DNA of 64,000 bases from an uncultured Pelagibacteraceae bacterium. GTDB lineage: Bacteria; Pseudomonadota; Alphaproteobacteria; Pelagibacterales; Pelagibacteraceae. How positions within the stretch are numbered: position 1 is the first letter of the stretch; the number at the start of each line of letters is the position of its first letter. The stretch is taken from NCBI GenBank assembly GCA_902567785.1, contig CACFOR010000003.1:109504-173503 (forward strand), given 5' to 3'. A program made the position numbers and the translations under genes. Positions 1-64,000 of this stretch are shown piece after piece. The notes under the pieces are model-generated. The model had not been told where the DNA came from. It saw only the letters and a list, made by a program, of their open reading frames with translations, and ran no database searches.

Positions 1-723
1 CTTAAATATTTTTGTTCTAACGAACATACATCTTTGTATAAAGGTAGAAATTTGGCTATTGAAAAATCAAAAGGTGAATTTGTTTCATTCTTAGATACTG
101 ATGATATGTGGGATACAAGAAAACTTGAATTGCAAATTCCATATTTTAAAAATCCAGAAGTAGGATTAGTTTTTTCAAATTTTTTTATGGTTAAAGAAAA
201 CTTAAAAAAAAAAAAATTATATATAAATAAAAAGTTACCTCGTGGTAATATTTATAATGAATTAATCAATAACTATACAATAGGAATTTTAACCACAATG
301 ATAAGAAAAAAATTATATTTATCATCAGAAAAAAAATTTGATGAAAGATTTTCAATAGTTGGTGATTTTGATTTATTTTTAAGACTTTCAAAAAATTGCA
401 TATGCGAAAGTATACAAGAACCATTAGCATTTTATAGAATACACGGAAAAAATTTATCCACACTAGATAGAGAAATAAAAGAAATGCAAATATGGTTAGA
501 GGAAAATAAAATTGATTTAAATAATTCACAGATAGAAAAAATAAAAGAAAATATAGATTATAAAAAATTTTTAAATTTTAAAACTAGTGGAAAATTTACA
601 AAAAGCTTAAAATTCCTATTAAATTCAAATATTAGCCTATTTAGTTTAAAAAATTTATTTGTACTTATATCTCCAAATATCTTATTAAAGAAATTACTGT
701 GGTTTCATAATGATTTTGACTAA
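1..723 (+). CDS. Family 2 glycosyltransferase, 5'-truncated by the window edge
   Basis: Frame is open from base 1 (LKYFCSNEHTSLYKGRNLAIEKSKGEFVSFLDTDDMW); DxDD-like GT-A motif. Confidence 0.85.
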   Translation, partial: LKYFCSNEHTSLYKGRNLAIEKSKGEFVSFLDTDDMWDTRKLELQIPYFKNPEVGLVFSNFFMVKENLKKKKLYINKKLPRGNIYNELINNYTIGILTTMIRKKLYLSSEKKFDERFSIVGDFDLFLRLSKNCICESIQEPLAFYRIHGKNLSTLDREIKEMQIWLEENKIDLNNSQIEKIKENIDYKKFLNFKTSGKFTKSLKFLLNSNISLFSLKNLFVLISPNILLKKLLWFHNDFD

Positions 724-2110
724 AAAAAAAACTAAATTTGATTCTTTTCTATTAACTAATCTTGTATTTGCCTTTTTTCCCATAGCTTTCATTTTAGGAA
801 ATTTATTTATTAATTTAAATCTTTTATTGTTTTGTTGCATAGGAATCTTTCATTTAAAATCAAAATTTTTAAAAGATGATTACGATTATATAATTAAGAT
901 TATTTTTTTATTTTTTTTCTTAGTTTTTGTATCAACAGCGTTAAGTTTTATAAAATCATCATATGTCCACGGCTTTGACATTATAGATTTTGAGAGGCTA
1001 ATTAAATCTATATTATTTTTTAGATTTTTTTTATTGTTAGTAGTTATATGTTTTTTAATTAAATACGAAATATTAAATACTAAATATTTTTTCATTTGTT
1101 GTGCTTTTTTTCCAATATTTATAAGTTTAGATGTAACTTTTCAGTACATATTTGGCTTCAATATTATTGGATTGAAAAATTTTATTACTTATATTGATAC
1201 AACACCTATTCCAGGTTCTGAAGGAGCTTACAACAGCAGTTTTTTTGGAGATGAAAAAATTGCGGGTAGTTACATAAATAGTTTTTCTTTTTTTTCAATA
1301 ATATTTTTAATTTTTACTTTAAAAAATGAAAATAAGTTTAAATCAACTTTAATAATCACAGCTATATCAATTTTAGGTACAGGAATACTTCTTTCTGGAA
1401 ATAGAATGCCCATAATATTATTTTTAATTGGATTATTTCTTCTCTTTATATTGAAAAAGAATATCAAAAAAATAATAATTTTAAGCTACATAAGTCTATT
1501 TTTAATTTATAGTTCTATATCTTTGTTTGATGAAAGAAGAGCAATAACTTTTAAATATTTTTATCTACAGTTTAAAGATGGAATAGCTTTATTATCAAAA
1601 CCAAAAGAAAAAACTGAAATAGCTAATCAGGAAAAGAAAAAAATTATATCAGATGATTTTGAATTTTTTTGGGTAACACCAGATACTCTTGGAGGGCATA
1701 TGCAATTAATTTTAACAGCTTTAGATATTTGGGATAAAAATAAATTTTTTGGAAATGGAATTAAATCTTTTAGAAAAGATTGTGGAAAATTGCAAGCACA
1801 TCAAAAAAATAGACTTTGTTCAAACCATCCTCATAATTACTACATTGAAATATTGACTGAATCTGGAGTTCTTGGGCTTGCTTGTATATCTATTATTGGG
1901 TTTTTCTTTATTATATTTATTTTTAAAAACTTTAAAATATTAGGAAAAAACAATAAAGAAAATTTAATATTATTGGCAGCCACAACTAGTTTGATCTTGG
2001 AAACATTTCCATTAAAAAGCACAGGAAGTATTTTTACAACTTATAATGCCACATATATAATATTAATCGCAGGTATTTTATTAAGTTACAAAAAAAAACT
2101 GTTTATTTGA
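710..2110 (+). CDS. O-antigen ligase/polymerase (WaaL/Wzy-like) membrane protein
   Basis: Multi-TM protein with SGNRMPI and HPHNYYIEILTESGVLGL motifs typical of the O-antigen ligase family. Confidence 0.8.
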   Translation: MILTKKKTKFDSFLLTNLVFAFFPIAFILGNLFINLNLLLFCCIGIFHLKSKFLKDDYDYIIKIIFLFFFLVFVSTALSFIKSSYVHGFDIIDFERLIKSILFFRFFLLLVVICFLIKYEILNTKYFFICCAFFPIFISLDVTFQYIFGFNIIGLKNFITYIDTTPIPGSEGAYNSSFFGDEKIAGSYINSFSFFSIIFLIFTLKNENKFKSTLIITAISILGTGILLSGNRMPIILFLIGLFLLFILKKNIKKIIILSYISLFLIYSSISLFDERRAITFKYFYLQFKDGIALLSKPKEKTEIANQEKKKIISDDFEFFWVTPDTLGGHMQLILTALDIWDKNKFFGNGIKSFRKDCGKLQAHQKNRLCSNHPHNYYIEILTESGVLGLACISIIGFFFIIFIFKNFKILGKNNKENLILLAATTSLILETFPLKSTGSIFTTYNATYIILIAGILLSYKKKLFI

Positions 2111-2798
2111 AAAGGTTTTTTAAAATTGAATATATAAGCCAGTAAATATAGTAAGGTATCCATTTAAAGATTTTAAAATTACTTTTTCTATTTTCTATTT
2201 CTATCCATTTGCTAGGTATTTCTACAATTTTTAGGTTTAAAAAATAAGATTTTGCAACTAATTCTAAAGCAAAAGTAAATCCAGTAGTAGAATCAAATGT
2301 AATTTTATTTTTTAAATTTGACGAAAACATTTTAAATGCATTTGTACAATCTCTAAATGGTATTCTTGCTACAAAATATATTAAATGTGAACCTGCTCTA
2401 GTAATAATCTCTTTTATTTTTGCTGCTCCTATCATCTCTCCACCCAAAACAAATCGGGAAGGAATAACTAAATCCGCACCTTCATCAATAATTTTAACCA
2501 TCCGGTTTATTATTTTTATATTTTCAAAATCATCAGCCATATAGACCAAAATTATTTCTGCAGTAGAAGATTCTATTCCTTTAACAATAGCAGAATTAGG
2601 TCCCTTGTTAGGATTTTTTATTAATGTAATTTGATTTTTTGTTTTAATTTCTTTTAAGTATTTTAACGTTGTGTCTGTTTCAGAATCATAACAAATTAAA
2701 ATTCTAAAATTACAAGCAATCTCATCTTCTAGAGATTTTATAAGTCGCAAGATGTTTTGATCTTCATTATAAACTGGAATTATTATATCTAATTTCAT
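2103..2798 (-). CDS. Family 2 glycosyltransferase (dolichyl-phosphate mannosyltransferase-like)
   Basis: MKLDIIIPVYNEDQNILRLIKSLE...; start moved to the internal Met because the listed N-terminus reads through the neighbouring gene end. Confidence 0.8.
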   Translation of the reverse strand: MKLDIIIPVYNEDQNILRLIKSLEDEIACNFRILICYDSETDTTLKYLKEIKTKNQITLIKNPNKGPNSAIVKGIESSTAEIILVYMADDFENIKIINRMVKIIDEGADLVIPSRFVLGGEMIGAAKIKEIITRAGSHLIYFVARIPFRDCTNAFKMFSSNLKNKITFDSTTGFTFALELVAKSYFLNLKIVEIPSKWIEIENRKSNFKIFKWIPYYIYWLIYSILKNLFK

Positions 2799-2799
2799 T

Positions 2800-4035
2800 T
2801 TATTTAATATGTGGTTCAGGAAGAGGAATGATAAATTTTCCTCCATTTTTTATATATTGAGATTTGGAAAGAAAAAATTTCTTATAATTCCACGAAAGTA
2901 GTATTGAAAAATCAATTTCTTTTTTAAGGAAATTTTTATCGCTTATAATCTTTATATGTGTTCCTGGAGTATATTTTCCTATTTTTTTTGTATTATTTTC
3001 TGAAGCAAACTGAATAATTTTTTTGTTAAGATTTAAACAATTTAGAAGCGTGTTTCCCTTTGAGGAAGCAGTAAAACAACCAATTTTAAAACCACTATCA
3101 TATTTTGTATATATAATTTTTTTTATTTTTTTAATTTTATCTTGAGTTTTTTTTTCAAAAAAATTGTATTTATAAATTTTTTTTATCCCCCAAGCTTTTT
3201 CATATTTAATTTGTTTTGTGATCTTATTTGATACTCTATATGTTGAAATATTTTTTGATAAAAATAACCTTATTGCTGGGCCAGATGCTCCTAAGTTTAA
3301 TTTTTCAAAATTAACTATTTTTATGTCAAATTTTTTAAAAAGATATTCCAATGGCGTTAAAGCAAAATAGGATAAATGTTCGTGATATATTAAATCAAAT
3401 AAACCTTTATTGATCATATCTAAAAGATATGGAAATTCTATTACTATCAAACTTTTTTTATCAATTATATTCGATAACCCTTTTGCAAATTCGTTTAAGT
3501 TATCTATTTGTGCCAACACATTAGTTATAGTAATGATTTTAGGTTTTGAATATTTTTTTAAATAATTTTTTGAAGTTTTATAATTAAAAAAATTATTTAT
3601 TAATTTTATTCTTTTTTGAGTAATATGCTTTGAAGCATCCGAAGGTTCTACTCCTATTACCTTATTAAAATTTTTAGGATAATGATTTAGTAATATTCCA
3701 TCATTACAACCAATATCCAATACTGTGTCTTTAGGAAGAACGTTATAATTTTTCACAAGTTTCCTTACTAATTTATTGTAATGGTTTGAAAGTGCTTTGG
3801 ATGAAGAAGAAAGATAATCGTATTTGCTAAATATAAATTTTGTATTTGGAACTATAGACAATTGACTTAAGCCACATTTTTTGCACACCACAATTTTTAA
3901 AGGAAATTTTTTTTCTTTTTTTATGTCACTATGATTTAAGAAAGAATTTGAAAATGGTTGTTTTCCTAAATCAAGATAAGCGTTTAAATTCTTTGAAAAA
4001 CAAATACGACAACGTTTTAAAATATCATTTCTCAT
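2800..4035 (-). CDS. Sugar C-methyltransferase-like SAM methyltransferase with N-terminal zinc-binding domain
   Basis: CRICFSKNLNAYLDLGKQPFSNSFL N-terminus and VLDIGCNDGILLNHYP SAM motif. Confidence 0.8.
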   Translation of the reverse strand: MRNDILKRCRICFSKNLNAYLDLGKQPFSNSFLNHSDIKKEKKFPLKIVVCKKCGLSQLSIVPNTKFIFSKYDYLSSSSKALSNHYNKLVRKLVKNYNVLPKDTVLDIGCNDGILLNHYPKNFNKVIGVEPSDASKHITQKRIKLINNFFNYKTSKNYLKKYSKPKIITITNVLAQIDNLNEFAKGLSNIIDKKSLIVIEFPYLLDMINKGLFDLIYHEHLSYFALTPLEYLFKKFDIKIVNFEKLNLGASGPAIRLFLSKNISTYRVSNKITKQIKYEKAWGIKKIYKYNFFEKKTQDKIKKIKKIIYTKYDSGFKIGCFTASSKGNTLLNCLNLNKKIIQFASENNTKKIGKYTPGTHIKIISDKNFLKKEIDFSILLSWNYKKFFLSKSQYIKNGGKFIIPLPEPHIK

Positions 4036-4102
4036 AAAAAATTGATATTAGCGAAAAATATTGGAATAAAAAGTAATTTTTGTTTATACCTCTTATAACG
4101 AA

Positions 4103-5281
4103 ATGATTAATAGAAATTTTATCTGCATTATTGGCGGTACAGGTCATGTTGGAGCTCCATTAGGTTTAGCTTTAAGTTCTAAAGGTTATCATGTGACTCT
4201 CGTAGACAAGAATCAAAAAAATATTAGAAAAATTAATAATGGTGTCATGCCATTTGTAGAAGATGGTTGTGCAAAATTGTTAAAAAAAATGGTTTATAAG
4301 AAAAAAATTTTTGCAACTTCAAAGCTAAGTGAAGTTAAAAAATCAAAATATATTATTGTATGCATAGGTACACCTATTAACAAAAAGTTTCGACCTAACT
4401 TAAAAAGCTTTTTAAGTTTTTTTTATGATCTTAAAAAATATTTAAACAAAGAACATATAATAATAATCAGAAGCTCAATTTATCCAGGTGTATGTAATAA
4501 AGTTTTTAATATTGTTAAAAGTCGATGCAAAAACATCAGTTATTGTCCCGAAAGAATTGCTCAAGGAAAATCGTTAACTGAATTGCCAAAGCTTTCCCAG
4601 ATTGTTTCTGGAGAAAATCGCAAGGCTATATTTGAATCTGAAAAAATATTTAAAAAAATTAGCAAGAAAATAATTCATACAAAAATTGTAGAGGCAGAAC
4701 TTATAAAGTTGTTTTCTAATGCCTACAGATATATTAATTTTTCTATATCAAATCAATTTTATTTAATATCAAAAAGCCAAGGGTTAGATTTTTTTAAAAT
4801 TAGAAATATTATGAGAGATAATTATAGTAGAAATATTGATATACCTTCAGCTGGTTTTACAGCTGGCCCATGTTTGCTTAAAGATACTATGCAACTATCA
4901 TCATTCAATAATCATAAATTTCCATTATTTCGTTCAGCTATGTCTATAAATGAAAGTTTGCCACAATTTATAATTAATAAATTAAACGAGAAGTACAATT
5001 TGAAGAAAAAAACAGTTGGTATTTTAGGTTTGTCCTTCAAGGCAGAAAATGACGATATAAGGGATTCTTTATCAATCAAGTTATTAAAAAAATTAAAATC
5101 TAAAAAAATTAAAACACTTCAATCAGATGAATATTATAAAAATGAAGAAAACATTGATAAAAATACATTAATTAGAAAATCAGACATAATAATCATAGGA
5201 ACGCCACATAAGGCTTATAAAAATTTAAAGATAAAAAAGAAAAAAGTATTAGTTGATATTTGGGGTCTTATAAAAAAATAA
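4103..5281 (+). CDS. Nucleotide-sugar (UDP-glucose/GDP-mannose family) dehydrogenase
   Basis: GGTGHVGAPLGLALSSKG Rossmann motif, CPERIAQG, GLSFKAENDDIRDS. Confidence 0.85.
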   Translation: MINRNFICIIGGTGHVGAPLGLALSSKGYHVTLVDKNQKNIRKINNGVMPFVEDGCAKLLKKMVYKKKIFATSKLSEVKKSKYIIVCIGTPINKKFRPNLKSFLSFFYDLKKYLNKEHIIIIRSSIYPGVCNKVFNIVKSRCKNISYCPERIAQGKSLTELPKLSQIVSGENRKAIFESEKIFKKISKKIIHTKIVEAELIKLFSNAYRYINFSISNQFYLISKSQGLDFFKIRNIMRDNYSRNIDIPSAGFTAGPCLLKDTMQLSSFNNHKFPLFRSAMSINESLPQFIINKLNEKYNLKKKTVGILGLSFKAENDDIRDSLSIKLLKKLKSKKIKTLQSDEYYKNEENIDKNTLIRKSDIIIIGTPHKAYKNLKIKKKKVLVDIWGLIKK

Positions 5282-5282
5282 T

Positions 5283-6224
5283 ATGAAAAAAAAAACATAT
5301 CTTATAACGGGTGGAACGGGTTTCATCGGTTCCAATATAAGCAGATTTTTAGTTGAAAAAGGTTATGATGTAAAAATTTTTGATAATAATTCTCGAGGTA
5401 GCATAAAAAAAATAAAAAAATTTAAAAAAAAAATAAAATTTATTAAAGGGGATATTAGAAATAAAAAATTAGTTGATAAGGCATTAAAAAAAACTGATGT
5501 AGTTATACATTTAGCTTATGTTAATGGAACAAAATATTTTTATAGTAAACCGGTTGTTGTACTTGATATAGCAATAAAAGGAATGATCAATATTATTGAT
5601 GGTTGCATCAAGAATAAAGTAAAAGAATTATATCTGGCTTCTAGTTCTGAAGTTTATCAAACACCAAAAAAAATTCCTACTGATGAAAAGGAACCTTTAA
5701 AAATTCCGAATATTTTTAATCCACGATATTCATACGGAGGAGGAAAAATATTATCCGAATTAATGGGAATTCATTATGGCAAGAAACATTTTAAAAAATT
5801 GATAATATTTAGACCACATAATGTTTATGGAGCAAATATGGGAAATGAACATGTTGTTCCTCAATTTATTAATAGATTTAAATCTCTAAAAGGAAAAAAA
5901 TTTCAAATTCAAGGCACAGGAAACGAAATAAGGTCTTTTATTTATATAGAGGATTTTTTAAGCGCTTTTAATATAATGTTAAGGCGCGGAAAACATTTAA
6001 ATATATATAATATTGGCACTAGTGAAAAAACTAAGATTAAAGAATTAGCATATAAATTAAGTAGAATTTTAAAAAAGAGTATTACGATAAAGAAAACACG
6101 ATTATCAAAAGGAAGTACTAAAATAAGGGTTCCTAATATTAATAAAATAAAAAAACTAGGGTTTGTGCCAAGATTTAATTTAGACAAGGGTTTAAAAAAG
6201 ACTTTAGAAATTAATTATTCCTAA
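5283..6224 (+). CDS. NAD-dependent epimerase/dehydratase (extended SDR)
   Basis: TGGTGFIGSNISRFL and YSYGGGK motifs. Confidence 0.85.
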   Translation: MKKKTYLITGGTGFIGSNISRFLVEKGYDVKIFDNNSRGSIKKIKKFKKKIKFIKGDIRNKKLVDKALKKTDVVIHLAYVNGTKYFYSKPVVVLDIAIKGMINIIDGCIKNKVKELYLASSSEVYQTPKKIPTDEKEPLKIPNIFNPRYSYGGGKILSELMGIHYGKKHFKKLIIFRPHNVYGANMGNEHVVPQFINRFKSLKGKKFQIQGTGNEIRSFIYIEDFLSAFNIMLRRGKHLNIYNIGTSEKTKIKELAYKLSRILKKSITIKKTRLSKGSTKIRVPNINKIKKLGFVPRFNLDKGLKKTLEINYS

Positions 6225-6225
6225 G

Positions 6226-7485
6226 ATGATTTTTGAAAGATACAATTTTCTTAAAAAAAAAGAAATATATATATTATATTTTCTAGTACTGTTTTCTATT
6301 CTTATAAGAATACCTGTAATTTTAATATATGGAGATTCAAGTTTGGAATATGAATGGAAAACTTTAGTCGAAAATTTAATTGAATATAAACAATTAGGAT
6401 GGAAAAATTGTGAATTTTCTTACTCAGTTACCCAAGTTTGTCTCGAGGAAGGATTTATATTACCAAATTTATGGATGCCTCCATTGTATGCTTATTATCT
6501 ATATTTTTTTACATTTTTTAATTTTAGTGAACAAAATTACATACTAGCTATATTATTATCACAAGTTTTTTTAACTTCTATTTCTGTAGCTATATTTTAT
6601 AAAGTAAATAAGTTTTTTTTTTCAAATAAATTAAGTCTATTGGGTTCATTAATATTTTCACTTTTTCCTTTATATCTTTATGCAAGTGGACAAATTTCTT
6701 CGATTTCTTTGCAAGTATTTTTAACAGTTTTGTTCATTTATTTTTTTTTACAATTAATAGAAAAAAAAAATATTTTTTCAATTTTATTCTTTTCTATATC
6801 TGCAGGATTACTTATTCTTCTTAGGGGTGAATTTTATGCAATACTAATCCTAACCTTATTTTATTTGTTTTTTTTAAAGTATGATTTTAAGAAAATTCTA
6901 TTAATAATCTTAATTTCTTCCATTACTTTTTCACCATATTTAATTAGAAATATTTTAGTTTTCGAAAAAGTTACGATGATGAAATCATTCGGTTATAATC
7001 TTTGGAAAGGAAATCATCCCGATGCTATAAAAAAAAAACTAGTAGTAGGATCAGAAATAGTTGATGAAGATTTCCAAAATAAATTAGATAAAGTACCAAG
7101 AGATAAATATTTAAGATTTAATTTTGATAAACTTTTTCTAGATAAGGCAATTAATAATTTTAAAGAAAATCCAAAAGAGCATTTGCTTTTAATTCTCAGA
7201 AAAGCCATATCGTATTTATTAATTGATTTAAATTTTTCAGATCCAAAGTATTACCACCCGCTACATTATCTACCTGTATTATTAATAGGAATAACAACAC
7301 TTGCTGGAATGTTAGTATCAAATAAAAAATCACATAAATTAAATTATCTTATTCTAATATTTTTTGCTTATATTTTTATTTTTTCTTTAGTATCAATTCT
7401 TCCAAGATACAAATTAATTATTCTTCCAATACAGATAATTTTTACAAACGTATTCATTAATAAATTTAAAAAACGATATGAATAA
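6226..7485 (+). CDS. GT39/ArnT-like membrane glycosyltransferase
   Basis: Multi-TM protein, acidic residues in first loop, MPPLYAYYLYF region. Confidence 0.6.
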   Translation: MIFERYNFLKKKEIYILYFLVLFSILIRIPVILIYGDSSLEYEWKTLVENLIEYKQLGWKNCEFSYSVTQVCLEEGFILPNLWMPPLYAYYLYFFTFFNFSEQNYILAILLSQVFLTSISVAIFYKVNKFFFSNKLSLLGSLIFSLFPLYLYASGQISSISLQVFLTVLFIYFFLQLIEKKNIFSILFFSISAGLLILLRGEFYAILILTLFYLFFLKYDFKKILLIILISSITFSPYLIRNILVFEKVTMMKSFGYNLWKGNHPDAIKKKLVVGSEIVDEDFQNKLDKVPRDKYLRFNFDKLFLDKAINNFKENPKEHLLLILRKAISYLLIDLNFSDPKYYHPLHYLPVLLIGITTLAGMLVSNKKSHKLNYLILIFFAYIFIFSLVSILPRYKLIILPIQIIFTNVFINKFKKRYE

Positions 7486-8266
7486 AAAACTTTCCTTAGA
7501 TGAAAACAGTCAGCCAACCGTTGATGTTATTTTGCCAAATTATAATAAGGCTGAATTTATAGAGGCGGCTATAGAATCAGTAACAATGCAAACTTATAAT
7601 AATTGGCAAATGTATATTATAGACGATTGCTCCAAAGATGATTCTTGGTCAATTATCAAAAAATTCTCAAATTTCGATAATATAACTCAAATAAAACTAG
7701 CTAAAAATATGGGACCTTCTTTTTGCAGAAATTATGCTATGAGAATATCTAAATCTAAGTATATATCTTTTATAGATTCAGATGATACTTGGGAAGTTTT
7801 TAAATTAGAGAAACAAATAAAATTTATGGTAAAAAATAATTTTAATTTTACGTACTCTGATTACATTCCTTTTTTTGAAATAAATGGAAAAAAAAAGTTT
7901 AAAACAAAAACTAATATAAGAAGTTTTTTTGAATTTAATTCATTCATAAAAAATTCCTCAATAAATACATCAACAATGATAATTAAAAGGACAATATTAA
8001 AAACTCATAGATTCAAAAAAATTAAGCTTATGGAAGATTATTTATTTAAATGCCAATTATTTAAAGATAATAATATTGCTAGGAAATTTGATGAAAATTT
8101 AGCTTCTTACAGAATTTTAAATAAATCGCGATCTAGTCAAAAAATTAAAAATATTTTTTGGCTTTGGCACATAAACAAAAATTATAATAAATTAAACTTT
8201 TTAAGAAATTTTATGTCAATAGTGTGTATTTGTATTAATTCGATAAAAAAATATGGTTTTAAATAA
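7478..8266 (+). CDS. Family 2 glycosyltransferase
   Basis: VDVILPNYNKAEFIEAAIESVTMQTYNNWQMYIIDDCSKDDS...FIDSDDTW. Confidence 0.88.
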   Translation: MNKKLSLDENSQPTVDVILPNYNKAEFIEAAIESVTMQTYNNWQMYIIDDCSKDDSWSIIKKFSNFDNITQIKLAKNMGPSFCRNYAMRISKSKYISFIDSDDTWEVFKLEKQIKFMVKNNFNFTYSDYIPFFEINGKKKFKTKTNIRSFFEFNSFIKNSSINTSTMIIKRTILKTHRFKKIKLMEDYLFKCQLFKDNNIARKFDENLASYRILNKSRSSQKIKNIFWLWHINKNYNKLNFLRNFMSIVCICINSIKKYGFK

Positions 8267-9314
8267 TTTTATTTTAGGATTTTTATTAGTTGTTTTTGGT
8301 TTATTTTTTTATAAGTATTTATTATTAATTTTAAATAAATATAAACCAGAATTATTAATTGATGATGAATTTTCTAAACCCCAGGCTTTTCACGAATCTT
8401 CAGTATCAATAACCGGAGGAGTATGTATATTTCTTTCGTTATTAGTAATTTATTTTGATTTTTTACTATTTAAAAATATATTTTTTTCTGAATATCTTTC
8501 TTTTTGCACTTTATTTTTTATATTAGGTTTTATAGATGATTTACGAATAAGCATTAAACCAATCATCAGGCTTCTTTTAATGGCGATATTTTTAATCGTA
8601 CTAGTTGAATATAATAATTTTTACATAGAAAGAACAGGGATAGAATTTTTAAATAATTGGTTAAAAAATTCAAAATTTATTTCTATATTTTTTGTTAGTT
8701 TATGTTTTTTATTTATTATAAATGGAGCCAATTTGATTGATGGATATAATGGTTTATTAGGATTTCATTCTTTAATCATTTTAACAAATTTATTATTAGT
8801 TAATTATTTTAATGCTAATAATGAATTAGCTACATTATTATTTTTTTCAATTCTTATATTAATAACTTTTCTTATTTTTAATTTTCCCAGAGCTAAAGTT
8901 TTTCTTGGCGATGGAGGGTCTTATCTTCTAGGTACTTTTATTGCTATATCTACAATAAAAACTAGTATATTAAATCCACAAATATCACCTTTTTATTTTT
9001 GTATATTACTATTTTATTTATTTTTTGAAGTATTTTTTTCATTTTTTAGAAAATTATTAAAAGAAAAAAAACCACCCATTCATCCAGATGAAAAACATTT
9101 ACATATGCTTTTGTATAAAATTTTGTTAGCAAAAAACAAAGATAGATTAAAAAGCAACTACCAGGTATCTATAATTATAAATTTAGTTTATTTAACATTT
9201 ATCATTCCCGCAATTTTAATGATGAAGAACGGTATGTTTTGCAAATATTATTCTATATTGCTTTTTATTTTTTATTTCATTTCATATAAAAATGCTTATG
9301 CAAAAACTAAATAA
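8253..9314 (+). CDS. WecA/MraY-family glycosyl-1-phosphate transferase
   Basis: NGANLIDGYNGLLG and FLGDGGSYLLG motifs in a multi-TM protein. Confidence 0.85.
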   Translation: MVLNNFILGFLLVVFGLFFYKYLLLILNKYKPELLIDDEFSKPQAFHESSVSITGGVCIFLSLLVIYFDFLLFKNIFFSEYLSFCTLFFILGFIDDLRISIKPIIRLLLMAIFLIVLVEYNNFYIERTGIEFLNNWLKNSKFISIFFVSLCFLFIINGANLIDGYNGLLGFHSLIILTNLLLVNYFNANNELATLLFFSILILITFLIFNFPRAKVFLGDGGSYLLGTFIAISTIKTSILNPQISPFYFCILLFYLFFEVFFSFFRKLLKEKKPPIHPDEKHLHMLLYKILLAKNKDRLKSNYQVSIIINLVYLTFIIPAILMMKNGMFCKYYSILLFIFYFISYKNAYAKTK

Positions 9315-10344
9315 TAATTTTCAGTCTTCAAATAAAGATTTAATTATAATAAATAACGAAAAAATTTTTAAAGAGAACAGCAATTTTTATTGTGACAATC
9401 TAGATTTAAAAATCCTTCCCGAAGGATTGGATCGCCATTATAGAGTAGAATATATAGTAAGAAACTCAAATACAAAAGGAAATCAAAAAATTAATTTAAA
9501 AAATATAAAGATTGCGTCAAATATTTTTAAATTTATATATTTTATTCTTAAAACTTTTAAAATTCCCAACGCAACTTATTTGATAGTCTGCATAACTCCA
9601 TATACTTTTTTTTCATTTTTATTTTTATTTTTATTCAGAAAAAAAGTTTTTGTTTATTTATTTAGTAGTGGACACGAAGAATATAAACATATTTTGGGAA
9701 GTTGGTTTGTTTGGATTTATCATATTATGTATAAAGTAGTCACGTCTTATTCAAAGGTTATCGTTTGTCACGAGAGATTATTTGATAAAAACAAATCTAA
9801 TCTTGTTTATATATCAAGATTAGATGATGAATGGTTAAAAAATCAAAAAGAAGCACCATTGGATAAGATCAGATTGTTATATGTTGGAAGAATGAGTCGT
9901 GAAAAAGGTATATTTGATTTTTTAAATATCTTTGATCAGTTAAAAGAGGACATTTGGTTTTCTATAGTCGGTAATTCAAAAAATGAAAAAATTTCAAATA
10001 ATAATATTAAATTATTAGGTTATGTTGCTGATCCAAAATCGCTTATTGATATTTATGATCAACACAATATTATGATTTTACCTTCTTTCACTGAGGCCAC
10101 GCCCTACGTTGTGGACGAATCATTGTCTAGAAATAGACCAGTAATAATATTTGAAGATATAAATTATATAGTAAGGGATAAAAGAGGAATTTTTATTTCC
10201 AAAAGAGACAAGGATTCATTTTTAAGCACAGCAAAATATATTATGGATAACTATCAAGAAATACAAAAAGATATGAAAAAAAATATTCTGCCTACAAAAA
10301 ATAGTATGATAAAAGAAATTTCTGAAATTATTAAAAAAAAATGA
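9292..10344 (+). CDS. GT-B (family 4-like) glycosyltransferase
   Basis: LLYVGRMSREKGIFDFLNIF and ILPSFTEATPYVVDE motifs. Confidence 0.8.
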   Translation: MLMQKLNNNFQSSNKDLIIINNEKIFKENSNFYCDNLDLKILPEGLDRHYRVEYIVRNSNTKGNQKINLKNIKIASNIFKFIYFILKTFKIPNATYLIVCITPYTFFSFLFLFLFRKKVFVYLFSSGHEEYKHILGSWFVWIYHIMYKVVTSYSKVIVCHERLFDKNKSNLVYISRLDDEWLKNQKEAPLDKIRLLYVGRMSREKGIFDFLNIFDQLKEDIWFSIVGNSKNEKISNNNIKLLGYVADPKSLIDIYDQHNIMILPSFTEATPYVVDESLSRNRPVIIFEDINYIVRDKRGIFISKRDKDSFLSTAKYIMDNYQEIQKDMKKNILPTKNSMIKEISEIIKKK

Positions 10345-11270
10345 AAAAAGGAAAATATTTAATAACAGGTTGCGCAGGTTTTATTGGATCAAATTTGGTA
10401 AAAAATCTTTACAAAAAATACGATTTGATTTTGGTAGATGATCTTTCTGAAGGTACACAAAAAAATTTACCGAAGAATTTAAGAAAAAAATTAATTAAAA
10501 AAAAAATACAAGATTTAGAAAAAATAAATACTAAAAAATTAAGTGGAATTTTTCATCTTGCTGCCCAGGCTTCAGTTCCTTTATCATTGGAAAAATTTTA
10601 TAAAAGCACGTCTAATAATCTTTTAAGTACAATGAAAGTTTTCGAAATTTCAAAAAAATATCAAGCACCAATAGTATATGCATCTTCCTCAGCTATTTAT
10701 GGAAATTTGTCACTTGGTAACGATCAAATTAAAAAATTTTCTATATTATCTCCCTATGCACAAGACAAATTGACTATGGAAAATTATGCACAAATGTCTT
10801 TCAAAATTTTTAGAATATCCTCAGTAGGCTTAAGATTATTTAATGTTTATGGACCCGGACAAAATCCTAACGGTCCTTATGCGGCAGTTATACCAATTTT
10901 TATTAATAGAATGTTAAAAAATCTTTCAGTTACAATAAATGGAGGTTATCAAACCAGAGATTTTATTTTTGTAGAAGATGTGGTGGATGTAATGAAAAGA
11001 TCAATGAAAAAAATACAAAAAAGAAAAGTCTGTAAATATTTTAATTTAGGGACAGGCAAATCGGTAAAAATTAATGTTTTATTTAATTTAATTAGAAAAA
11101 TTATTGGTGCTAATCCAAGATTAATAAGAAAAAGATTAGAAAAACATGACCCAAAAAGATCTTTAGGTACGCTCAATGCGATGAGTAGTTTTCTTAATAT
11201 AAATAAAAAAAATTTTATAAAAATTGAAAATGGATTAATTAAAACTATAAAACACATAAGGGGTGTGTAG
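10341..11270 (+). CDS. NAD-dependent epimerase/dehydratase
   Basis: TGCAGFIGSNLVKNLY, SPYAQDK, NVYGPGQNP motifs; stop codon lies inside the following tRNA gene. Confidence 0.85.
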   Translation: MKKGKYLITGCAGFIGSNLVKNLYKKYDLILVDDLSEGTQKNLPKNLRKKLIKKKIQDLEKINTKKLSGIFHLAAQASVPLSLEKFYKSTSNNLLSTMKVFEISKKYQAPIVYASSSAIYGNLSLGNDQIKKFSILSPYAQDKLTMENYAQMSFKIFRISSVGLRLFNVYGPGQNPNGPYAAVIPIFINRMLKNLSVTINGGYQTRDFIFVEDVVDVMKRSMKKIQKRKVCKYFNLGTGKSVKINVLFNLIRKIIGANPRLIRKRLEKHDPKRSLGTLNAMSSFLNINKKNFIKIENGLIKTIKHIRGV

Positions 11271-11335
11271 TTCAGTGGTAGAACGCTACGTTGACATCGT
11301 AGAGGTCATAAGTTCAATTCTTATCACACCCACCA
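11261..11335 (+). tRNA. tRNA-Val(GAC)
   Basis: GGGTGTG...CACACCC acceptor stem, anticodon loop TTGACAT, T-arm AAGTTCAATTCTT, encoded CCA. Confidence 0.93.
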
Positions 11336-11450
11336 TTTTTTGATTTAAAAAATAAAATTTTTTAACGAAGGTTGTTGAAATAGCTAAATCCAAAGAAGAT
11401 ATTAAGCTAATTTACTATTTACAAAAAACTTTAATAAATATATACCCTAC

Positions 11451-11568
11451 TAGCCGGTGATTATTGCGAAGGGGCCATACCCGATTCCATTCCGAACTCG
11501 GAAGTCAAGCCCTTCAGCGCCGATGGTACTTTGTCTTAAGACATGGAAGAGTAGGACGTCGCCGGCAT
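11451..11568 (+). rRNA. rrf: 5S ribosomal RNA
   Basis: CCCGATTCCATTCCGAACTCGGAAGTCAAGCCC...GATGGTACT and terminal GCCGG helix; no 16S/23S adjacent. Confidence 0.95.
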
Positions 11569-11587
11569 AAATTTTTTTTATTGTATT

Positions 11588-11713
11588 ATGAAAGTTGTTA
11601 GTTCGCTTAAATCACATAAGAATAGGGATCTGAATTCGAAACTCGTCAGACGAAGAGGACGCGTATACATTATTAATAAGAAAAATCCAAAATATAAAGT
11701 TAGACAGAGATAA
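11588..11713 (+). CDS. rpmJ: 50S ribosomal protein L36
   Basis: [41 protein letters not shown]; missing from ORF track because it is only 41 aa; stop overlaps next start (TAATG). Confidence 0.93.
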
Positions 11714-12813
11714 TGAAAATTATTGGATCTGTTAAAGAAGATCTATCTACAGAAAAAAGAATTTCTATAACACCAGAAACTATAAAAAAATTCAAAGATT
11801 TGAATTTAACAATTTATTTGGAAAAAGATTATGGAAAGCATATTGGTATACCTGATGAAAAATATAAAAAAAATGGTGCAAATTTTTATAATTCATCCAA
11901 AGAAGTTTTTGAAAAAGCAGAAATAATACTAAAAGTTAATTGTCCAAAATCTGGTGAAATTAATCTAATTAAAGATTCTTCAGTCCTAATTGGACAATTT
12001 GATCCTTTTTTAGATAAAGAGGAAATTAATAAATTAATAAAAAAAAAAATTAATATTTTTTCACTGAATTTACTACCAAGAATTACAAGGGCACAGTCGA
12101 TGGATGTTTTATCTTCCCAAGCAAATTTAGCTGGATATAGAGCGGTTATTGAGTCAGTAGAAGAGTTTGAAAAAGCGATTCCAATGATGATGACTGCGGC
12201 AGGAACAATTACGCCCGCAAAAATATTAATTATTGGAGCAGGTGTGGCTGGACTTCAGGCAATCGCAACAGCTAAAAGATTAGGAGGAATAGTATCAGCA
12301 ACAGATGTAAGGATCACAGCAAAAGAGCAAGTGGAAAGTTTAGGTGGTAAATTTTTATCTGTAGAAGGGACAGAAAACCTGGAAACAAAAGAAGGGTACG
12401 CAAAAGAAGCAGGTGAGGATTTTAAAAAAAAACAAGAAGAATTATTAAAAAATTCTATTAAAAACCAGGATATTGTTATTTGTACAGCTTTGATACCCGG
12501 GAAAAAGGCTCCAAGAATAATTTCAGAAGACATGGTTAAAAGTATGAAATCAGGTTCAATAATTTACGATTTAGCTGTAGCTCAAGGTGGAAATTCAGCT
12601 TTTTCAGAAATGGATAAAATTAATATTATAAATGGTGTAAAAGTAATGGGTGTGAAAAATATATTAAATAATTTAGCATCTACCGCATCAAATTTATATG
12701 CTAAAAATTTATTTAATTTTGTAAATAATTTATACGACAATAAAAAAAAAAAAATTTCTATTAATTTAGAAGATGAAATAATAAGTAAAACCCTAATGAA
12801 TAAAAGTTTATAA
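11713..12813 (+). CDS. pntAA: NAD(P) transhydrogenase subunit alpha part 1
   Basis: KEDLSTEKRISITPETIKKF, GAGVAGLQAIATAKRLGG. Confidence 0.95.
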   Translation: MKIIGSVKEDLSTEKRISITPETIKKFKDLNLTIYLEKDYGKHIGIPDEKYKKNGANFYNSSKEVFEKAEIILKVNCPKSGEINLIKDSSVLIGQFDPFLDKEEINKLIKKKINIFSLNLLPRITRAQSMDVLSSQANLAGYRAVIESVEEFEKAIPMMMTAAGTITPAKILIIGAGVAGLQAIATAKRLGGIVSATDVRITAKEQVESLGGKFLSVEGTENLETKEGYAKEAGEDFKKKQEELLKNSIKNQDIVICTALIPGKKAPRIISEDMVKSMKSGSIIYDLAVAQGGNSAFSEMDKINIINGVKVMGVKNILNNLASTASNLYAKNLFNFVNNLYDNKKKKISINLEDEIISKTLMNKSL

Positions 12814-12815
12814 AC

Positions 12816-13124
12816 ATGGAAATTGATCCATTTATATTTAGATTAAGTATTTTTGTTTTATCAATATTTGTAGGTTATTATGTTGTCTGGAGCGTTACGC
12901 CATCATTACACACACCTTTAATGTCAGTAACAAATGCAATTTCATCAGTTATTATAGTTGGAGCTATAATAGCTGGACTATCAGGCGATATAAAAAGTAT
13001 TTTTGATACATCAAATATATTTGGTTTTTTAGCAATATTCTTGGCAGCAATAAATATTTTTGGAGGTTTTTTAGTAACTCAAAGAATGCTTCAAATGTAT
13101 AAAAACAAAAAGAAAAATAAATAA
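12816..13124 (+). CDS. pntAB: NAD(P) transhydrogenase subunit alpha part 2
   Basis: Small TM protein VWSVTPSLHTPLMSVTNAISSVIIVGA between pntAA and pntB. Confidence 0.95.
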   Translation: MEIDPFIFRLSIFVLSIFVGYYVVWSVTPSLHTPLMSVTNAISSVIIVGAIIAGLSGDIKSIFDTSNIFGFLAIFLAAINIFGGFLVTQRMLQMYKNKKKNK

Positions 13125-13126
13125 AT

Positions 13127-14521
13127 ATGTCAGAAAATTTATCAGCAATATTTTACTTGGTTTCTGGTGTATTATTTATTTTGGCCTTAAGAGGATTGTC
13201 ATCACCAGGAACATCAAGAAGAGGTAATTTATTCGGAATTTTAGGAATGATAATTGCTATAACTGTAACTTTTCTATCTATAGGAAATTTTTCAGTTGGT
13301 TTTATTTATGTGTTCATTTTTTTGCTAGCGGGAGGATCAATAGGAGCTTTGATTGCATACAAAATACCAATGACAGCAATGCCAGAACTAGTAGCTGGTT
13401 TTCATAGTCTTGTAGGTCTAGCGGCAGTTTTTGTAGCAATATCAGCATTTTTAAATCCACAATCTTTTAATCTTGGTTCACCTGGAGATATTAAACTTGC
13501 GAGTTTAATTGAAATGTCAATTGGTGCAGCAATAGGAGCAATTACTTTTTCAGGATCAATAATAGCTTTTTTAAAACTTCGAGGAATAATGTCAGGTTCA
13601 CCAATTACCTTTAAAGGCCAACATTTCATAAATTTATTACTGGGTTTATCAATTATAGTTCTGATTTTTTACCTTTGTAAAAATCAATCAGACAGTTTCT
13701 TTTGGAGCATGATTGCAATATCTTTTTTAGTAGGTTTATTATTGATTATACCAATAGGTGGAGCAGATATGCCAGTCGTTATTTCAATGCTCAATTCTTA
13801 TTCAGGATGGGCAGCCGCTGGAATTGGTTTTACTTTAGAAAATACTGCGTTGATAATTACAGGGGCTCTCGTGGGGTCATCAGGTGCAATTTTGTCCTAC
13901 ATAATGTGTAAAGGAATGAATAGATCTTTTATTAGCGTAATCCTGGGAGGATTTGGTGTAACAGATCAAAATTCAAAAAAAGATAAAAATATAAAACCAG
14001 TAAAAAGTGGAAATGCAGAAGATGCTGCTTTTTTAATGAAAAACGCTTCTTCAGTGATAATTGTTCCGGGATACGGAATGGCGGTAGCGCAGGCTCAGCA
14101 TGCTGTAAGAGAAATGGCCGATGGTTTAAAAAAAAATGGAGTAAAAGTTTCTTACGCTGTTCATCCAGTAGCGGGAAGAATGCCAGGACACATGAATGTT
14201 TTATTGGCGGAAGCTAACGTTCCTTACGATGAAGTTTTTGAACAAGAAAATATAAATAATGATTTTGCAAGTACAGATGTAGCATTTGTGATAGGTGCAA
14301 ACGATGTTACCAATCCAGTTGCTAAAACAGATCCACAAAGCCCGATTTACGGTATGCCAATATTGGATGTAGAAAAATCTAAATCAGTTCTTTTTGTTAA
14401 AAGAAGTTTGTCCCCAGGATATGCTGGCGTGGACAATGAACTTTTTTATAGAGATAATACCTTAATGCTTTTTGCAGATGCAAAAAAAATGACTGAAGAA
14501 ATAGTTAAAAATCTGAATTAA
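13127..14521 (+). CDS. pntB: NAD(P) transhydrogenase subunit beta
   Basis: VIIVPGYGMAVAQAQHAVREM, GANDVTNPVAKTDPQSPIYGMPILDV. Confidence 0.97.
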   Translation: MSENLSAIFYLVSGVLFILALRGLSSPGTSRRGNLFGILGMIIAITVTFLSIGNFSVGFIYVFIFLLAGGSIGALIAYKIPMTAMPELVAGFHSLVGLAAVFVAISAFLNPQSFNLGSPGDIKLASLIEMSIGAAIGAITFSGSIIAFLKLRGIMSGSPITFKGQHFINLLLGLSIIVLIFYLCKNQSDSFFWSMIAISFLVGLLLIIPIGGADMPVVISMLNSYSGWAAAGIGFTLENTALIITGALVGSSGAILSYIMCKGMNRSFISVILGGFGVTDQNSKKDKNIKPVKSGNAEDAAFLMKNASSVIIVPGYGMAVAQAQHAVREMADGLKKNGVKVSYAVHPVAGRMPGHMNVLLAEANVPYDEVFEQENINNDFASTDVAFVIGANDVTNPVAKTDPQSPIYGMPILDVEKSKSVLFVKRSLSPGYAGVDNELFYRDNTLMLFADAKKMTEEIVKNLN

Positions 14522-14620
14522 TCGAACTTTTAATATTAAGATATGAAAATCTAAGTTAATTATGCTAAAAGTAAATGACAATTTTTATTTTAATATGAAT
14601 TTTTCTAGGATATTTTCTTT

Positions 14621-15598
14621 ATGTCTAAAACTGCACTTATAACTGGTATTACAGGACAGGATGGTTCTTATTTAGCCGAGCTATTATTGAGCAAAGGATA
14701 TAAGGTTCATGGGGTTATAAGAAGAGTAGCTATGGAAGATGAAATTCATAGACTTTGGAGAATCAAAAAAATTTTAAAAGATATTACTTTACATTCTGGA
14801 TCTTTAGAAAGTTATGCGCGTATATTTAATATTATTTTAAAAATAAAACCTGACGAAATATATCATTTGGGAGCACAAAGTTACGTTGATTATTCATTTG
14901 AAGATGAGTTTTCAACTTTTAGTATGAATATTAATGGTACACATTATATGTTGTCTGCAGTAAAAGAATTTGCTGACTCAAATGTAAAGTTTTATTTTGC
15001 AGCATCATCGGAAATGTTTGGAAAAGCTAAAGAATCTCCTCAACATGAAAATACTCCGTTCCACCCAAGATCTGCATATGGGATATCAAAAGTTACAGGT
15101 TTTCATTTGGTTCAAAATTATAGAGAAGCTTATAAATTGCACGCATCAAATGGAATATTATTTAATCATGAATCTCCTAGAAGAGGATTTGAATTTGTAA
15201 CAAGGAAAATTTCACAAGGAGTTGCTAGAATAAAAAAAGGTTTTCAAAAAAAACTAAAATTAGGAAACATCAAATCAAAAAGAGACTGGGGTCATGCCAA
15301 AGATTATGTGAATGCTATGTGGCTGATGTTACAGCAAAAAAATGGTGGAGATTATGTAATAGGAACAGGGAAACAACATACCGTTGAAAATTTTGCAGAG
15401 AAGGCATTTGCTCACGTTGGTTTAAATTATAGAGATCATATTACGATAGATAAAAATTTAATGAGACCAGCCGAGGTAGATAGTCTTTTAGCAGATTATT
15501 CCAAAGCAAAAAAAGTTCTAAAATGGGAACCAAAAATATCATTTGATGATTTGGTAATCAATATGGTTGAGAATGATTTAGAGAACGTTAAAGAATAA
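14621..15598 (+). CDS. gmd: GDP-mannose 4,6-dehydratase
   Basis: ALITGITGQDGSYLAELLLSKGYKVHGV...FNHESPRRGFEFVTRKI. Confidence 0.93.
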   Translation: MSKTALITGITGQDGSYLAELLLSKGYKVHGVIRRVAMEDEIHRLWRIKKILKDITLHSGSLESYARIFNIILKIKPDEIYHLGAQSYVDYSFEDEFSTFSMNINGTHYMLSAVKEFADSNVKFYFAASSEMFGKAKESPQHENTPFHPRSAYGISKVTGFHLVQNYREAYKLHASNGILFNHESPRRGFEFVTRKISQGVARIKKGFQKKLKLGNIKSKRDWGHAKDYVNAMWLMLQQKNGGDYVIGTGKQHTVENFAEKAFAHVGLNYRDHITIDKNLMRPAEVDSLLADYSKAKKVLKWEPKISFDDLVINMVENDLENVKE

Positions 15599-15604
15599 AC
15601 TTTT

Positions 15605-17050
15605 ATGTTCAAACTTTCAGATTATAATAAAGGAATTAGTCGTCCTGAAGTTTACCTATATCTAATATCATTATTTTTTTTAATTTTATTGGCATTTGGA
15701 AAATTTGATAGATATCCAATAATGGGGCAGTTAGGTTTGGCTGTGAATTTAGAAGATTATAAAATTTTATATCCAAATTTAATTTTTGAAGAAGCTTATC
15801 TTTCAAGCGAATATTTTCCAGGGGTTTCTTATATTATTTATTTTTTTAGACTTTTTTTACCAGACTTTTTGATAATCGAAGTAATGCTAATTTTATCAAT
15901 CTTGATAGCTGTATTTTATTTTTATTTAATAAAGAAAATTATTAAGGAAATTTTTTCAAAAGATATAACTTTTGAAAATTACTGGCTTTTAGCATTAGTG
16001 ATATCCATGTGGCTTTGTAGAGACTGGGTATTTTATGTAATTACATTAAAATCTGATATTTTAGCTTTTTCATTAATTTTTTATGCTTTTTTGCTTGGAA
16101 AGCCTCACTTAGTTGGAGAAAATAGAAACTATTTTAAATTATTCTTTGGTTTAATTATTATAGCTTATGCAATAACAATAAAACAACAGGCAGTTTCTCT
16201 TTTGCTTGCTATTTTAATTTATTCTCTACTCAATAAAAATTTATTTTTTAAATTTTACAGCTTATTAATTTTATCTATTGTTTTTGGTATTTTTTATTTA
16301 TTTTATCAGAATGAAAATTTGTGGTTTCATACTATTCTTAGGTATATCGAAGATGGTTTTTTATCTTTAAATCAGATTCTAAGAATTTTTTATAAAGATT
16401 TTATATTATTATTTTTGTTTGGTATTTTTTTAGCTTTTTCCTCATATCATAAATTGTGTAATATTAATTTTAATGAAAAGTTAATATTTTTAGCCAAAAA
16501 TATTAAATCAAATTTATGGTTTTATTTAATTATATCTTTTGCACTAACGGGAATTATTTCTGGCATAAAAGTAGGGGGAAATACAGGAAATACTCAACTT
16601 TCATTGATTTTATTATTTCCATTTATTTATATTTTTTTATATGATTTCAAGAAAACATTATTAATGTTTTTCGTTTCCGGATTATTAATTTTAGAGATAC
16701 CCAATATTATTCACAATACAAATAAATATATACAGGCTAAAAAATTTCAAAATACCGCTATCTCTTTAATTAAAGAAGATAATATAAAAATTTTATCTGA
16801 CAAAGAAACTTTTTTCGCATCATTTTTGGTTAAAAAAAATAATACTTTAATATCTTATGACACTTTGAGAATGTTGAATGATTTTATTTACAATAACGTA
16901 TCTCAAGATTCATATAACAGAAAAATATTAAATTATGGATATGATTATATTTTTTTAGCAAAATATAGATTTACAGAAGATTTATTAACAGAGTATGGAT
17001 ATAAAAAAGTATATGAAAATAAACTAGGTCTAATATTTAGAAAGACTTGA
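15605..17050 (+). CDS. Multi-TM protein, possible GT39-like glycosyltransferase
   Basis: 481-aa hydrophobic protein directly downstream of gmd. Confidence 0.5.
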   Translation: MFKLSDYNKGISRPEVYLYLISLFFLILLAFGKFDRYPIMGQLGLAVNLEDYKILYPNLIFEEAYLSSEYFPGVSYIIYFFRLFLPDFLIIEVMLILSILIAVFYFYLIKKIIKEIFSKDITFENYWLLALVISMWLCRDWVFYVITLKSDILAFSLIFYAFLLGKPHLVGENRNYFKLFFGLIIIAYAITIKQQAVSLLLAILIYSLLNKNLFFKFYSLLILSIVFGIFYLFYQNENLWFHTILRYIEDGFLSLNQILRIFYKDFILLFLFGIFLAFSSYHKLCNINFNEKLIFLAKNIKSNLWFYLIISFALTGIISGIKVGGNTGNTQLSLILLFPFIYIFLYDFKKTLLMFFVSGLLILEIPNIIHNTNKYIQAKKFQNTAISLIKEDNIKILSDKETFFASFLVKKNNTLISYDTLRMLNDFIYNNVSQDSYNRKILNYGYDYIFLAKYRFTEDLLTEYGYKKVYENKLGLIFRKT

Positions 17051-17062
17051 TATTAATTAATT

Positions 17063-17185
17063 TTAGCCAAAAATATTAATTATGAGTCCAACAAAACCTA
17101 GGATGAATACTCCGCCAAATATTGCTGCTAGAGTTATGCCCAATACTAACTTATCTTGTTTTGTCATTTTATGTTCTTCGCTCAT
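17063..17185 (-). CDS. Small single-TM protein, 40 aa
   Basis: MSEEHKMTKQDKLVLGITLAAIFGGVFILGFVGLIINIFG*; polar N-terminus followed by one TM helix; not in ORF track. Confidence 0.6.
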   Translation of the reverse strand: MSEEHKMTKQDKLVLGITLAAIFGGVFILGFVGLIINIFG

Positions 17186-17297
17186 AAATAATTTTTTTTA
17201 CCTATTTTCTTTTAACCGAATTAAGAGTCTATAGCGAGTAATATTAATATAAATTAAATCAGCATTATAAACAAAGATAACTATAAGAGCACAAAGT

Positions 17298-17330
17298 GGA
17301 GTTCTTTTGCCCGGTGCCCAGACCCCTTAA
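17298..17330 (-). repeat. Degraded copy of the ssrA 3' end (putative att remnant 1)
   Basis: Plus strand GGAGTTCTTTTGCCCGGTGCCCAGACCCCTTAA versus ssrA end GGGGCGTTCTGTTGCCCGGTGCCCCAGACCGCG at 22849. Confidence 0.75.
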
Positions 17331-17344
17331 TTTAATATTTAAAG

Positions 17345-17641
17345 TTAAAGCTTAACTTTGGTCAATTCAAACATTTGAACAATTTCGATACATTCATCGA
17401 AAATAGGTTTTGCTACTGGATTATTACCTGAAGCAAACTTCTTCATTTCTTCTTCATTATGAACTGACACTTTAAACATAACATAACTTTTATCTGGCGC
17501 TATTGCTGGAACTGTTTTTTCAACATGAGCAATAGTTTTTCTTACTGCCATTCCTTCATCTGATTGCATAAATCCCATGAACTTTTCAAATTTTCCTTCA
17601 CCAGATTTAAGTTTTGCTATTGCAAGCATTTCTTTTACCAT
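17345..17641 (-). CDS. Small protein of unknown function (possible dimeric alpha-beta barrel fold)
   Basis: MVKEMLAIAKLKSGEGKFEKFMGFMQSDEGMAVRKTIAHVEKTVPAIAPDKSYVMFKV...; start moved to MVKEM, after a TACTCCTTTC (minus-strand GAAAGGAGTA) Shine-Dalgarno. Confidence 0.65.
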   Translation of the reverse strand: MVKEMLAIAKLKSGEGKFEKFMGFMQSDEGMAVRKTIAHVEKTVPAIAPDKSYVMFKVSVHNEEEMKKFASGNNPVAKPIFDECIEIVQMFELTKVKL

Positions 17642-17658
17642 ATTTACTCCTTTCTTTA

Positions 17659-17811
17659 GGGGCCTTCTGTACCCCCTGAGACCCAATTTATATTATCAAA
17701 TATAGGTTAGAGCAATACTTCACTGAAAACTTCACTGAGAGTTTGACCATATTTCTAAAACCTTGCTTCTCGACTTCACTGAGAATTGGGGTTAAATTTA
17801 AATTATGAAAA
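17659..17811. repeat. Leader repeat copy A (153 bp), beginning with a degraded ssrA 3' end (att remnant 2)
   Basis: About 6 differences over ~154 bp from 19649-19802; contains three ACTTCACTGA motifs. Confidence 0.93.
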
Positions 17812-17823
17812 AACTATCTCTAT

Positions 17824-18792
17824 ATGTATTTTAATCAAAATAACAACTTTTATCATGGAATTGTATTTCATCATTTCCACGATGATGGAATTCACACAAA
17901 AGGTCAGGGTTCAATAGATAAAGATGATTTATATAAAATGATAAATTTTATAGGAAGAAATAATATTTTAAATGCTGATGAATTTTTTGAAAAATTTAAG
18001 AATAACAAACTTAAAAATAATGAAGTTTGTTTAACTTTTGATGATGCTATAAAATGCCAAATTGATATTGCTTTACCTGTTTTAGAAGAACTTAAAATCA
18101 AAAGTTTCTTTTTTGCTCATACTTCAATGTTTCAAAACAAACCAGATAATTTAGAAATTTTTAGATATTTTAGAATAAATTATTTTAATAGCGTAGATGA
18201 GTTTTATAACGATTTTTATAAAGTTTTAGATAAAGATTTGAAGTCCTTTTTTGAGAAAAATAGCGTTGTAATCAAAGAAAAAAAAATTAAATTTCCTTTC
18301 CATACAATATCAGATATTAAATTTAGATTGGTTAGGGATAATTTTTTGACCAAAAGTCAATATGAAGAAATCATGTTTTTAATGTTTAAAGAAAAACAAT
18401 TCAATCATTATGATTTTTATAAAAAACTTTTTTTTCAAAAAAGTGATTTACAAACACTTAATAATCTAGGACATTTAGTTGGTTTACATTCACATAATCA
18501 TCCAACATTATTAGAAAATTTAGGTTATGATGAACAGAAAAATGAATATGAGAGATGTTTATCTTTCATTTCTGATATTTTAAATAAACCAAAAAATGAA
18601 ATCAAATCCATGTCCCATCCTTGTGGCAGTTATAATGAGCACACACTACAAATTTTAAAAGAACTAGGAATTGAGTTAGGTTTTAAATCAATAATGACTA
18701 TTGAACCAGAAAAGGGTATGACAAAAGTTAACAATTCTTTTTTAGAAATAGCAAGAGAAGATCATTCTAATATATATGAAAGAATGAATTGA
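17824..18792 (+). CDS. Polysaccharide deacetylase (NodB-like) family protein
   Basis: VCLTFDDAIKCQIDIALPVLEELKIKSFFFAHTSMF; HSHNHP. Confidence 0.8.
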   Translation: MYFNQNNNFYHGIVFHHFHDDGIHTKGQGSIDKDDLYKMINFIGRNNILNADEFFEKFKNNKLKNNEVCLTFDDAIKCQIDIALPVLEELKIKSFFFAHTSMFQNKPDNLEIFRYFRINYFNSVDEFYNDFYKVLDKDLKSFFEKNSVVIKEKKIKFPFHTISDIKFRLVRDNFLTKSQYEEIMFLMFKEKQFNHYDFYKKLFFQKSDLQTLNNLGHLVGLHSHNHPTLLENLGYDEQKNEYERCLSFISDILNKPKNEIKSMSHPCGSYNEHTLQILKELGIELGFKSIMTIEPEKGMTKVNNSFLEIAREDHSNIYERMN

Positions 18793-19580
18793 TGAAAATT
18801 ACCTTATTTACTTCTAATAAAAATAGACACAATTATTTAATCAATTTGTTATCAGAGGTATCGGATGAATTTTATGTTATCCAGGAATGTGACACTATCT
18901 TTGAAGGGGTTGTTTCAGGTCATTATCAAGTATCTTCAACTATGAAAAAATATTTTGAAAATGTTAATAATGCTCAATCCAAATTATTCGGTAATTTATA
19001 TGTAAATAATAAAAAGAAAAATATTAAAATTTTACCTATGATTTTTGGAGATTTAAATCAATGCTCAATGAATTTATTGTCGGATTTTTTAAAAAGCGAT
19101 GTTTATGTTGTTTTTGGTTCTAGTTATATCAAAGGTGAACTCGTAGATTTTCTGGTTAAACAAAAAACAATAAATGTTCACGCTGGTGTTTCGCCATATT
19201 ATAGAGGGACTGATTGTAACTTTTGGGCATTATATGATAACAACCCACATTTAGTAGGAGCAACAGTTCATTTACTTTCTAAAGGATTGGATAGTGGTCC
19301 AATGCTTTATCACGCTATGTCTAATTTAAAAACTAATCCTTTTGAATACACAATGTCTACCGTTAAGTCAGCATTCCACTCTATCGCAGAGAGAATTAAA
19401 GATGGTTCTATTTTTACAATTAAACCCGTTGTTCAAGATAAAATTAAAGAGGTCAGATATTCAAAAAAAAGTGAGTTTACCGAAGAGGTAGTAAAAGAAT
19501 ATTTTGGAAAGAAAATAGATTTAAACAGCAAAAAATTTGATAACACTTTGTTGAAAGAACCATTTTTTTTAAATAATTAA
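18789..19580 (+). CDS. Formyltransferase family protein (Fmt/ArnA-N-like)
   Basis: INVHAGVSPYYRGTDCNFWALYDNNPHLVGATVHLLSKGLDSGPML. Confidence 0.85.
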   Translation: MMKITLFTSNKNRHNYLINLLSEVSDEFYVIQECDTIFEGVVSGHYQVSSTMKKYFENVNNAQSKLFGNLYVNNKKKNIKILPMIFGDLNQCSMNLLSDFLKSDVYVVFGSSYIKGELVDFLVKQKTINVHAGVSPYYRGTDCNFWALYDNNPHLVGATVHLLSKGLDSGPMLYHAMSNLKTNPFEYTMSTVKSAFHSIAERIKDGSIFTIKPVVQDKIKEVRYSKKSEFTEEVVKEYFGKKIDLNSKKFDNTLLKEPFFLNN

Positions 19581-19648
19581 ACCCTACTCTCCACATATCG
19601 TCTTATTTTTGTGTTTAGACTTCATCAAACTTCATTAAGGTTTAAAGA

Positions 19649-19802
19649 GGGGCGTTCTGTGCCCCCCGAGACCCAAATTTATATTATCAAATATAGGTTA
19701 TAGCAATACTTCACTGAAAACTTCACTGAGAGTTTGACCATATTTCTAAAACCTTGCTTCTCGACTTCACTGAGAATCGGGGTTAAATTTAAATTATGAA
19801 AA
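19649..19802. repeat. Leader repeat copy B (154 bp), beginning with a degraded ssrA 3' end (att remnant 3)
   Basis: Aligned by eye to 17659-17811; same position immediately upstream of the first cargo gene. Confidence 0.93.
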
Positions 19803-19824
19803 GAGGGATTAAAAAATAACTCTT

Positions 19825-20556
19825 ATGCCAAAGAGAAATCCATTAAGGTTAAGTAGATCTAGATGGGATAATTTTATTAAATGTCCCAAATGCTTTTATC
19901 TAAAAGAGAAGCATAATATAAACCCACCAGGTCAACCAGGTCATCCGATCAATTCGAGAGTTGATACACTTTTAAAAGAAGAATTCGATATACTAAGAAG
20001 TGAAGGTAAAAAACATCCTATCTTTAAAGAATATAATTTAAATTTTATTCCTTATAATAAACTTGATCCAGAGGTTCTTAAAAATTACAGGACCAACTCT
20101 AAAGGTGTAGAAGCAAAATCTCAAAAAACAAAATATACTTTATGTGGTTCATTAGATGATTTGTGGTTTAATTTAGATACTGATGAAATAGTAGTTCTAG
20201 ATTACAAAGCAACATCTAATAAAAAACTTGAAGACTACAAAACTTCTACCAAACACTATCATAAGTCTTATCTTAGACAGTTAGATTTTTATGCATATTT
20301 GTTGAAACTAAATGATTTTAAAGTACATAAAATTGGTTATTGGTTAATTTGTAATGCTGCTGATGAAAATCAAAAAACTTTTAATAATAATGTTAATTTT
20401 AAAACATCTATATTGTCATATGAATTAAAAACTGACTATATTGAAGATACTTTGATAGAGTTAGAGAAATGTCTTGAAAAAAACAAACCCCCAATTTCAG
20501 GTAATGATTGTGATAATTGTAGGTGGTTTGATGAAAGAAAAAGTATCAATATATAA
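19825..20556 (+). CDS. RecB/Cas4-like PD-(D/E)XK nuclease
   Basis: CGSLDDLW (D), VVLDYKATS (DxK), RQLDFYAYLL (QxxxY), N-terminal KCPKC and C-terminal CDNC cysteines. Confidence 0.75.
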   Translation: MPKRNPLRLSRSRWDNFIKCPKCFYLKEKHNINPPGQPGHPINSRVDTLLKEEFDILRSEGKKHPIFKEYNLNFIPYNKLDPEVLKNYRTNSKGVEAKSQKTKYTLCGSLDDLWFNLDTDEIVVLDYKATSNKKLEDYKTSTKHYHKSYLRQLDFYAYLLKLNDFKVHKIGYWLICNAADENQKTFNNNVNFKTSILSYELKTDYIEDTLIELEKCLEKNKPPISGNDCDNCRWFDERKSINI

Positions 20557-20566
20557 TTAAATATAA

Positions 20567-21001
20567 ATGAGTAGTTATTATTGCTTAGTCACATCAGACA
20601 CCGAAACAAAGTTTGCTAGAGATATAATTAATAGTAGACTTAAAGAAAAAAAATACCCGCTTTATAAGAAAACACCTTTTCTTAATGAAATTAAAAAAAA
20701 TGATGAAGTTGTATTTTATTTAGCGGGAAAAGGTGAAAACTCACAATCATTTGTAGCAACAGCAAAAATTTTATCTATTGAAACAATTAACAACACTGCA
20801 GTTATTGATCCTGATAACAATAATAAAATTGTGATAAAATATTTAAATCTCGATAATATAAATTTTTTTGAAAAAAGGATAAACATAAAATCTATTCTTG
20901 ACAATTTAAATTTTATTAAAAATAAAAAGCACTATGGAGTCAATTTAGTAGGTGGTGTATCAAAAATTAAATATGAAGATTTTAAAACAATAAATAAATA
21001 A
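20567..21001 (+). CDS. EVE/PUA-like domain protein
   Basis: SSYYCLVTSDTETKFA...FLNEIKKNDEVVFYLAGKGENSQSFVATAKI resembles EVE fold architecture. Confidence 0.65.
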   Translation: MSSYYCLVTSDTETKFARDIINSRLKEKKYPLYKKTPFLNEIKKNDEVVFYLAGKGENSQSFVATAKILSIETINNTAVIDPDNNNKIVIKYLNLDNINFFEKRINIKSILDNLNFIKNKKHYGVNLVGGVSKIKYEDFKTINK

Positions 21002-21037
21002 CTGGATCGTATCACGCTAAAATGCAAATATGCCTAA

Positions 21038-21868
21038 ATGGCATGGAATGATTCTGAAGATAAAACAAAAATTTTTCTAGACAAAAAAATATCTCAATGG
21101 GCAAAAAATAATCCTGAATTTAAAAAAATACACACTAATTCTAAAGGTGGTTCAGACTCCACTCAACCAGATATAGAAATTTTTAAAAAAAATAAAATTA
21201 TTTTTAATATTGAGATAAAAGAGGATAATTCACAAATTGGACAGTTTGTAATAATCCCAGATAACTCCTCAAAAAAATTTGTTTTAGGTGATATTAAAGG
21301 CAATAGATTAAGAACTGCTAAAATTAATGAGTATATGAATAAAAATTTCGATAATTACAATAAACCTACAACAGCGGGTTTGGTTCTTGGGTGTTCGGAT
21401 AAAATTATATACGATTGTATAAAAAATTTTTTAGAGGAGAAGAATAATAGATATATTGCTTGTAAAATTAAAGAAACTATTAAAATTATTCATTATAAAA
21501 AATTTAGTGATTTTTTTTCTGCTAAGGCGATTTATAGAAAAAAAAAGAGTGGATCTTCACCTGTATCTAGTAAATCTACTATTGATTTAAAAAAAAAAGT
21601 AAAAGATGAATTTAATTCGGTAGATGTAAAATTTACTAAAGATAAAAAATTTTTTTTTAAAAGTCAGGCAAAAAATTTACTTGGAAAATATTTTTTATTA
21701 GATGATGATAAATATTTTATATCAAAAAAAAAATATGGCGATTTTTACAGAATTACTAAAACAAGTAAGACAAATAACCCTAACGTGATCTTTGTAATTT
21801 CAATGAAAGATAAAAACAAAAAAGATAATATAGATTTATTAAAAAAGGATTTGATGGAAAATGATTAA
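21038..21868 (+). CDS. Probable type II restriction endonuclease
   Basis: QPDIEIFKKNKIIFNIEIKEDNSQIGQF fits a D-(x)n-ExK catalytic core; overlaps the start of the adjacent C5 methyltransferase. Confidence 0.65.
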   Translation: MAWNDSEDKTKIFLDKKISQWAKNNPEFKKIHTNSKGGSDSTQPDIEIFKKNKIIFNIEIKEDNSQIGQFVIIPDNSSKKFVLGDIKGNRLRTAKINEYMNKNFDNYNKPTTAGLVLGCSDKIIYDCIKNFLEEKNNRYIACKIKETIKIIHYKKFSDFFSAKAIYRKKKSGSSPVSSKSTIDLKKKVKDEFNSVDVKFTKDKKFFFKSQAKNLLGKYFLLDDDKYFISKKKYGDFYRITKTSKTNNPNVIFVISMKDKNKKDNIDLLKKDLMEND

Positions 21869-22820
21869 ATTTATTGATTTATTTTGTGGAATAGGAGGAT
21901 TCCATTTGGCAATGAGAGGCATTAAATCAAAATGTGTGTTTGCTTCTGAATGGGATAAAAATTGTCAAGATGTATACGAAAAAAACTTCAAAATAAAACC
22001 CAATGGAGACATAACAAATATTGATGAGAAAAATATTCCCAAACATGATTTATTATTTGCGGGATTTCCTTGTCAGGCATTTAGTATATCAGGAAAAAGA
22101 CTTGGTTTTGAAGATTCTCGTGGAACTTTATTTTTTGATGTTGCGAGAATTATTAAATTTCATAATCCTAAAGTAGTATTTTTAGAAAACGTTAAAAATT
22201 TCCTAAGGCATGATAATGGCAAAACAATGCGAGTAGTAAAATCTATTTTGGAAGAACTAAATTATGATGTTTTCTTCTCTTTATTAAATTCTGCAAAATA
22301 TGGAGTGCCTCAAAGCAGGGAAAGAATTTACATAGTTGCCTTCAAAAAAAATTTAAAGGTTAAAGAATTTAATTTTCCGAAACCTTCCAACAATTCGATT
22401 AGTTTAAAAAGTATTTTACTTTCAGATAAAATAACTCAGAAATATGTTATTAAAAGAAAGGACGTTTTTTTAAAAAAAATATCTATCCAAAAAGATATCT
22501 TTGGAGCATACCCGCAAAAACCAATTAGAGTTGGACATGTTAATAAAGGAGGACAGGGAGAGAGGATATATAGTGAATATGGTCACGCAACTGCAATGAC
22601 AGCATATGGTGGTGGCATAGGGTCTAAAACTGGTCTTTATCTTGTAAATAATAAAATTAGAAAACTTGCACCAAGAGAATGTGCAAGAATTTTTGGTTTT
22701 CCAGAAAAATTTAAAATTCATGAAAATTCCAATGTTGTTTATAAACAGTTTGGCAACAGCGTGGTGGTAAATGTTGTTTCTTTAATAATTAAGGAAATTA
22801 TAAAAAAGAAATTGTTTTAA
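21861..22820 (+). CDS. DNA (cytosine-5) methyltransferase
   Basis: FIDLFCGIGGFHLAMRG, GFPCQAFSISGKR, ENVKNF, QSRERIYIVAF, QFGNSVVV. Confidence 0.95.
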   Translation: MIKFIDLFCGIGGFHLAMRGIKSKCVFASEWDKNCQDVYEKNFKIKPNGDITNIDEKNIPKHDLLFAGFPCQAFSISGKRLGFEDSRGTLFFDVARIIKFHNPKVVFLENVKNFLRHDNGKTMRVVKSILEELNYDVFFSLLNSAKYGVPQSRERIYIVAFKKNLKVKEFNFPKPSNNSISLKSILLSDKITQKYVIKRKDVFLKKISIQKDIFGAYPQKPIRVGHVNKGGQGERIYSEYGHATAMTAYGGGIGSKTGLYLVNNKIRKLAPRECARIFGFPEKFKIHENSNVVYKQFGNSVVVNVVSLIIKEIIKKKLF

Positions 22821-22848
22821 AAAATAAAGAAGGAATTTTGTTTTAAAA

Positions 22849-23105
22849 GGGGCGTTCTGTTGCCCGGTGCCCCAGACCGCGCTTTCTTAAATAAATTTAA
22901 GCAGCGAGAGCAAATTTATCATTTGCAATTATATATTAGCCCGATAACGACGGAGCAATCCCGAACGAAAGAATAGCCTTTAGACACTAGTCGAATCTAA
23001 TTCACCCCCATAAGTTGTATATGGTGGAGGTGGTGGGTAATGCTCCCACGTCCTCAATGTTTATTACGAAATTCGTTTATCGTCATAGTTGGAAATCCAA
23101 CTCTA
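22849..23105 (-). ncRNA. ssrA: Two-piece (circularly permuted) tmRNA; 5' boundary approximate
   Basis: Minus strand: acceptor piece ends CACCTCCACCA (3' end 23022), 12-nt spacer, coding piece starts GGGGGTGAATTAGATTCGAC (23009); 7-bp acceptor stem GGGGGTG/CACCTCC; tag GCA AAT GAT AAA TTT GCT CTC GCT GCT TAA = ANDKFALAA*. Confidence 0.93.
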
Positions 23106-23149
23106 ATAATATAAAACTTTATTTTAAAGATTCAATTTATTTATTGTAA

Positions 23150-24097
23150 ATGACACTCTCAGAACAACAAAAAAAAGAGATACTTGAACAACAAGCTCAA
23201 AAAAATACTACAAAAAGGGTTACATCCCCTGAATTAGAAAAAATTTTATATGAAGCTGTCCCAGTTCTAGACCATGGATTTGTTAGAGTTGTTGATTATA
23301 TGGGAGATGATAGTTCAATAGTACAATCAGCTAGAGTTTCATATGGAAAAGGAACAAAAAAAGTTTCAACTGACAGCGGTTTAATTAAATATTTAATGAG
23401 GCATAGACATAGCACTCCATTTGAAATGTGTGAAATAAAATATCATGTAAAACTACCTATATTTATAGCAAGACAATGGATTAGACATAGAACAGCAAAT
23501 GTTAATGAGTACTCAGCGCGGTATTCAATATTAGATAAAGAATTTTATATGCCAACAAAAGATCATCTAGCAGCACAGTCAAGAAGCAATAGACAAGGCA
23601 GAGGAGATCTAATTAATGGCAAACAAGCGGACGAAATTTTAAATATTTTAAAAAAAGATGCTAAACAAACTTATGATAATTATGAATTAATGCTGAACGA
23701 AAGATTTGATGGTAGTGTTATAAATGAAAACAACAAAGGTTTAGCAAGAGAATTAGCAAGAATGAATTTAACTTTAAATACATATACACAGTGGTATTGG
23801 AAAACAGATTTATTAAATTTATTAAATTTTTTATCTCTACGTTCAGATAGTCATGCACAATATGAAATAAGAGCTTACGCAGATGTTATGATAGAGAGTT
23901 TAAAAAAATGGGTACCAATAACATTTGATGCATTTATGGATTATAGAGTGGGAGGTATGGAATTGTCTGCTAAAGCTAAATCTGTAATTCAAAAAATGAT
24001 AAAAGGCGAAAAATGTGATTTTGATACATCTTTGCTTTCAAAGAGAGAATGGAATGAGTTAATGGAATCTTTTGGTTTTAAAGAAAAGATCCTTTAA
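23150..24097 (+). CDS. thyX: Flavin-dependent thymidylate synthase
   Basis: [15 protein letters not shown] ThyX motif. Confidence 0.93.
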
Positions 24098-24932
24098 TTT
24101 TTGTAGCTATTTCTTTAAAAATTTTAGAAATTTTATGATCTGGGTTTATTTCTACAAGAGGTTTTCCAGAATCAGCGGCAACTCTTAAATCAATATTAAT
24201 TGGTATTTTTCCAAGAAACTCTTTTTTATAATCTTTAGCAACTTTTTCTACACCATCTTTTCCAAAAATATTATATTTTTTACCCTCATCAGTTTCAAAA
24301 AAACTCATATTATCTACGAGACCAAGTATGGGTACTTTTAATTTATCAAACATATTAATTCCTCTTTTAACATCTAGGAGCGCAATCTCTTGTGGAGTCG
24401 AAACAATAATTACGCCATCAACTTTAATTTCTTGAGCAAACGTTAATTGTGTGTCTCCCGTTCCAGGAGGCATATCTACAATGATAAAATCTAAATCACT
24501 CCAAAGAACTTTTTGAGTGAAAGTTTTTATTGCACTTGTAACCATGGGGCCCCTCCAAATCATGGGAGTATCTTTATCAACCAAAAAACCAATGGACATA
24601 CACTGAATGCCATATTGGTTAATTGGTATCATGCTTTTTCCGTCTTCACTTTTTGGTTTTTCATTTATAGACATCATTTTAGGTAGCGAAGGACCATAAA
24701 TATCAGCGTCAAGAATTCCTACTTTTAATCCAATAGTTTTTAAAGCTAGGGCAAAATTCATGGCAAATGTTGATTTGCCAACACCTCCTTTGGCACTAGA
24801 TATTGCTATGGTGAATTTGGTGCCTTTTATGGGATTTTTGGTAAAACTTCTCGGAGCTGTGTTTTTTTTAAAAGCATCGCTTAAACCAGTAGTCTTTTTG
24901 TCCATATTTCCTATCTTAACTTGTTTTTGCAA
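24078..24932 (-). CDS. mrp: Mrp/ApbC Fe-S cluster carrier P-loop ATPase
   Basis: [33 protein letters not shown]. Confidence 0.92.
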
Positions 24933-24955
24933 ATAAAATCACTATATAAAGTGTC

Positions 24956-26059
24956 ATGGCAAATGGAAATGATTTTAAAGGTGAAAGCCCGTGGGGATCT
25001 CCTCCAAGAGGAGAGGGGAAAAATGGTTCTGGAAGAGGTGGACAGAGACCTCCCAATATCGATGAGCTTATAGAAAAAATCCAAAAATTAATTAATAATT
25101 TTATCCCTGGCGGTAAGTCTGGCGGAAGTAGACCAATTATTTTTGGACTTATTTTATTGATTGCAGTTTGGGCTTTTAGTGGTTTATATAGAGTCTTGCC
25201 TGATGAACAAGGTGTTGTTTTAAGATTTGGAAAATTTGTTTCAACAACTCAGCCAGGCTTAAATTATCACATACCTTATCCAGTTGAAACAGTTCTTACT
25301 CCAAAAGTTACAAAAGTAAATAGAATTGATGTTGGCTTTAGAGCCGCAAGCGATTCTGGAAGAACATCAGGAGTTGGCGATGTCCCAGAAGAAAGTTTAA
25401 TGCTAACAGGGGATGAAAATATTGTTAACATTGATTTTTCAGTTTTTTGGGTAATTAAAGATGCAGGAAATTTTTTATTTAGAATTCAAAGCCCAGTAGA
25501 AACGGTCAAAGCAGCATCAGAAACTGCTATGAGGGAAGTGATTGCAAAAAGTCAACTTCAACCAATTTTAACAAAAGGAAGATCAACAATTGAAATTGAA
25601 GTTCAAGAAATTATTCAAAGTATTTTAGATGAATACGAATCAGGAATTCAAGTTACGCAAGTTCAAACACAAAAAGCAGATCCACCAGATCAAGTAATAG
25701 ATGCTTTTAGAGATGTTCAAGCGGCAAGAGCTGACATGGAACGTTCAAAAAATGAAGCAGAAGCATATGCTAATGATGTTATTCCAAGAGCACGTGGAGA
25801 TGCTGCAAAAATATTACAAGAAGCAGAAGCTTACAAAAAACAGGTTGTGGCTGCTGCAGAAGGTGAAGCGAGTAGATTTGTAGCTATTTATAATGAATAT
25901 GCAAAAGCAAAACAGGTAACCCAGGAAAGAATGTACCTTGAAACTATGGAAAAGGTTTTGGCTGATATTGATAAAGTTATTATTGATAGAAAAGCAGGCG
26001 GAGTAGTTCCGTATTTACCTTTACCAGAATTATCTAAGAAGAAAGGATCTAGCAATTAA
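24956..26059 (+). CDS. hflK: FtsH modulator HflK
   Basis: Gly-rich N-terminus and SPFH domain, followed by hflC. Confidence 0.92.
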   Translation: MANGNDFKGESPWGSPPRGEGKNGSGRGGQRPPNIDELIEKIQKLINNFIPGGKSGGSRPIIFGLILLIAVWAFSGLYRVLPDEQGVVLRFGKFVSTTQPGLNYHIPYPVETVLTPKVTKVNRIDVGFRAASDSGRTSGVGDVPEESLMLTGDENIVNIDFSVFWVIKDAGNFLFRIQSPVETVKAASETAMREVIAKSQLQPILTKGRSTIEIEVQEIIQSILDEYESGIQVTQVQTQKADPPDQVIDAFRDVQAARADMERSKNEAEAYANDVIPRARGDAAKILQEAEAYKKQVVAAAEGEASRFVAIYNEYAKAKQVTQERMYLETMEKVLADIDKVIIDRKAGGVVPYLPLPELSKKKGSSN

Positions 26060-26931
26060 TGAAATTAAGTAAATTTTTACTCCCAGTTATAGCTGTAGCA
26101 GGATTTGCAATTTATTTGTCACTTTTTGTGGTTAAAGAAATTAACCAGGCCATAGTGCTTCAATTTGGTGATCCTAAAAAAGTAATAGTTAAACCAGGTT
26201 TGCAAGTCAAAATACCTTTTATACAAAATGTTGTATTTTTAGATCGTAGAATTTTAAACTTAGATGCTCCACCAGAAGAAGTTATTGCATCTGATCAAAA
26301 ACGATTAATCGTCGATGCCTACGCTAGATTTAAAATTGTTGATCCTCTAAAATTTTATATATCTGTTGGTGACGAGAGAGTTGCTAGATCCAGATTGTCT
26401 ACAATTATAAATTCAAGAATAAGAAGTGTATTAGGTAAACAAAGTCTAGCTACTTTATTATCAGAAGATAGAACAAAACAAATGGCTATTATTCAGGAGG
26501 GAGTAAACACCGAAGCCCAGAATTTTGGAATACAAATTATTGATGTAAGAATTAAAAGAGCCGATCTTCCTCAAGCAAACAGTGAAGCTATATATAAAAG
26601 AATGCAAACAGAAAGAGAAAGAGAAGCCAAAGAATTTAGAGCTAAAGGAGCAGAGATGGCAGTAACTATTACTTCTACGGCTGATAAAGAGGTTACCGTA
26701 CTTCTTGCGAATGCAAAAAAACAGTCGGAAATTATGAAAGGTGAAGGAGATGGACAAAGAAATAAAATATTTGCCAATGCCTTTGGTAAAGATCCAGAAT
26801 TTTTTGCTTTCTACAGAGCTATGCAAGCTTATGAAAAAGCTCTAATAGGAGGAGATACTTCTTTAATTCTTTCACCCGATAGTGATTTCTTTAAGTTTTT
26901 TGGCGATACCGGAGTTATAAAGAAACAATAA
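26059..26931 (+). CDS. hflC: FtsH modulator HflC
   Basis: SPFH domain protein downstream of hflK. Confidence 0.92.
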   Translation: MKLSKFLLPVIAVAGFAIYLSLFVVKEINQAIVLQFGDPKKVIVKPGLQVKIPFIQNVVFLDRRILNLDAPPEEVIASDQKRLIVDAYARFKIVDPLKFYISVGDERVARSRLSTIINSRIRSVLGKQSLATLLSEDRTKQMAIIQEGVNTEAQNFGIQIIDVRIKRADLPQANSEAIYKRMQTEREREAKEFRAKGAEMAVTITSTADKEVTVLLANAKKQSEIMKGEGDGQRNKIFANAFGKDPEFFAFYRAMQAYEKALIGGDTSLILSPDSDFFKFFGDTGVIKKQ

Positions 26932-26939
26932 TTAATTTC

Positions 26940-27131
26940 ATGAAAGAGCTCATCATAGCGATAGGCCTCATGTTGTTTATTGAGGGCAGCATATATGCCT
27001 TATTTCCATCAAAAATGAAAAATATGCTTAAATCCATTGAAAAAATGCAAATTAGTCAACTAAGAGTGGGAGGATTATTATTTGCTTTCATTGGTTTTAT
27101 AATAGTTTGGTATTTTATACGGGCGGATTAA
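26940..27131 (+). CDS. DUF2065-like small membrane protein
   Basis: Two-TM 63-aa protein between hflC and a Deg protease. Confidence 0.75.
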   Translation: MKELIIAIGLMLFIEGSIYALFPSKMKNMLKSIEKMQISQLRVGGLLFAFIGFIIVWYFIRAD

Positions 27132-28561
27132 TGAAAATTTATAAAAATATTATTAATTTTAGTTTAGTATTAATTTTTCTAGTTTTTCCAATATCACTTT
27201 CTCATAGCAAAAGTACACCAAATTCTTTTGCGGATTTAGCAGAAAGGCTTATGCCGTCCGTTGTAAATATATCTACCACCCAAATAATCAAAACAACTAC
27301 CAACCCTTTTCCTTTTCAATTTCCTCCTGGGTCACCATTTGAAGATATGCTTAAGGAATTTAATAAACCAACCGAGAGAAAAGCGACAGCTCTTGGATCA
27401 GGGTTTATTATAGATAAAAAAGGAATAGTGGTTACAAATTATCATGTTATTCAAGGAGCCGAAGATATCATTGTAAGTGTTAATGGTACTCAAGAATATA
27501 AAGCGAAAGTTATTGGCAAAGATCCATATATGGATTTAGCTGTTTTGCAAATAGAATCATCTGAACGAAAATTTCTACCAATTGTTTTTGGAAATTCAGA
27601 TAAAGCTCGAGTAGGCGATTGGGTAATAGCAATAGGTAACCCTTATGGTTTTGGAGGTACGGTTACATCAGGAATAATTTCAGCAAGAAACAGAGATGTT
27701 GGTATAACTCGATATGATGATTTTATTCAAACAGACGCTTCCATAAATGTAGGAAATTCTGGTGGGCCTCTTTTTGATTTATCGGGAAAGGTTATCGGAA
27801 TTAATACTGCAATTATCGCACCTGGTTCATCCGGATCTGTAGGAATAGGTTTTGCAATTCCATCAAACCCAGCAGCAAAAGTAATTAATCAGCTTATTAA
27901 ATATGGTGAGACTAAAAGAGGTTGGTTGGGGGTAAGAATACAAGAAGTCACAAAAGAGATTGCCGAGGTAGAGAAATTAGAGAGAGTCGAGGGAGCTTTA
28001 GTTGCTAGTGTTTCAGAAAAAAGTCCAGCAGAAAAAGCTGGAATAAAAGCTGGTGATATTATTTTAGAATTTGATGGTAAAAAAGTTATTACCATGCGAG
28101 CACTACCAAAATTAGTTGCTCAGTCAGAAGTTGGCAAAAGAGTTCTTGTTAAAATTTGGAGAAATAAAAAACTAATTTCGAAGAAAGTTTTATTAGGAAG
28201 ATTAGAGTCTTCTGATCAATTTAAAGCTGAGGTGGAAGTAAAAAAAGAAAACACTGACAAACAAGTTAAGATAGAAGATTTGAATATTTTAGTAAGAGAT
28301 TTAAATAAAAATGACATTGCTAACCGCGACTTGCCAAAAAATACAACAGGAGTTGTTGTAACAGATATCCTTCAAGGAAGTCCTTTAATGTTTATTTCGC
28401 AAAATGATATTATAGTTGAATTACAAAAGAAAAAAATTACAAGTTCAAATCAATTTTCAAATTTAGTTAAGGATATTGTTAATAAAGGATCAAAAACTTT
28501 ATATTTAGCAATTTATGACTCAACTAATCAAAGATCTTATATAACCATAAAATTAAAATAG
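27131..28561 (+). CDS. degQ: DegP/DegQ-family periplasmic serine protease
   Basis: Signal peptide, NVGNSGGPLFDLSGKVIG, PDZ domains; start at MKIYKN. Confidence 0.9.
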   Translation: MKIYKNIINFSLVLIFLVFPISLSHSKSTPNSFADLAERLMPSVVNISTTQIIKTTTNPFPFQFPPGSPFEDMLKEFNKPTERKATALGSGFIIDKKGIVVTNYHVIQGAEDIIVSVNGTQEYKAKVIGKDPYMDLAVLQIESSERKFLPIVFGNSDKARVGDWVIAIGNPYGFGGTVTSGIISARNRDVGITRYDDFIQTDASINVGNSGGPLFDLSGKVIGINTAIIAPGSSGSVGIGFAIPSNPAAKVINQLIKYGETKRGWLGVRIQEVTKEIAEVEKLERVEGALVASVSEKSPAEKAGIKAGDIILEFDGKKVITMRALPKLVAQSEVGKRVLVKIWRNKKLISKKVLLGRLESSDQFKAEVEVKKENTDKQVKIEDLNILVRDLNKNDIANRDLPKNTTGVVVTDILQGSPLMFISQNDIIVELQKKKITSSNQFSNLVKDIVNKGSKTLYLAIYDSTNQRSYITIKLK

Positions 28562-28582
28562 ATTTAATCAATTGAGATTCGA

Positions 28583-29497
28583 ATGAAAGGTAAAAAAGCA
28601 ATTCTTTTATTTGGTCCAACTACATCTGGAAAATCAAAATTAGCAATAGATATAGGTAAAAAATATAAAGGTGAAATTATCAACGCAGATAGCATGCAGG
28701 TCTATAAAGAAATTAAAATTTTGTCTGCAAGACCAAATGATAAAAGTATAAAACATCATTTATACGGATTTGTTTCAGCAAAAAAAAATTTTTCAGTTGG
28801 GTCTTGGTACAAATTAGCCGCTACAAAAATTAAGGAAATTAATAAAAGAGGCAAAGTCGCTATCGTTGCAGGTGGAACAGGTTTATATTTTAAAGCTTTA
28901 GTTGACGGATTAGCAGAAATACCCGAAGTTCCAAAAATAAATTATAGTCACCTTAATCTTACAGATAGAAGGAAATTACAAAGCTCTTATAGAAAAAGGA
29001 ATCCAAAAATTTTTGAGGGAATAAATACAAATGATATACAAAGAATTTCTAGAGCAATTTCCGTTTACAATGCTACTGGAATAACTTTGAATGATTGGAA
29101 AAAAAAGAAAAATAAGAAACATTTTAATTCAAAGAAATTTATAAAAATTTGTCTCATTCCACCCAAACCAGAATTAGAATTGAGGATCAAAAAAAGATTT
29201 TTGAATATGTTAAAAAAAGGAGCGGTAGGTGAAGTTAAAAAATACAGAAAATTAAATTTATCATTTGACTCATTGCATACATCAAATTCAATAATAGGAC
29301 TTAGAGAAATTGAATCATTTTTAGCTAAAAAAATTTCAATGAATGAGTTAAAAGAGCAAGTTCTTATAAAAACAAGGCAATACGCCAAAAGACAATATAC
29401 TTGGCAAAGAGGTCAGATGAAGAATTGGAAAGCTTTTGAAGATACAAATTATCTTAATTTACGAAAAAAAGTTCTAAGTTATTTATCTAAAACTTGA
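28583..29497 (+). CDS. miaA: tRNA dimethylallyltransferase
   Basis: LLFGPTTSGKSKLAIDIGKKYKGEIINADSMQVYKE. Confidence 0.95.
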   Translation: MKGKKAILLFGPTTSGKSKLAIDIGKKYKGEIINADSMQVYKEIKILSARPNDKSIKHHLYGFVSAKKNFSVGSWYKLAATKIKEINKRGKVAIVAGGTGLYFKALVDGLAEIPEVPKINYSHLNLTDRRKLQSSYRKRNPKIFEGINTNDIQRISRAISVYNATGITLNDWKKKKNKKHFNSKKFIKICLIPPKPELELRIKKRFLNMLKKGAVGEVKKYRKLNLSFDSLHTSNSIIGLREIESFLAKKISMNELKEQVLIKTRQYAKRQYTWQRGQMKNWKAFEDTNYLNLRKKVLSYLSKT

Positions 29498-29528
29498 CCA
29501 TCATCAAAACTCGGTTAGATTATCATTA

Positions 29529-31289
29529 ATGGCAAAATTAATGACAGGTGCAGAAATAGTTTTTCAAGTCTTGGAAGACAATGATGTAAAACATATATTT
29601 GGTTACCCGGGAGGTGCCGTTTTACCAATATATGATGAATTAAAAAATCATAAAAAAATAAAACATATTTTGGTTCGACACGAACAAGGAGCTGGTCACG
29701 CAGCTGAAGGATACGCAAGATCATCTGGAAAACCAGGTGTGCTATTAGTTACATCAGGTCCAGGAGCAACAAATGCTGTTACAGCTTTAACAGACGCTTA
29801 CATGGATTCTGTTCCGTTGGTTTGTATTACAGGACAAGTGCCTACACATCTCATAGGCACTGATGCTTTTCAAGAATGTGACACAACTGGAATTACAAGA
29901 CCTTGTACAAAACATAATTGGTTAGTTAAAGATGTTAATAAATTGTCATCCATAATGTACAAAGCATTCGAAGTCGCTACTTCTGGAAGACCAGGACCTG
30001 TTTTAGTTGATATACCAAAGGATATTCAGTTTGCAAAAGGAAAATATATTAAACCTAAAAAAATAAATAATGGCACGACAAAAGTCGAGTTCAACGGAAA
30101 AGATAATGATATCCAAGCTGCGCTTGAATTAATTAAAAAATCTTCAAAACCAATTTTTTATACAGGCGGAGGCGTGATTAATTCAGGACCAAAAGCAACC
30201 GAACTACTTCGTGAATTGGTTTCTCTCACTGGATTTCCGATTACATCTACGCTTCAAGGATTAGGAGCTTACCCAGGAAATGATCCGCAATTTTTAGGCA
30301 TGCTTGGAATGCATGGAACTTACGAAGCAAATAATGCAATGCATGATTGCGATTTAATGATAAATGTTGGTGCGAGATTCGATGACAGGATAACAGGAAA
30401 GATTGATGAGTTTTCTCCAAAATCAAAAAAAATACATATAGATATTGATCCTTCTTCAATAAATAAAAATGTTAAAGTTGATCTAGCTATAGTGGGAGAT
30501 GTTAAACTTGTTCTTGAAAAAGTGGTCTCTGTTTTTAAACAGAAAAATCCTGACTTTGCTAACTCTAATAAACACAATATATCAGCATGGTGGACTCAAA
30601 TTGAAAATTGGAGAAAGAAAAATTCTCTTGGTTTTAAAAATAGTAAAGAGGTGATCAAACCACAATATGCTGTGCAAAGACTTTACGAATTAACAAAGGC
30701 ACAAGATGCTTTTATAACAACTGAAGTTGGCCAACATCAAATGTGGGCAGCTCAACATTATAAATTTACAAAGCCTAATCGTTGGATGACTTCAGGAGGT
30801 CTTGGCACAATGGGTTATGGTTTACCGGCCGCTATCGGGGTGCAAGTCGCTAATCCTGATAAATTGGTTATAGATATTGCTGGGGAAGCTTCTGTTTTAA
30901 TGACAATGCAAGAAATGTCAACCGCAGCTCAGTACAATCTTCCAATAAAAATATTTATTTTAAATAATCAGTGGATGGGGATGGTTAGGCAATGGCAGGA
31001 ATTATTACACGAAAAAAATTATTCTGAAAGTTATACTGCAGCTCTACCAGATTTTGTAAAATTAGCAGAAGCCTATGGCTGCGTCGGAATTCGAGCAGAA
31101 AAACCAGAAGAATTAGATTCAAAAATTGATGAGATGCTTTCCGTAAATAAACCAGTTATTTTTGATTGTATGGTTGATAAAGTTGAAAATTGCTATCCAA
31201 TGATACCTTCGGGAAAACCACATAATCAAATGTTATTAGGCTCCGAAGAAGAGGAAGAAATTTCTGATGAAGGAAAGGTGTTAGTTTAA
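29529..31289 (+). CDS. ilvB: Acetolactate synthase large subunit
   Basis: TPP enzyme: GYPGGAVLPIYDEL, ARFDDRITG, followed by small subunit. Confidence 0.96.
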   Translation: MAKLMTGAEIVFQVLEDNDVKHIFGYPGGAVLPIYDELKNHKKIKHILVRHEQGAGHAAEGYARSSGKPGVLLVTSGPGATNAVTALTDAYMDSVPLVCITGQVPTHLIGTDAFQECDTTGITRPCTKHNWLVKDVNKLSSIMYKAFEVATSGRPGPVLVDIPKDIQFAKGKYIKPKKINNGTTKVEFNGKDNDIQAALELIKKSSKPIFYTGGGVINSGPKATELLRELVSLTGFPITSTLQGLGAYPGNDPQFLGMLGMHGTYEANNAMHDCDLMINVGARFDDRITGKIDEFSPKSKKIHIDIDPSSINKNVKVDLAIVGDVKLVLEKVVSVFKQKNPDFANSNKHNISAWWTQIENWRKKNSLGFKNSKEVIKPQYAVQRLYELTKAQDAFITTEVGQHQMWAAQHYKFTKPNRWMTSGGLGTMGYGLPAAIGVQVANPDKLVIDIAGEASVLMTMQEMSTAAQYNLPIKIFILNNQWMGMVRQWQELLHEKNYSESYTAALPDFVKLAEAYGCVGIRAEKPEELDSKIDEMLSVNKPVIFDCMVDKVENCYPMIPSGKPHNQMLLGSEEEEEISDEGKVLV

Positions 31290-31291
31290 TT

Positions 31292-32871
<1,580 letters not shown>

Positions 32872-32975
32872 CACCTCTAGTTAATTTTTTTTTGTTTTTA
32901 ATCAAAAATCTTTTGCATAAAGTGCCCATAGGTTGTAGATTGTATGTCAATGAAATATCTTAATTACGAGGGTTA

Positions 32976-34562
32976 ATGTCTAAAGATAAAAATAGAGTTT
33001 ATATATTTGATACAACCATGCGCGATGGTGAGCAGTCACCCGGCGCATCAATGAGTTTGGAAGAAAAAATTCAAATTTCTCGAGTTTTTGATGAGTTGGG
33101 AGTTGATATTATTGAAGCTGGGTTTCCAATAGCTTCACCAGGAGATTTTGAGGCAGTAACTGAAGTTAGCAAAGTTCTTAAAAAATCAATTCCTTGTGGA
33201 TTATCTAGACATACAAAAAAAGATATTGATGCTTGTTATGAAGCTTTAAAATCTGCAAAAAGATTTAGAATCCATACTTTTATTTCAACAAGCCCTCTTC
33301 ACATGAAGCACAAGTTAAATAAATCTCCAGAAGAAGTTGTGGAGTCAATAAAAGAGCATGTCACATATGCAAGAAAATTTACCGATGATGTCGAGTGGTC
33401 TTGTGAAGATGGAACAAGAACTGATATAGATTTTATGTGTAAGACCGTAGAACTTGCAATTAAATGTGGTGCAAAAACTATTAATATACCTGATACTGTT
33501 GGGTATTCAGTTCCATCAGAATTTAAAAAAATAATTGAAACGCTCATTAATAAAGTGCCAAATATAGATAAAGCAATTTTATCTACACATTGTCATAATG
33601 ATTTAGGTCTAGCTGTTGCAAATTCTTTAGCGGGAGTTTCGGCGGGAGCAAGACAAATTGAATGTACAATTAATGGGATAGGAGAAAGAGCTGGCAATGC
33701 TGCACTTGAAGAAATTGTAATGGCGATGAAAACTAGAAATGACCTCATGCCATTTAAAACAGGAATCAATACTAAATTGTTGAGCAAAGCATCAAAAGTT
33801 GTTTCAAATGCTACTGGCTTTCCCGTTCAATTTAATAAAGCAATTGTTGGAAAAAATGCTTTTGCACATGAATCAGGAATTCATCAAGATGGAATGTTAA
33901 AAAACAGAAATACCTATGAAATTATGACACCGGAGAGTGTTGGTGTTAAACAAACTTCCTTGGTAATGGGAAAACATTCAGGAAGACATGCATTTAAAGA
34001 TAAATTAACGGCACTAGGTTACAAGGATATTACCGACGATGTAATTCAAACAGCTTTTGGAAAATTTAAAATTTTAGCAGATAAGAAAAAGCATGTTTAT
34101 GATGAAGATATTTCAGCTCTAGTTGATGACAGTTTAATAAAAGAAGATAACGTTATTATATTAAAATCTCTGAAAGTATTTGCTGGAACTGGGGAACCTC
34201 AGAGAGCTGATATGACGCTAGAAGTTTATGGAGATATTAAAAAAGCATCAGAAACTGGAGACGGACCAGTAGATGCAATTTTTAAATGCATAAAAAAGTT
34301 ATACCCTCATGAAGTAAAACTCCAACTATATCAAGTTCATGCAGTAACCGAAGGAACAGATGCACAAGCCACTGTAAGTGTAAGAATTGAAGAAGATGGA
34401 AAAACAACCGTTGGTCAGGCTGCAGACACAGACACTTTAGTTGCATCAGCAAATGCATATTTAAATGCGTTAAATAAAATGATAATTAAAAGAAAAAAAA
34501 CTGCTCCAGAGGAATATCGGAGCAAGAAAGAATTTAAACAAAACAAAATGAAAGGAATATAA
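32976..34562 (+). CDS. leuA: 2-isopropylmalate synthase
   Basis: TTMRDGEQSPGASMSLEEK, HCHNDLGLAVANSLAG. Confidence 0.96.
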   Translation: MSKDKNRVYIFDTTMRDGEQSPGASMSLEEKIQISRVFDELGVDIIEAGFPIASPGDFEAVTEVSKVLKKSIPCGLSRHTKKDIDACYEALKSAKRFRIHTFISTSPLHMKHKLNKSPEEVVESIKEHVTYARKFTDDVEWSCEDGTRTDIDFMCKTVELAIKCGAKTINIPDTVGYSVPSEFKKIIETLINKVPNIDKAILSTHCHNDLGLAVANSLAGVSAGARQIECTINGIGERAGNAALEEIVMAMKTRNDLMPFKTGINTKLLSKASKVVSNATGFPVQFNKAIVGKNAFAHESGIHQDGMLKNRNTYEIMTPESVGVKQTSLVMGKHSGRHAFKDKLTALGYKDITDDVIQTAFGKFKILADKKKHVYDEDISALVDDSLIKEDNVIILKSLKVFAGTGEPQRADMTLEVYGDIKKASETGDGPVDAIFKCIKKLYPHEVKLQLYQVHAVTEGTDAQATVSVRIEEDGKTTVGQAADTDTLVASANAYLNALNKMIIKRKKTAPEEYRSKKEFKQNKMKGI

Positions 34563-35594
<1,032 letters not shown>

Positions 35595-35609
35595 TATAAG
35601 ATACGAAAT

Positions 35610-36464
35610 ATGGATACAAGTCGTGAGGATTTTGGAATAGCAATTCGATCTGCCTTTTTAAGAAAGGGGACGCAACAAAGATTTTCATTATTTGTATTAA
35701 TTGTTTTTTCAACTGTATTAATTTTTCTCGAAACAATAGAGCGTAAACCATTACAAGTTATAAGATCACTGCTCAAAGATGGAGTTTATAGAAGTGCAGT
35801 AGTTGCTACTTATCCATTAAAAATTTTTTCATCTACATATAATTTTTTTGAAGAACATATTACACTTTATAAAAACTACGATGAGCTGTTAAAGGAAAAT
35901 GAAGAATTAAAAAATGATATTTCTAAATCGGATTTTTTAGAATTAGAAAATTCTCAACTAAGAAAATTAATTGATGAGCAGACTGAATCTCAATCTAATT
36001 TATTAAGTGCAAGAGTTATGCTTGATAAACAAAGTCCTTATCTAAATTCATTTGTTATTAATATAGGAAGTAACAAAGGTATTAAAAATGGCATGGCAGT
36101 CTTAGATGGAGAAAGTTTTATAGGTAGAATAGTTGATGTTAATTATTTTTCGGCCAGAGTATTGTTAGTTACAGATTTAAATAGCAGGATACCCGTAATA
36201 ACAGAACCATCCGGTAGTCATGCAATATTGACGGGGCATGGTAAGAAAAAACCAACCTTAGAATATTTGCCTGAAAATCATAAAATTGAAGATGGTCACA
36301 AAATATATACATCAGGCAAGGAAGGAATTTTTTCACCAGGATTAATTATTGGAGAAGTAGAAACAAATGAAGAAGAAGAAACAGCAGAGGTTTTATTAAT
36401 TTCAGATCTTAATCAAATCACCTTTGTTAATGTAAATCTGGATAATGTATCTAAAAAGGAATAA
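35610..36464 (+). CDS. mreC: Rod-shape protein MreC
   Basis: TM plus coiled coil plus beta domain, downstream of mreB. Confidence 0.92.
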   Translation: MDTSREDFGIAIRSAFLRKGTQQRFSLFVLIVFSTVLIFLETIERKPLQVIRSLLKDGVYRSAVVATYPLKIFSSTYNFFEEHITLYKNYDELLKENEELKNDISKSDFLELENSQLRKLIDEQTESQSNLLSARVMLDKQSPYLNSFVINIGSNKGIKNGMAVLDGESFIGRIVDVNYFSARVLLVTDLNSRIPVITEPSGSHAILTGHGKKKPTLEYLPENHKIEDGHKIYTSGKEGIFSPGLIIGEVETNEEEETAEVLLISDLNQITFVNVNLDNVSKKE

Positions 36465-36469
36465 ATAGC

Positions 36470-36961
36470 ATGGGTATTTCTTCAAAAAATTATTGGTTTA
36501 AATTTATTGATACACTACCTCTGATAATACTTTTCATAATTTCATTAAATGGAAGTTCTGTAATTAATATAAAATTTTTTTCTATCAATATTCATTATAT
36601 ACTTGTTTATTATTGGGTCTTAAGAAAACCAGAAATCCTGGGTTACGGAGTGATTTTTTTATCAGGTGTAATTAGCGATGTAGTATTGGGACTTCCATTT
36701 GGTATAAGTTCATTATCATTATTATTTGTTGCTGGAGTTGCTGCTTATGTGAGAGTGGTAACAGTAAGAATTACACTAATAAATGACTGGATAAGCTTCA
36801 TTCCAGCATTGTTATTTGCAAATTTTGTTTATTTCACATCGTTATACTTTTCTAACTATGTTGTTGACTATCTTTATTTATTAAAAAATTCTATTTTTAC
36901 ATTTATTTTTTACCCAGTCTTGTGGGCAATTTTTTCTCTAATCACAAGCTCAACGAAATGA
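36470..36961 (+). CDS. mreD: Rod-shape protein MreD
   Basis: Small multi-TM protein between mreC and PBP2. Confidence 0.8.
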   Translation: MGISSKNYWFKFIDTLPLIILFIISLNGSSVINIKFFSINIHYILVYYWVLRKPEILGYGVIFLSGVISDVVLGLPFGISSLSLLFVAGVAAYVRVVTVRITLINDWISFIPALLFANFVYFTSLYFSNYVVDYLYLLKNSIFTFIFYPVLWAIFSLITSSTK

Positions 36962-36967
36962 TAATTT

Positions 36968-38890
36968 ATGATATCTTTTACAGAAACATTTCAAAATAAA
37001 ACAAAGTTAATTAGCAGACGTATGTTTTTTTTGTCTGGGTTAAAAGTAGCTGTTTTTATTTCCATTATTACTCGACTTTTTTATTTACAAATATCCGAAA
37101 ATATTAAATACAGATCTTTATCAGATAATAATCGTTTTAGAGAATGGAAGATCGTTCCTCAAAGGGGGATAATAGAGGATTATTTTGGACAAAAAATAGC
37201 TGACAATACTCAAACTTTTCAATTACACATGATCCCAGAAGATGTACCCAATATGGAATCTTTATTTTTTAGATTATCAAAGATAATTGATTTTAATGAA
37301 AGAAAGAAAAAAAAAATAATTAAGAGAATAAAAAAACGTAAACCTTGGGAACCGATAATAATCTCAGATAATTTGTCTTGGTCTGAATTTTCTAGATTGA
37401 ATTTGTTTCTACATGAAATACAAGGAGTTAAACCAGTAGTAGCTTTATCAAGAAAATATTTTTCTGACGGTTCCTCTTCTCATATTATCGGTTATGTTTC
37501 AGATGCGAGTGTAAAAGATTTAGAAAATAATGAGCTAATAAGAGAAATTAATATTCCAGGACTAAAGACTGGAAAAAATGGTCTAGAAAAGTCTTTTAAT
37601 AATTTAATGATTGGTACTCCGGGTATCCAAAGGTTTGAAGTTAACGCTTACGGAAAAAGAATTAAAGAGTTAGAACTCGTAAAAGGTATATCAGGAAAAA
37701 ATTTTAGAACAACTATTGATCACGAAGTACAAAAATTGGCAAGCGGTTTACTCAAAGAAAAAAGTGCTTCAGTTTGTGTTATGGACATATATACCGGGGA
37801 TGTAGTTTCTCTGGTATCAAGCCCTACGTTTGATCCAAATAAATTCGTTCATGGAATAAATCAAAAAGATTGGGATGATCTACTGAAGAATGAAATGAAA
37901 CCTTTAATTAATAAGCCCTTAGCGGGTCTTTACCCACCGGGATCTACTATAAAACCAATCGTTGCACTTTCGGCTTTAGAAAACGACGTGATGAGCACAA
38001 AAAAAATTGTTCAATGCAAAGGAAAAATCGAACTTTATGGCCAAACTTATCATTGTTGGAAGGAAAAGGGTCATGGATTTATGAATATGAGGAGTGGTAT
38101 TAAACAATCATGCGATGTTTATTTTTATGAAGTTGCTAGAAGATTAGGTATCGATAGATTATCAGTAACATCAAAAAATTTTGGATTAGGAAAAAAGGTT
38201 TTAAATTCGTTTTACGAGGAAAAATCGGGAGTTGTACCAAATACAAAATGGAAAATAAAAAATATTGGAACTGGCTGGGTATTAGGCGAAACTTTAATTA
38301 GTGGAATAGGTCAAGGATATTTTCAAACTACACCAATACAATTATGTTTAATGATGGCACAATTAGCTAACGGTGGATATGAAATTAAACCTAGAATCAT
38401 TGACGATAAGTTAGCTGTTCAGCCAATGGTAGATAAGTGGAGAGAAGAATTTTATTTTAAAAAAAATAATTTAGATTTGGATAGTGGGTTAGTAAAATTA
38501 TATAGAAATAAGGAAAATGTTAAATTTGTATTGGATGCTTTATTTGGGGCAACAAATGAACCGTTGGGAACTTCTTATAGATCAAGGCTTACTCAACCTG
38601 GGTATATTTATGCAGGAAAAACTGGCACCTCTCAAATCAGAACTATTACTGAAGAAGAAAGAAAATTAAAATTAAAAAATATTGATCTGCCATATAAAAA
38701 AAGGGATCATGCTCTCTTTATCGCATTTGCACCATATAAAAATCCAAGATATTCAATCAGTGTTGTTGTGGAACATGGTGGAGCAGGAAGTTCAGGAGCA
38801 GCACCTATAGCCAAAAAGGTATTAAAAAAAGTTTTAGAGAGACAAAAGTTGAGAGAAAAATACCAACCTAATTTATTTGAGGAAGTGTAG
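36968..38890 (+). CDS. mrdA: Penicillin-binding protein 2
   Basis: YPPGSTIKP active site, GKTGTSQ KTG box. Confidence 0.95.
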   Translation: MISFTETFQNKTKLISRRMFFLSGLKVAVFISIITRLFYLQISENIKYRSLSDNNRFREWKIVPQRGIIEDYFGQKIADNTQTFQLHMIPEDVPNMESLFFRLSKIIDFNERKKKKIIKRIKKRKPWEPIIISDNLSWSEFSRLNLFLHEIQGVKPVVALSRKYFSDGSSSHIIGYVSDASVKDLENNELIREINIPGLKTGKNGLEKSFNNLMIGTPGIQRFEVNAYGKRIKELELVKGISGKNFRTTIDHEVQKLASGLLKEKSASVCVMDIYTGDVVSLVSSPTFDPNKFVHGINQKDWDDLLKNEMKPLINKPLAGLYPPGSTIKPIVALSALENDVMSTKKIVQCKGKIELYGQTYHCWKEKGHGFMNMRSGIKQSCDVYFYEVARRLGIDRLSVTSKNFGLGKKVLNSFYEEKSGVVPNTKWKIKNIGTGWVLGETLISGIGQGYFQTTPIQLCLMMAQLANGGYEIKPRIIDDKLAVQPMVDKWREEFYFKKNNLDLDSGLVKLYRNKENVKFVLDALFGATNEPLGTSYRSRLTQPGYIYAGKTGTSQIRTITEEERKLKLKNIDLPYKKRDHALFIAFAPYKNPRYSISVVVEHGGAGSSGAAPIAKKVLKKVLERQKLREKYQPNLFEEV

Positions 38891-38892
38891 AT

Positions 38893-40017
38893 ATGGCAAC
38901 AAATTTTTTTTCAAAAAAGAATTTAAGTGTTATTGATAAAATACTTTCTTTTGACTATTTCTTAGTATTTTTAGTTTTATTATTAGGAATAATAAGTCTT
39001 TTTGCTATGTATTCTTCCGAGCAAGGTGTCTTTTCTTATCATACAAAAAGTCATCTTTATCGATTTTCTGTTTTCTTTTTGTTTTTTATAATAATTTCAC
39101 TTTTTAAAATTGAATATTTGTTAAGATCTGCTTATTTTTTTTATATTATAATCTTATTATTACTAATCGGTGTAGAACTATATGGTATCACAGCGTCAGG
39201 ATCAAAACGTTGGATAAGTTTATTTTTTATAAATCTTCAACCTTCTGAATTAATGAAGATAGCATTAATTATTTTTTTAGCTAGATATTATTATAAAATT
39301 CCATCACAAAACGTTAATAATATAAAATATATTATTCTGCCCTTTATTAGTTTTTTGATTCCTGTTTATTTAGTTGCAGTGCAACCTGATTTGGGTACAG
39401 CTGTACTTATTGCTATTACAGGTTTAATAGTTATTTGGTTATCAGGATTTAGAATAAAGTATTTTTTATATTCTTCTCTTGTTTTAATTTGTTTAATACC
39501 AGTAGGGATATCTTTTTTAAAACCTTATCAAAAATCAAGAATTTTGACTTTTTTTAATCCAGAAAGAGATCCCTTAGGAGCTGGTTATCAAATTATTCAG
39601 TCAAAAATTGCAGTAGGCTCAGGAGGCATCTTGGGGAAAGGTTTTTTACAAGGAAGTCAAAGCTATCTAGATTATTTACCTGAAAAGCATACGGATTTTA
39701 TATTTACCTTATTCTCAGAAGAATTTGGTTTTTTTGGATCATTATTTTTATTATTAATTTATGCTCTAATTATTTATAGAATTACCAAAATTGGCTCAGA
39801 ATCAAGGAACAATTTTGCTCGATTGTATTGTTTTGGTTTTGCTTCAGCTTTTTTTGTCTATGTTGCTGTAAATATGTCTATGGTATTGGGATTACTACCT
39901 ATTGTAGGAGCTCCTTTACCAATCATGTCCTATGGTGGCTCATCTATGCTTTCAATAATGATTGGTTTAGGAATAGTAATGAGTTGTAAAATTCATAACA
40001 ATGAGCAATTGGGTTGA
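38893..40017 (+). CDS. rodA: SEDS peptidoglycan polymerase RodA
   Basis: QPDLGTAVLIAITGL, LPEKHTDFIFTLFSEEFG, PIMSYGGSSML. Confidence 0.95.
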   Translation: MATNFFSKKNLSVIDKILSFDYFLVFLVLLLGIISLFAMYSSEQGVFSYHTKSHLYRFSVFFLFFIIISLFKIEYLLRSAYFFYIIILLLLIGVELYGITASGSKRWISLFFINLQPSELMKIALIIFLARYYYKIPSQNVNNIKYIILPFISFLIPVYLVAVQPDLGTAVLIAITGLIVIWLSGFRIKYFLYSSLVLICLIPVGISFLKPYQKSRILTFFNPERDPLGAGYQIIQSKIAVGSGGILGKGFLQGSQSYLDYLPEKHTDFIFTLFSEEFGFFGSLFLLLIYALIIYRITKIGSESRNNFARLYCFGFASAFFVYVAVNMSMVLGLLPIVGAPLPIMSYGGSSMLSIMIGLGIVMSCKIHNNEQLG

Positions 40018-40129
40018 CAAAACCCAAAAAGAAAATCTATCAAAATAACAACCTGAGATTGTAAAATTTATAATAAAATACTTATCTTTTTATTACTCAA
40101 AGTGTGATTTTTGTGTTTAAATAAAATTA

Positions 40130-40597
40130 ATGTTTAAATCTTTACGTAGCGTTGAAGGAAGTAAAATTAATAGTAATGGTCGATCTCATGTTGGAGAGAC
40201 GATGCAGCTAGAGGGAGACTTAAGAACTTCAGGATCCATAGATATTGCGGGACTTATAAATGGAAACGTTTTTGTTTCAGAAATGACAATAACAGAAACT
40301 GGGTCAGTAAGAGGCTCAGTAGAAGCATCAACTATAGAAATTAATGGACACTTAGAGGGAAAAATTTCAGCTAATGATGTCATAGTTGGAAAAACGGCTG
40401 TCATTAAAGGAGATATTTTTTTCAAAAACACTTTAAAAACAGAAGAAGGTGCTGATATAGATGGTTACATTAAGAGAGCAAACAATGGAAAATCCAATAA
40501 TGAAGAAGATATTGCAATCGAAGAAATTGTTGAAAGAACTGAATCAGTTAAAAAACCCAAACCCATCCATGTTGTGCAGCAGAAAAAAGCTGTATAA
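40130..40597 (+). CDS. Bactofilin
   Basis: Polymer-forming beta-repeat protein GDLRTSGSIDIAGLINGNVFVSEMTITETGSVRGSVEA. Confidence 0.88.
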   Translation: MFKSLRSVEGSKINSNGRSHVGETMQLEGDLRTSGSIDIAGLINGNVFVSEMTITETGSVRGSVEASTIEINGHLEGKISANDVIVGKTAVIKGDIFFKNTLKTEEGADIDGYIKRANNGKSNNEEDIAIEEIVERTESVKKPKPIHVVQQKKAV

Positions 40598-40645
40598 CTT
40601 GTCATCCTATATTTAAATTCTAAATAATATATAATTACGTTTATA

Positions 40646-41902
40646 ATGAGTGGAGAAGTTCAGTTCAAATCTTCCGTTGGCGTTATAGGAGCGGGAATCC
40701 AAGGAGTTTGTGTAGCTTTAAATTTAATTAAAAAAGGTTTTAAAGTTACCATTATAGATAGAGACGAGCCTGGAGAAAGTTCTGCTTCTTACGGAAACGC
40801 AGGTCATTTTTCACCTTATGCATCTTTGTCAATGAATAGACCTGATATTTTAATTGACGTACCAGCCATGTTGATTAGTACAACAGGTCCCCTGGCTCTA
40901 AAATGGAATTATGTACCTAAAATGATTCCTTGGTTTTTAAAATTTATCAAAAACTGTACAAAAAATAAAATGATGCACACAGCAAAATATATGCATCAAA
41001 TTTTAGATTTAGCATTACCAGCATACGACGAATTATTCCAAGAAATTGACGTTTCACATTTGGTAGAAAACAAAGGAATTATTTATTTTTGGAACAATAA
41101 AGATTTAAAAAGTAGAGAATTAGAAAAAAATGTAAGAGATAAATTAGGTATTGAACAAAAATTATTAACACCACATGAAATCCATGACTTAGAACCACAT
41201 ATTAAACAAATTTATCATGGAGGAGTTTTATATCCAAGTGCACGCCATGCGAGGAATCCCAAAAAAATTTTATTAAAGCTATTAGAATTGTTTATAAAAA
41301 AAGGAGGCAAACTTGAAAAACAAAATGTTGAATCTATTAGTTTTACAAGTGATGAAAAACCAGTAATTAAAACAGATTTAAAATTTTACAAATTCGACAA
41401 AGCAGTTATTGCTTGCGGGGCTTTTTCAAAAAAATTCACTGATCAAGTAGATGAAAAAATACCTCTAGATACTGAGCGTGGTTATCATGTACATTTCAAA
41501 GGTCATGACCATCTTCTTTCAAGACCTGTAATTTTTTTAAATAGAGGTTTTGGAATAACTCCCATGGAACAAGGGTTGAGAGTCGTTGGAACCGTAGAGT
41601 TTGGTGGGCTAAATAATCCAGCAAGCAAAAAAAGAATATTAAATTTAGTTAATAATGCAAAATATTTATTTCCAGAGCTGAAAGATCATTATGATGAATG
41701 GTTAGGCTTCAGACCCACTTTGCCAGATTTTTTGCCAGTATTAGGTTCTTCAAAAAATTATAAAAATTTATATTATTCTTTTGGTCATCATCATCTTGGA
41801 TGGACACTTGGAGCTATATCAGGAAAAATAATAGCAGGAATGATTGCTAATGAAAATACTAATTTAGATTTGTCCGCTTACAATTCGAAAAGATTTATTT
41901 AG
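40646..41902 (+). CDS. D-amino acid dehydrogenase-like FAD oxidoreductase (DadA family)
   Basis: GVIGAGIQGVCVALNLIKKGFKVTIIDRDEPGESSASYGNAGHFSP. Confidence 0.85.
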   Translation: MSGEVQFKSSVGVIGAGIQGVCVALNLIKKGFKVTIIDRDEPGESSASYGNAGHFSPYASLSMNRPDILIDVPAMLISTTGPLALKWNYVPKMIPWFLKFIKNCTKNKMMHTAKYMHQILDLALPAYDELFQEIDVSHLVENKGIIYFWNNKDLKSRELEKNVRDKLGIEQKLLTPHEIHDLEPHIKQIYHGGVLYPSARHARNPKKILLKLLELFIKKGGKLEKQNVESISFTSDEKPVIKTDLKFYKFDKAVIACGAFSKKFTDQVDEKIPLDTERGYHVHFKGHDHLLSRPVIFLNRGFGITPMEQGLRVVGTVEFGGLNNPASKKRILNLVNNAKYLFPELKDHYDEWLGFRPTLPDFLPVLGSSKNYKNLYYSFGHHHLGWTLGAISGKIIAGMIANENTNLDLSAYNSKRFI

Positions 41903-41911
41903 GAGATTATT

Positions 41912-42805
41912 TTGTTTTCTAAAGACAAACAAGCTTATCTATTTCTTATATTGACAACACTATTTTGGGCAGGAAACTTTATTGTTGGAAAAGCAGCCAG
42001 TCTTTTTGAAATTCCCCCATTTACATTAAACTTTTATAGATGGACTTTTGCTTGGTTAATATTAGCTCCATTTACACTTAAAGAAATTCTAGAAAAAAAA
42101 ATATATATATTAGAAAATGTAAAATTAATAATAATTTTGGGTATAACAAGTATAACAATTTTCAATTCGATTGTTTATTACTCACTAAATTTTACCCAAG
42201 TAATAAGTGGAGTTTTAATGATTTCAACCATTCCAGTGATGATAATTCTTTTTTGTTGGTTATTAAAAATTGAAAAAACTAATATTTACCAAATTTTAGG
42301 TGTAATTTTTTCTTTATTTGGTGTTGTTGTAATTATTACAAAAGCTAATTTAAACATTTTATTGAATTTAAACTTTAATAAAGGTGATTTGTGGATGGTG
42401 GTTGCAATGTTTTCTTGGGCTTTATACTCAGCTTTGCTAAGAAAGAAAAAATTAGAAATATCTCAATTATCTTTACTGCAGACAATAATTTCCGCTGGAC
42501 TTATTTTTTTATTGCCAGCATATTTGATAGAATTAGCCCTAGGTTACAGAGCTAATATTCATTTACCTTTCATTTTAACTTTAACTTATGTTGTTCTTTT
42601 TCCTGGGTTGGCTTCATTTATCTTTTGGATTAAAGGAATTTCAATAATTGGTTCAAATCGCGCTGGAATATTTCTACATTTGATACCAATTTTTAGCACA
42701 ATACTAGCTATAATTATTTTTAAAGAAAAGTTTATGATTTATCATTTAATTGGAGCAATATTTATTATTTCGGGTATTGTTTTATCATCAAAAAAAAATG
42801 AATAA
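41912..42805 (+). CDS. EamA/DMT-family transporter
   Basis: 10-TM DMT pattern; TLFWAGNFIVGKAA; TTG start. Confidence 0.85.
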   Translation: MFSKDKQAYLFLILTTLFWAGNFIVGKAASLFEIPPFTLNFYRWTFAWLILAPFTLKEILEKKIYILENVKLIIILGITSITIFNSIVYYSLNFTQVISGVLMISTIPVMIILFCWLLKIEKTNIYQILGVIFSLFGVVVIITKANLNILLNLNFNKGDLWMVVAMFSWALYSALLRKKKLEISQLSLLQTIISAGLIFLLPAYLIELALGYRANIHLPFILTLTYVVLFPGLASFIFWIKGISIIGSNRAGIFLHLIPIFSTILAIIIFKEKFMIYHLIGAIFIISGIVLSSKKNE

Positions 42806-43163
42806 AGATTTAACAGTAGAGCAGAAATACATATTAGAGGATGAAGGAACTGAGGCACCAGGATCTAGTCCCCTAAATTATGAAAAAAGACAAGGTGATT
42901 ATCTTTGTGCAGGCTGTGGCACTAAGCTATTTGAATCAAGTAAAAAATATGAAAGCGGAAGTGGTTGGCCATCTTTTTTTGAATCATTACCTAATGTTTT
43001 CGAAACAAAAATTGATAATTTAATTGGATCTTCCAGAATTGAGTATCATTGCAAGAAGTGCGGGGGACACCATGGTCATATTTTTGACGATGGGCCACAA
43101 CCTACTGGAAAAAGATATTGTAATAATGGTATATGTTTAGTTTTCAAACCCAAAAAAAAATAA
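42798..43163 (+). CDS. msrB: Peptide-methionine (R)-S-oxide reductase
   Basis: CxxC zinc sites, GSGWPSFFE, GKRYCNNG; internal start chosen. Confidence 0.93.
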   Translation: MNKDLTVEQKYILEDEGTEAPGSSPLNYEKRQGDYLCAGCGTKLFESSKKYESGSGWPSFFESLPNVFETKIDNLIGSSRIEYHCKKCGGHHGHIFDDGPQPTGKRYCNNGICLVFKPKKK

Positions 43164-43164
43164 A

Positions 43165-43539
43165 ATGATTAAACAAATACCAAGTAAAGAGATAGAGCAA
43201 TATCTAAAAAATAATCCTAAATGCGTACTGCTTGATGTAAGAACGAAGGAGGAATGGAATCAAGGCAAACCCGATGGTGATAAAATTGGATTAAAAACTT
43301 ATTTTTTGTCCTTGCAATTTGAGGGAAAAATTTTAAATCAAAATTTTGTGGAAGAATTTAAGAATTTAAAAATAGATAAGGATTATGAAATCTTAATCAC
43401 TTGTGGAATAGGGGGAAGATCACAAAGGGCGGCTGAGATACTGACTAAGCAAGGTTATAATTGTTCTAATGTTTCAGATGGTTTTTTAGGAAACCATGAA
43501 AATATTGGTTGGAAAAGAAACAATTTACCTTGTAAGTGA
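43165..43539 (+). CDS. Rhodanese-like protein
   Basis: LLDVRTKEEWNQG, ITCGIGGRSQRAAEIL. Confidence 0.85.
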   Translation: MIKQIPSKEIEQYLKNNPKCVLLDVRTKEEWNQGKPDGDKIGLKTYFLSLQFEGKILNQNFVEEFKNLKIDKDYEILITCGIGGRSQRAAEILTKQGYNCSNVSDGFLGNHENIGWKRNNLPCK

Positions 43540-44181
43540 TTTTTTTACCAACGTAACTTTAAATAATTTTCTAGGAAAGGTTCCTTCTTCAAATTTTTTA
43601 ATTTCTAAAATATCAAATCCATTTGATAAATTTCTAATTTTTTCTTCAGAAAAAAAATGAATAATAAATCCGTCATTTTCATAAAGATCTTCACCTATAT
43701 GATTTCCATTTTTATAATCGCCATCATCGGTATTACGAACGGTATATATATTAATTCCTCCAGGTTTTAAAATTCGTAATATTTCTTTATTTAAATTTTC
43801 AAGATCGTGATTAGATAACGCCATACAATAAAGCATATGTGAAAAACATCCATCAACAGAATTGTTATTAAAAGGTAATTTTTTTCTTACGTCAAAAAAT
43901 TTTGTTTTAACAAATTGATTAAGATTTAATTTCTTAGATTTAATTTTAATAGTCTCTATTGCTGCTTTACTGTAGTCCAAAGCTTCAATGTGAATAGAAT
44001 TTTTTGCAAAAAATACTGTATCTCTTCCAAGACCTGCACCGAGCTCAACTATATTTTTACCCTTAAAAAATTTTAGTGATTTGATAGCTGCTACACTCGG
44101 CTCGCTACCAAACATCTCAGGCTTACTCGAGAAGTTCACTTCCCAATGCCGAGATTGTTGGTCTAATTTTTTTTGATCCAA
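43525..44181 (-). CDS. Class I SAM-dependent methyltransferase
   Basis: IVELGAGLGRDTVFFAKN motif. Confidence 0.85.
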   Translation of the reverse strand: MDQKKLDQQSRHWEVNFSSKPEMFGSEPSVAAIKSLKFFKGKNIVELGAGLGRDTVFFAKNSIHIEALDYSKAAIETIKIKSKKLNLNQFVKTKFFDVRKKLPFNNNSVDGCFSHMLYCMALSNHDLENLNKEILRILKPGGINIYTVRNTDDGDYKNGNHIGEDLYENDGFIIHFFSEEKIRNLSNGFDILEIKKFEEGTFPRKLFKVTLVKKSLTR

Positions 44182-44183
44182 AC

Positions 44184-44846
44184 TTATTTTACTGGGTCAG
44201 GTACCTTACGCAAATAAGGCTTTAATGTTTCCCATCCATCAGGATATATTTTTTTTGCTTCATCGTTTGTTACTTTAGGGACAATTATAACCTTTTCACC
44301 CGGCTTCCAATTTGCTGGTGTAGCAATTTTGTGTTTCGCTGTTCGCTGCATTGAATCAATTGTTCTTAATATTTCATCAAAGTTACGCCCAGTAGTCATA
44401 GGATAAGTTAAAAATAAACCTATTCTTTTATCCGGTCTTATAACATAAACAGTTCTAACAGTTTGATTATCTACAGCTGTACGTCCCATAGAAGTTGTTC
44501 CCGCGTCTCCCTCTAGCATATTGTAAAGTTTTGCAACTTCTAACTTTTCATCAGCAACAATTGGATAGTTTGGTTTTAATCCACAAACATCTTTAATGTC
44601 ATCGAGCCATTTTACGTGATCAGAAACTGGATCCACACTTAAGCCCATAACTTTAACATTTCTTTTATCAAATTCAGGCTTCATTTTAGCTAAAGCACCA
44701 AGTTCCGTTGTACATACTGGGGTAAAGTCTTTTGGGTGTGAAAATAAAACACCCCAACTATCCCCTAACCACTTGTGGAAAGATAGTTTTCCTTCAGAAG
44801 TCTCCGCTGTAAAATCCGGAGCCATACTATTAATTTTTAAAGTCAT
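44184..44846 (-). CDS. 1-Cys (Prx6-type) peroxiredoxin
   Basis: LFSHPKDFTPVCTTELGALA; about 220 aa with C-terminal domain. Confidence 0.93.
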   Translation of the reverse strand: MTLKINSMAPDFTAETSEGKLSFHKWLGDSWGVLFSHPKDFTPVCTTELGALAKMKPEFDKRNVKVMGLSVDPVSDHVKWLDDIKDVCGLKPNYPIVADEKLEVAKLYNMLEGDAGTTSMGRTAVDNQTVRTVYVIRPDKRIGLFLTYPMTTGRNFDEILRTIDSMQRTAKHKIATPANWKPGEKVIIVPKVTNDEAKKIYPDGWETLKPYLRKVPDPVK

Positions 44847-44927
44847 TTTTTTCTTCCTCTCTATGTTTTTTTAAAGATTATAATCAAGATTGATTTGCTA
44901 TGCAATTTTTTATAAATTTTAAAAATT

Positions 44928-45620
44928 ATGATTTTTAAACAATTATTTGACAAAAAATCTTCAACCTACACGTACATAATTTCAAGTGGCAAGGGTAGAG
45001 AAGCTTTAATTATTGATCCAGTAATTGAAAATACAGAAGAATATTTAAATGTATTAAAAGAATTAAATCTAAAACTCGTTAAAGTTATTGATACCCATAT
45101 TCATGCAGATCATATTTCTGGTTTAAGCGAGCTGGCCACGCGAACAAGTTGTTCGAAAATTATGGGAGAGCGTTCAGCTTCAGAAGTTATAGATATAAGA
45201 GTAAAAGATAATGAAAAAATAAAAATTGAAAGCATAGAGTTAATAACAATGCATACTCCAGGACACACAGATTGTTCTTACAGCTTTTTAATGAAAGATA
45301 GAATATTTACAGGTGATACTTTGTTAATTAATGGAACTGGCAGGACTGATTTTCAGAACGGCAATCCTATAGACCAATATCATTCTTTGTTTGACAAAAT
45401 TTTAAAGTTGCCAGAAAAAACACTAGTTTACCCAGCTCACGATTACAAAGGAAACGAAGTAAGCACGATAGGCAAAGAGAAAAAAAATAACCCAAGATTA
45501 CAAGTAAATTCCGTAGAAGAGTATACAGATTTAATGAATAATTTAAATTTAGGAAATCCTGAAATGATGGATATTGCTATTCCCGCTAATATAAATGGAA
45601 AAACATTAAATAAAATATAA
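44928..45620 (+). CDS. Metallo-beta-lactamase fold hydrolase (ETHE1/persulfide dioxygenase-like)
   Basis: DTHIHADHISG, HTPGHTDCSYSF, TGDTLLINGTGRTDFQ. Confidence 0.85.
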   Translation: MIFKQLFDKKSSTYTYIISSGKGREALIIDPVIENTEEYLNVLKELNLKLVKVIDTHIHADHISGLSELATRTSCSKIMGERSASEVIDIRVKDNEKIKIESIELITMHTPGHTDCSYSFLMKDRIFTGDTLLINGTGRTDFQNGNPIDQYHSLFDKILKLPEKTLVYPAHDYKGNEVSTIGKEKKNNPRLQVNSVEEYTDLMNNLNLGNPEMMDIAIPANINGKTLNKI

Positions 45621-45673
45621 TTAGCGACAATATAAATATTGTAATTTTAGATATAGCTATTATATAGTTAAAT

Positions 45674-45793
45674 ATGACTTGCAAAAATCCAAAGTGCCAA
45701 TGTGCAAATTGCATAAATGATAAATGCGCTTGTGATGGAAACAAAGAATGTTCATGCACACCTGAGTCAACTAGTTGTTGTTGTGGCAACTAG
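45674..45793 (+). CDS. Metallothionein-like Cys-rich small protein, 39 aa
   Basis: MTCKNPKCQCANCINDKCACDGNKECSCTPESTSCCCGN*; 11 Cys; not in ORF track. Confidence 0.8.
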   Translation: MTCKNPKCQCANCINDKCACDGNKECSCTPESTSCCCGN

Positions 45794-45828
45794 CCTATAA
45801 TTTAAATAAATTAATCATTTAAATATTT

Positions 45829-46413
45829 ATGAATAGTTTTTTAGAATCAATAATGAATCGTGATCCTGCTGCTAAATCAAAAATTAGTATAATTTTAACC
45901 TATCCAGGAGTTAAAGCTATTTTCTTTCATAGAATTGCTAATTTCTTTTCCATTGCTAAGTTTGATTTAATAGCAAGAATTATTTCACAGTTTTCAAGAT
46001 TTTTAACGGGAATAGAAATTCATCCAAAAGCATTAATTGGAAAAAATTTATTTATTGACCATGGGATGGGCGTAGTCATTGGAGAAACTTCAGAAATTGG
46101 TGATAATGTAACAATCTATCATGCTGTTACTCTTGGAGGAATATCTCCAAGTATTAAATCAGATGAACAAAGAAATATTAAACGACACCCCACTCTTAAA
46201 AATAATGTTGTAATTGGTTCTGGGGCTCAAATACTTGGTCCAATTATTATAGGAGAGTATGCAAAAGTTGGAGCAAATGCCGTTGTAACTCGAGATGTTC
46301 CTTCTCACGCAGTTATGATTGGAATACCAGCAAGAAATATTAAATCTAAACCTGATCAAGACAAATCATTTAAACCATATGGTATTAGCCATGAAGAGGA
46401 CAATAAATCTTAA
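45829..46413 (+). CDS. cysE: Serine O-acetyltransferase
   Basis: Left-handed beta-helix: IHPKALIGKNLFIDHGMGVVIGETSEIGDNVTIYHAVTLGG. Confidence 0.92.
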   Translation: MNSFLESIMNRDPAAKSKISIILTYPGVKAIFFHRIANFFSIAKFDLIARIISQFSRFLTGIEIHPKALIGKNLFIDHGMGVVIGETSEIGDNVTIYHAVTLGGISPSIKSDEQRNIKRHPTLKNNVVIGSGAQILGPIIIGEYAKVGANAVVTRDVPSHAVMIGIPARNIKSKPDQDKSFKPYGISHEEDNKS

Positions 46414-46418
46414 AATTT

Positions 46419-47420
46419 ATGAAAAATATTCAGGATAATTTTATTGCAGGAATAGGAAATACACCTCTAATAAAATTACGTGGACCATCAGAATTAACCG
46501 GATGTAATATTTTTGGAAAAGCTGAATATTTAAATGCAGGAGGCTCAGTTAAAGATAGAGCGGCGTTAGCCTTAATAAGAGATGCGGAAGAAAAAAAACT
46601 AATATCAAAAAGGGGCACTATTATTGAAGGTACTGCAGGCAATACTGGTATTGGTCTTTGTCACATTGGTAACTCATTAGGATATAAAACTATAATCGTA
46701 ATGAATAATAATCAAACACAAGAAAAAAAAGATGCATTAATAAATATAGGGGCAGAATTAAGACTAGTTCCTCCCAAACCATATAAAGATGATGGAAATT
46801 ATGTAAAAGTTGCTGGAAGACTAGCCGAAGAGTTGAGAAGTACAAATAATCATGGAGTGGTTTGGGCTAATCAATTTGATAATACAGCAAACGCTAAAGG
46901 ACACTACAAAACTACAGGTCCAGAGATATGGCAACAAACAGAAGGAAAAATAGATGGTTTTGTTTGTTCTTCAGGAACTGGCGGCACAATTGCTGGAGTA
47001 AGTAGTTTTTTAAAAGAAAAAAATAAAGATATAAAAATTTATTTGTCCGATCCCAAAGGCTCTTCTCTTTATAATTATATAGAAAATGGTGAGCTAAAAA
47101 GTGAAGGAGGATCAATTACCGAAGGTATTGGATCAAGCAGAGTTACGAAAAATTTTGCAGAAGCAAAAATTGATGGGGCTTTTTCAATTGACGATCATGA
47201 GTCTTTGCCAATTATATATGATTTAATTAAGAACGAAGGTTTAAGTCTTGGAACAAGTTGTGGAGTAAATATAGCTGGTGCCATTCGATTAGCAAAAAAA
47301 TTAGGACCAGGCAAAAATATAATTACTATACTTTGCGATAGATCTGATAGATATCAAAGTAAATTATTTAATAAAAAGTTTTTAATTGAAAAAAAATTAC
47401 CTTATCCAGATTGGCTTTAA
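46419..47420 (+). CDS. cysK: Cysteine synthase
   Basis: GNTPLIKLRG, NAGGSVKDRAAL, SSGTGGTIAGV. Confidence 0.92.
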   Translation: MKNIQDNFIAGIGNTPLIKLRGPSELTGCNIFGKAEYLNAGGSVKDRAALALIRDAEEKKLISKRGTIIEGTAGNTGIGLCHIGNSLGYKTIIVMNNNQTQEKKDALINIGAELRLVPPKPYKDDGNYVKVAGRLAEELRSTNNHGVVWANQFDNTANAKGHYKTTGPEIWQQTEGKIDGFVCSSGTGGTIAGVSSFLKEKNKDIKIYLSDPKGSSLYNYIENGELKSEGGSITEGIGSSRVTKNFAEAKIDGAFSIDDHESLPIIYDLIKNEGLSLGTSCGVNIAGAIRLAKKLGPGKNIITILCDRSDRYQSKLFNKKFLIEKKLPYPDWL

Positions 47421-47422
47421 AG

Positions 47423-47680
47423 TTATATTCCCAAGAGTGAATTAAGCTTACCTTGAACTTCTAAAGCTTTTAATTCTTGATATCCACCCACATAGGTATC
47501 GCCTATAAATATTTGAGGAATGGTTCTTGCACCATTTGTTTTTTCTTGCATCTCTTGCCTTTTTGATGAATCAACTGCTATATCAAATTCTGTATAACTA
47601 ACCTTTTTTTTATTTAGCAGATGCTTTGCTGCAGAGCAAAAATTGCACATTGGGCCTGTATAAATTACCACTTTTTTCAT
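47423..47680 (-). CDS. grxC: Glutaredoxin 3-like
   Basis: YTGPMCNFCSAAKHLL, TIPQIFIGDTYVGG. Confidence 0.92.
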   Translation of the reverse strand: MKKVVIYTGPMCNFCSAAKHLLNKKKVSYTEFDIAVDSSKRQEMQEKTNGARTIPQIFIGDTYVGGYQELKALEVQGKLNSLLGI

Positions 47681-47734
47681 TTACCATATAATATGGTAGC
47701 ATAAACTAATCTTTTCAAGCCAATTATTTATAAA

Positions 47735-48400
47735 ATGGTAGAAAATAAAATAAATTTCTTTTTTAAACACCAAATTTGGCACTTAGGTGGGACAATTCTT
47801 TTGTTTTATGTGGGAGTTCAGTTTGCTGAATTTGAGAGTAATACAAATATATTTCTTGGAATAGGGGCTTTAGATTGGTTTATAATTGCTATGGCAATTC
47901 CTTTAGTTCATCAGACTTATGTATGGATATGTTGGAGATCAGAACTATGTTGGAAATCAATAAGTAATACGATTGGATTTAAAGGATATGTAATAATTTT
48001 TTTTATTTTAATTATTTCAAGACTTTCAGCAATTGTATTGTGTTTTGTTGATTATGGCTCTTTATACAAACCCGGGTGGCTTGCTTGGATTTTAGGTTTT
48101 ATTTTATTTATCCCAGGCGCTTACACAATGTACTCAGTAAAAAAATATTTTGGATTTTTGCGTGCAGCTGGAGCAGATCATTTTGATTCTGGATATAGAA
48201 ACTTACCTTTTGAAAACAGAGGGATTTTTAAATGGACTCCTAATGCCATGTATGTTTTTGCAATAGGTATTCCTTTTTCTTTTGCGGTTGCAACCGGTTC
48301 TCAATCAATGTTTATAGTCGGGATTTATACTTACATTTCTATATGGCTGCATTATTTTTGCACAGAAAAACCGGATTTTGCTGTTATATATAACAATTGA
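47735..48400 (+). CDS. Multi-TM protein, possible ICMT/PEMT-like methyltransferase
   Basis: Hydrophobic protein with KYFGFLRAAGADHF...GIFKWTPNAMY region. Confidence 0.45.
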   Translation: MVENKINFFFKHQIWHLGGTILLFYVGVQFAEFESNTNIFLGIGALDWFIIAMAIPLVHQTYVWICWRSELCWKSISNTIGFKGYVIIFFILIISRLSAIVLCFVDYGSLYKPGWLAWILGFILFIPGAYTMYSVKKYFGFLRAAGADHFDSGYRNLPFENRGIFKWTPNAMYVFAIGIPFSFAVATGSQSMFIVGIYTYISIWLHYFCTEKPDFAVIYNN

Positions 48401-48434
48401 CGATACTTAGTGCTTCTATATTCTTCATTGCATA

Positions 48435-49205
48435 ATGAAATTAGGATTTATTGGAACTGGAAAAATCACTTTATCAGTTGTAACTGGAATTTGCACTTCA
48501 AAGATTTCCTTTCAAAAAATTCTTGTTTCACCAAGAAATAAAAATATAGCTCAAAAATTAAAAAAAAGATTTAGGAAAGTTAACATTGCAAAAACTAATC
48601 AAGAGATTGTTGATAAATGTAATTGGGTTTTTTTAGCTGTAACACCAAAAGTAGGTGGAAAAATATTACCAAAATTAAATTTTAGATCTAAACAAAAGAT
48701 TATTAGTTTTATTTCTACGATTAATTTGGCTCAACTAAAAAAAATAGTTAAAAAAAGAACAAAAATTGTGAGAGCAATACCATTGCCACCCATTTCTTTG
48801 GGAAAGGGGCCGGTTCCAATTTGCCCACCAGATAGCCAAGTGAGAAACTTTTTTAACAAAATTGGAACAACGGTCGAGATTAGAAACGAAAGATCGTCAA
48901 AAAATTTCTGGGCTACATCAGGAATGATGGCACCTTTTTATGAAATATTAAAAGTTTTGTCAGATTGGTTGGTAAAAAGAGGAATTAAAAGAAATGAGGC
49001 TCAAAAATATATTACTTCATTATTTGTTGCCTTATCAGAAGATTCAGTTGTTAATTCAAAAAAACATTTAAAATATTTAGTTTCAGAATCTCAAACTCCT
49101 GGAGGACTTAACGAACAAGGAGTTAAGGAACTTAGAAGATCTGGTTTTTACAAATCTTTGGAAAAATCTCTTAATAATATTTTAAAAAGATTAAACAAGG
49201 CATAG
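48435..49205 (+). CDS. proC: Pyrroline-5-carboxylate reductase family protein
   Basis: LGFIGTGKITLSVV Rossmann motif, SESQTPGGLNEQGVKEL. Confidence 0.85.
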   Translation: MKLGFIGTGKITLSVVTGICTSKISFQKILVSPRNKNIAQKLKKRFRKVNIAKTNQEIVDKCNWVFLAVTPKVGGKILPKLNFRSKQKIISFISTINLAQLKKIVKKRTKIVRAIPLPPISLGKGPVPICPPDSQVRNFFNKIGTTVEIRNERSSKNFWATSGMMAPFYEILKVLSDWLVKRGIKRNEAQKYITSLFVALSEDSVVNSKKHLKYLVSESQTPGGLNEQGVKELRRSGFYKSLEKSLNNILKRLNKA

Positions 49206-49209
49206 TTTT

Positions 49210-50007
49210 ATGAAGCAAGATTTAAATATTTTGCAAGTCGATAATCTTTCCAAGTATTTTGGAGGCTTATCGGCTGTTTCAAACTGTTCACTAAAAATTC
49301 AAAAAGGTTCTATTACTGGGGTGATTGGTCCTAATGGTTCAGGAAAAACTACCTTGTTTAATTTGATTGCAGGAAATTTAAAACCTTCAAGTGGAAATGT
49401 TTTATTTTGTGGCGAGGATATTACTGGAATACCTTCATATGAATTATTTTCTAAAGGTTTGCTTAGAACTTTTCAAATTGCACACGAATTTACAAATCTT
49501 ACTGTATTAGAAAACTTAATGATGGTTCCCGGAAATCAATCTGGAGAGCATCTAACTAATGCGCTATTTAATCCAAAAAAAGTAAGTCAAGAAGAAAAAA
49601 AAATAAAACAAAAAGCTCTTGAAGTAATCGATTTTTTAAATCTTACTCATTTATCACATGAACTTGCTGGTAATTTATCCGGTGGTCAAAAAAAATTATT
49701 AGAGCTTGGCAGAACTATGATGGTTGATGCTAAATTAGTTTTGTTAGATGAAGTGGGTGCAGGCGTAAATAGAACGTTATTAAAAGATATTGGAAGCGCA
49801 ATTCAAAGACTTAATAAGGAAAAAGGTTATACTTTTTGTATGATTGAACATGATATGGATTTTATTAGCAGGCTATGTGATCCAGTGATTGTAATGTCTG
49901 AGGGTTCTGTTTTATTTAAAGGAACTTCAGATGAAGTAAAAAATAATGAACAAGTAATCGAGAGCTATCTTGGTAGAGGCTCTAAATCTAAAAATGGAAC
50001 AGGATAA
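49210..50007 (+). CDS. Branched-chain amino acid type ABC transporter ATPase (LivG-like)
   Basis: GPNGSGKTTLFNLIAG, LSGGQKKLLELGR. Confidence 0.93.
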   Translation: MKQDLNILQVDNLSKYFGGLSAVSNCSLKIQKGSITGVIGPNGSGKTTLFNLIAGNLKPSSGNVLFCGEDITGIPSYELFSKGLLRTFQIAHEFTNLTVLENLMMVPGNQSGEHLTNALFNPKKVSQEEKKIKQKALEVIDFLNLTHLSHELAGNLSGGQKKLLELGRTMMVDAKLVLLDEVGAGVNRTLLKDIGSAIQRLNKEKGYTFCMIEHDMDFISRLCDPVIVMSEGSVLFKGTSDEVKNNEQVIESYLGRGSKSKNGTG

Positions 50008-50711
50008 TGCATTTTTTTTCTGGAGAAAAAATGACCGGTGGTTATGGAGGCGCTGATATAATTAATTCTTGCACAATTAATGTAAACAGAGGAGAGATTG
50101 TCGCAATTCTTGGTCCTAATGGTGCAGGAAAATCTACCGCTATGAAAGCTATGTTAGGTCTTCTGAATCTAAAATCTGGAAAAGTTTATATTGATGGAAA
50201 AGATATATCAAAATTAACACCCCAAGATAGAGTTAAGGAAGGAATATCGTTTGTTCCGCAAACTAGAAATGTTTTTACCGGATTAAGTGTTCAAGAAAAT
50301 TTAGAAATGGGAGCATATTTAAGAGAAGAACGCGTCGAAGAAATTATCAATGAAATTTATGAACTATTTCCAGTCCTAAAAGAAAAAAAATTTCAAATAG
50401 TTGGAGAATTGTCGGGAGGTCAAAGACAACAGGTTGCTTTAGGAAGAGCTTTGATGACCAAACCTTCAGTGTTGATGCTTGATGAACCTACGGCAGGTGT
50501 ATCACCAATAGTAATGGATGAATTATTTGATCATATATTGAAAGTTAAAAAAACAAACGTGGCAATCATAATGGTTGAGCAGAACGCCAAACAAGCATTA
50601 AGCATTGCCGATAGAGGTTATGTTCTAGTTACAGGAGAAAATAAATTTTCTGGCACTGGAAAAGAATTATTAAATGATCCTGAAGTTAGAAGATCTTTTT
50701 TAGGTGGGTAA
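50007..50711 (+). CDS. Branched-chain amino acid type ABC transporter ATPase (LivF-like)
   Basis: GPNGAGKSTAMKAMLGLL, LSGGQRQQVALGRALM. Confidence 0.93.
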   Translation: MHFFSGEKMTGGYGGADIINSCTINVNRGEIVAILGPNGAGKSTAMKAMLGLLNLKSGKVYIDGKDISKLTPQDRVKEGISFVPQTRNVFTGLSVQENLEMGAYLREERVEEIINEIYELFPVLKEKKFQIVGELSGGQRQQVALGRALMTKPSVLMLDEPTAGVSPIVMDELFDHILKVKKTNVAIIMVEQNAKQALSIADRGYVLVTGENKFSGTGKELLNDPEVRRSFLGG

Positions 50712-51723
50712 TATGGATTTTATAAATGCAATAGTTTTACTTCTGAATTATATTTTTGTGCCAGCTTTATCCTATGGTTCACAGCTTGCACTGGGTGCTA
50801 TTTTTGTATCTTTAATTTATGGAATTTTAAGATTTGCCTATTTTACAGCAGGAGATCTTATGTCTTTTGGAACAATGTTTACAATTTTATTTACATGGTA
50901 TTTTCAATCTCTAGGTATAAGTCTTGGAGTGCTTCCAACCGCTCTGCTTGCGATTCCTTTTGGAATAATGATTACGATACTATATGTGCTTGTTAAGGAT
51001 AAATTAGTTTTTAGTTATTATCGGTTTAAGAAAAGCCCGCCTGTAATGCTTGCAATGGTAAGTATAGGAACTATGTTTGTTACTCAAGCAATCGTAAGAA
51101 TAATCATTGGACCTTTTGATAGAAGATTTTTTGATGGAGAAAAATTCATTTTAAAAGCAAATGAATTTAAAGAAATGACAGGTCTAAACGAAGGATTAAC
51201 TATTAAATCAACTCAGGTAATTACCTTATTTGTTACAATTATAGTTGTGTCTATTTTATTTTGGTTTTTAAACAAAACTAAGACCGGAAAAAGTATGCGT
51301 GCATATTCTGACAATGAAGATTTAGCTTTGTTATCAGGAATAGATCCGAAAAGAGTTGTTATGATTACCTGGATAATAGCTGCGATCCTAGCAACGATTG
51401 GTGGAACTTTATATGGTTTAGATAAAAGTTTTAAACCATTCACGTACTTTAACAATATGCTTCCAATATTTGCGGCAGCCATTGTTGGAGGTATTGGAAA
51501 TCCTTTTGGTGCTTTTTTAGGTGGTTATGTTATTGCCTTTTCTGAAATACTCGTAACTTATGCTTACAGAAAATTCTTTATTTATTTGTTACCGGAAAGT
51601 ATAGAACCAGATAGTTTGTTACAATTATTGTCAACCGATTACAAGTTTGCTGTTTCATTTTCGATTTTAGTTGTAGTTTTATTATTTAGACCATCGGGGA
51701 TTTTTAAAGGAAAAATTATATGA
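50704..51723 (+). CDS. ABC transporter permease (LivH-like)
   Basis: Position in operon; multi-TM; AAAIVGGIGNPFGAFLGGYVIAFSE. Confidence 0.93.
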   Translation: MGNMDFINAIVLLLNYIFVPALSYGSQLALGAIFVSLIYGILRFAYFTAGDLMSFGTMFTILFTWYFQSLGISLGVLPTALLAIPFGIMITILYVLVKDKLVFSYYRFKKSPPVMLAMVSIGTMFVTQAIVRIIIGPFDRRFFDGEKFILKANEFKEMTGLNEGLTIKSTQVITLFVTIIVVSILFWFLNKTKTGKSMRAYSDNEDLALLSGIDPKRVVMITWIIAAILATIGGTLYGLDKSFKPFTYFNNMLPIFAAAIVGGIGNPFGAFLGGYVIAFSEILVTYAYRKFFIYLLPESIEPDSLLQLLSTDYKFAVSFSILVVVLLFRPSGIFKGKII

Positions 51724-53090
51724 GAAATAATAGAGATGTAATACTAGCTTACTCAATAATGCTGGGTCTAATAATCTTGGTGGGCTTTTTGCAATCATGG
51801 AGTATAGCTCTTTCAATTTTATGTCTTTGTTTAATTTCTGCTGTTATGACAATGGGAGCAAATATTCAATGGGGATATGCTGGGTTAATAAATTTTGGAA
51901 TAATGGGCTACACTGCTCTTGGTGGCTTGGCTGCAGTTTTAGTTTCGGTCCCTCCGGTACGAGAAGCTTGGCAGGTCGGTGGACTAAATATGATTTTATG
52001 TGCACTGCTCATAGCTTTAATGGTATTTAGTGTTCGCTTTATTATTAAAAAATATAAAAAATCAAATAAAAGAAACTATGGAATTGCTGCTGTAATAATA
52101 GTCGGTTTAATTTTTTTAAGACTAATATCTGGACCAGCAATTGAATCAATCGAGGCTGTCAATCCAGCGACCACAGGATTTTTAGGAGGAATGGGATTTC
52201 CAATACTATTTTCTTGGATAGTAGGGGCATTTTTTGCTGGTGGTTTAGCTTACGTTATAGGAAAAATTGCTTTAGGTCTTAGAGCAGATTATTTGGCGAT
52301 AGCCACATTATTAATATCAGAAATTGTAATTGCGGTAATAAAACATGAAGATTGGTTATCTCGTGGAGTTAAAAACGTTATAGGATTAAAAAGACCCGTT
52401 CCCTATGAAATTGATCTTCAAAACAAAGAATGGTTTATTGATTTAGTAGCAAGATTTAATCAAGGTACTTTAAATCTAATTACTGACGCTTTAGAAAAAG
52501 AACAAATGCTAAAGCAGTTGGTGATTGAAGGATCTACTGTATTTGTCAAATTATGTTTTGCGGGCCTTTTTACTGCTGTGGTTATAATTTTATTAATTGT
52601 TACTCAAAAAGCACTTTATTCTCCTTGGGGAAGAATGATGAGAGCGATTAGAGATAACGAAGAAGCAGCTAACGCAATGGGAAAAAATGTTGTGAAACAG
52701 CATCTTTTAATTTTTGTACTTGGTTCAGCAATAGTTGGAATAGCAGGAGCAATGATGGTTACCTATGATGGTTTATTTACACCAGGAAGTTATAGACCGA
52801 TGAGATACACTTTCTTGATTTGGGTAATGGTAATTGTTGGAGGTAGTGGAAACAATTTTGGAGCAGTTCTAGGTGGTTTTGCTGTTTGGTTTTTATGGAT
52901 TGAAGCAGCACCAATTGCACTATTTTTAATTAATTTTTTTACAACGGGTTTAGAGGAAACAAACGTTTTAAGGCTCCATTTAATAGATAGCATCCCTTAC
53001 TTTAGATTTTTAATGATGGGAATTGGTTTATTGCTGATTATGAGATACAGGCCCAAAGGTATTTTACCTGAAAAAATTAAACAGGTTTAG
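51720..53090 (+). CDS. ABC transporter permease (LivM-like)
   Basis: Position in operon; MVIVGGSGNNFGAVLGGF; YRPKGILPEK C-terminus. Confidence 0.93.
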   Translation: MRNNRDVILAYSIMLGLIILVGFLQSWSIALSILCLCLISAVMTMGANIQWGYAGLINFGIMGYTALGGLAAVLVSVPPVREAWQVGGLNMILCALLIALMVFSVRFIIKKYKKSNKRNYGIAAVIIVGLIFLRLISGPAIESIEAVNPATTGFLGGMGFPILFSWIVGAFFAGGLAYVIGKIALGLRADYLAIATLLISEIVIAVIKHEDWLSRGVKNVIGLKRPVPYEIDLQNKEWFIDLVARFNQGTLNLITDALEKEQMLKQLVIEGSTVFVKLCFAGLFTAVVIILLIVTQKALYSPWGRMMRAIRDNEEAANAMGKNVVKQHLLIFVLGSAIVGIAGAMMVTYDGLFTPGSYRPMRYTFLIWVMVIVGGSGNNFGAVLGGFAVWFLWIEAAPIALFLINFFTTGLEETNVLRLHLIDSIPYFRFLMMGIGLLLIMRYRPKGILPEKIKQV

Positions 53091-53173
53091 TTTGCTACAA
53101 AATACGCTTATTTGACCCATTTTGATACTCATATACCTAGTGCAAATTAAGTTTCTGTGGTTAAATTATCTTT

Positions 53174-53386
53174 ATGAGAGGGAAAGTAAATCAGGCTAAG
53201 GTGTTGGCTGAAAATGAAGAAGAGAATTTTGTTGATACAAGATTTCCATCTAATGGTAAACTTAATCTGAACGAATTACTACATAGACGAAAAGAAGAAA
53301 AGAGAATTGAAAATAATTTAAATTTAAAAATTATTTCTGGAGTTGGTGCGGTTGCAGTAATAGTTATACTAATTATTAGTTTTTAG
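53174..53386 (+). CDS. Small single-TM hypothetical protein
   Basis: 70-aa ORF with C-terminal TM helix. Confidence 0.6.
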   Translation: MRGKVNQAKVLAENEEENFVDTRFPSNGKLNLNELLHRRKEEKRIENNLNLKIISGVGAVAVIVILIISF

Positions 53387-54416
53387 TTGTAGAAATTCTT
53401 CTGTTATAAGCCAAGCTGTTTAGGATAATAGAAATAAATTCAGAAAATATTTCTATAGTATGTCCCACATTTTCTTTTGTTAAAATATTATGTGTTCTAT
53501 CGTCAATATTTTGACTAATAATGTACCTTTTTGTTTTTTTTTCACGGGTTAAAAAACCTAATGTTACAAGTTTCTCTAACTTTCTAATACAAGTAGCTCT
53601 AGGCATTCCAATAACATCAGCTATTGAGCTAGCAGCTATTCCTGAACTACTAGGGCAATTTTGATCAACTTTACCAATAATTTTAAATAAATTTTCTACA
53701 TCTAATCTTTTTACCTTTTTATTTGCATTTTGTAGAGTCGGTATAATAGTTTGTATAATTATTAATAATAAATCATTATCTTTCAATTTATTTTGCCACA
53801 TCTTTAACCACTGTATCTCAATAGACAAAAAATGATATCTGTAAAATGAGAATTGCAATTTGAATTCATCTGAAATTGTTTTTCTTGAAAAAGTTTCTAA
53901 AAAACCAAATTGCTTAGAGAATTCAGAAATAAATATCGAAAGATCATTAATATCGTCTTCAAATATTTTTTGATATGCTTCTATTTTTTTTTCTGGATAA
54001 AAATCCATTGCATATGACTTTCCATTTTTTTGTCTTTTTACAGTACTTATGTTTTTTATTTTCCTTCTCACAGTTTCTTTTGGAATTCCTGTTTCATTTA
54101 CGATATCTCTAATTTTTTTATCAGGATGTTCAATGTAATTATAATTTTTCCAAAAATTATTTAGAGATAAATCAAAATTTAAATTTCTCTCTCTTTGCCT
54201 AACTATTTGCAAATGCATATCGCGAGCAAAACAAAAATGTATATTTGCATTTTCTAAGTCCCCATATCTTTTGTAGGCTTTAGTTAAAAAAGAACTTTGA
54301 GCTTCATAGAAAGCTGACATTACACCAAAATAATTTTTTGATAATAATTGAATTACCGAAGATGGAGAAACTGCTGGAGTTTTTCTTAAAGGAATCATAA
54401 AAAAAATTTTATACAA
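53376..54416 (-). CDS. Putative transcriptional regulator with two HTH segments
   Basis: IRDIVNETGIPKETVRRKIK and ASSIADVIGMPRATCIRKLEKLVTLGFLTREKK. Confidence 0.7.
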   Translation of the reverse strand: MYKIFFMIPLRKTPAVSPSSVIQLLSKNYFGVMSAFYEAQSSFLTKAYKRYGDLENANIHFCFARDMHLQIVRQRERNLNFDLSLNNFWKNYNYIEHPDKKIRDIVNETGIPKETVRRKIKNISTVKRQKNGKSYAMDFYPEKKIEAYQKIFEDDINDLSIFISEFSKQFGFLETFSRKTISDEFKLQFSFYRYHFLSIEIQWLKMWQNKLKDNDLLLIIIQTIIPTLQNANKKVKRLDVENLFKIIGKVDQNCPSSSGIAASSIADVIGMPRATCIRKLEKLVTLGFLTREKKTKRYIISQNIDDRTHNILTKENVGHTIEIFSEFISIILNSLAYNRRISTTKN

Positions 54417-54523
54417 AAATTGTTCATACTGGGATTTATTTGACCAATTTAGACATAATAAGTCAATTAAATATATTTTTTTTTATGAGATTAAGGCCTA
54501 AAGTTTACTAGACTTTACTCTTT

Positions 54524-54553
54524 GAATCCCAGCGGTATTTACCGCTGAGATTC
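54524..54553 (-). terminator. Hairpin downstream of the LivK-like gene (weak terminator or 3' stabilising stem)
   Basis: GAATCCCAGCGGT-ATTT-ACCGCTGAGATTC, 13-bp stem with one mismatch; no strong T-tract on the minus strand. Confidence 0.55.
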
Positions 54554-54567
54554 TTAAGATTTAATTT

Positions 54568-55749
54568 TTATCTTTGTTTTTTGGTTTTAAATTTGCCGCC
54601 TTTTATTTCTTTTTCTAAGAAATTACCAACGTGTTCTCCAACGTCTGTAAATACGACACCTGTTGCTCCTTCATAATCAACCGCTTTACCTTTAGCTAAA
54701 AGATCTAAAGCTTTTTTAAGTTGACCTGGATAAATTTTCTTACCAGGGCCATTAGCTACAGCCATTACGTTTTTAGCAATTGAACCACGATCAGCAGAAC
54801 CACCAGCTTGCATTGCAAGGACGATTAAAGCTGCTGCGTCGTAAGACTCTCCAGTATATGGACCAGAAGGATCAATTCCAGCTTTTCCAGCTACTTTTGC
54901 AAATACTCCTGCGCCTTTACCTGTAGAACCTGGTAAAGAACCAAAAGATTTATTTAAACTTTTACCAAAAGCTTCTGTAAGAGAATCACCAATCATACCG
55001 TCTGATAATATAAATGTATCAAAGGCACCAGAATCTAAAGATCCTTGAATAATTCCTTTACCACCTTGGTCAAGATATCCAATTACGGCAACTGCATCTC
55101 CACCAGCAGATGCTAGTGTACCAACTTCAGAACTATAGTCAGCTTTACCATCTTCATGAGCTGCAGAAGTTGTAACTTTAATTCCATGAGCCTTAACTGC
55201 GGCTGCATAAACATCAGCTAAACCTTTACCATAGTCATTGTTAGTATATGTAATTGCAACACTTTTAATTCCTCTGTCTTTAGTTATATCAGCAAGAATT
55301 TGTCCACCACGAGCATCCGACGGAGCTGTACGGAAGAACAAACCTTTATCATCCAAAGTCGTTAGACCAGGAGATGTTGCTGAAGGAGATATCATTACTA
55401 CACCGTTAGGAACTGCAACGTTAGTTGCAATTGCTCCAGTAACACCAGAACAATCTGCTCCCATAATAGCAGCAACACCTTCCGCTACTAAACCTTCTGC
55501 TGCAGTTGTTGCAGCCGCTGAATCAACACAAGTTGAATCTGCTCTTACAGGTGTAATTTTTTCTCCACCAAGCAAAGAACCTGAGTCAGAAGCTTCTTTA
55601 AAAGCTAATTCTGCTGAAGCTGCCATTGCTGGAGTAAGAGATTCAATAGGACCAGTAAATCCTAAAATGATACCCATTTTGATTTCTGCAAATGCACTTG
55701 TCGTTAATAGAGACAAAGACATAATTGCAGCAATAAATAGTTTTTTCAT
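54568..55749 (-). CDS. Branched-chain amino acid type ABC transporter substrate-binding protein (LivK-like)
   Basis: Signal peptide, KMGIILGFTGPIESLTPAMAASAELAF periplasmic-binding fold. Confidence 0.93.
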   Translation of the reverse strand: MKKLFIAAIMSLSLLTTSAFAEIKMGIILGFTGPIESLTPAMAASAELAFKEASDSGSLLGGEKITPVRADSTCVDSAAATTAAEGLVAEGVAAIMGADCSGVTGAIATNVAVPNGVVMISPSATSPGLTTLDDKGLFFRTAPSDARGGQILADITKDRGIKSVAITYTNNDYGKGLADVYAAAVKAHGIKVTTSAAHEDGKADYSSEVGTLASAGGDAVAVIGYLDQGGKGIIQGSLDSGAFDTFILSDGMIGDSLTEAFGKSLNKSFGSLPGSTGKGAGVFAKVAGKAGIDPSGPYTGESYDAAALIVLAMQAGGSADRGSIAKNVMAVANGPGKKIYPGQLKKALDLLAKGKAVDYEGATGVVFTDVGEHVGNFLEKEIKGGKFKTKKQR

Positions 55750-55836
55750 ATTTTTCCCTCTTAATAATATTATTAATTTACAATAGTATTTACTTTTAAT
55801 AGTTATTTTTCAATGAGAAAATTTCTTTTATTTATC

Positions 55837-57291
55837 TTATTGATTCAGCTTCTTATTCGCTGAAATCAGTCTTTTTTCGATTTCATTCTTAATTCCCTCA
55901 AATAGAGAATTTGCAAAAAGATTGTAACCTTTTGCTGTAAAGTGAGGATCAAAATTACCCCACATTCCAAAGTAATTCTTTTCAAAAACTCCATATGTAT
56001 TGATATGTGTAACTCCTAATTTAGAAGCAAAATTTTCCATTAATTTTGGATGAACACGATTTTCTGAAAAATCAAAGATACTATTATTTTTACGATATTT
56101 TACATGATAGTTAATATTTTCATAAGGAGATATCATCATAGGATAAGGATAAGAGCTAAAATACAATTTTTGATTTCTCTTTAAAGTTTCATTACGAATG
56201 TATTCTAAACTTTTAAATGTGCTTTGATATTCTTTAACTGCTCTTTCAAAAGTATAAGGAATTATGTCCCTTGATACATAAGGAGGAAGACCTTTTGATA
56301 TATCATCTCCATATTTTTCTTTTAGTTCACTGTAAGTAATAATTTTTATATTTGGATAATATTCAGAAAAATTATTTTTTGTTATTTTGTTAATTTTATT
56401 TTTTTTTTCTTTTATTTGTGATTTTGATACTAGGCCGTCAGAAAAATTAAGCATGGTCTCAGCAAGTGGGCTTCCAATCATAATTCGAGTTCTTGGATCA
56501 AAAGTTATATTTTCGTTTAACATGTTGCCCCACACGTCCATAGCTAGAAAAGTGTCTTTTTCTTCTTTAAGAATTTTTTCTGCATTTTTTAAAATTAAAG
56601 GATACCCATTTTCATCAAGAATATATTCTTCGAATCTTTTCTTATCTTCATTAAAATCACTTTGGTCCACAGCTACAATTAAAATATCTGGATCTAAATA
56701 GTCCAAATATATTCTTGCTAGTGAAGCATACCTAACTCCTGAATATGAAGTTAGACCAAGTGATAAAACTTCAACGTCTTCTGAAATTTTTTTGTGTATT
56801 ATTTTTTCAAGTGCAGCCGCTGGAGTTTCATCTTGATTAGCATTGTAACCCCACATAAACGAATCTCCCATTATTATAACTCTAATTTTCCAAGGAAGCT
56901 TTGGATAAAACTTTTTTGTTCTAAATCCGTGACTATTAATAGAAATTTTAAAATTTTTATTTGGTTCAATAAGCGGCAAAACCCCTTTAAAACCTGGGGT
57001 AGATGTATATAGAAAGTAAGGATGAGATACATTTTGTTGTGATCTATAATTTTTTATTTTAATATTTTGTACTACCTTAGAAGGATTTCTTTGAACAAAA
57101 AGATCACCTTTAAAAATTTCAAAAGCTCGCATTGTAAAATCAACTACGGAAATAAATATCAAAGTTAATATGATAATTAATCCGTAGGATTTGAGGTTAT
57201 TTTTTGTATTAGAATTTATACTGCTTTTCCATAGCTGTTTTAAAAGAACAAATATAAAAACACCGACAATTAATCCAATAATTAATTTCAT
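55837..57291 (-). CDS. Membrane-anchored SGNH/GDSL hydrolase-like protein
   Basis: VIIMGDSFMWGYNANQ GDS motif, late DPHFTAKGYNLFA catalytic DxxH. Confidence 0.75.
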   Translation of the reverse strand: MKLIIGLIVGVFIFVLLKQLWKSSINSNTKNNLKSYGLIIILTLIFISVVDFTMRAFEIFKGDLFVQRNPSKVVQNIKIKNYRSQQNVSHPYFLYTSTPGFKGVLPLIEPNKNFKISINSHGFRTKKFYPKLPWKIRVIIMGDSFMWGYNANQDETPAAALEKIIHKKISEDVEVLSLGLTSYSGVRYASLARIYLDYLDPDILIVAVDQSDFNEDKKRFEEYILDENGYPLILKNAEKILKEEKDTFLAMDVWGNMLNENITFDPRTRIMIGSPLAETMLNFSDGLVSKSQIKEKKNKINKITKNNFSEYYPNIKIITYSELKEKYGDDISKGLPPYVSRDIIPYTFERAVKEYQSTFKSLEYIRNETLKRNQKLYFSSYPYPMMISPYENINYHVKYRKNNSIFDFSENRVHPKLMENFASKLGVTHINTYGVFEKNYFGMWGNFDPHFTAKGYNLFANSLFEGIKNEIEKRLISANKKLNQ

Positions 57292-57340
57292 TTACGTTTA
57301 AGATATGACTTGTATTATGTATTATAAATAAAAATATACA

Positions 57341-58546
57341 ATGAAAAGATCTAATTTTTTTCAGTTTACAAACGGTGAGAAGGCCAAATTGCCTTTTAGC
57401 CAAAAAGAATATGAAAATCGCCTAAAAGGTCTTAGAAAAATAATATCAGAAAATAATCTTGATGCTGTTATTTTAACTTCCATGCAAAATGTGGCCTATT
57501 ATTCTGGTTTTTTGTATTGCTCTTTTGGAAGACCTTATGCATGTGTTGTTACTGAAAAAAGAAACGTCGTTGTTTCAGCAAACATTGATGCAGGTCAACC
57601 AAATCGTAGATGCTATGGAGATAATCTTATTTATAGTGATTGGGAAAGAGATAATTATTTAAAAGCTATAACCTCGCTATTAAAAAAAATTAAAAAAATC
57701 GGTATAGAGAAAGATCATTTAACTATGGAGCGTTATCAAAGTTTAAAAGATGCGCTTGGCGATCCTGAAATGATTGATATATCAACATTCACAATGCAGC
57801 AGAGAATGATCAAATCTAATGAAGAAATTGTTTTAATAAAAAGTGGAGCAAAAATTGCGGACATAGGAGGGGAAGCTATTGTTAAAGAAATTAAAGCTGG
57901 GGTTTCTGAAATTGAAATTGCTATGATTGGACGAGACGCAATGGAAAAGGCTATTGCAAAATATCATCCTGATTCAGAACTTAGAGATACTTGGGTTTGG
58001 TTTCAGTCAGGTATTAATACCGATGGAGCACATAATCCCGTCACTACAAGAAAACTTAAGCGAGGTGATATTCTTTCCCTAAATACTTTTCCCATGATTT
58101 CTGGATATTATACTGCACTTGAAAGAACCCTTTTCGTTGAAGAAATTGACGACGCATCACTTAAAGCTTGGGAAGCAAATGTAAAAGTTCATCGCCATGG
58201 ACTTAAACTTATTAAGCCAGGAATTAAATGTTCAGAAATAACAGCTGAGCTAAATAATTTATTTTCAGAGCTGGGTTACCTTCATAGACGCACCTTTGGA
58301 TATGGACATTCATTTGGTGTTTTGAGTCATTACTACGGCAGAGAAGGAAAGTTAGAGCTTCGCGAAGATGTAGAAACAACATTAAAACCAAACATGGTAG
58401 TTTCAATGGAACCAATGATTATGATTCCCGAAGGAGAACCCGGAGCAGGAGGTTATCGAGAACATGATATACTAGTTGTTAAGGAAAATAGTGCTGAAGA
58501 TATTACAAAATTTCCTTTTGGTCCTGAACATAACATAATAAAATAA
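57341..58546 (+). CDS. Creatinase (creatine amidinohydrolase), M24 fold
   Basis: FLYCSFGRPYACVVTE, DTWVWFQSGINTDGAHNPVTTRK, FGYGHSFGVLSHYYGRE, SMEPMIMIPEGEPGAGGYREHDIL match recalled Pseudomonas creatinase throughout. Confidence 0.82.
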   Translation: MKRSNFFQFTNGEKAKLPFSQKEYENRLKGLRKIISENNLDAVILTSMQNVAYYSGFLYCSFGRPYACVVTEKRNVVVSANIDAGQPNRRCYGDNLIYSDWERDNYLKAITSLLKKIKKIGIEKDHLTMERYQSLKDALGDPEMIDISTFTMQQRMIKSNEEIVLIKSGAKIADIGGEAIVKEIKAGVSEIEIAMIGRDAMEKAIAKYHPDSELRDTWVWFQSGINTDGAHNPVTTRKLKRGDILSLNTFPMISGYYTALERTLFVEEIDDASLKAWEANVKVHRHGLKLIKPGIKCSEITAELNNLFSELGYLHRRTFGYGHSFGVLSHYYGREGKLELREDVETTLKPNMVVSMEPMIMIPEGEPGAGGYREHDILVVKENSAEDITKFPFGPEHNIIK

Positions 58547-58550
58547 ATTA

Positions 58551-59300
58551 ATGTCTATACAATCAAAGTATATTGTTCCTAAATTAAAAAAAAAAACAAA
58601 TCCAAAAGTTGGTTTGCTTGCACTCTCTACAGATCTTACAATAGAAAGTGATTTTCAATCTATTTGTCAAAAACTGCCTTTTGATTTATTTGTAAATCGA
58701 ATTCACAACGAAAACCCTTTAACTAAAGAAAATCTTTTAAAAATGCATGACCAAATAGAATCTGTTACTGAAAAAATTTTACCGGGACAGAAAATAAATA
58801 CAATTGCTTATGCCTGCACATCAGGAACAATAGCTATAGGAGAAGATAAAGTTAAAGAAAAAGTTCAATTAGCAAAACCTAACTGTTATGTTACTACCCC
58901 AGTTACTTCTGCCATAAAAGCTTTTAAAGAAATGAATTTAAAAAAGATTGCTCTATTTACTCCGTATCCAGAATCGGTAAATAAGACTATTTTAGACTAC
59001 TTTAAAAAAAAAAATATAAATATTGTATCATTTAGTACTTACAATATAGATTTGGATGAAGATATTGCCAGCGTAGATCCAAAATATTTATTGGAAACTT
59101 TAATCAAGCTAGATATTAAGGAAGCAGATGCACTTTTTGTATCTTGCACTGCGCTTCCTGTTTTAAAAATTCTTGACCAAGTTGAAAAAAAAATTAATAA
59201 AATTGTTCTTTCTAGCAATCAGACTTTAATCTGGGATACACTAAGATCTATTGGATATAAATTTCCAATAGAAGGATATGGAAAACTTTTAAGAAATTAA
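58551..59300 (+). CDS. Asp/Glu racemase-fold protein (EutA/arylmalonate decarboxylase/maleate isomerase-like)
   Basis: YACTSGTIAIG and FVSCTALPVLKIL Cys motifs. Confidence 0.75.
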   Translation: MSIQSKYIVPKLKKKTNPKVGLLALSTDLTIESDFQSICQKLPFDLFVNRIHNENPLTKENLLKMHDQIESVTEKILPGQKINTIAYACTSGTIAIGEDKVKEKVQLAKPNCYVTTPVTSAIKAFKEMNLKKIALFTPYPESVNKTILDYFKKKNINIVSFSTYNIDLDEDIASVDPKYLLETLIKLDIKEADALFVSCTALPVLKILDQVEKKINKIVLSSNQTLIWDTLRSIGYKFPIEGYGKLLRN

Positions 59301-59301
59301 A

Positions 59302-60472
59302 ATGCTTTTTGAAAAAAAAGAATATAAAGAGAGATTAAAAAAAGTTAAAGAGTCAATGCAAAAGCAAGGGATTGATTTATTAGTTTCACACGATCCTGCC
59401 AACATGAATTATTTAACCGGTTATGACGCTTGGTCTTTCTATTATGCACAATGCGTTCTAGTACATATAAATGAGGATGAGCCCATTTGTTTTCTTAGAG
59501 CACAAGATTCTAGCGGAGGTTATATTAAAACTTATTTACAGCATAAAAATATTATTGCTTATGATGAAAAGTATATTCACACATGGCCTTTGCATCCATA
59601 TCAATATTTAGTTGAAATAATTAAGCAAAAGAAATGGGATAAGTCTAATATTGGACTTGAGATGGACAGTCATTATTTCACAGCATTTTGTTATGAAACA
59701 ATAAAAAAGGGACTGCCAAATGCAAAAATCAAAGATGGTGAACGTTTAGTAAATTGGGCAAGAATTGTTAAATCAGAATCAGAAATAAAACTAATGAAAT
59801 CAGCAGCTCGAATAAGTGAAAGAGCAATGAAAAAAGCTTTTGAAGTTATTAATCCCGGAACAAGACAATGTGATGCGGTTGCAGATATTCAAAAAGCTTT
59901 ATTTAATGGTACTCCTGAATTTGGAGGAGATTATGCTAGCATTGCAACCTTATTACCTACAGGAAAAGGAACTTCAGCTTCTCATTTAACAGCTACCGAA
60001 GATAAATTTGTTAATGGTGAGGCAACCATTATTGAAATATCTGGAGTTCACAAAAGGTATCATTGTCCTATGGCGAGAACAGTGCTTTTGGGAGAAAAAA
60101 ATCAAAAAAAAAATAGATACAATGAAAGCAACTAACGAAGCATTGGATGCAGGAATTTCAGCTACCAAACCAGGAAATACTGCCGATGATGTTGCTCAAA
60201 AATTTTGGGGAGTTTTAGATAAATATGGAATTAAAAAAGAATCAAGAACAGGTTATTCAATTGGAATTGGCTATCCTCCTGATTGGGGTGAGCAGACTTT
60301 AAATATATCAAAAGGAGACAAAACGGTTTTACAACCTAACGTTACTTTTCACATGATTGCTGTAATGCAATTTGGTGATTGGGGAGTTGAAGCTAGCGAG
60401 TCTGTAAGAGTAACGGAAAAAGGCTCAGAATTATTCTGCAATTTATCAAGGGATTTGCATATTAAAGGATAA
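59302..60472 (+). pseudogene. Ectoine hydrolase (DoeA/EutD)-like M24 gene split by a frameshift
   Basis: ORFs 59302-60135 and 60008-60472 overlap in different frames; removing one A from the A10 run at ~60104-60113 gives continuous MARTVLLGEKNQKKIDTMKATNEALDAGISAT. Confidence 0.8.
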
Positions 60473-60515
60473 ATACCTTGAAATAATTTTTAAAAATTGT
60501 TTTAATCCGGCACTT

Positions 60516-61607
60516 ATGGGGAGCTCAGATAGTTTCGTTAAATTTGATAAAGTAGATAAAAGCTACGATGGAGAAACACTTGTAGTTAAAGATCTTAATG
60601 TAGATATTCCGCAGGGGGAATTTCTTACAATGCTAGGGCCTTCTGGTTCTGGAAAAACAACTACATTAATGATGTTAGCTGGATTCGAAACTCCTACGGG
60701 TGGAGAAATATATTTAGAAGGCGAGGCTATCAATAAAATTCCTCCTAACAAAAGAGGAATTGGAATGGTGTTTCAAAACTATGCATTATTTCCACATTTG
60801 ACAGTAAATGAGAATCTTGCTTTTCCGCTTGAAGTTAGAAAATTAAATAAATCAGATATTCAAGAAAAAGTAAAAAAAACTTTGGATATGGTGGAGCTAG
60901 GAGAGTTTGGAAATCGTATGCCGTTACAATTATCAGGCGGACAACAACAACGTGTTGCTTTAGCAAGATCTTTAGTTTTTGAACCAAGATTAGTATTAAT
61001 GGACGAACCTTTAGGAGCGCTTGATAAAAAACTTCGTGAACAAATGCAATATGAAATTAAACATATTCATGAAAGAATTGGAATTACAGTTGTTTATGTT
61101 ACTCACGATCAAAGCGAAGCATTAACGATGTCAAATCGTATAGCGGTATTTAATGATGGAAAAATTCAACAAATATCATCGCCAGATATTTTATATGAAA
61201 AACCTGAAAATGCATTTGTCGCAAATTTTATTGGAGAAAACAATCAACTTAAAGGAAAAGTAAAATCTATTAATGGAAAAAATTGTGTTGTAACCACTGC
61301 TAAAGGTGATGACATTACTTCTTTAAAAGTAAATATTAATGCCGTAGGTGACTCTTCAACTGTTTCTTTGCGACCAGAAAGAGTCGAGATTAATTCTACT
61401 GAAGGTAATTTTGAAAATTCTTTTAATGGAAAAGTAAAAGAATTAATTTATTTAGGAGATCATATTCGCACAAGAGTTGAAGTTTGTGGAAATGATCAAT
61501 TTATTGTTAAAGTTCCAAATTCTTATAAAGGTGCCAATTTGAAAGAAGGCGCTACCGTAAAGCTATCTTGGAAAGCTAGCGATTCAAGGGCACTAGATCT
61601 AGCTTAA
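60516..61607 (+). CDS. potA: Pot-type ABC transporter ATPase
   Basis: LGPSGSGKTTTLMMLAGFETPTGGEI, LSGGQQQRVALARSLV, TOBE domain. Confidence 0.92.
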   Translation: MGSSDSFVKFDKVDKSYDGETLVVKDLNVDIPQGEFLTMLGPSGSGKTTTLMMLAGFETPTGGEIYLEGEAINKIPPNKRGIGMVFQNYALFPHLTVNENLAFPLEVRKLNKSDIQEKVKKTLDMVELGEFGNRMPLQLSGGQQQRVALARSLVFEPRLVLMDEPLGALDKKLREQMQYEIKHIHERIGITVVYVTHDQSEALTMSNRIAVFNDGKIQQISSPDILYEKPENAFVANFIGENNQLKGKVKSINGKNCVVTTAKGDDITSLKVNINAVGDSSTVSLRPERVEINSTEGNFENSFNGKVKELIYLGDHIRTRVEVCGNDQFIVKVPNSYKGANLKEGATVKLSWKASDSRALDLA

Positions 61608-61694
61608 TTTCTTATTTTTTAGGTTTACAGTACTTTCTCAATTTGTTTAAATCTGCGACTTATACGTATAATTAATCAATAAAGAGGGTAAAAT

Positions 61695-62756
61695 ATGTTT
61701 AAATTAATTAAAGCTACTTTCCTTGGATTGATCGCGATAGCATTTACTGCATCATCATATGCAGATATCACGTTTGTATCTTGGGGTGGAGCTTATACGA
61801 ATAGCCAACAAAAGGCTTACATAGATACTTGGAGCAAAGGTTCTGGAGTTACTGTTGAAAATTACAACGGTGGTCTTGGAGAAATCAAAGCCCAAGTAGA
61901 AGCAGGAAACGTAACTTGGGATGTTGTAGACGTACTTCCAGACCAAGCTATCACTGGTTGTGATGAAGGATTATTCGCAAAAGTAGACCAAAGTTCATTC
62001 ATTAATGACATGGTTGTTCCGCCAGTATCTGATTGTGTTGTGCCACAGATTTTTTGGGCTTACACAGCGTTTTATAGCAAAAGTGCTTTTCCAGGTAAAA
62101 AACCAAAAACAATTAAAGATTTCTTTAATGTTAAAAAGTTTCCTGGAAAAAGAGGAATACATACATGGGCAAACGCTTTAATCGAAATGGCACTAGTTGC
62201 TGATGGCGTTAAAGCTAAAAATGTATACAAAGTTATGAGTACTCCTGAAGGAATAGACAGAGCATTTGCAAAACTAGATACAATTAAAGATCACGTTGTA
62301 TTCTGGTCAGCTGGTTCTAAACCACTTGAATTAGTTTCAAGCGGTGAAGTTGTTATGGCATTAGCATACAACGGTAGAATTGGTGCTGCTGTTCTTTCTG
62401 AAGGTAAAGACTTCGAATACATTTGGGATGCTACAGTTCTTGAACAAGAATATCTTGTAGCAATCAAAGGTGGAAATGAGAAAGAAGCTCTTGAGTTTAT
62501 GGCTCACGCTTCAACTGCTCAAGCTTTAGCTGATCAAGCTAAATACATTCCATACGGCCCTATGAGAAAATCTAGTATCGATATCATCAAAAAAGGTGAA
62601 CCTTGGTTCATAAAAGAAGGTGGAAATATCGATATCTTACCTCACATGCCAACTGCTCCGAAAGTACTTAAGAGAGCTGTTATAGCTGACCCAGTTTGGT
62701 GGGCTGATAATGGCGCTGAAGTTAGCGAAAGATTCGGTGCTTGGAAGGGTAACTAA
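61695..62756 (+). CDS. potD: Spermidine/putrescine-type ABC transporter substrate-binding protein
   Basis: Signal peptide; ITFVSWGGAYTNSQQKAYIDTWSKGSG. Confidence 0.88.
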   Translation: MFKLIKATFLGLIAIAFTASSYADITFVSWGGAYTNSQQKAYIDTWSKGSGVTVENYNGGLGEIKAQVEAGNVTWDVVDVLPDQAITGCDEGLFAKVDQSSFINDMVVPPVSDCVVPQIFWAYTAFYSKSAFPGKKPKTIKDFFNVKKFPGKRGIHTWANALIEMALVADGVKAKNVYKVMSTPEGIDRAFAKLDTIKDHVVFWSAGSKPLELVSSGEVVMALAYNGRIGAAVLSEGKDFEYIWDATVLEQEYLVAIKGGNEKEALEFMAHASTAQALADQAKYIPYGPMRKSSIDIIKKGEPWFIKEGGNIDILPHMPTAPKVLKRAVIADPVWWADNGAEVSERFGAWKGN

Positions 62757-62779
62757 TAATTCGTAATGTTTAAAAAAAA

Positions 62780-62806
62780 GGCGAGACGAGAGTCTCGCCT
62801 TTTTTG
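62780..62806 (+). terminator. Intrinsic terminator/attenuator between potD-like and permease genes
   Basis: GGCGAGAC-GAGA-GTCTCGCC-TTTTTTG, perfect 8-bp GC-rich stem. Confidence 0.9.
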
Positions 62807-62821
62807 TTTAGAAACACAATT

Positions 62822-64000
62822 ATGAACGAAACAACTGCAGGTTCTATTTTAACAACTGAAGGAATTCCTTTAAAAGTTAGTCTTCAAAAAGCTGAAAGAA
62901 GAAATAAAATAAGAGCAATTCTCTTAGTTGCGCCGCTTTTACTTTTTATACTTTTTACATTCTTAATTCCTATCGGTGATATGTTGCTTCGAAGCGTTGA
63001 TGATAGTTATATAAATACCGTTTTTCCAAAAACTTTTAAAGAATATAAAAAATGGGATAGGCAAGATTTGCCATCCGAAGAACTTTATAAAACAATGTTC
63101 TTTGAAGTTAAAGACAGTGAAGGTTATGCCATAGGTAAAGCTAGCACCCGAATGAATTATGCAAAATCAGGTTGGAAAAGTTTACTAAAAAAATCAAAGC
63201 GTAAATTTAAAAAAATTGAAGAAGGCCCATACAAAGAACAAATGATAGCCATTGATAAAAAGTGGGCTGACATGGAATATTGGAAAGCTTTAGGAGTGAT
63301 GGTTGACGCTACGACCGCAGGATATTATTTAAATGCGGTTGATTTAAAGTATAATGTAGATAAAGAAATTGTTCGACAGAAAGAAAATAGAAGAATTTAT
63401 AATCATACATGGTTTAAAACATTTAAGGTAAGTGTTTTAGTTATGATTTTTTGTTTGATGTTGGGCTATCCAATTTCTTACTTGTTATCAACGCTACCTT
63501 TAAAATACAGCAATCTTTTAATGATATGTGTGCTGTTACCCTTTTGGACATCATTGCTTGTTCGAACCGTAGCATGGATGGTTATGCTTCAGCAAAAAGG
63601 TGTATTTAATAATTTATTAGTGATGTCCAATATTATTGCTGACGAGAACCGCTTTAAGCTTATGTACAACGAAACAGCTACCATCATTGTTATGACGCAA
63701 ATATTATTACCTTTTATGGTTTTACCTTTATACAGTGTTATGAAAACAATTTCGCCAAATTATATGAGAGCAGCTTTAAACCTTGGAGCTTCTCCTTTAC
63801 ATGCTTTTTGGAAGATCTATATGCCGAACTCTGTACCTGGAATTAGCGCGGGATGTATGCTGGTTTTTATACTTGCGATTGGATACTACATTACGCCTGA
63901 GTTAGTTGGAGGTAAGGATGGACAAATGATAGGAAATTGGATTGCTTACCATTTGAAAACAACATTAAATTGGGGACTAAGTGCAGCCCTAGGAGCTATT
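62822..64000 (+). CDS. potB: Pot-type ABC transporter permease (PotB-like), truncated by window end
   Basis: Open frame from MNETTAGSILTTEGIPLKVSLQKAERRNKIRAILLVAPLLLFILFTFLIPIGDMLLRS to window end; absent from ORF track because no stop. Confidence 0.87.
   Translation, partial: MNETTAGSILTTEGIPLKVSLQKAERRNKIRAILLVAPLLLFILFTFLIPIGDMLLRSVDDSYINTVFPKTFKEYKKWDRQDLPSEELYKTMFFEVKDSEGYAIGKASTRMNYAKSGWKSLLKKSKRKFKKIEEGPYKEQMIAIDKKWADMEYWKALGVMVDATTAGYYLNAVDLKYNVDKEIVRQKENRRIYNHTWFKTFKVSVLVMIFCLMLGYPISYLLSTLPLKYSNLLMICVLLPFWTSLLVRTVAWMVMLQQKGVFNNLLVMSNIIADENRFKLMYNETATIIVMTQILLPFMVLPLYSVMKTISPNYMRAALNLGASPLHAFWKIYMPNSVPGISAGCMLVFILAIGYYITPELVGGKDGQMIGNWIAYHLKTTLNWGLSAALGAI

Follow-up and report, generated by a model that had tools for sequence, protein, structure and literature searches.

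Introduction

The window analysed here is a stretch of 64,000 nucleotides from an uncultured Pelagibacteraceae (SAR11) bacterium (contig CACFOR010000003.1, positions 109,504 to 173,503). It carries a permuted ssrA gene, for a two-piece tmRNA, and degraded copies of the end of that gene recur in the interval between ssrA and gmd. What process placed them there, and did it bring genes with it? SAR11 are the ocean's most abundant bacteria. It is not settled how these streamlined, prophage-poor genomes acquire genes, and searches for integrons in them have been empty: attC sites were sought in SAR11 hypervariable regions and none was found (Wilhelm et al., 2007; PMC2217521).

Results

Site copies and cassettes in the window

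The ssrA gene was identified with Rfam and ARAGORN, the latter giving a permuted tmRNA with the tag peptide ANDKFALAA. Protein domains were assigned with Pfam and defence models with PADLOC. The features of the locus, listed from ssrA outwards, are as follows.

22846-23139, minus strand: permuted ssrA (two-piece tmRNA); Rfam RF01849 (222 bits) and RF04321, ARAGORN tmRNA*
22849-22873, minus strand: intact site, the ssrA gene end; GGGGCACCGGGCAACAGAACGCCCC in ssrA sense
19649-22848: cassette 1, 3.2 kb, adjoining ssrA, with defence cargo; bounded by site copies
21861-22820, plus strand: C5 cytosine DNA methyltransferase, type II restriction-modification partner; PF00145 (E 2.5e-96), MTase_II (E 1.7e-114)
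21038-21868, plus strand: type II restriction endonuclease; PADLOC REase_II (E 1.4e-20)
20567-21001, plus strand: EVE-domain protein; PF01878 (E 4.8e-7)
19825-20556, plus strand: PD-(D/E)XK nuclease, Cas4-like; PF12705 (E 4.8e-9), PADLOC Cas4 (E 8e-8)
19673-19802, minus strand: 130-bp cassette arm in cassette 1, beside the site; 98% identical to 17682-17811
19649-19673, minus strand: degraded site copy at the boundary of cassettes 1 and 2; GGTCTCGGGGGGCACAGAACGCCCC in ssrA sense
17659-19648: cassette 2, 2.0 kb; bounded by site copies
18789-19580, plus strand: formyltransferase-like protein (cassette 2); PF00551 (E 4.5e-8)
17824-18792, plus strand: polysaccharide deacetylase (cassette 2); PF01522 (E 2e-17)
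17682-17811, minus strand: 130-bp cassette arm in cassette 2, beside the site; 98% identical to 19673-19802
17659-17683, minus strand: degraded site copy at the boundary of cassettes 2 and 3
17298-17658: cassette 3, 0.36 kb; recurs in locus L088
17345-17641, minus strand: 98-aa protein of unknown function (cassette 3); 87% identical protein in L088
17298-17324, minus strand: distal site copy and array end; 89% identical to the ssrA end over 27 nt

The invariant right part of the ssrA-end site is ACAGAACGCCCC. When the ssrA end was aligned to the interval, the top three local scores were 44, 31 and 21; the maxima over 200 first-order shuffles were 22 for the top score and 17 for the third. The window genome (G000, contig C3; 820 kb, 63% complete) was searched with the ssrA region and with the repeat at 19649, and significant matches were obtained at the window locus alone. 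The 130-bp arm occupies the ssrA-distal end of cassettes 1 and 2, whose genes are unrelated; it travels with the recombination site and not with the cargo. Related arms (71-78% identity) adjoin sites in L094, L116 and L051.

The first-pass annotation, made from the letters of the window only, had described three same-strand degraded copies of the ssrA end that delimit cassettes of 0.36, 2.0 and 3.2 kb. The positions and orientation of the copies were upheld by the sequence and the shuffle comparison, as were the cassette sizes, the unrelated cargo of the three cassettes and the absence of an integrase from them. The 130-bp arm had been overlooked. No Pfam match was found for the 98-aa protein of cassette 3. 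A DNA search of a phage collection returned unrelated cytosine methyltransferases and nothing else.

Variation of the locus among relatives

Across 13 genomes of the genus, ssrA is conserved through GCCCC(T) and is then followed by a different sequence in every genome. Relics of the ssrA end lie at varied distances, for example +180/+631, +353, +458 and +1952. The flanks thyX and gmd are conserved, and the ssrA-to-gmd interval measures 0.36 kb in the almost empty G017, 1.8, 2.2, 3.0 and 3.9 kb in others, and 7.25 kb, the longest, in the window; the cargo differs among relatives. Homologues of the cassette 2 cargo were found near ssrA in G008 (80%) and G014 (71%). Cassette 3 has a counterpart in another genus (L088; 88.6% identity over 376 bp, both boundaries present), and the L088 version was found again adjoining ssrA in L248 (88.5%).

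Cassette number and content thus vary at one locus among relatives, and direct repeats of an RNA-gene 3' end bound each inserted cassette; both criteria of an additive flexible genomic island are met. The first-pass annotation had named two outcomes that would refute an insertion locus: the same cassettes in all relatives, and site copies that are terminator hairpins found genome-wide. Neither was observed, since cargo and length of the interval vary and the matches are confined to the window locus.

Exchange of single cassettes between species

Whole cassettes are shared between species at identities above those of the neighbouring chromosome on the thyX side: 97.2% over 709 bp vs 80.3% (L122/L297), 97.2% over 1,734 bp vs 85.2% (L085/L090), and 100% over 273 bp of a cassette of about 274 bp vs 74.1% (L081/L248). 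A further pair, L093/L313, shares a cassette at 99.7% over 1,051 bp. In shared cassettes identity begins and ends at the ~25-bp repeats, and the flanks are unrelated. One cassette adjoins ssrA in one genome and is third or fourth in another. Loci of one genome that occur in both collections (e.g. L084 = L289) were left out of this evidence. Single cassettes have therefore been transferred between species with exact boundaries. Recent arrival does not explain every shared cassette: that of L082/L085 is 82% identical against 96% for the chromosome.

Arrays across the family

A 25-nt pattern with at most 3 mismatches was searched in 296 family genomes, one per species, many of them single-cell or metagenome assemblies. 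It matched in at least 257, and at least 122 hold two or more copies; with the reversed pattern no genome had two or more. Tandem arrays in the fetched loci reach about nine extra site copies, and no opposite-strand copy was seen in the 20 family loci or the 80 named loci. The 240 cassettes measured have a median length of 0.88 kb (quartiles 0.49 and 1.50 kb); their sizes cluster at 0.5-1.5 kb, with precise ends on both sides. Every relative in which the cassette site was found bears the label Pelagibacteraceae, Pelagibacterales or Pelagibacter. Of 382 genomes from the same class but outside the family, 164 have a recognisable ssrA end, and 2 of these 164 (G532 and G646) have a second copy. 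That a family-wide array system exists in SAR11 goes beyond what the first-pass annotation could know.

Cassette cargo is diverse. Among 101 representative cassette proteins no Pfam family was matched by more than two; methyltransferases, trypsins, superoxide dismutase, rhodanese, inverse autotransporter and McrB-like domains are included, and a few proteins match defence models.

Some observations lie at the edge of this pattern. Second copies do not always adjoin ssrA: L086, L093, L094, L098, L120 and L128 carry cassette-type site copies on stretches without ssrA, L086 as a run of seven. Cassettes at secondary sites, or relocated arrays, would account for these. Very large inter-site intervals in L087:6215-16240 and L090:3979-17609 (ssrA-sense coordinates) hold gene clusters of sugar or surface-polysaccharide type and not single genes. 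In G646, from another family of the class, a same-strand second copy of the ssrA end lies 1.6 kb downstream (C2:86440-88066) and may be an independent case.

Anatomy, orientation and age of the sites

In ssrA sense the usual site reads arm-GGCACC(T/G)GGCAACAGAACGCCCC. In 117 non-ssrA sites the right part, ACAGAACGCCCC, is nearly invariant and variation grows leftward, as would be expected if exchange takes place at ACAGAA or immediately to its left. Some sites retain ACAGAACGCCCC alone, with a different left arm in which a GGG run faces CCC. Of 185 type-I sites, 156 have the left-arm motif GT[TC] next to them; the background rate is 10.7%. On folding three sites, the only recurrent stem was GGGC/GCCC (4-5 bp), and the site can be described as a short dyad of GGGC and GCCC with about 8 bp between them. 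There are several classes of cassette arm, which leaves room for more than one recombinase.

Genes reading towards ssrA make up 98% of the coding length in ssrA-adjacent cassettes and 81% in the others. Integrons are expected to hold small gene cassettes arrayed in a single orientation at one fixed site, and the SAR11 arrays satisfy this criterion. In 15 arrays out of 20 that were informative, degradation has gone further in the most distal copy than in the first (p=0.0014). The orientation bias and the greater distal degradation both fit insertion at ssrA.

Search for the recombinase

Profile HMMs detected no integrase in 135 array-related loci, some of which lack ssrA or come from duplicate genomes; a control integrase was recovered. 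Cassette-encoded integrases were not found by tblastn either. The integrase-bearing element that the first-pass annotation had suggested seeking in the same slot is thus missing from all loci scanned. Serine recombinases (PF00239) were found in 0 of 27 genomes, with positive controls, and the criterion of a Dehalococcoides-type DsiA/DsiB module is not met. Nor is that of an IntI-type integrase beside the array.

Most SAR11 genomes encode one resident tyrosine recombinase of 317-325 aa (for example L109:1706-2664), detected in 124 of 149 genomes that are at least 90% complete. By curated cut-offs it is not XerC, XerD or IntI, and it scores 31 bits against the integron integrase profile, for which the cut-off is 265. 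A dyad with 13-bp arms and a 7-bp spacer lies 5 bp upstream of its gene, exactly once in each of 25 genomes examined (G024:C1:674663-674695 and 24 others). Recombinase and dyad probably form a single-recombinase Xer/dif pair. The criterion of dif-type sites for the host Xer is not met by the cassettes: there is no XerC/XerD equivalog, and the resident dyad is unlike the cassette site.

A viral helper was also sought. The exact genus core matched 0 viral contigs. The family core matched 8, all of them phage-encoded permuted tmRNA genes and not attP sites. The 14-nt right half matched 93 stretches; 80 loci were read, and no attP-like site was seen beside an integrase in a SAR11-like AT-rich contig. 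The 8 viral contigs (L101-L108, from IMG/VR, one of 242 kb) carry their own permuted tmRNA with the tag ADENLALAA, and the 23-nt core at its end is that of SAR11 ssrA; in principle these genes could serve as cassette landing sites. Separately, a SAR11 genome holds, away from ssrA, an integrase followed by primase-like and terminase-small-like genes (L110:3821-8852), which may be a small prophage or satellite.

Discussion

Proposed mechanism

The 3' end of ssrA, which is the end of the coding piece of the permuted tmRNA, is very probably the insertion platform, and serial site-specific insertion there by an unidentified enzyme acting in trans is strongly favoured as the origin of the arrays. 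The repeats, the array structure and its polymorphism are shown, as are the transfer of single cassettes with exact boundaries and the lack of an integrase in the arrays. In the model, SAR11 gene-cassette arrays would have the ssrA 3' end as their fixed point of entry. A circular cassette, of the form variable arm-ACAGAACGCCCC-cassette start, would insert by recombination at or just left of the ACAGAACGCCCC that it shares with ssrA. The incoming cassette would bring the final bases of the gene, so that a new functional end is formed and ssrA stays intact, and the old end would become the far boundary, now with the cassette's own arm. Repetition would yield a tandem array, with the newest cassette usually adjoining ssrA. 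The circular intermediate is inferred, without read data. A tyrosine-type enzyme is inferred from the form of the site, a short GGGC/GCCC dyad with a centre of about 8 bp. Supply in trans by an unseen helper is likewise an inference, drawn because no enzyme was found in the arrays and the resident recombinase is an unlikely candidate.

The first-pass annotation had inferred stepwise acquisition, with the cassette nearest ssrA being the youngest and mobilised in trans. Stepwise acquisition is supported across SAR11 by the arrays and by the visible transfer of single cassettes between species. The age order held in part. It has statistical support over arrays; in the window it is blurred, since the copy that has diverged least from the ssrA end is the outermost one, at 17298, and a strict sequence of ages cannot be claimed there. 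Of the readings that are left, mobilisation in trans is the best, with the enzyme unidentified. A bolder reading, which we regard as no better supported than its negation, is that SAR11 possess a distinct integron-like gene-capture system, with the tmRNA gene as entry site, a dedicated cassette arm and a recombinase, neither IntI nor Xer, supplied in trans.

Alternative explanations

The resident tyrosine recombinase might move the cassettes from a distance, as a distant integrase would in an integron-like system. It is the sole PF00589 gene in most array-bearing genomes, it is widespread, and serine recombinases are absent from the 27 genomes searched. Against this, a separate 33-bp dyad, TTACTATTGATAA-CAATTAA-TTATCATTAGTAA, lies just upstream of its gene and is unlike the ssrA site, and site copy number does not differ between genomes without and with the recombinase (mean 1.55 vs 1.65, p=0.95). 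A dyad of its own, once per genome, makes it the probable partner of a single-Xer/dif system, and we consider it unlikely to be the cassette enzyme. Remodelling mainly by homologous recombination (natural uptake and RecA), with the repeats as old integration scars, would accord with heavy recombination in SAR11 (PMC7542561) and with the conserved flanks thyX and gmd. That reading has very little left to support it, as identity is limited by ~25-bp repeats with both flanks unrelated, the same cassette occupies different array positions, and arms are common to unrelated cargo.

The cassettes could instead be remnants of larger integrase-bearing phages or islands, reduced by deletion. ssrA is a classic target of prophages and islands. 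Islands at ssrA have been described (PMC3146451), and some of the sites here are degraded. The 135 loci without an integrase, the 0.5-1.5 kb size cluster with precise ends, and intact 274-bp cassettes that are 100% identical between distant genomes all speak against deletion, and we hold this origin to be very improbable. Unrelated terminator hairpins remained to be considered, as the ssrA end and the copy at 19649 fold into GC hairpins followed by T. The copies are confined to one locus in the genome, always in one orientation, and share 23 nt of sequence and not a mere resemblance of hairpins; the whole-genome searches refute this reading, and it can be all but dismissed. Site-specific insertion at the ssrA end remains the preferred explanation.

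Significance

The arrays are a little-described route of gene exchange in streamlined bacteria, in which the end of a tmRNA gene is repeatedly replaced and its sequence kept. The searchable site marks hundreds of single-gene cassettes, defence genes included, which can be catalogued from any SAR11 assembly. With a defined site, transfer rates become measurable and the missing recombinase can be sought.

Comparison with known systems

No report of ssrA arrays in SAR11 was found in the open-access literature searched; a prior description is not excluded, as most subscription papers lay outside the search. Additive flexible genomic islands at tRNA ends are described in Ca. Actinomarinales (PMC7771536) and as fGI-2 of Ca. 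Methylopumilus (PMC10872708). These too belong to streamlined aquatic bacteria and consist of small cassettes that each terminate in a direct repeat of an RNA-gene 3' end, with mostly unknown cargo, exchange between genera and no integrase described. The SAR11 arrays differ in their target, the coding-piece end of a permuted tmRNA, in an arm common to unrelated cassettes, in a strong gene-orientation bias and in their presence throughout a family. The tycheposon definition (large elements of 4-200 kb, at tRNA, with a tyrosine recombinase; PMC10872708) is not met by cassettes with a median of 0.88 kb, a tmRNA target and no recombinase.

The ssrA-specific genomic islands of Dehalococcoides (PMC3146451, PMC2764846) likewise lie in tandem downstream of ssrA, bounded by a repeat of its end (20 bp in Dehalococcoides) with a conserved motif beside it, and many lack an integration module. 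Half of them, unlike the SAR11 cassettes, carry a serine recombinase module (DsiB), and the islands enter the tmRNA in its T-loop region; the vcr islands are about 12 kb, and SAR11 cassettes are about ten times smaller. The dif modules of Acinetobacter (PMC6449649, PMC13141974) are also small and integrase-less and are moved by an enzyme in trans, a supply that is only inferred for SAR11. They are bounded by XerC/D sites on plasmids, whereas the SAR11 cassette site is unlike the dyad of the resident recombinase.

With chromosomal integrons the arrays share a fixed entry site, tandem small cassettes of one or two genes, a single orientation and the newest cassettes near the entry. SAR11 lack IntI, and their site, judged from three folded copies, appears to be a short dyad and not a folded attC. 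Their genes read towards the entry site, so that, unlike in integrons, no common promoter could be used there. We conclude that the SAR11 arrays are of the same general kind as the additive islands at tRNA ends and the ssrA islands of Dehalococcoides. Within that kind they form a variant, an integron-like array, without a known recombinase, built at a permuted tmRNA gene from cassettes that share their arms.
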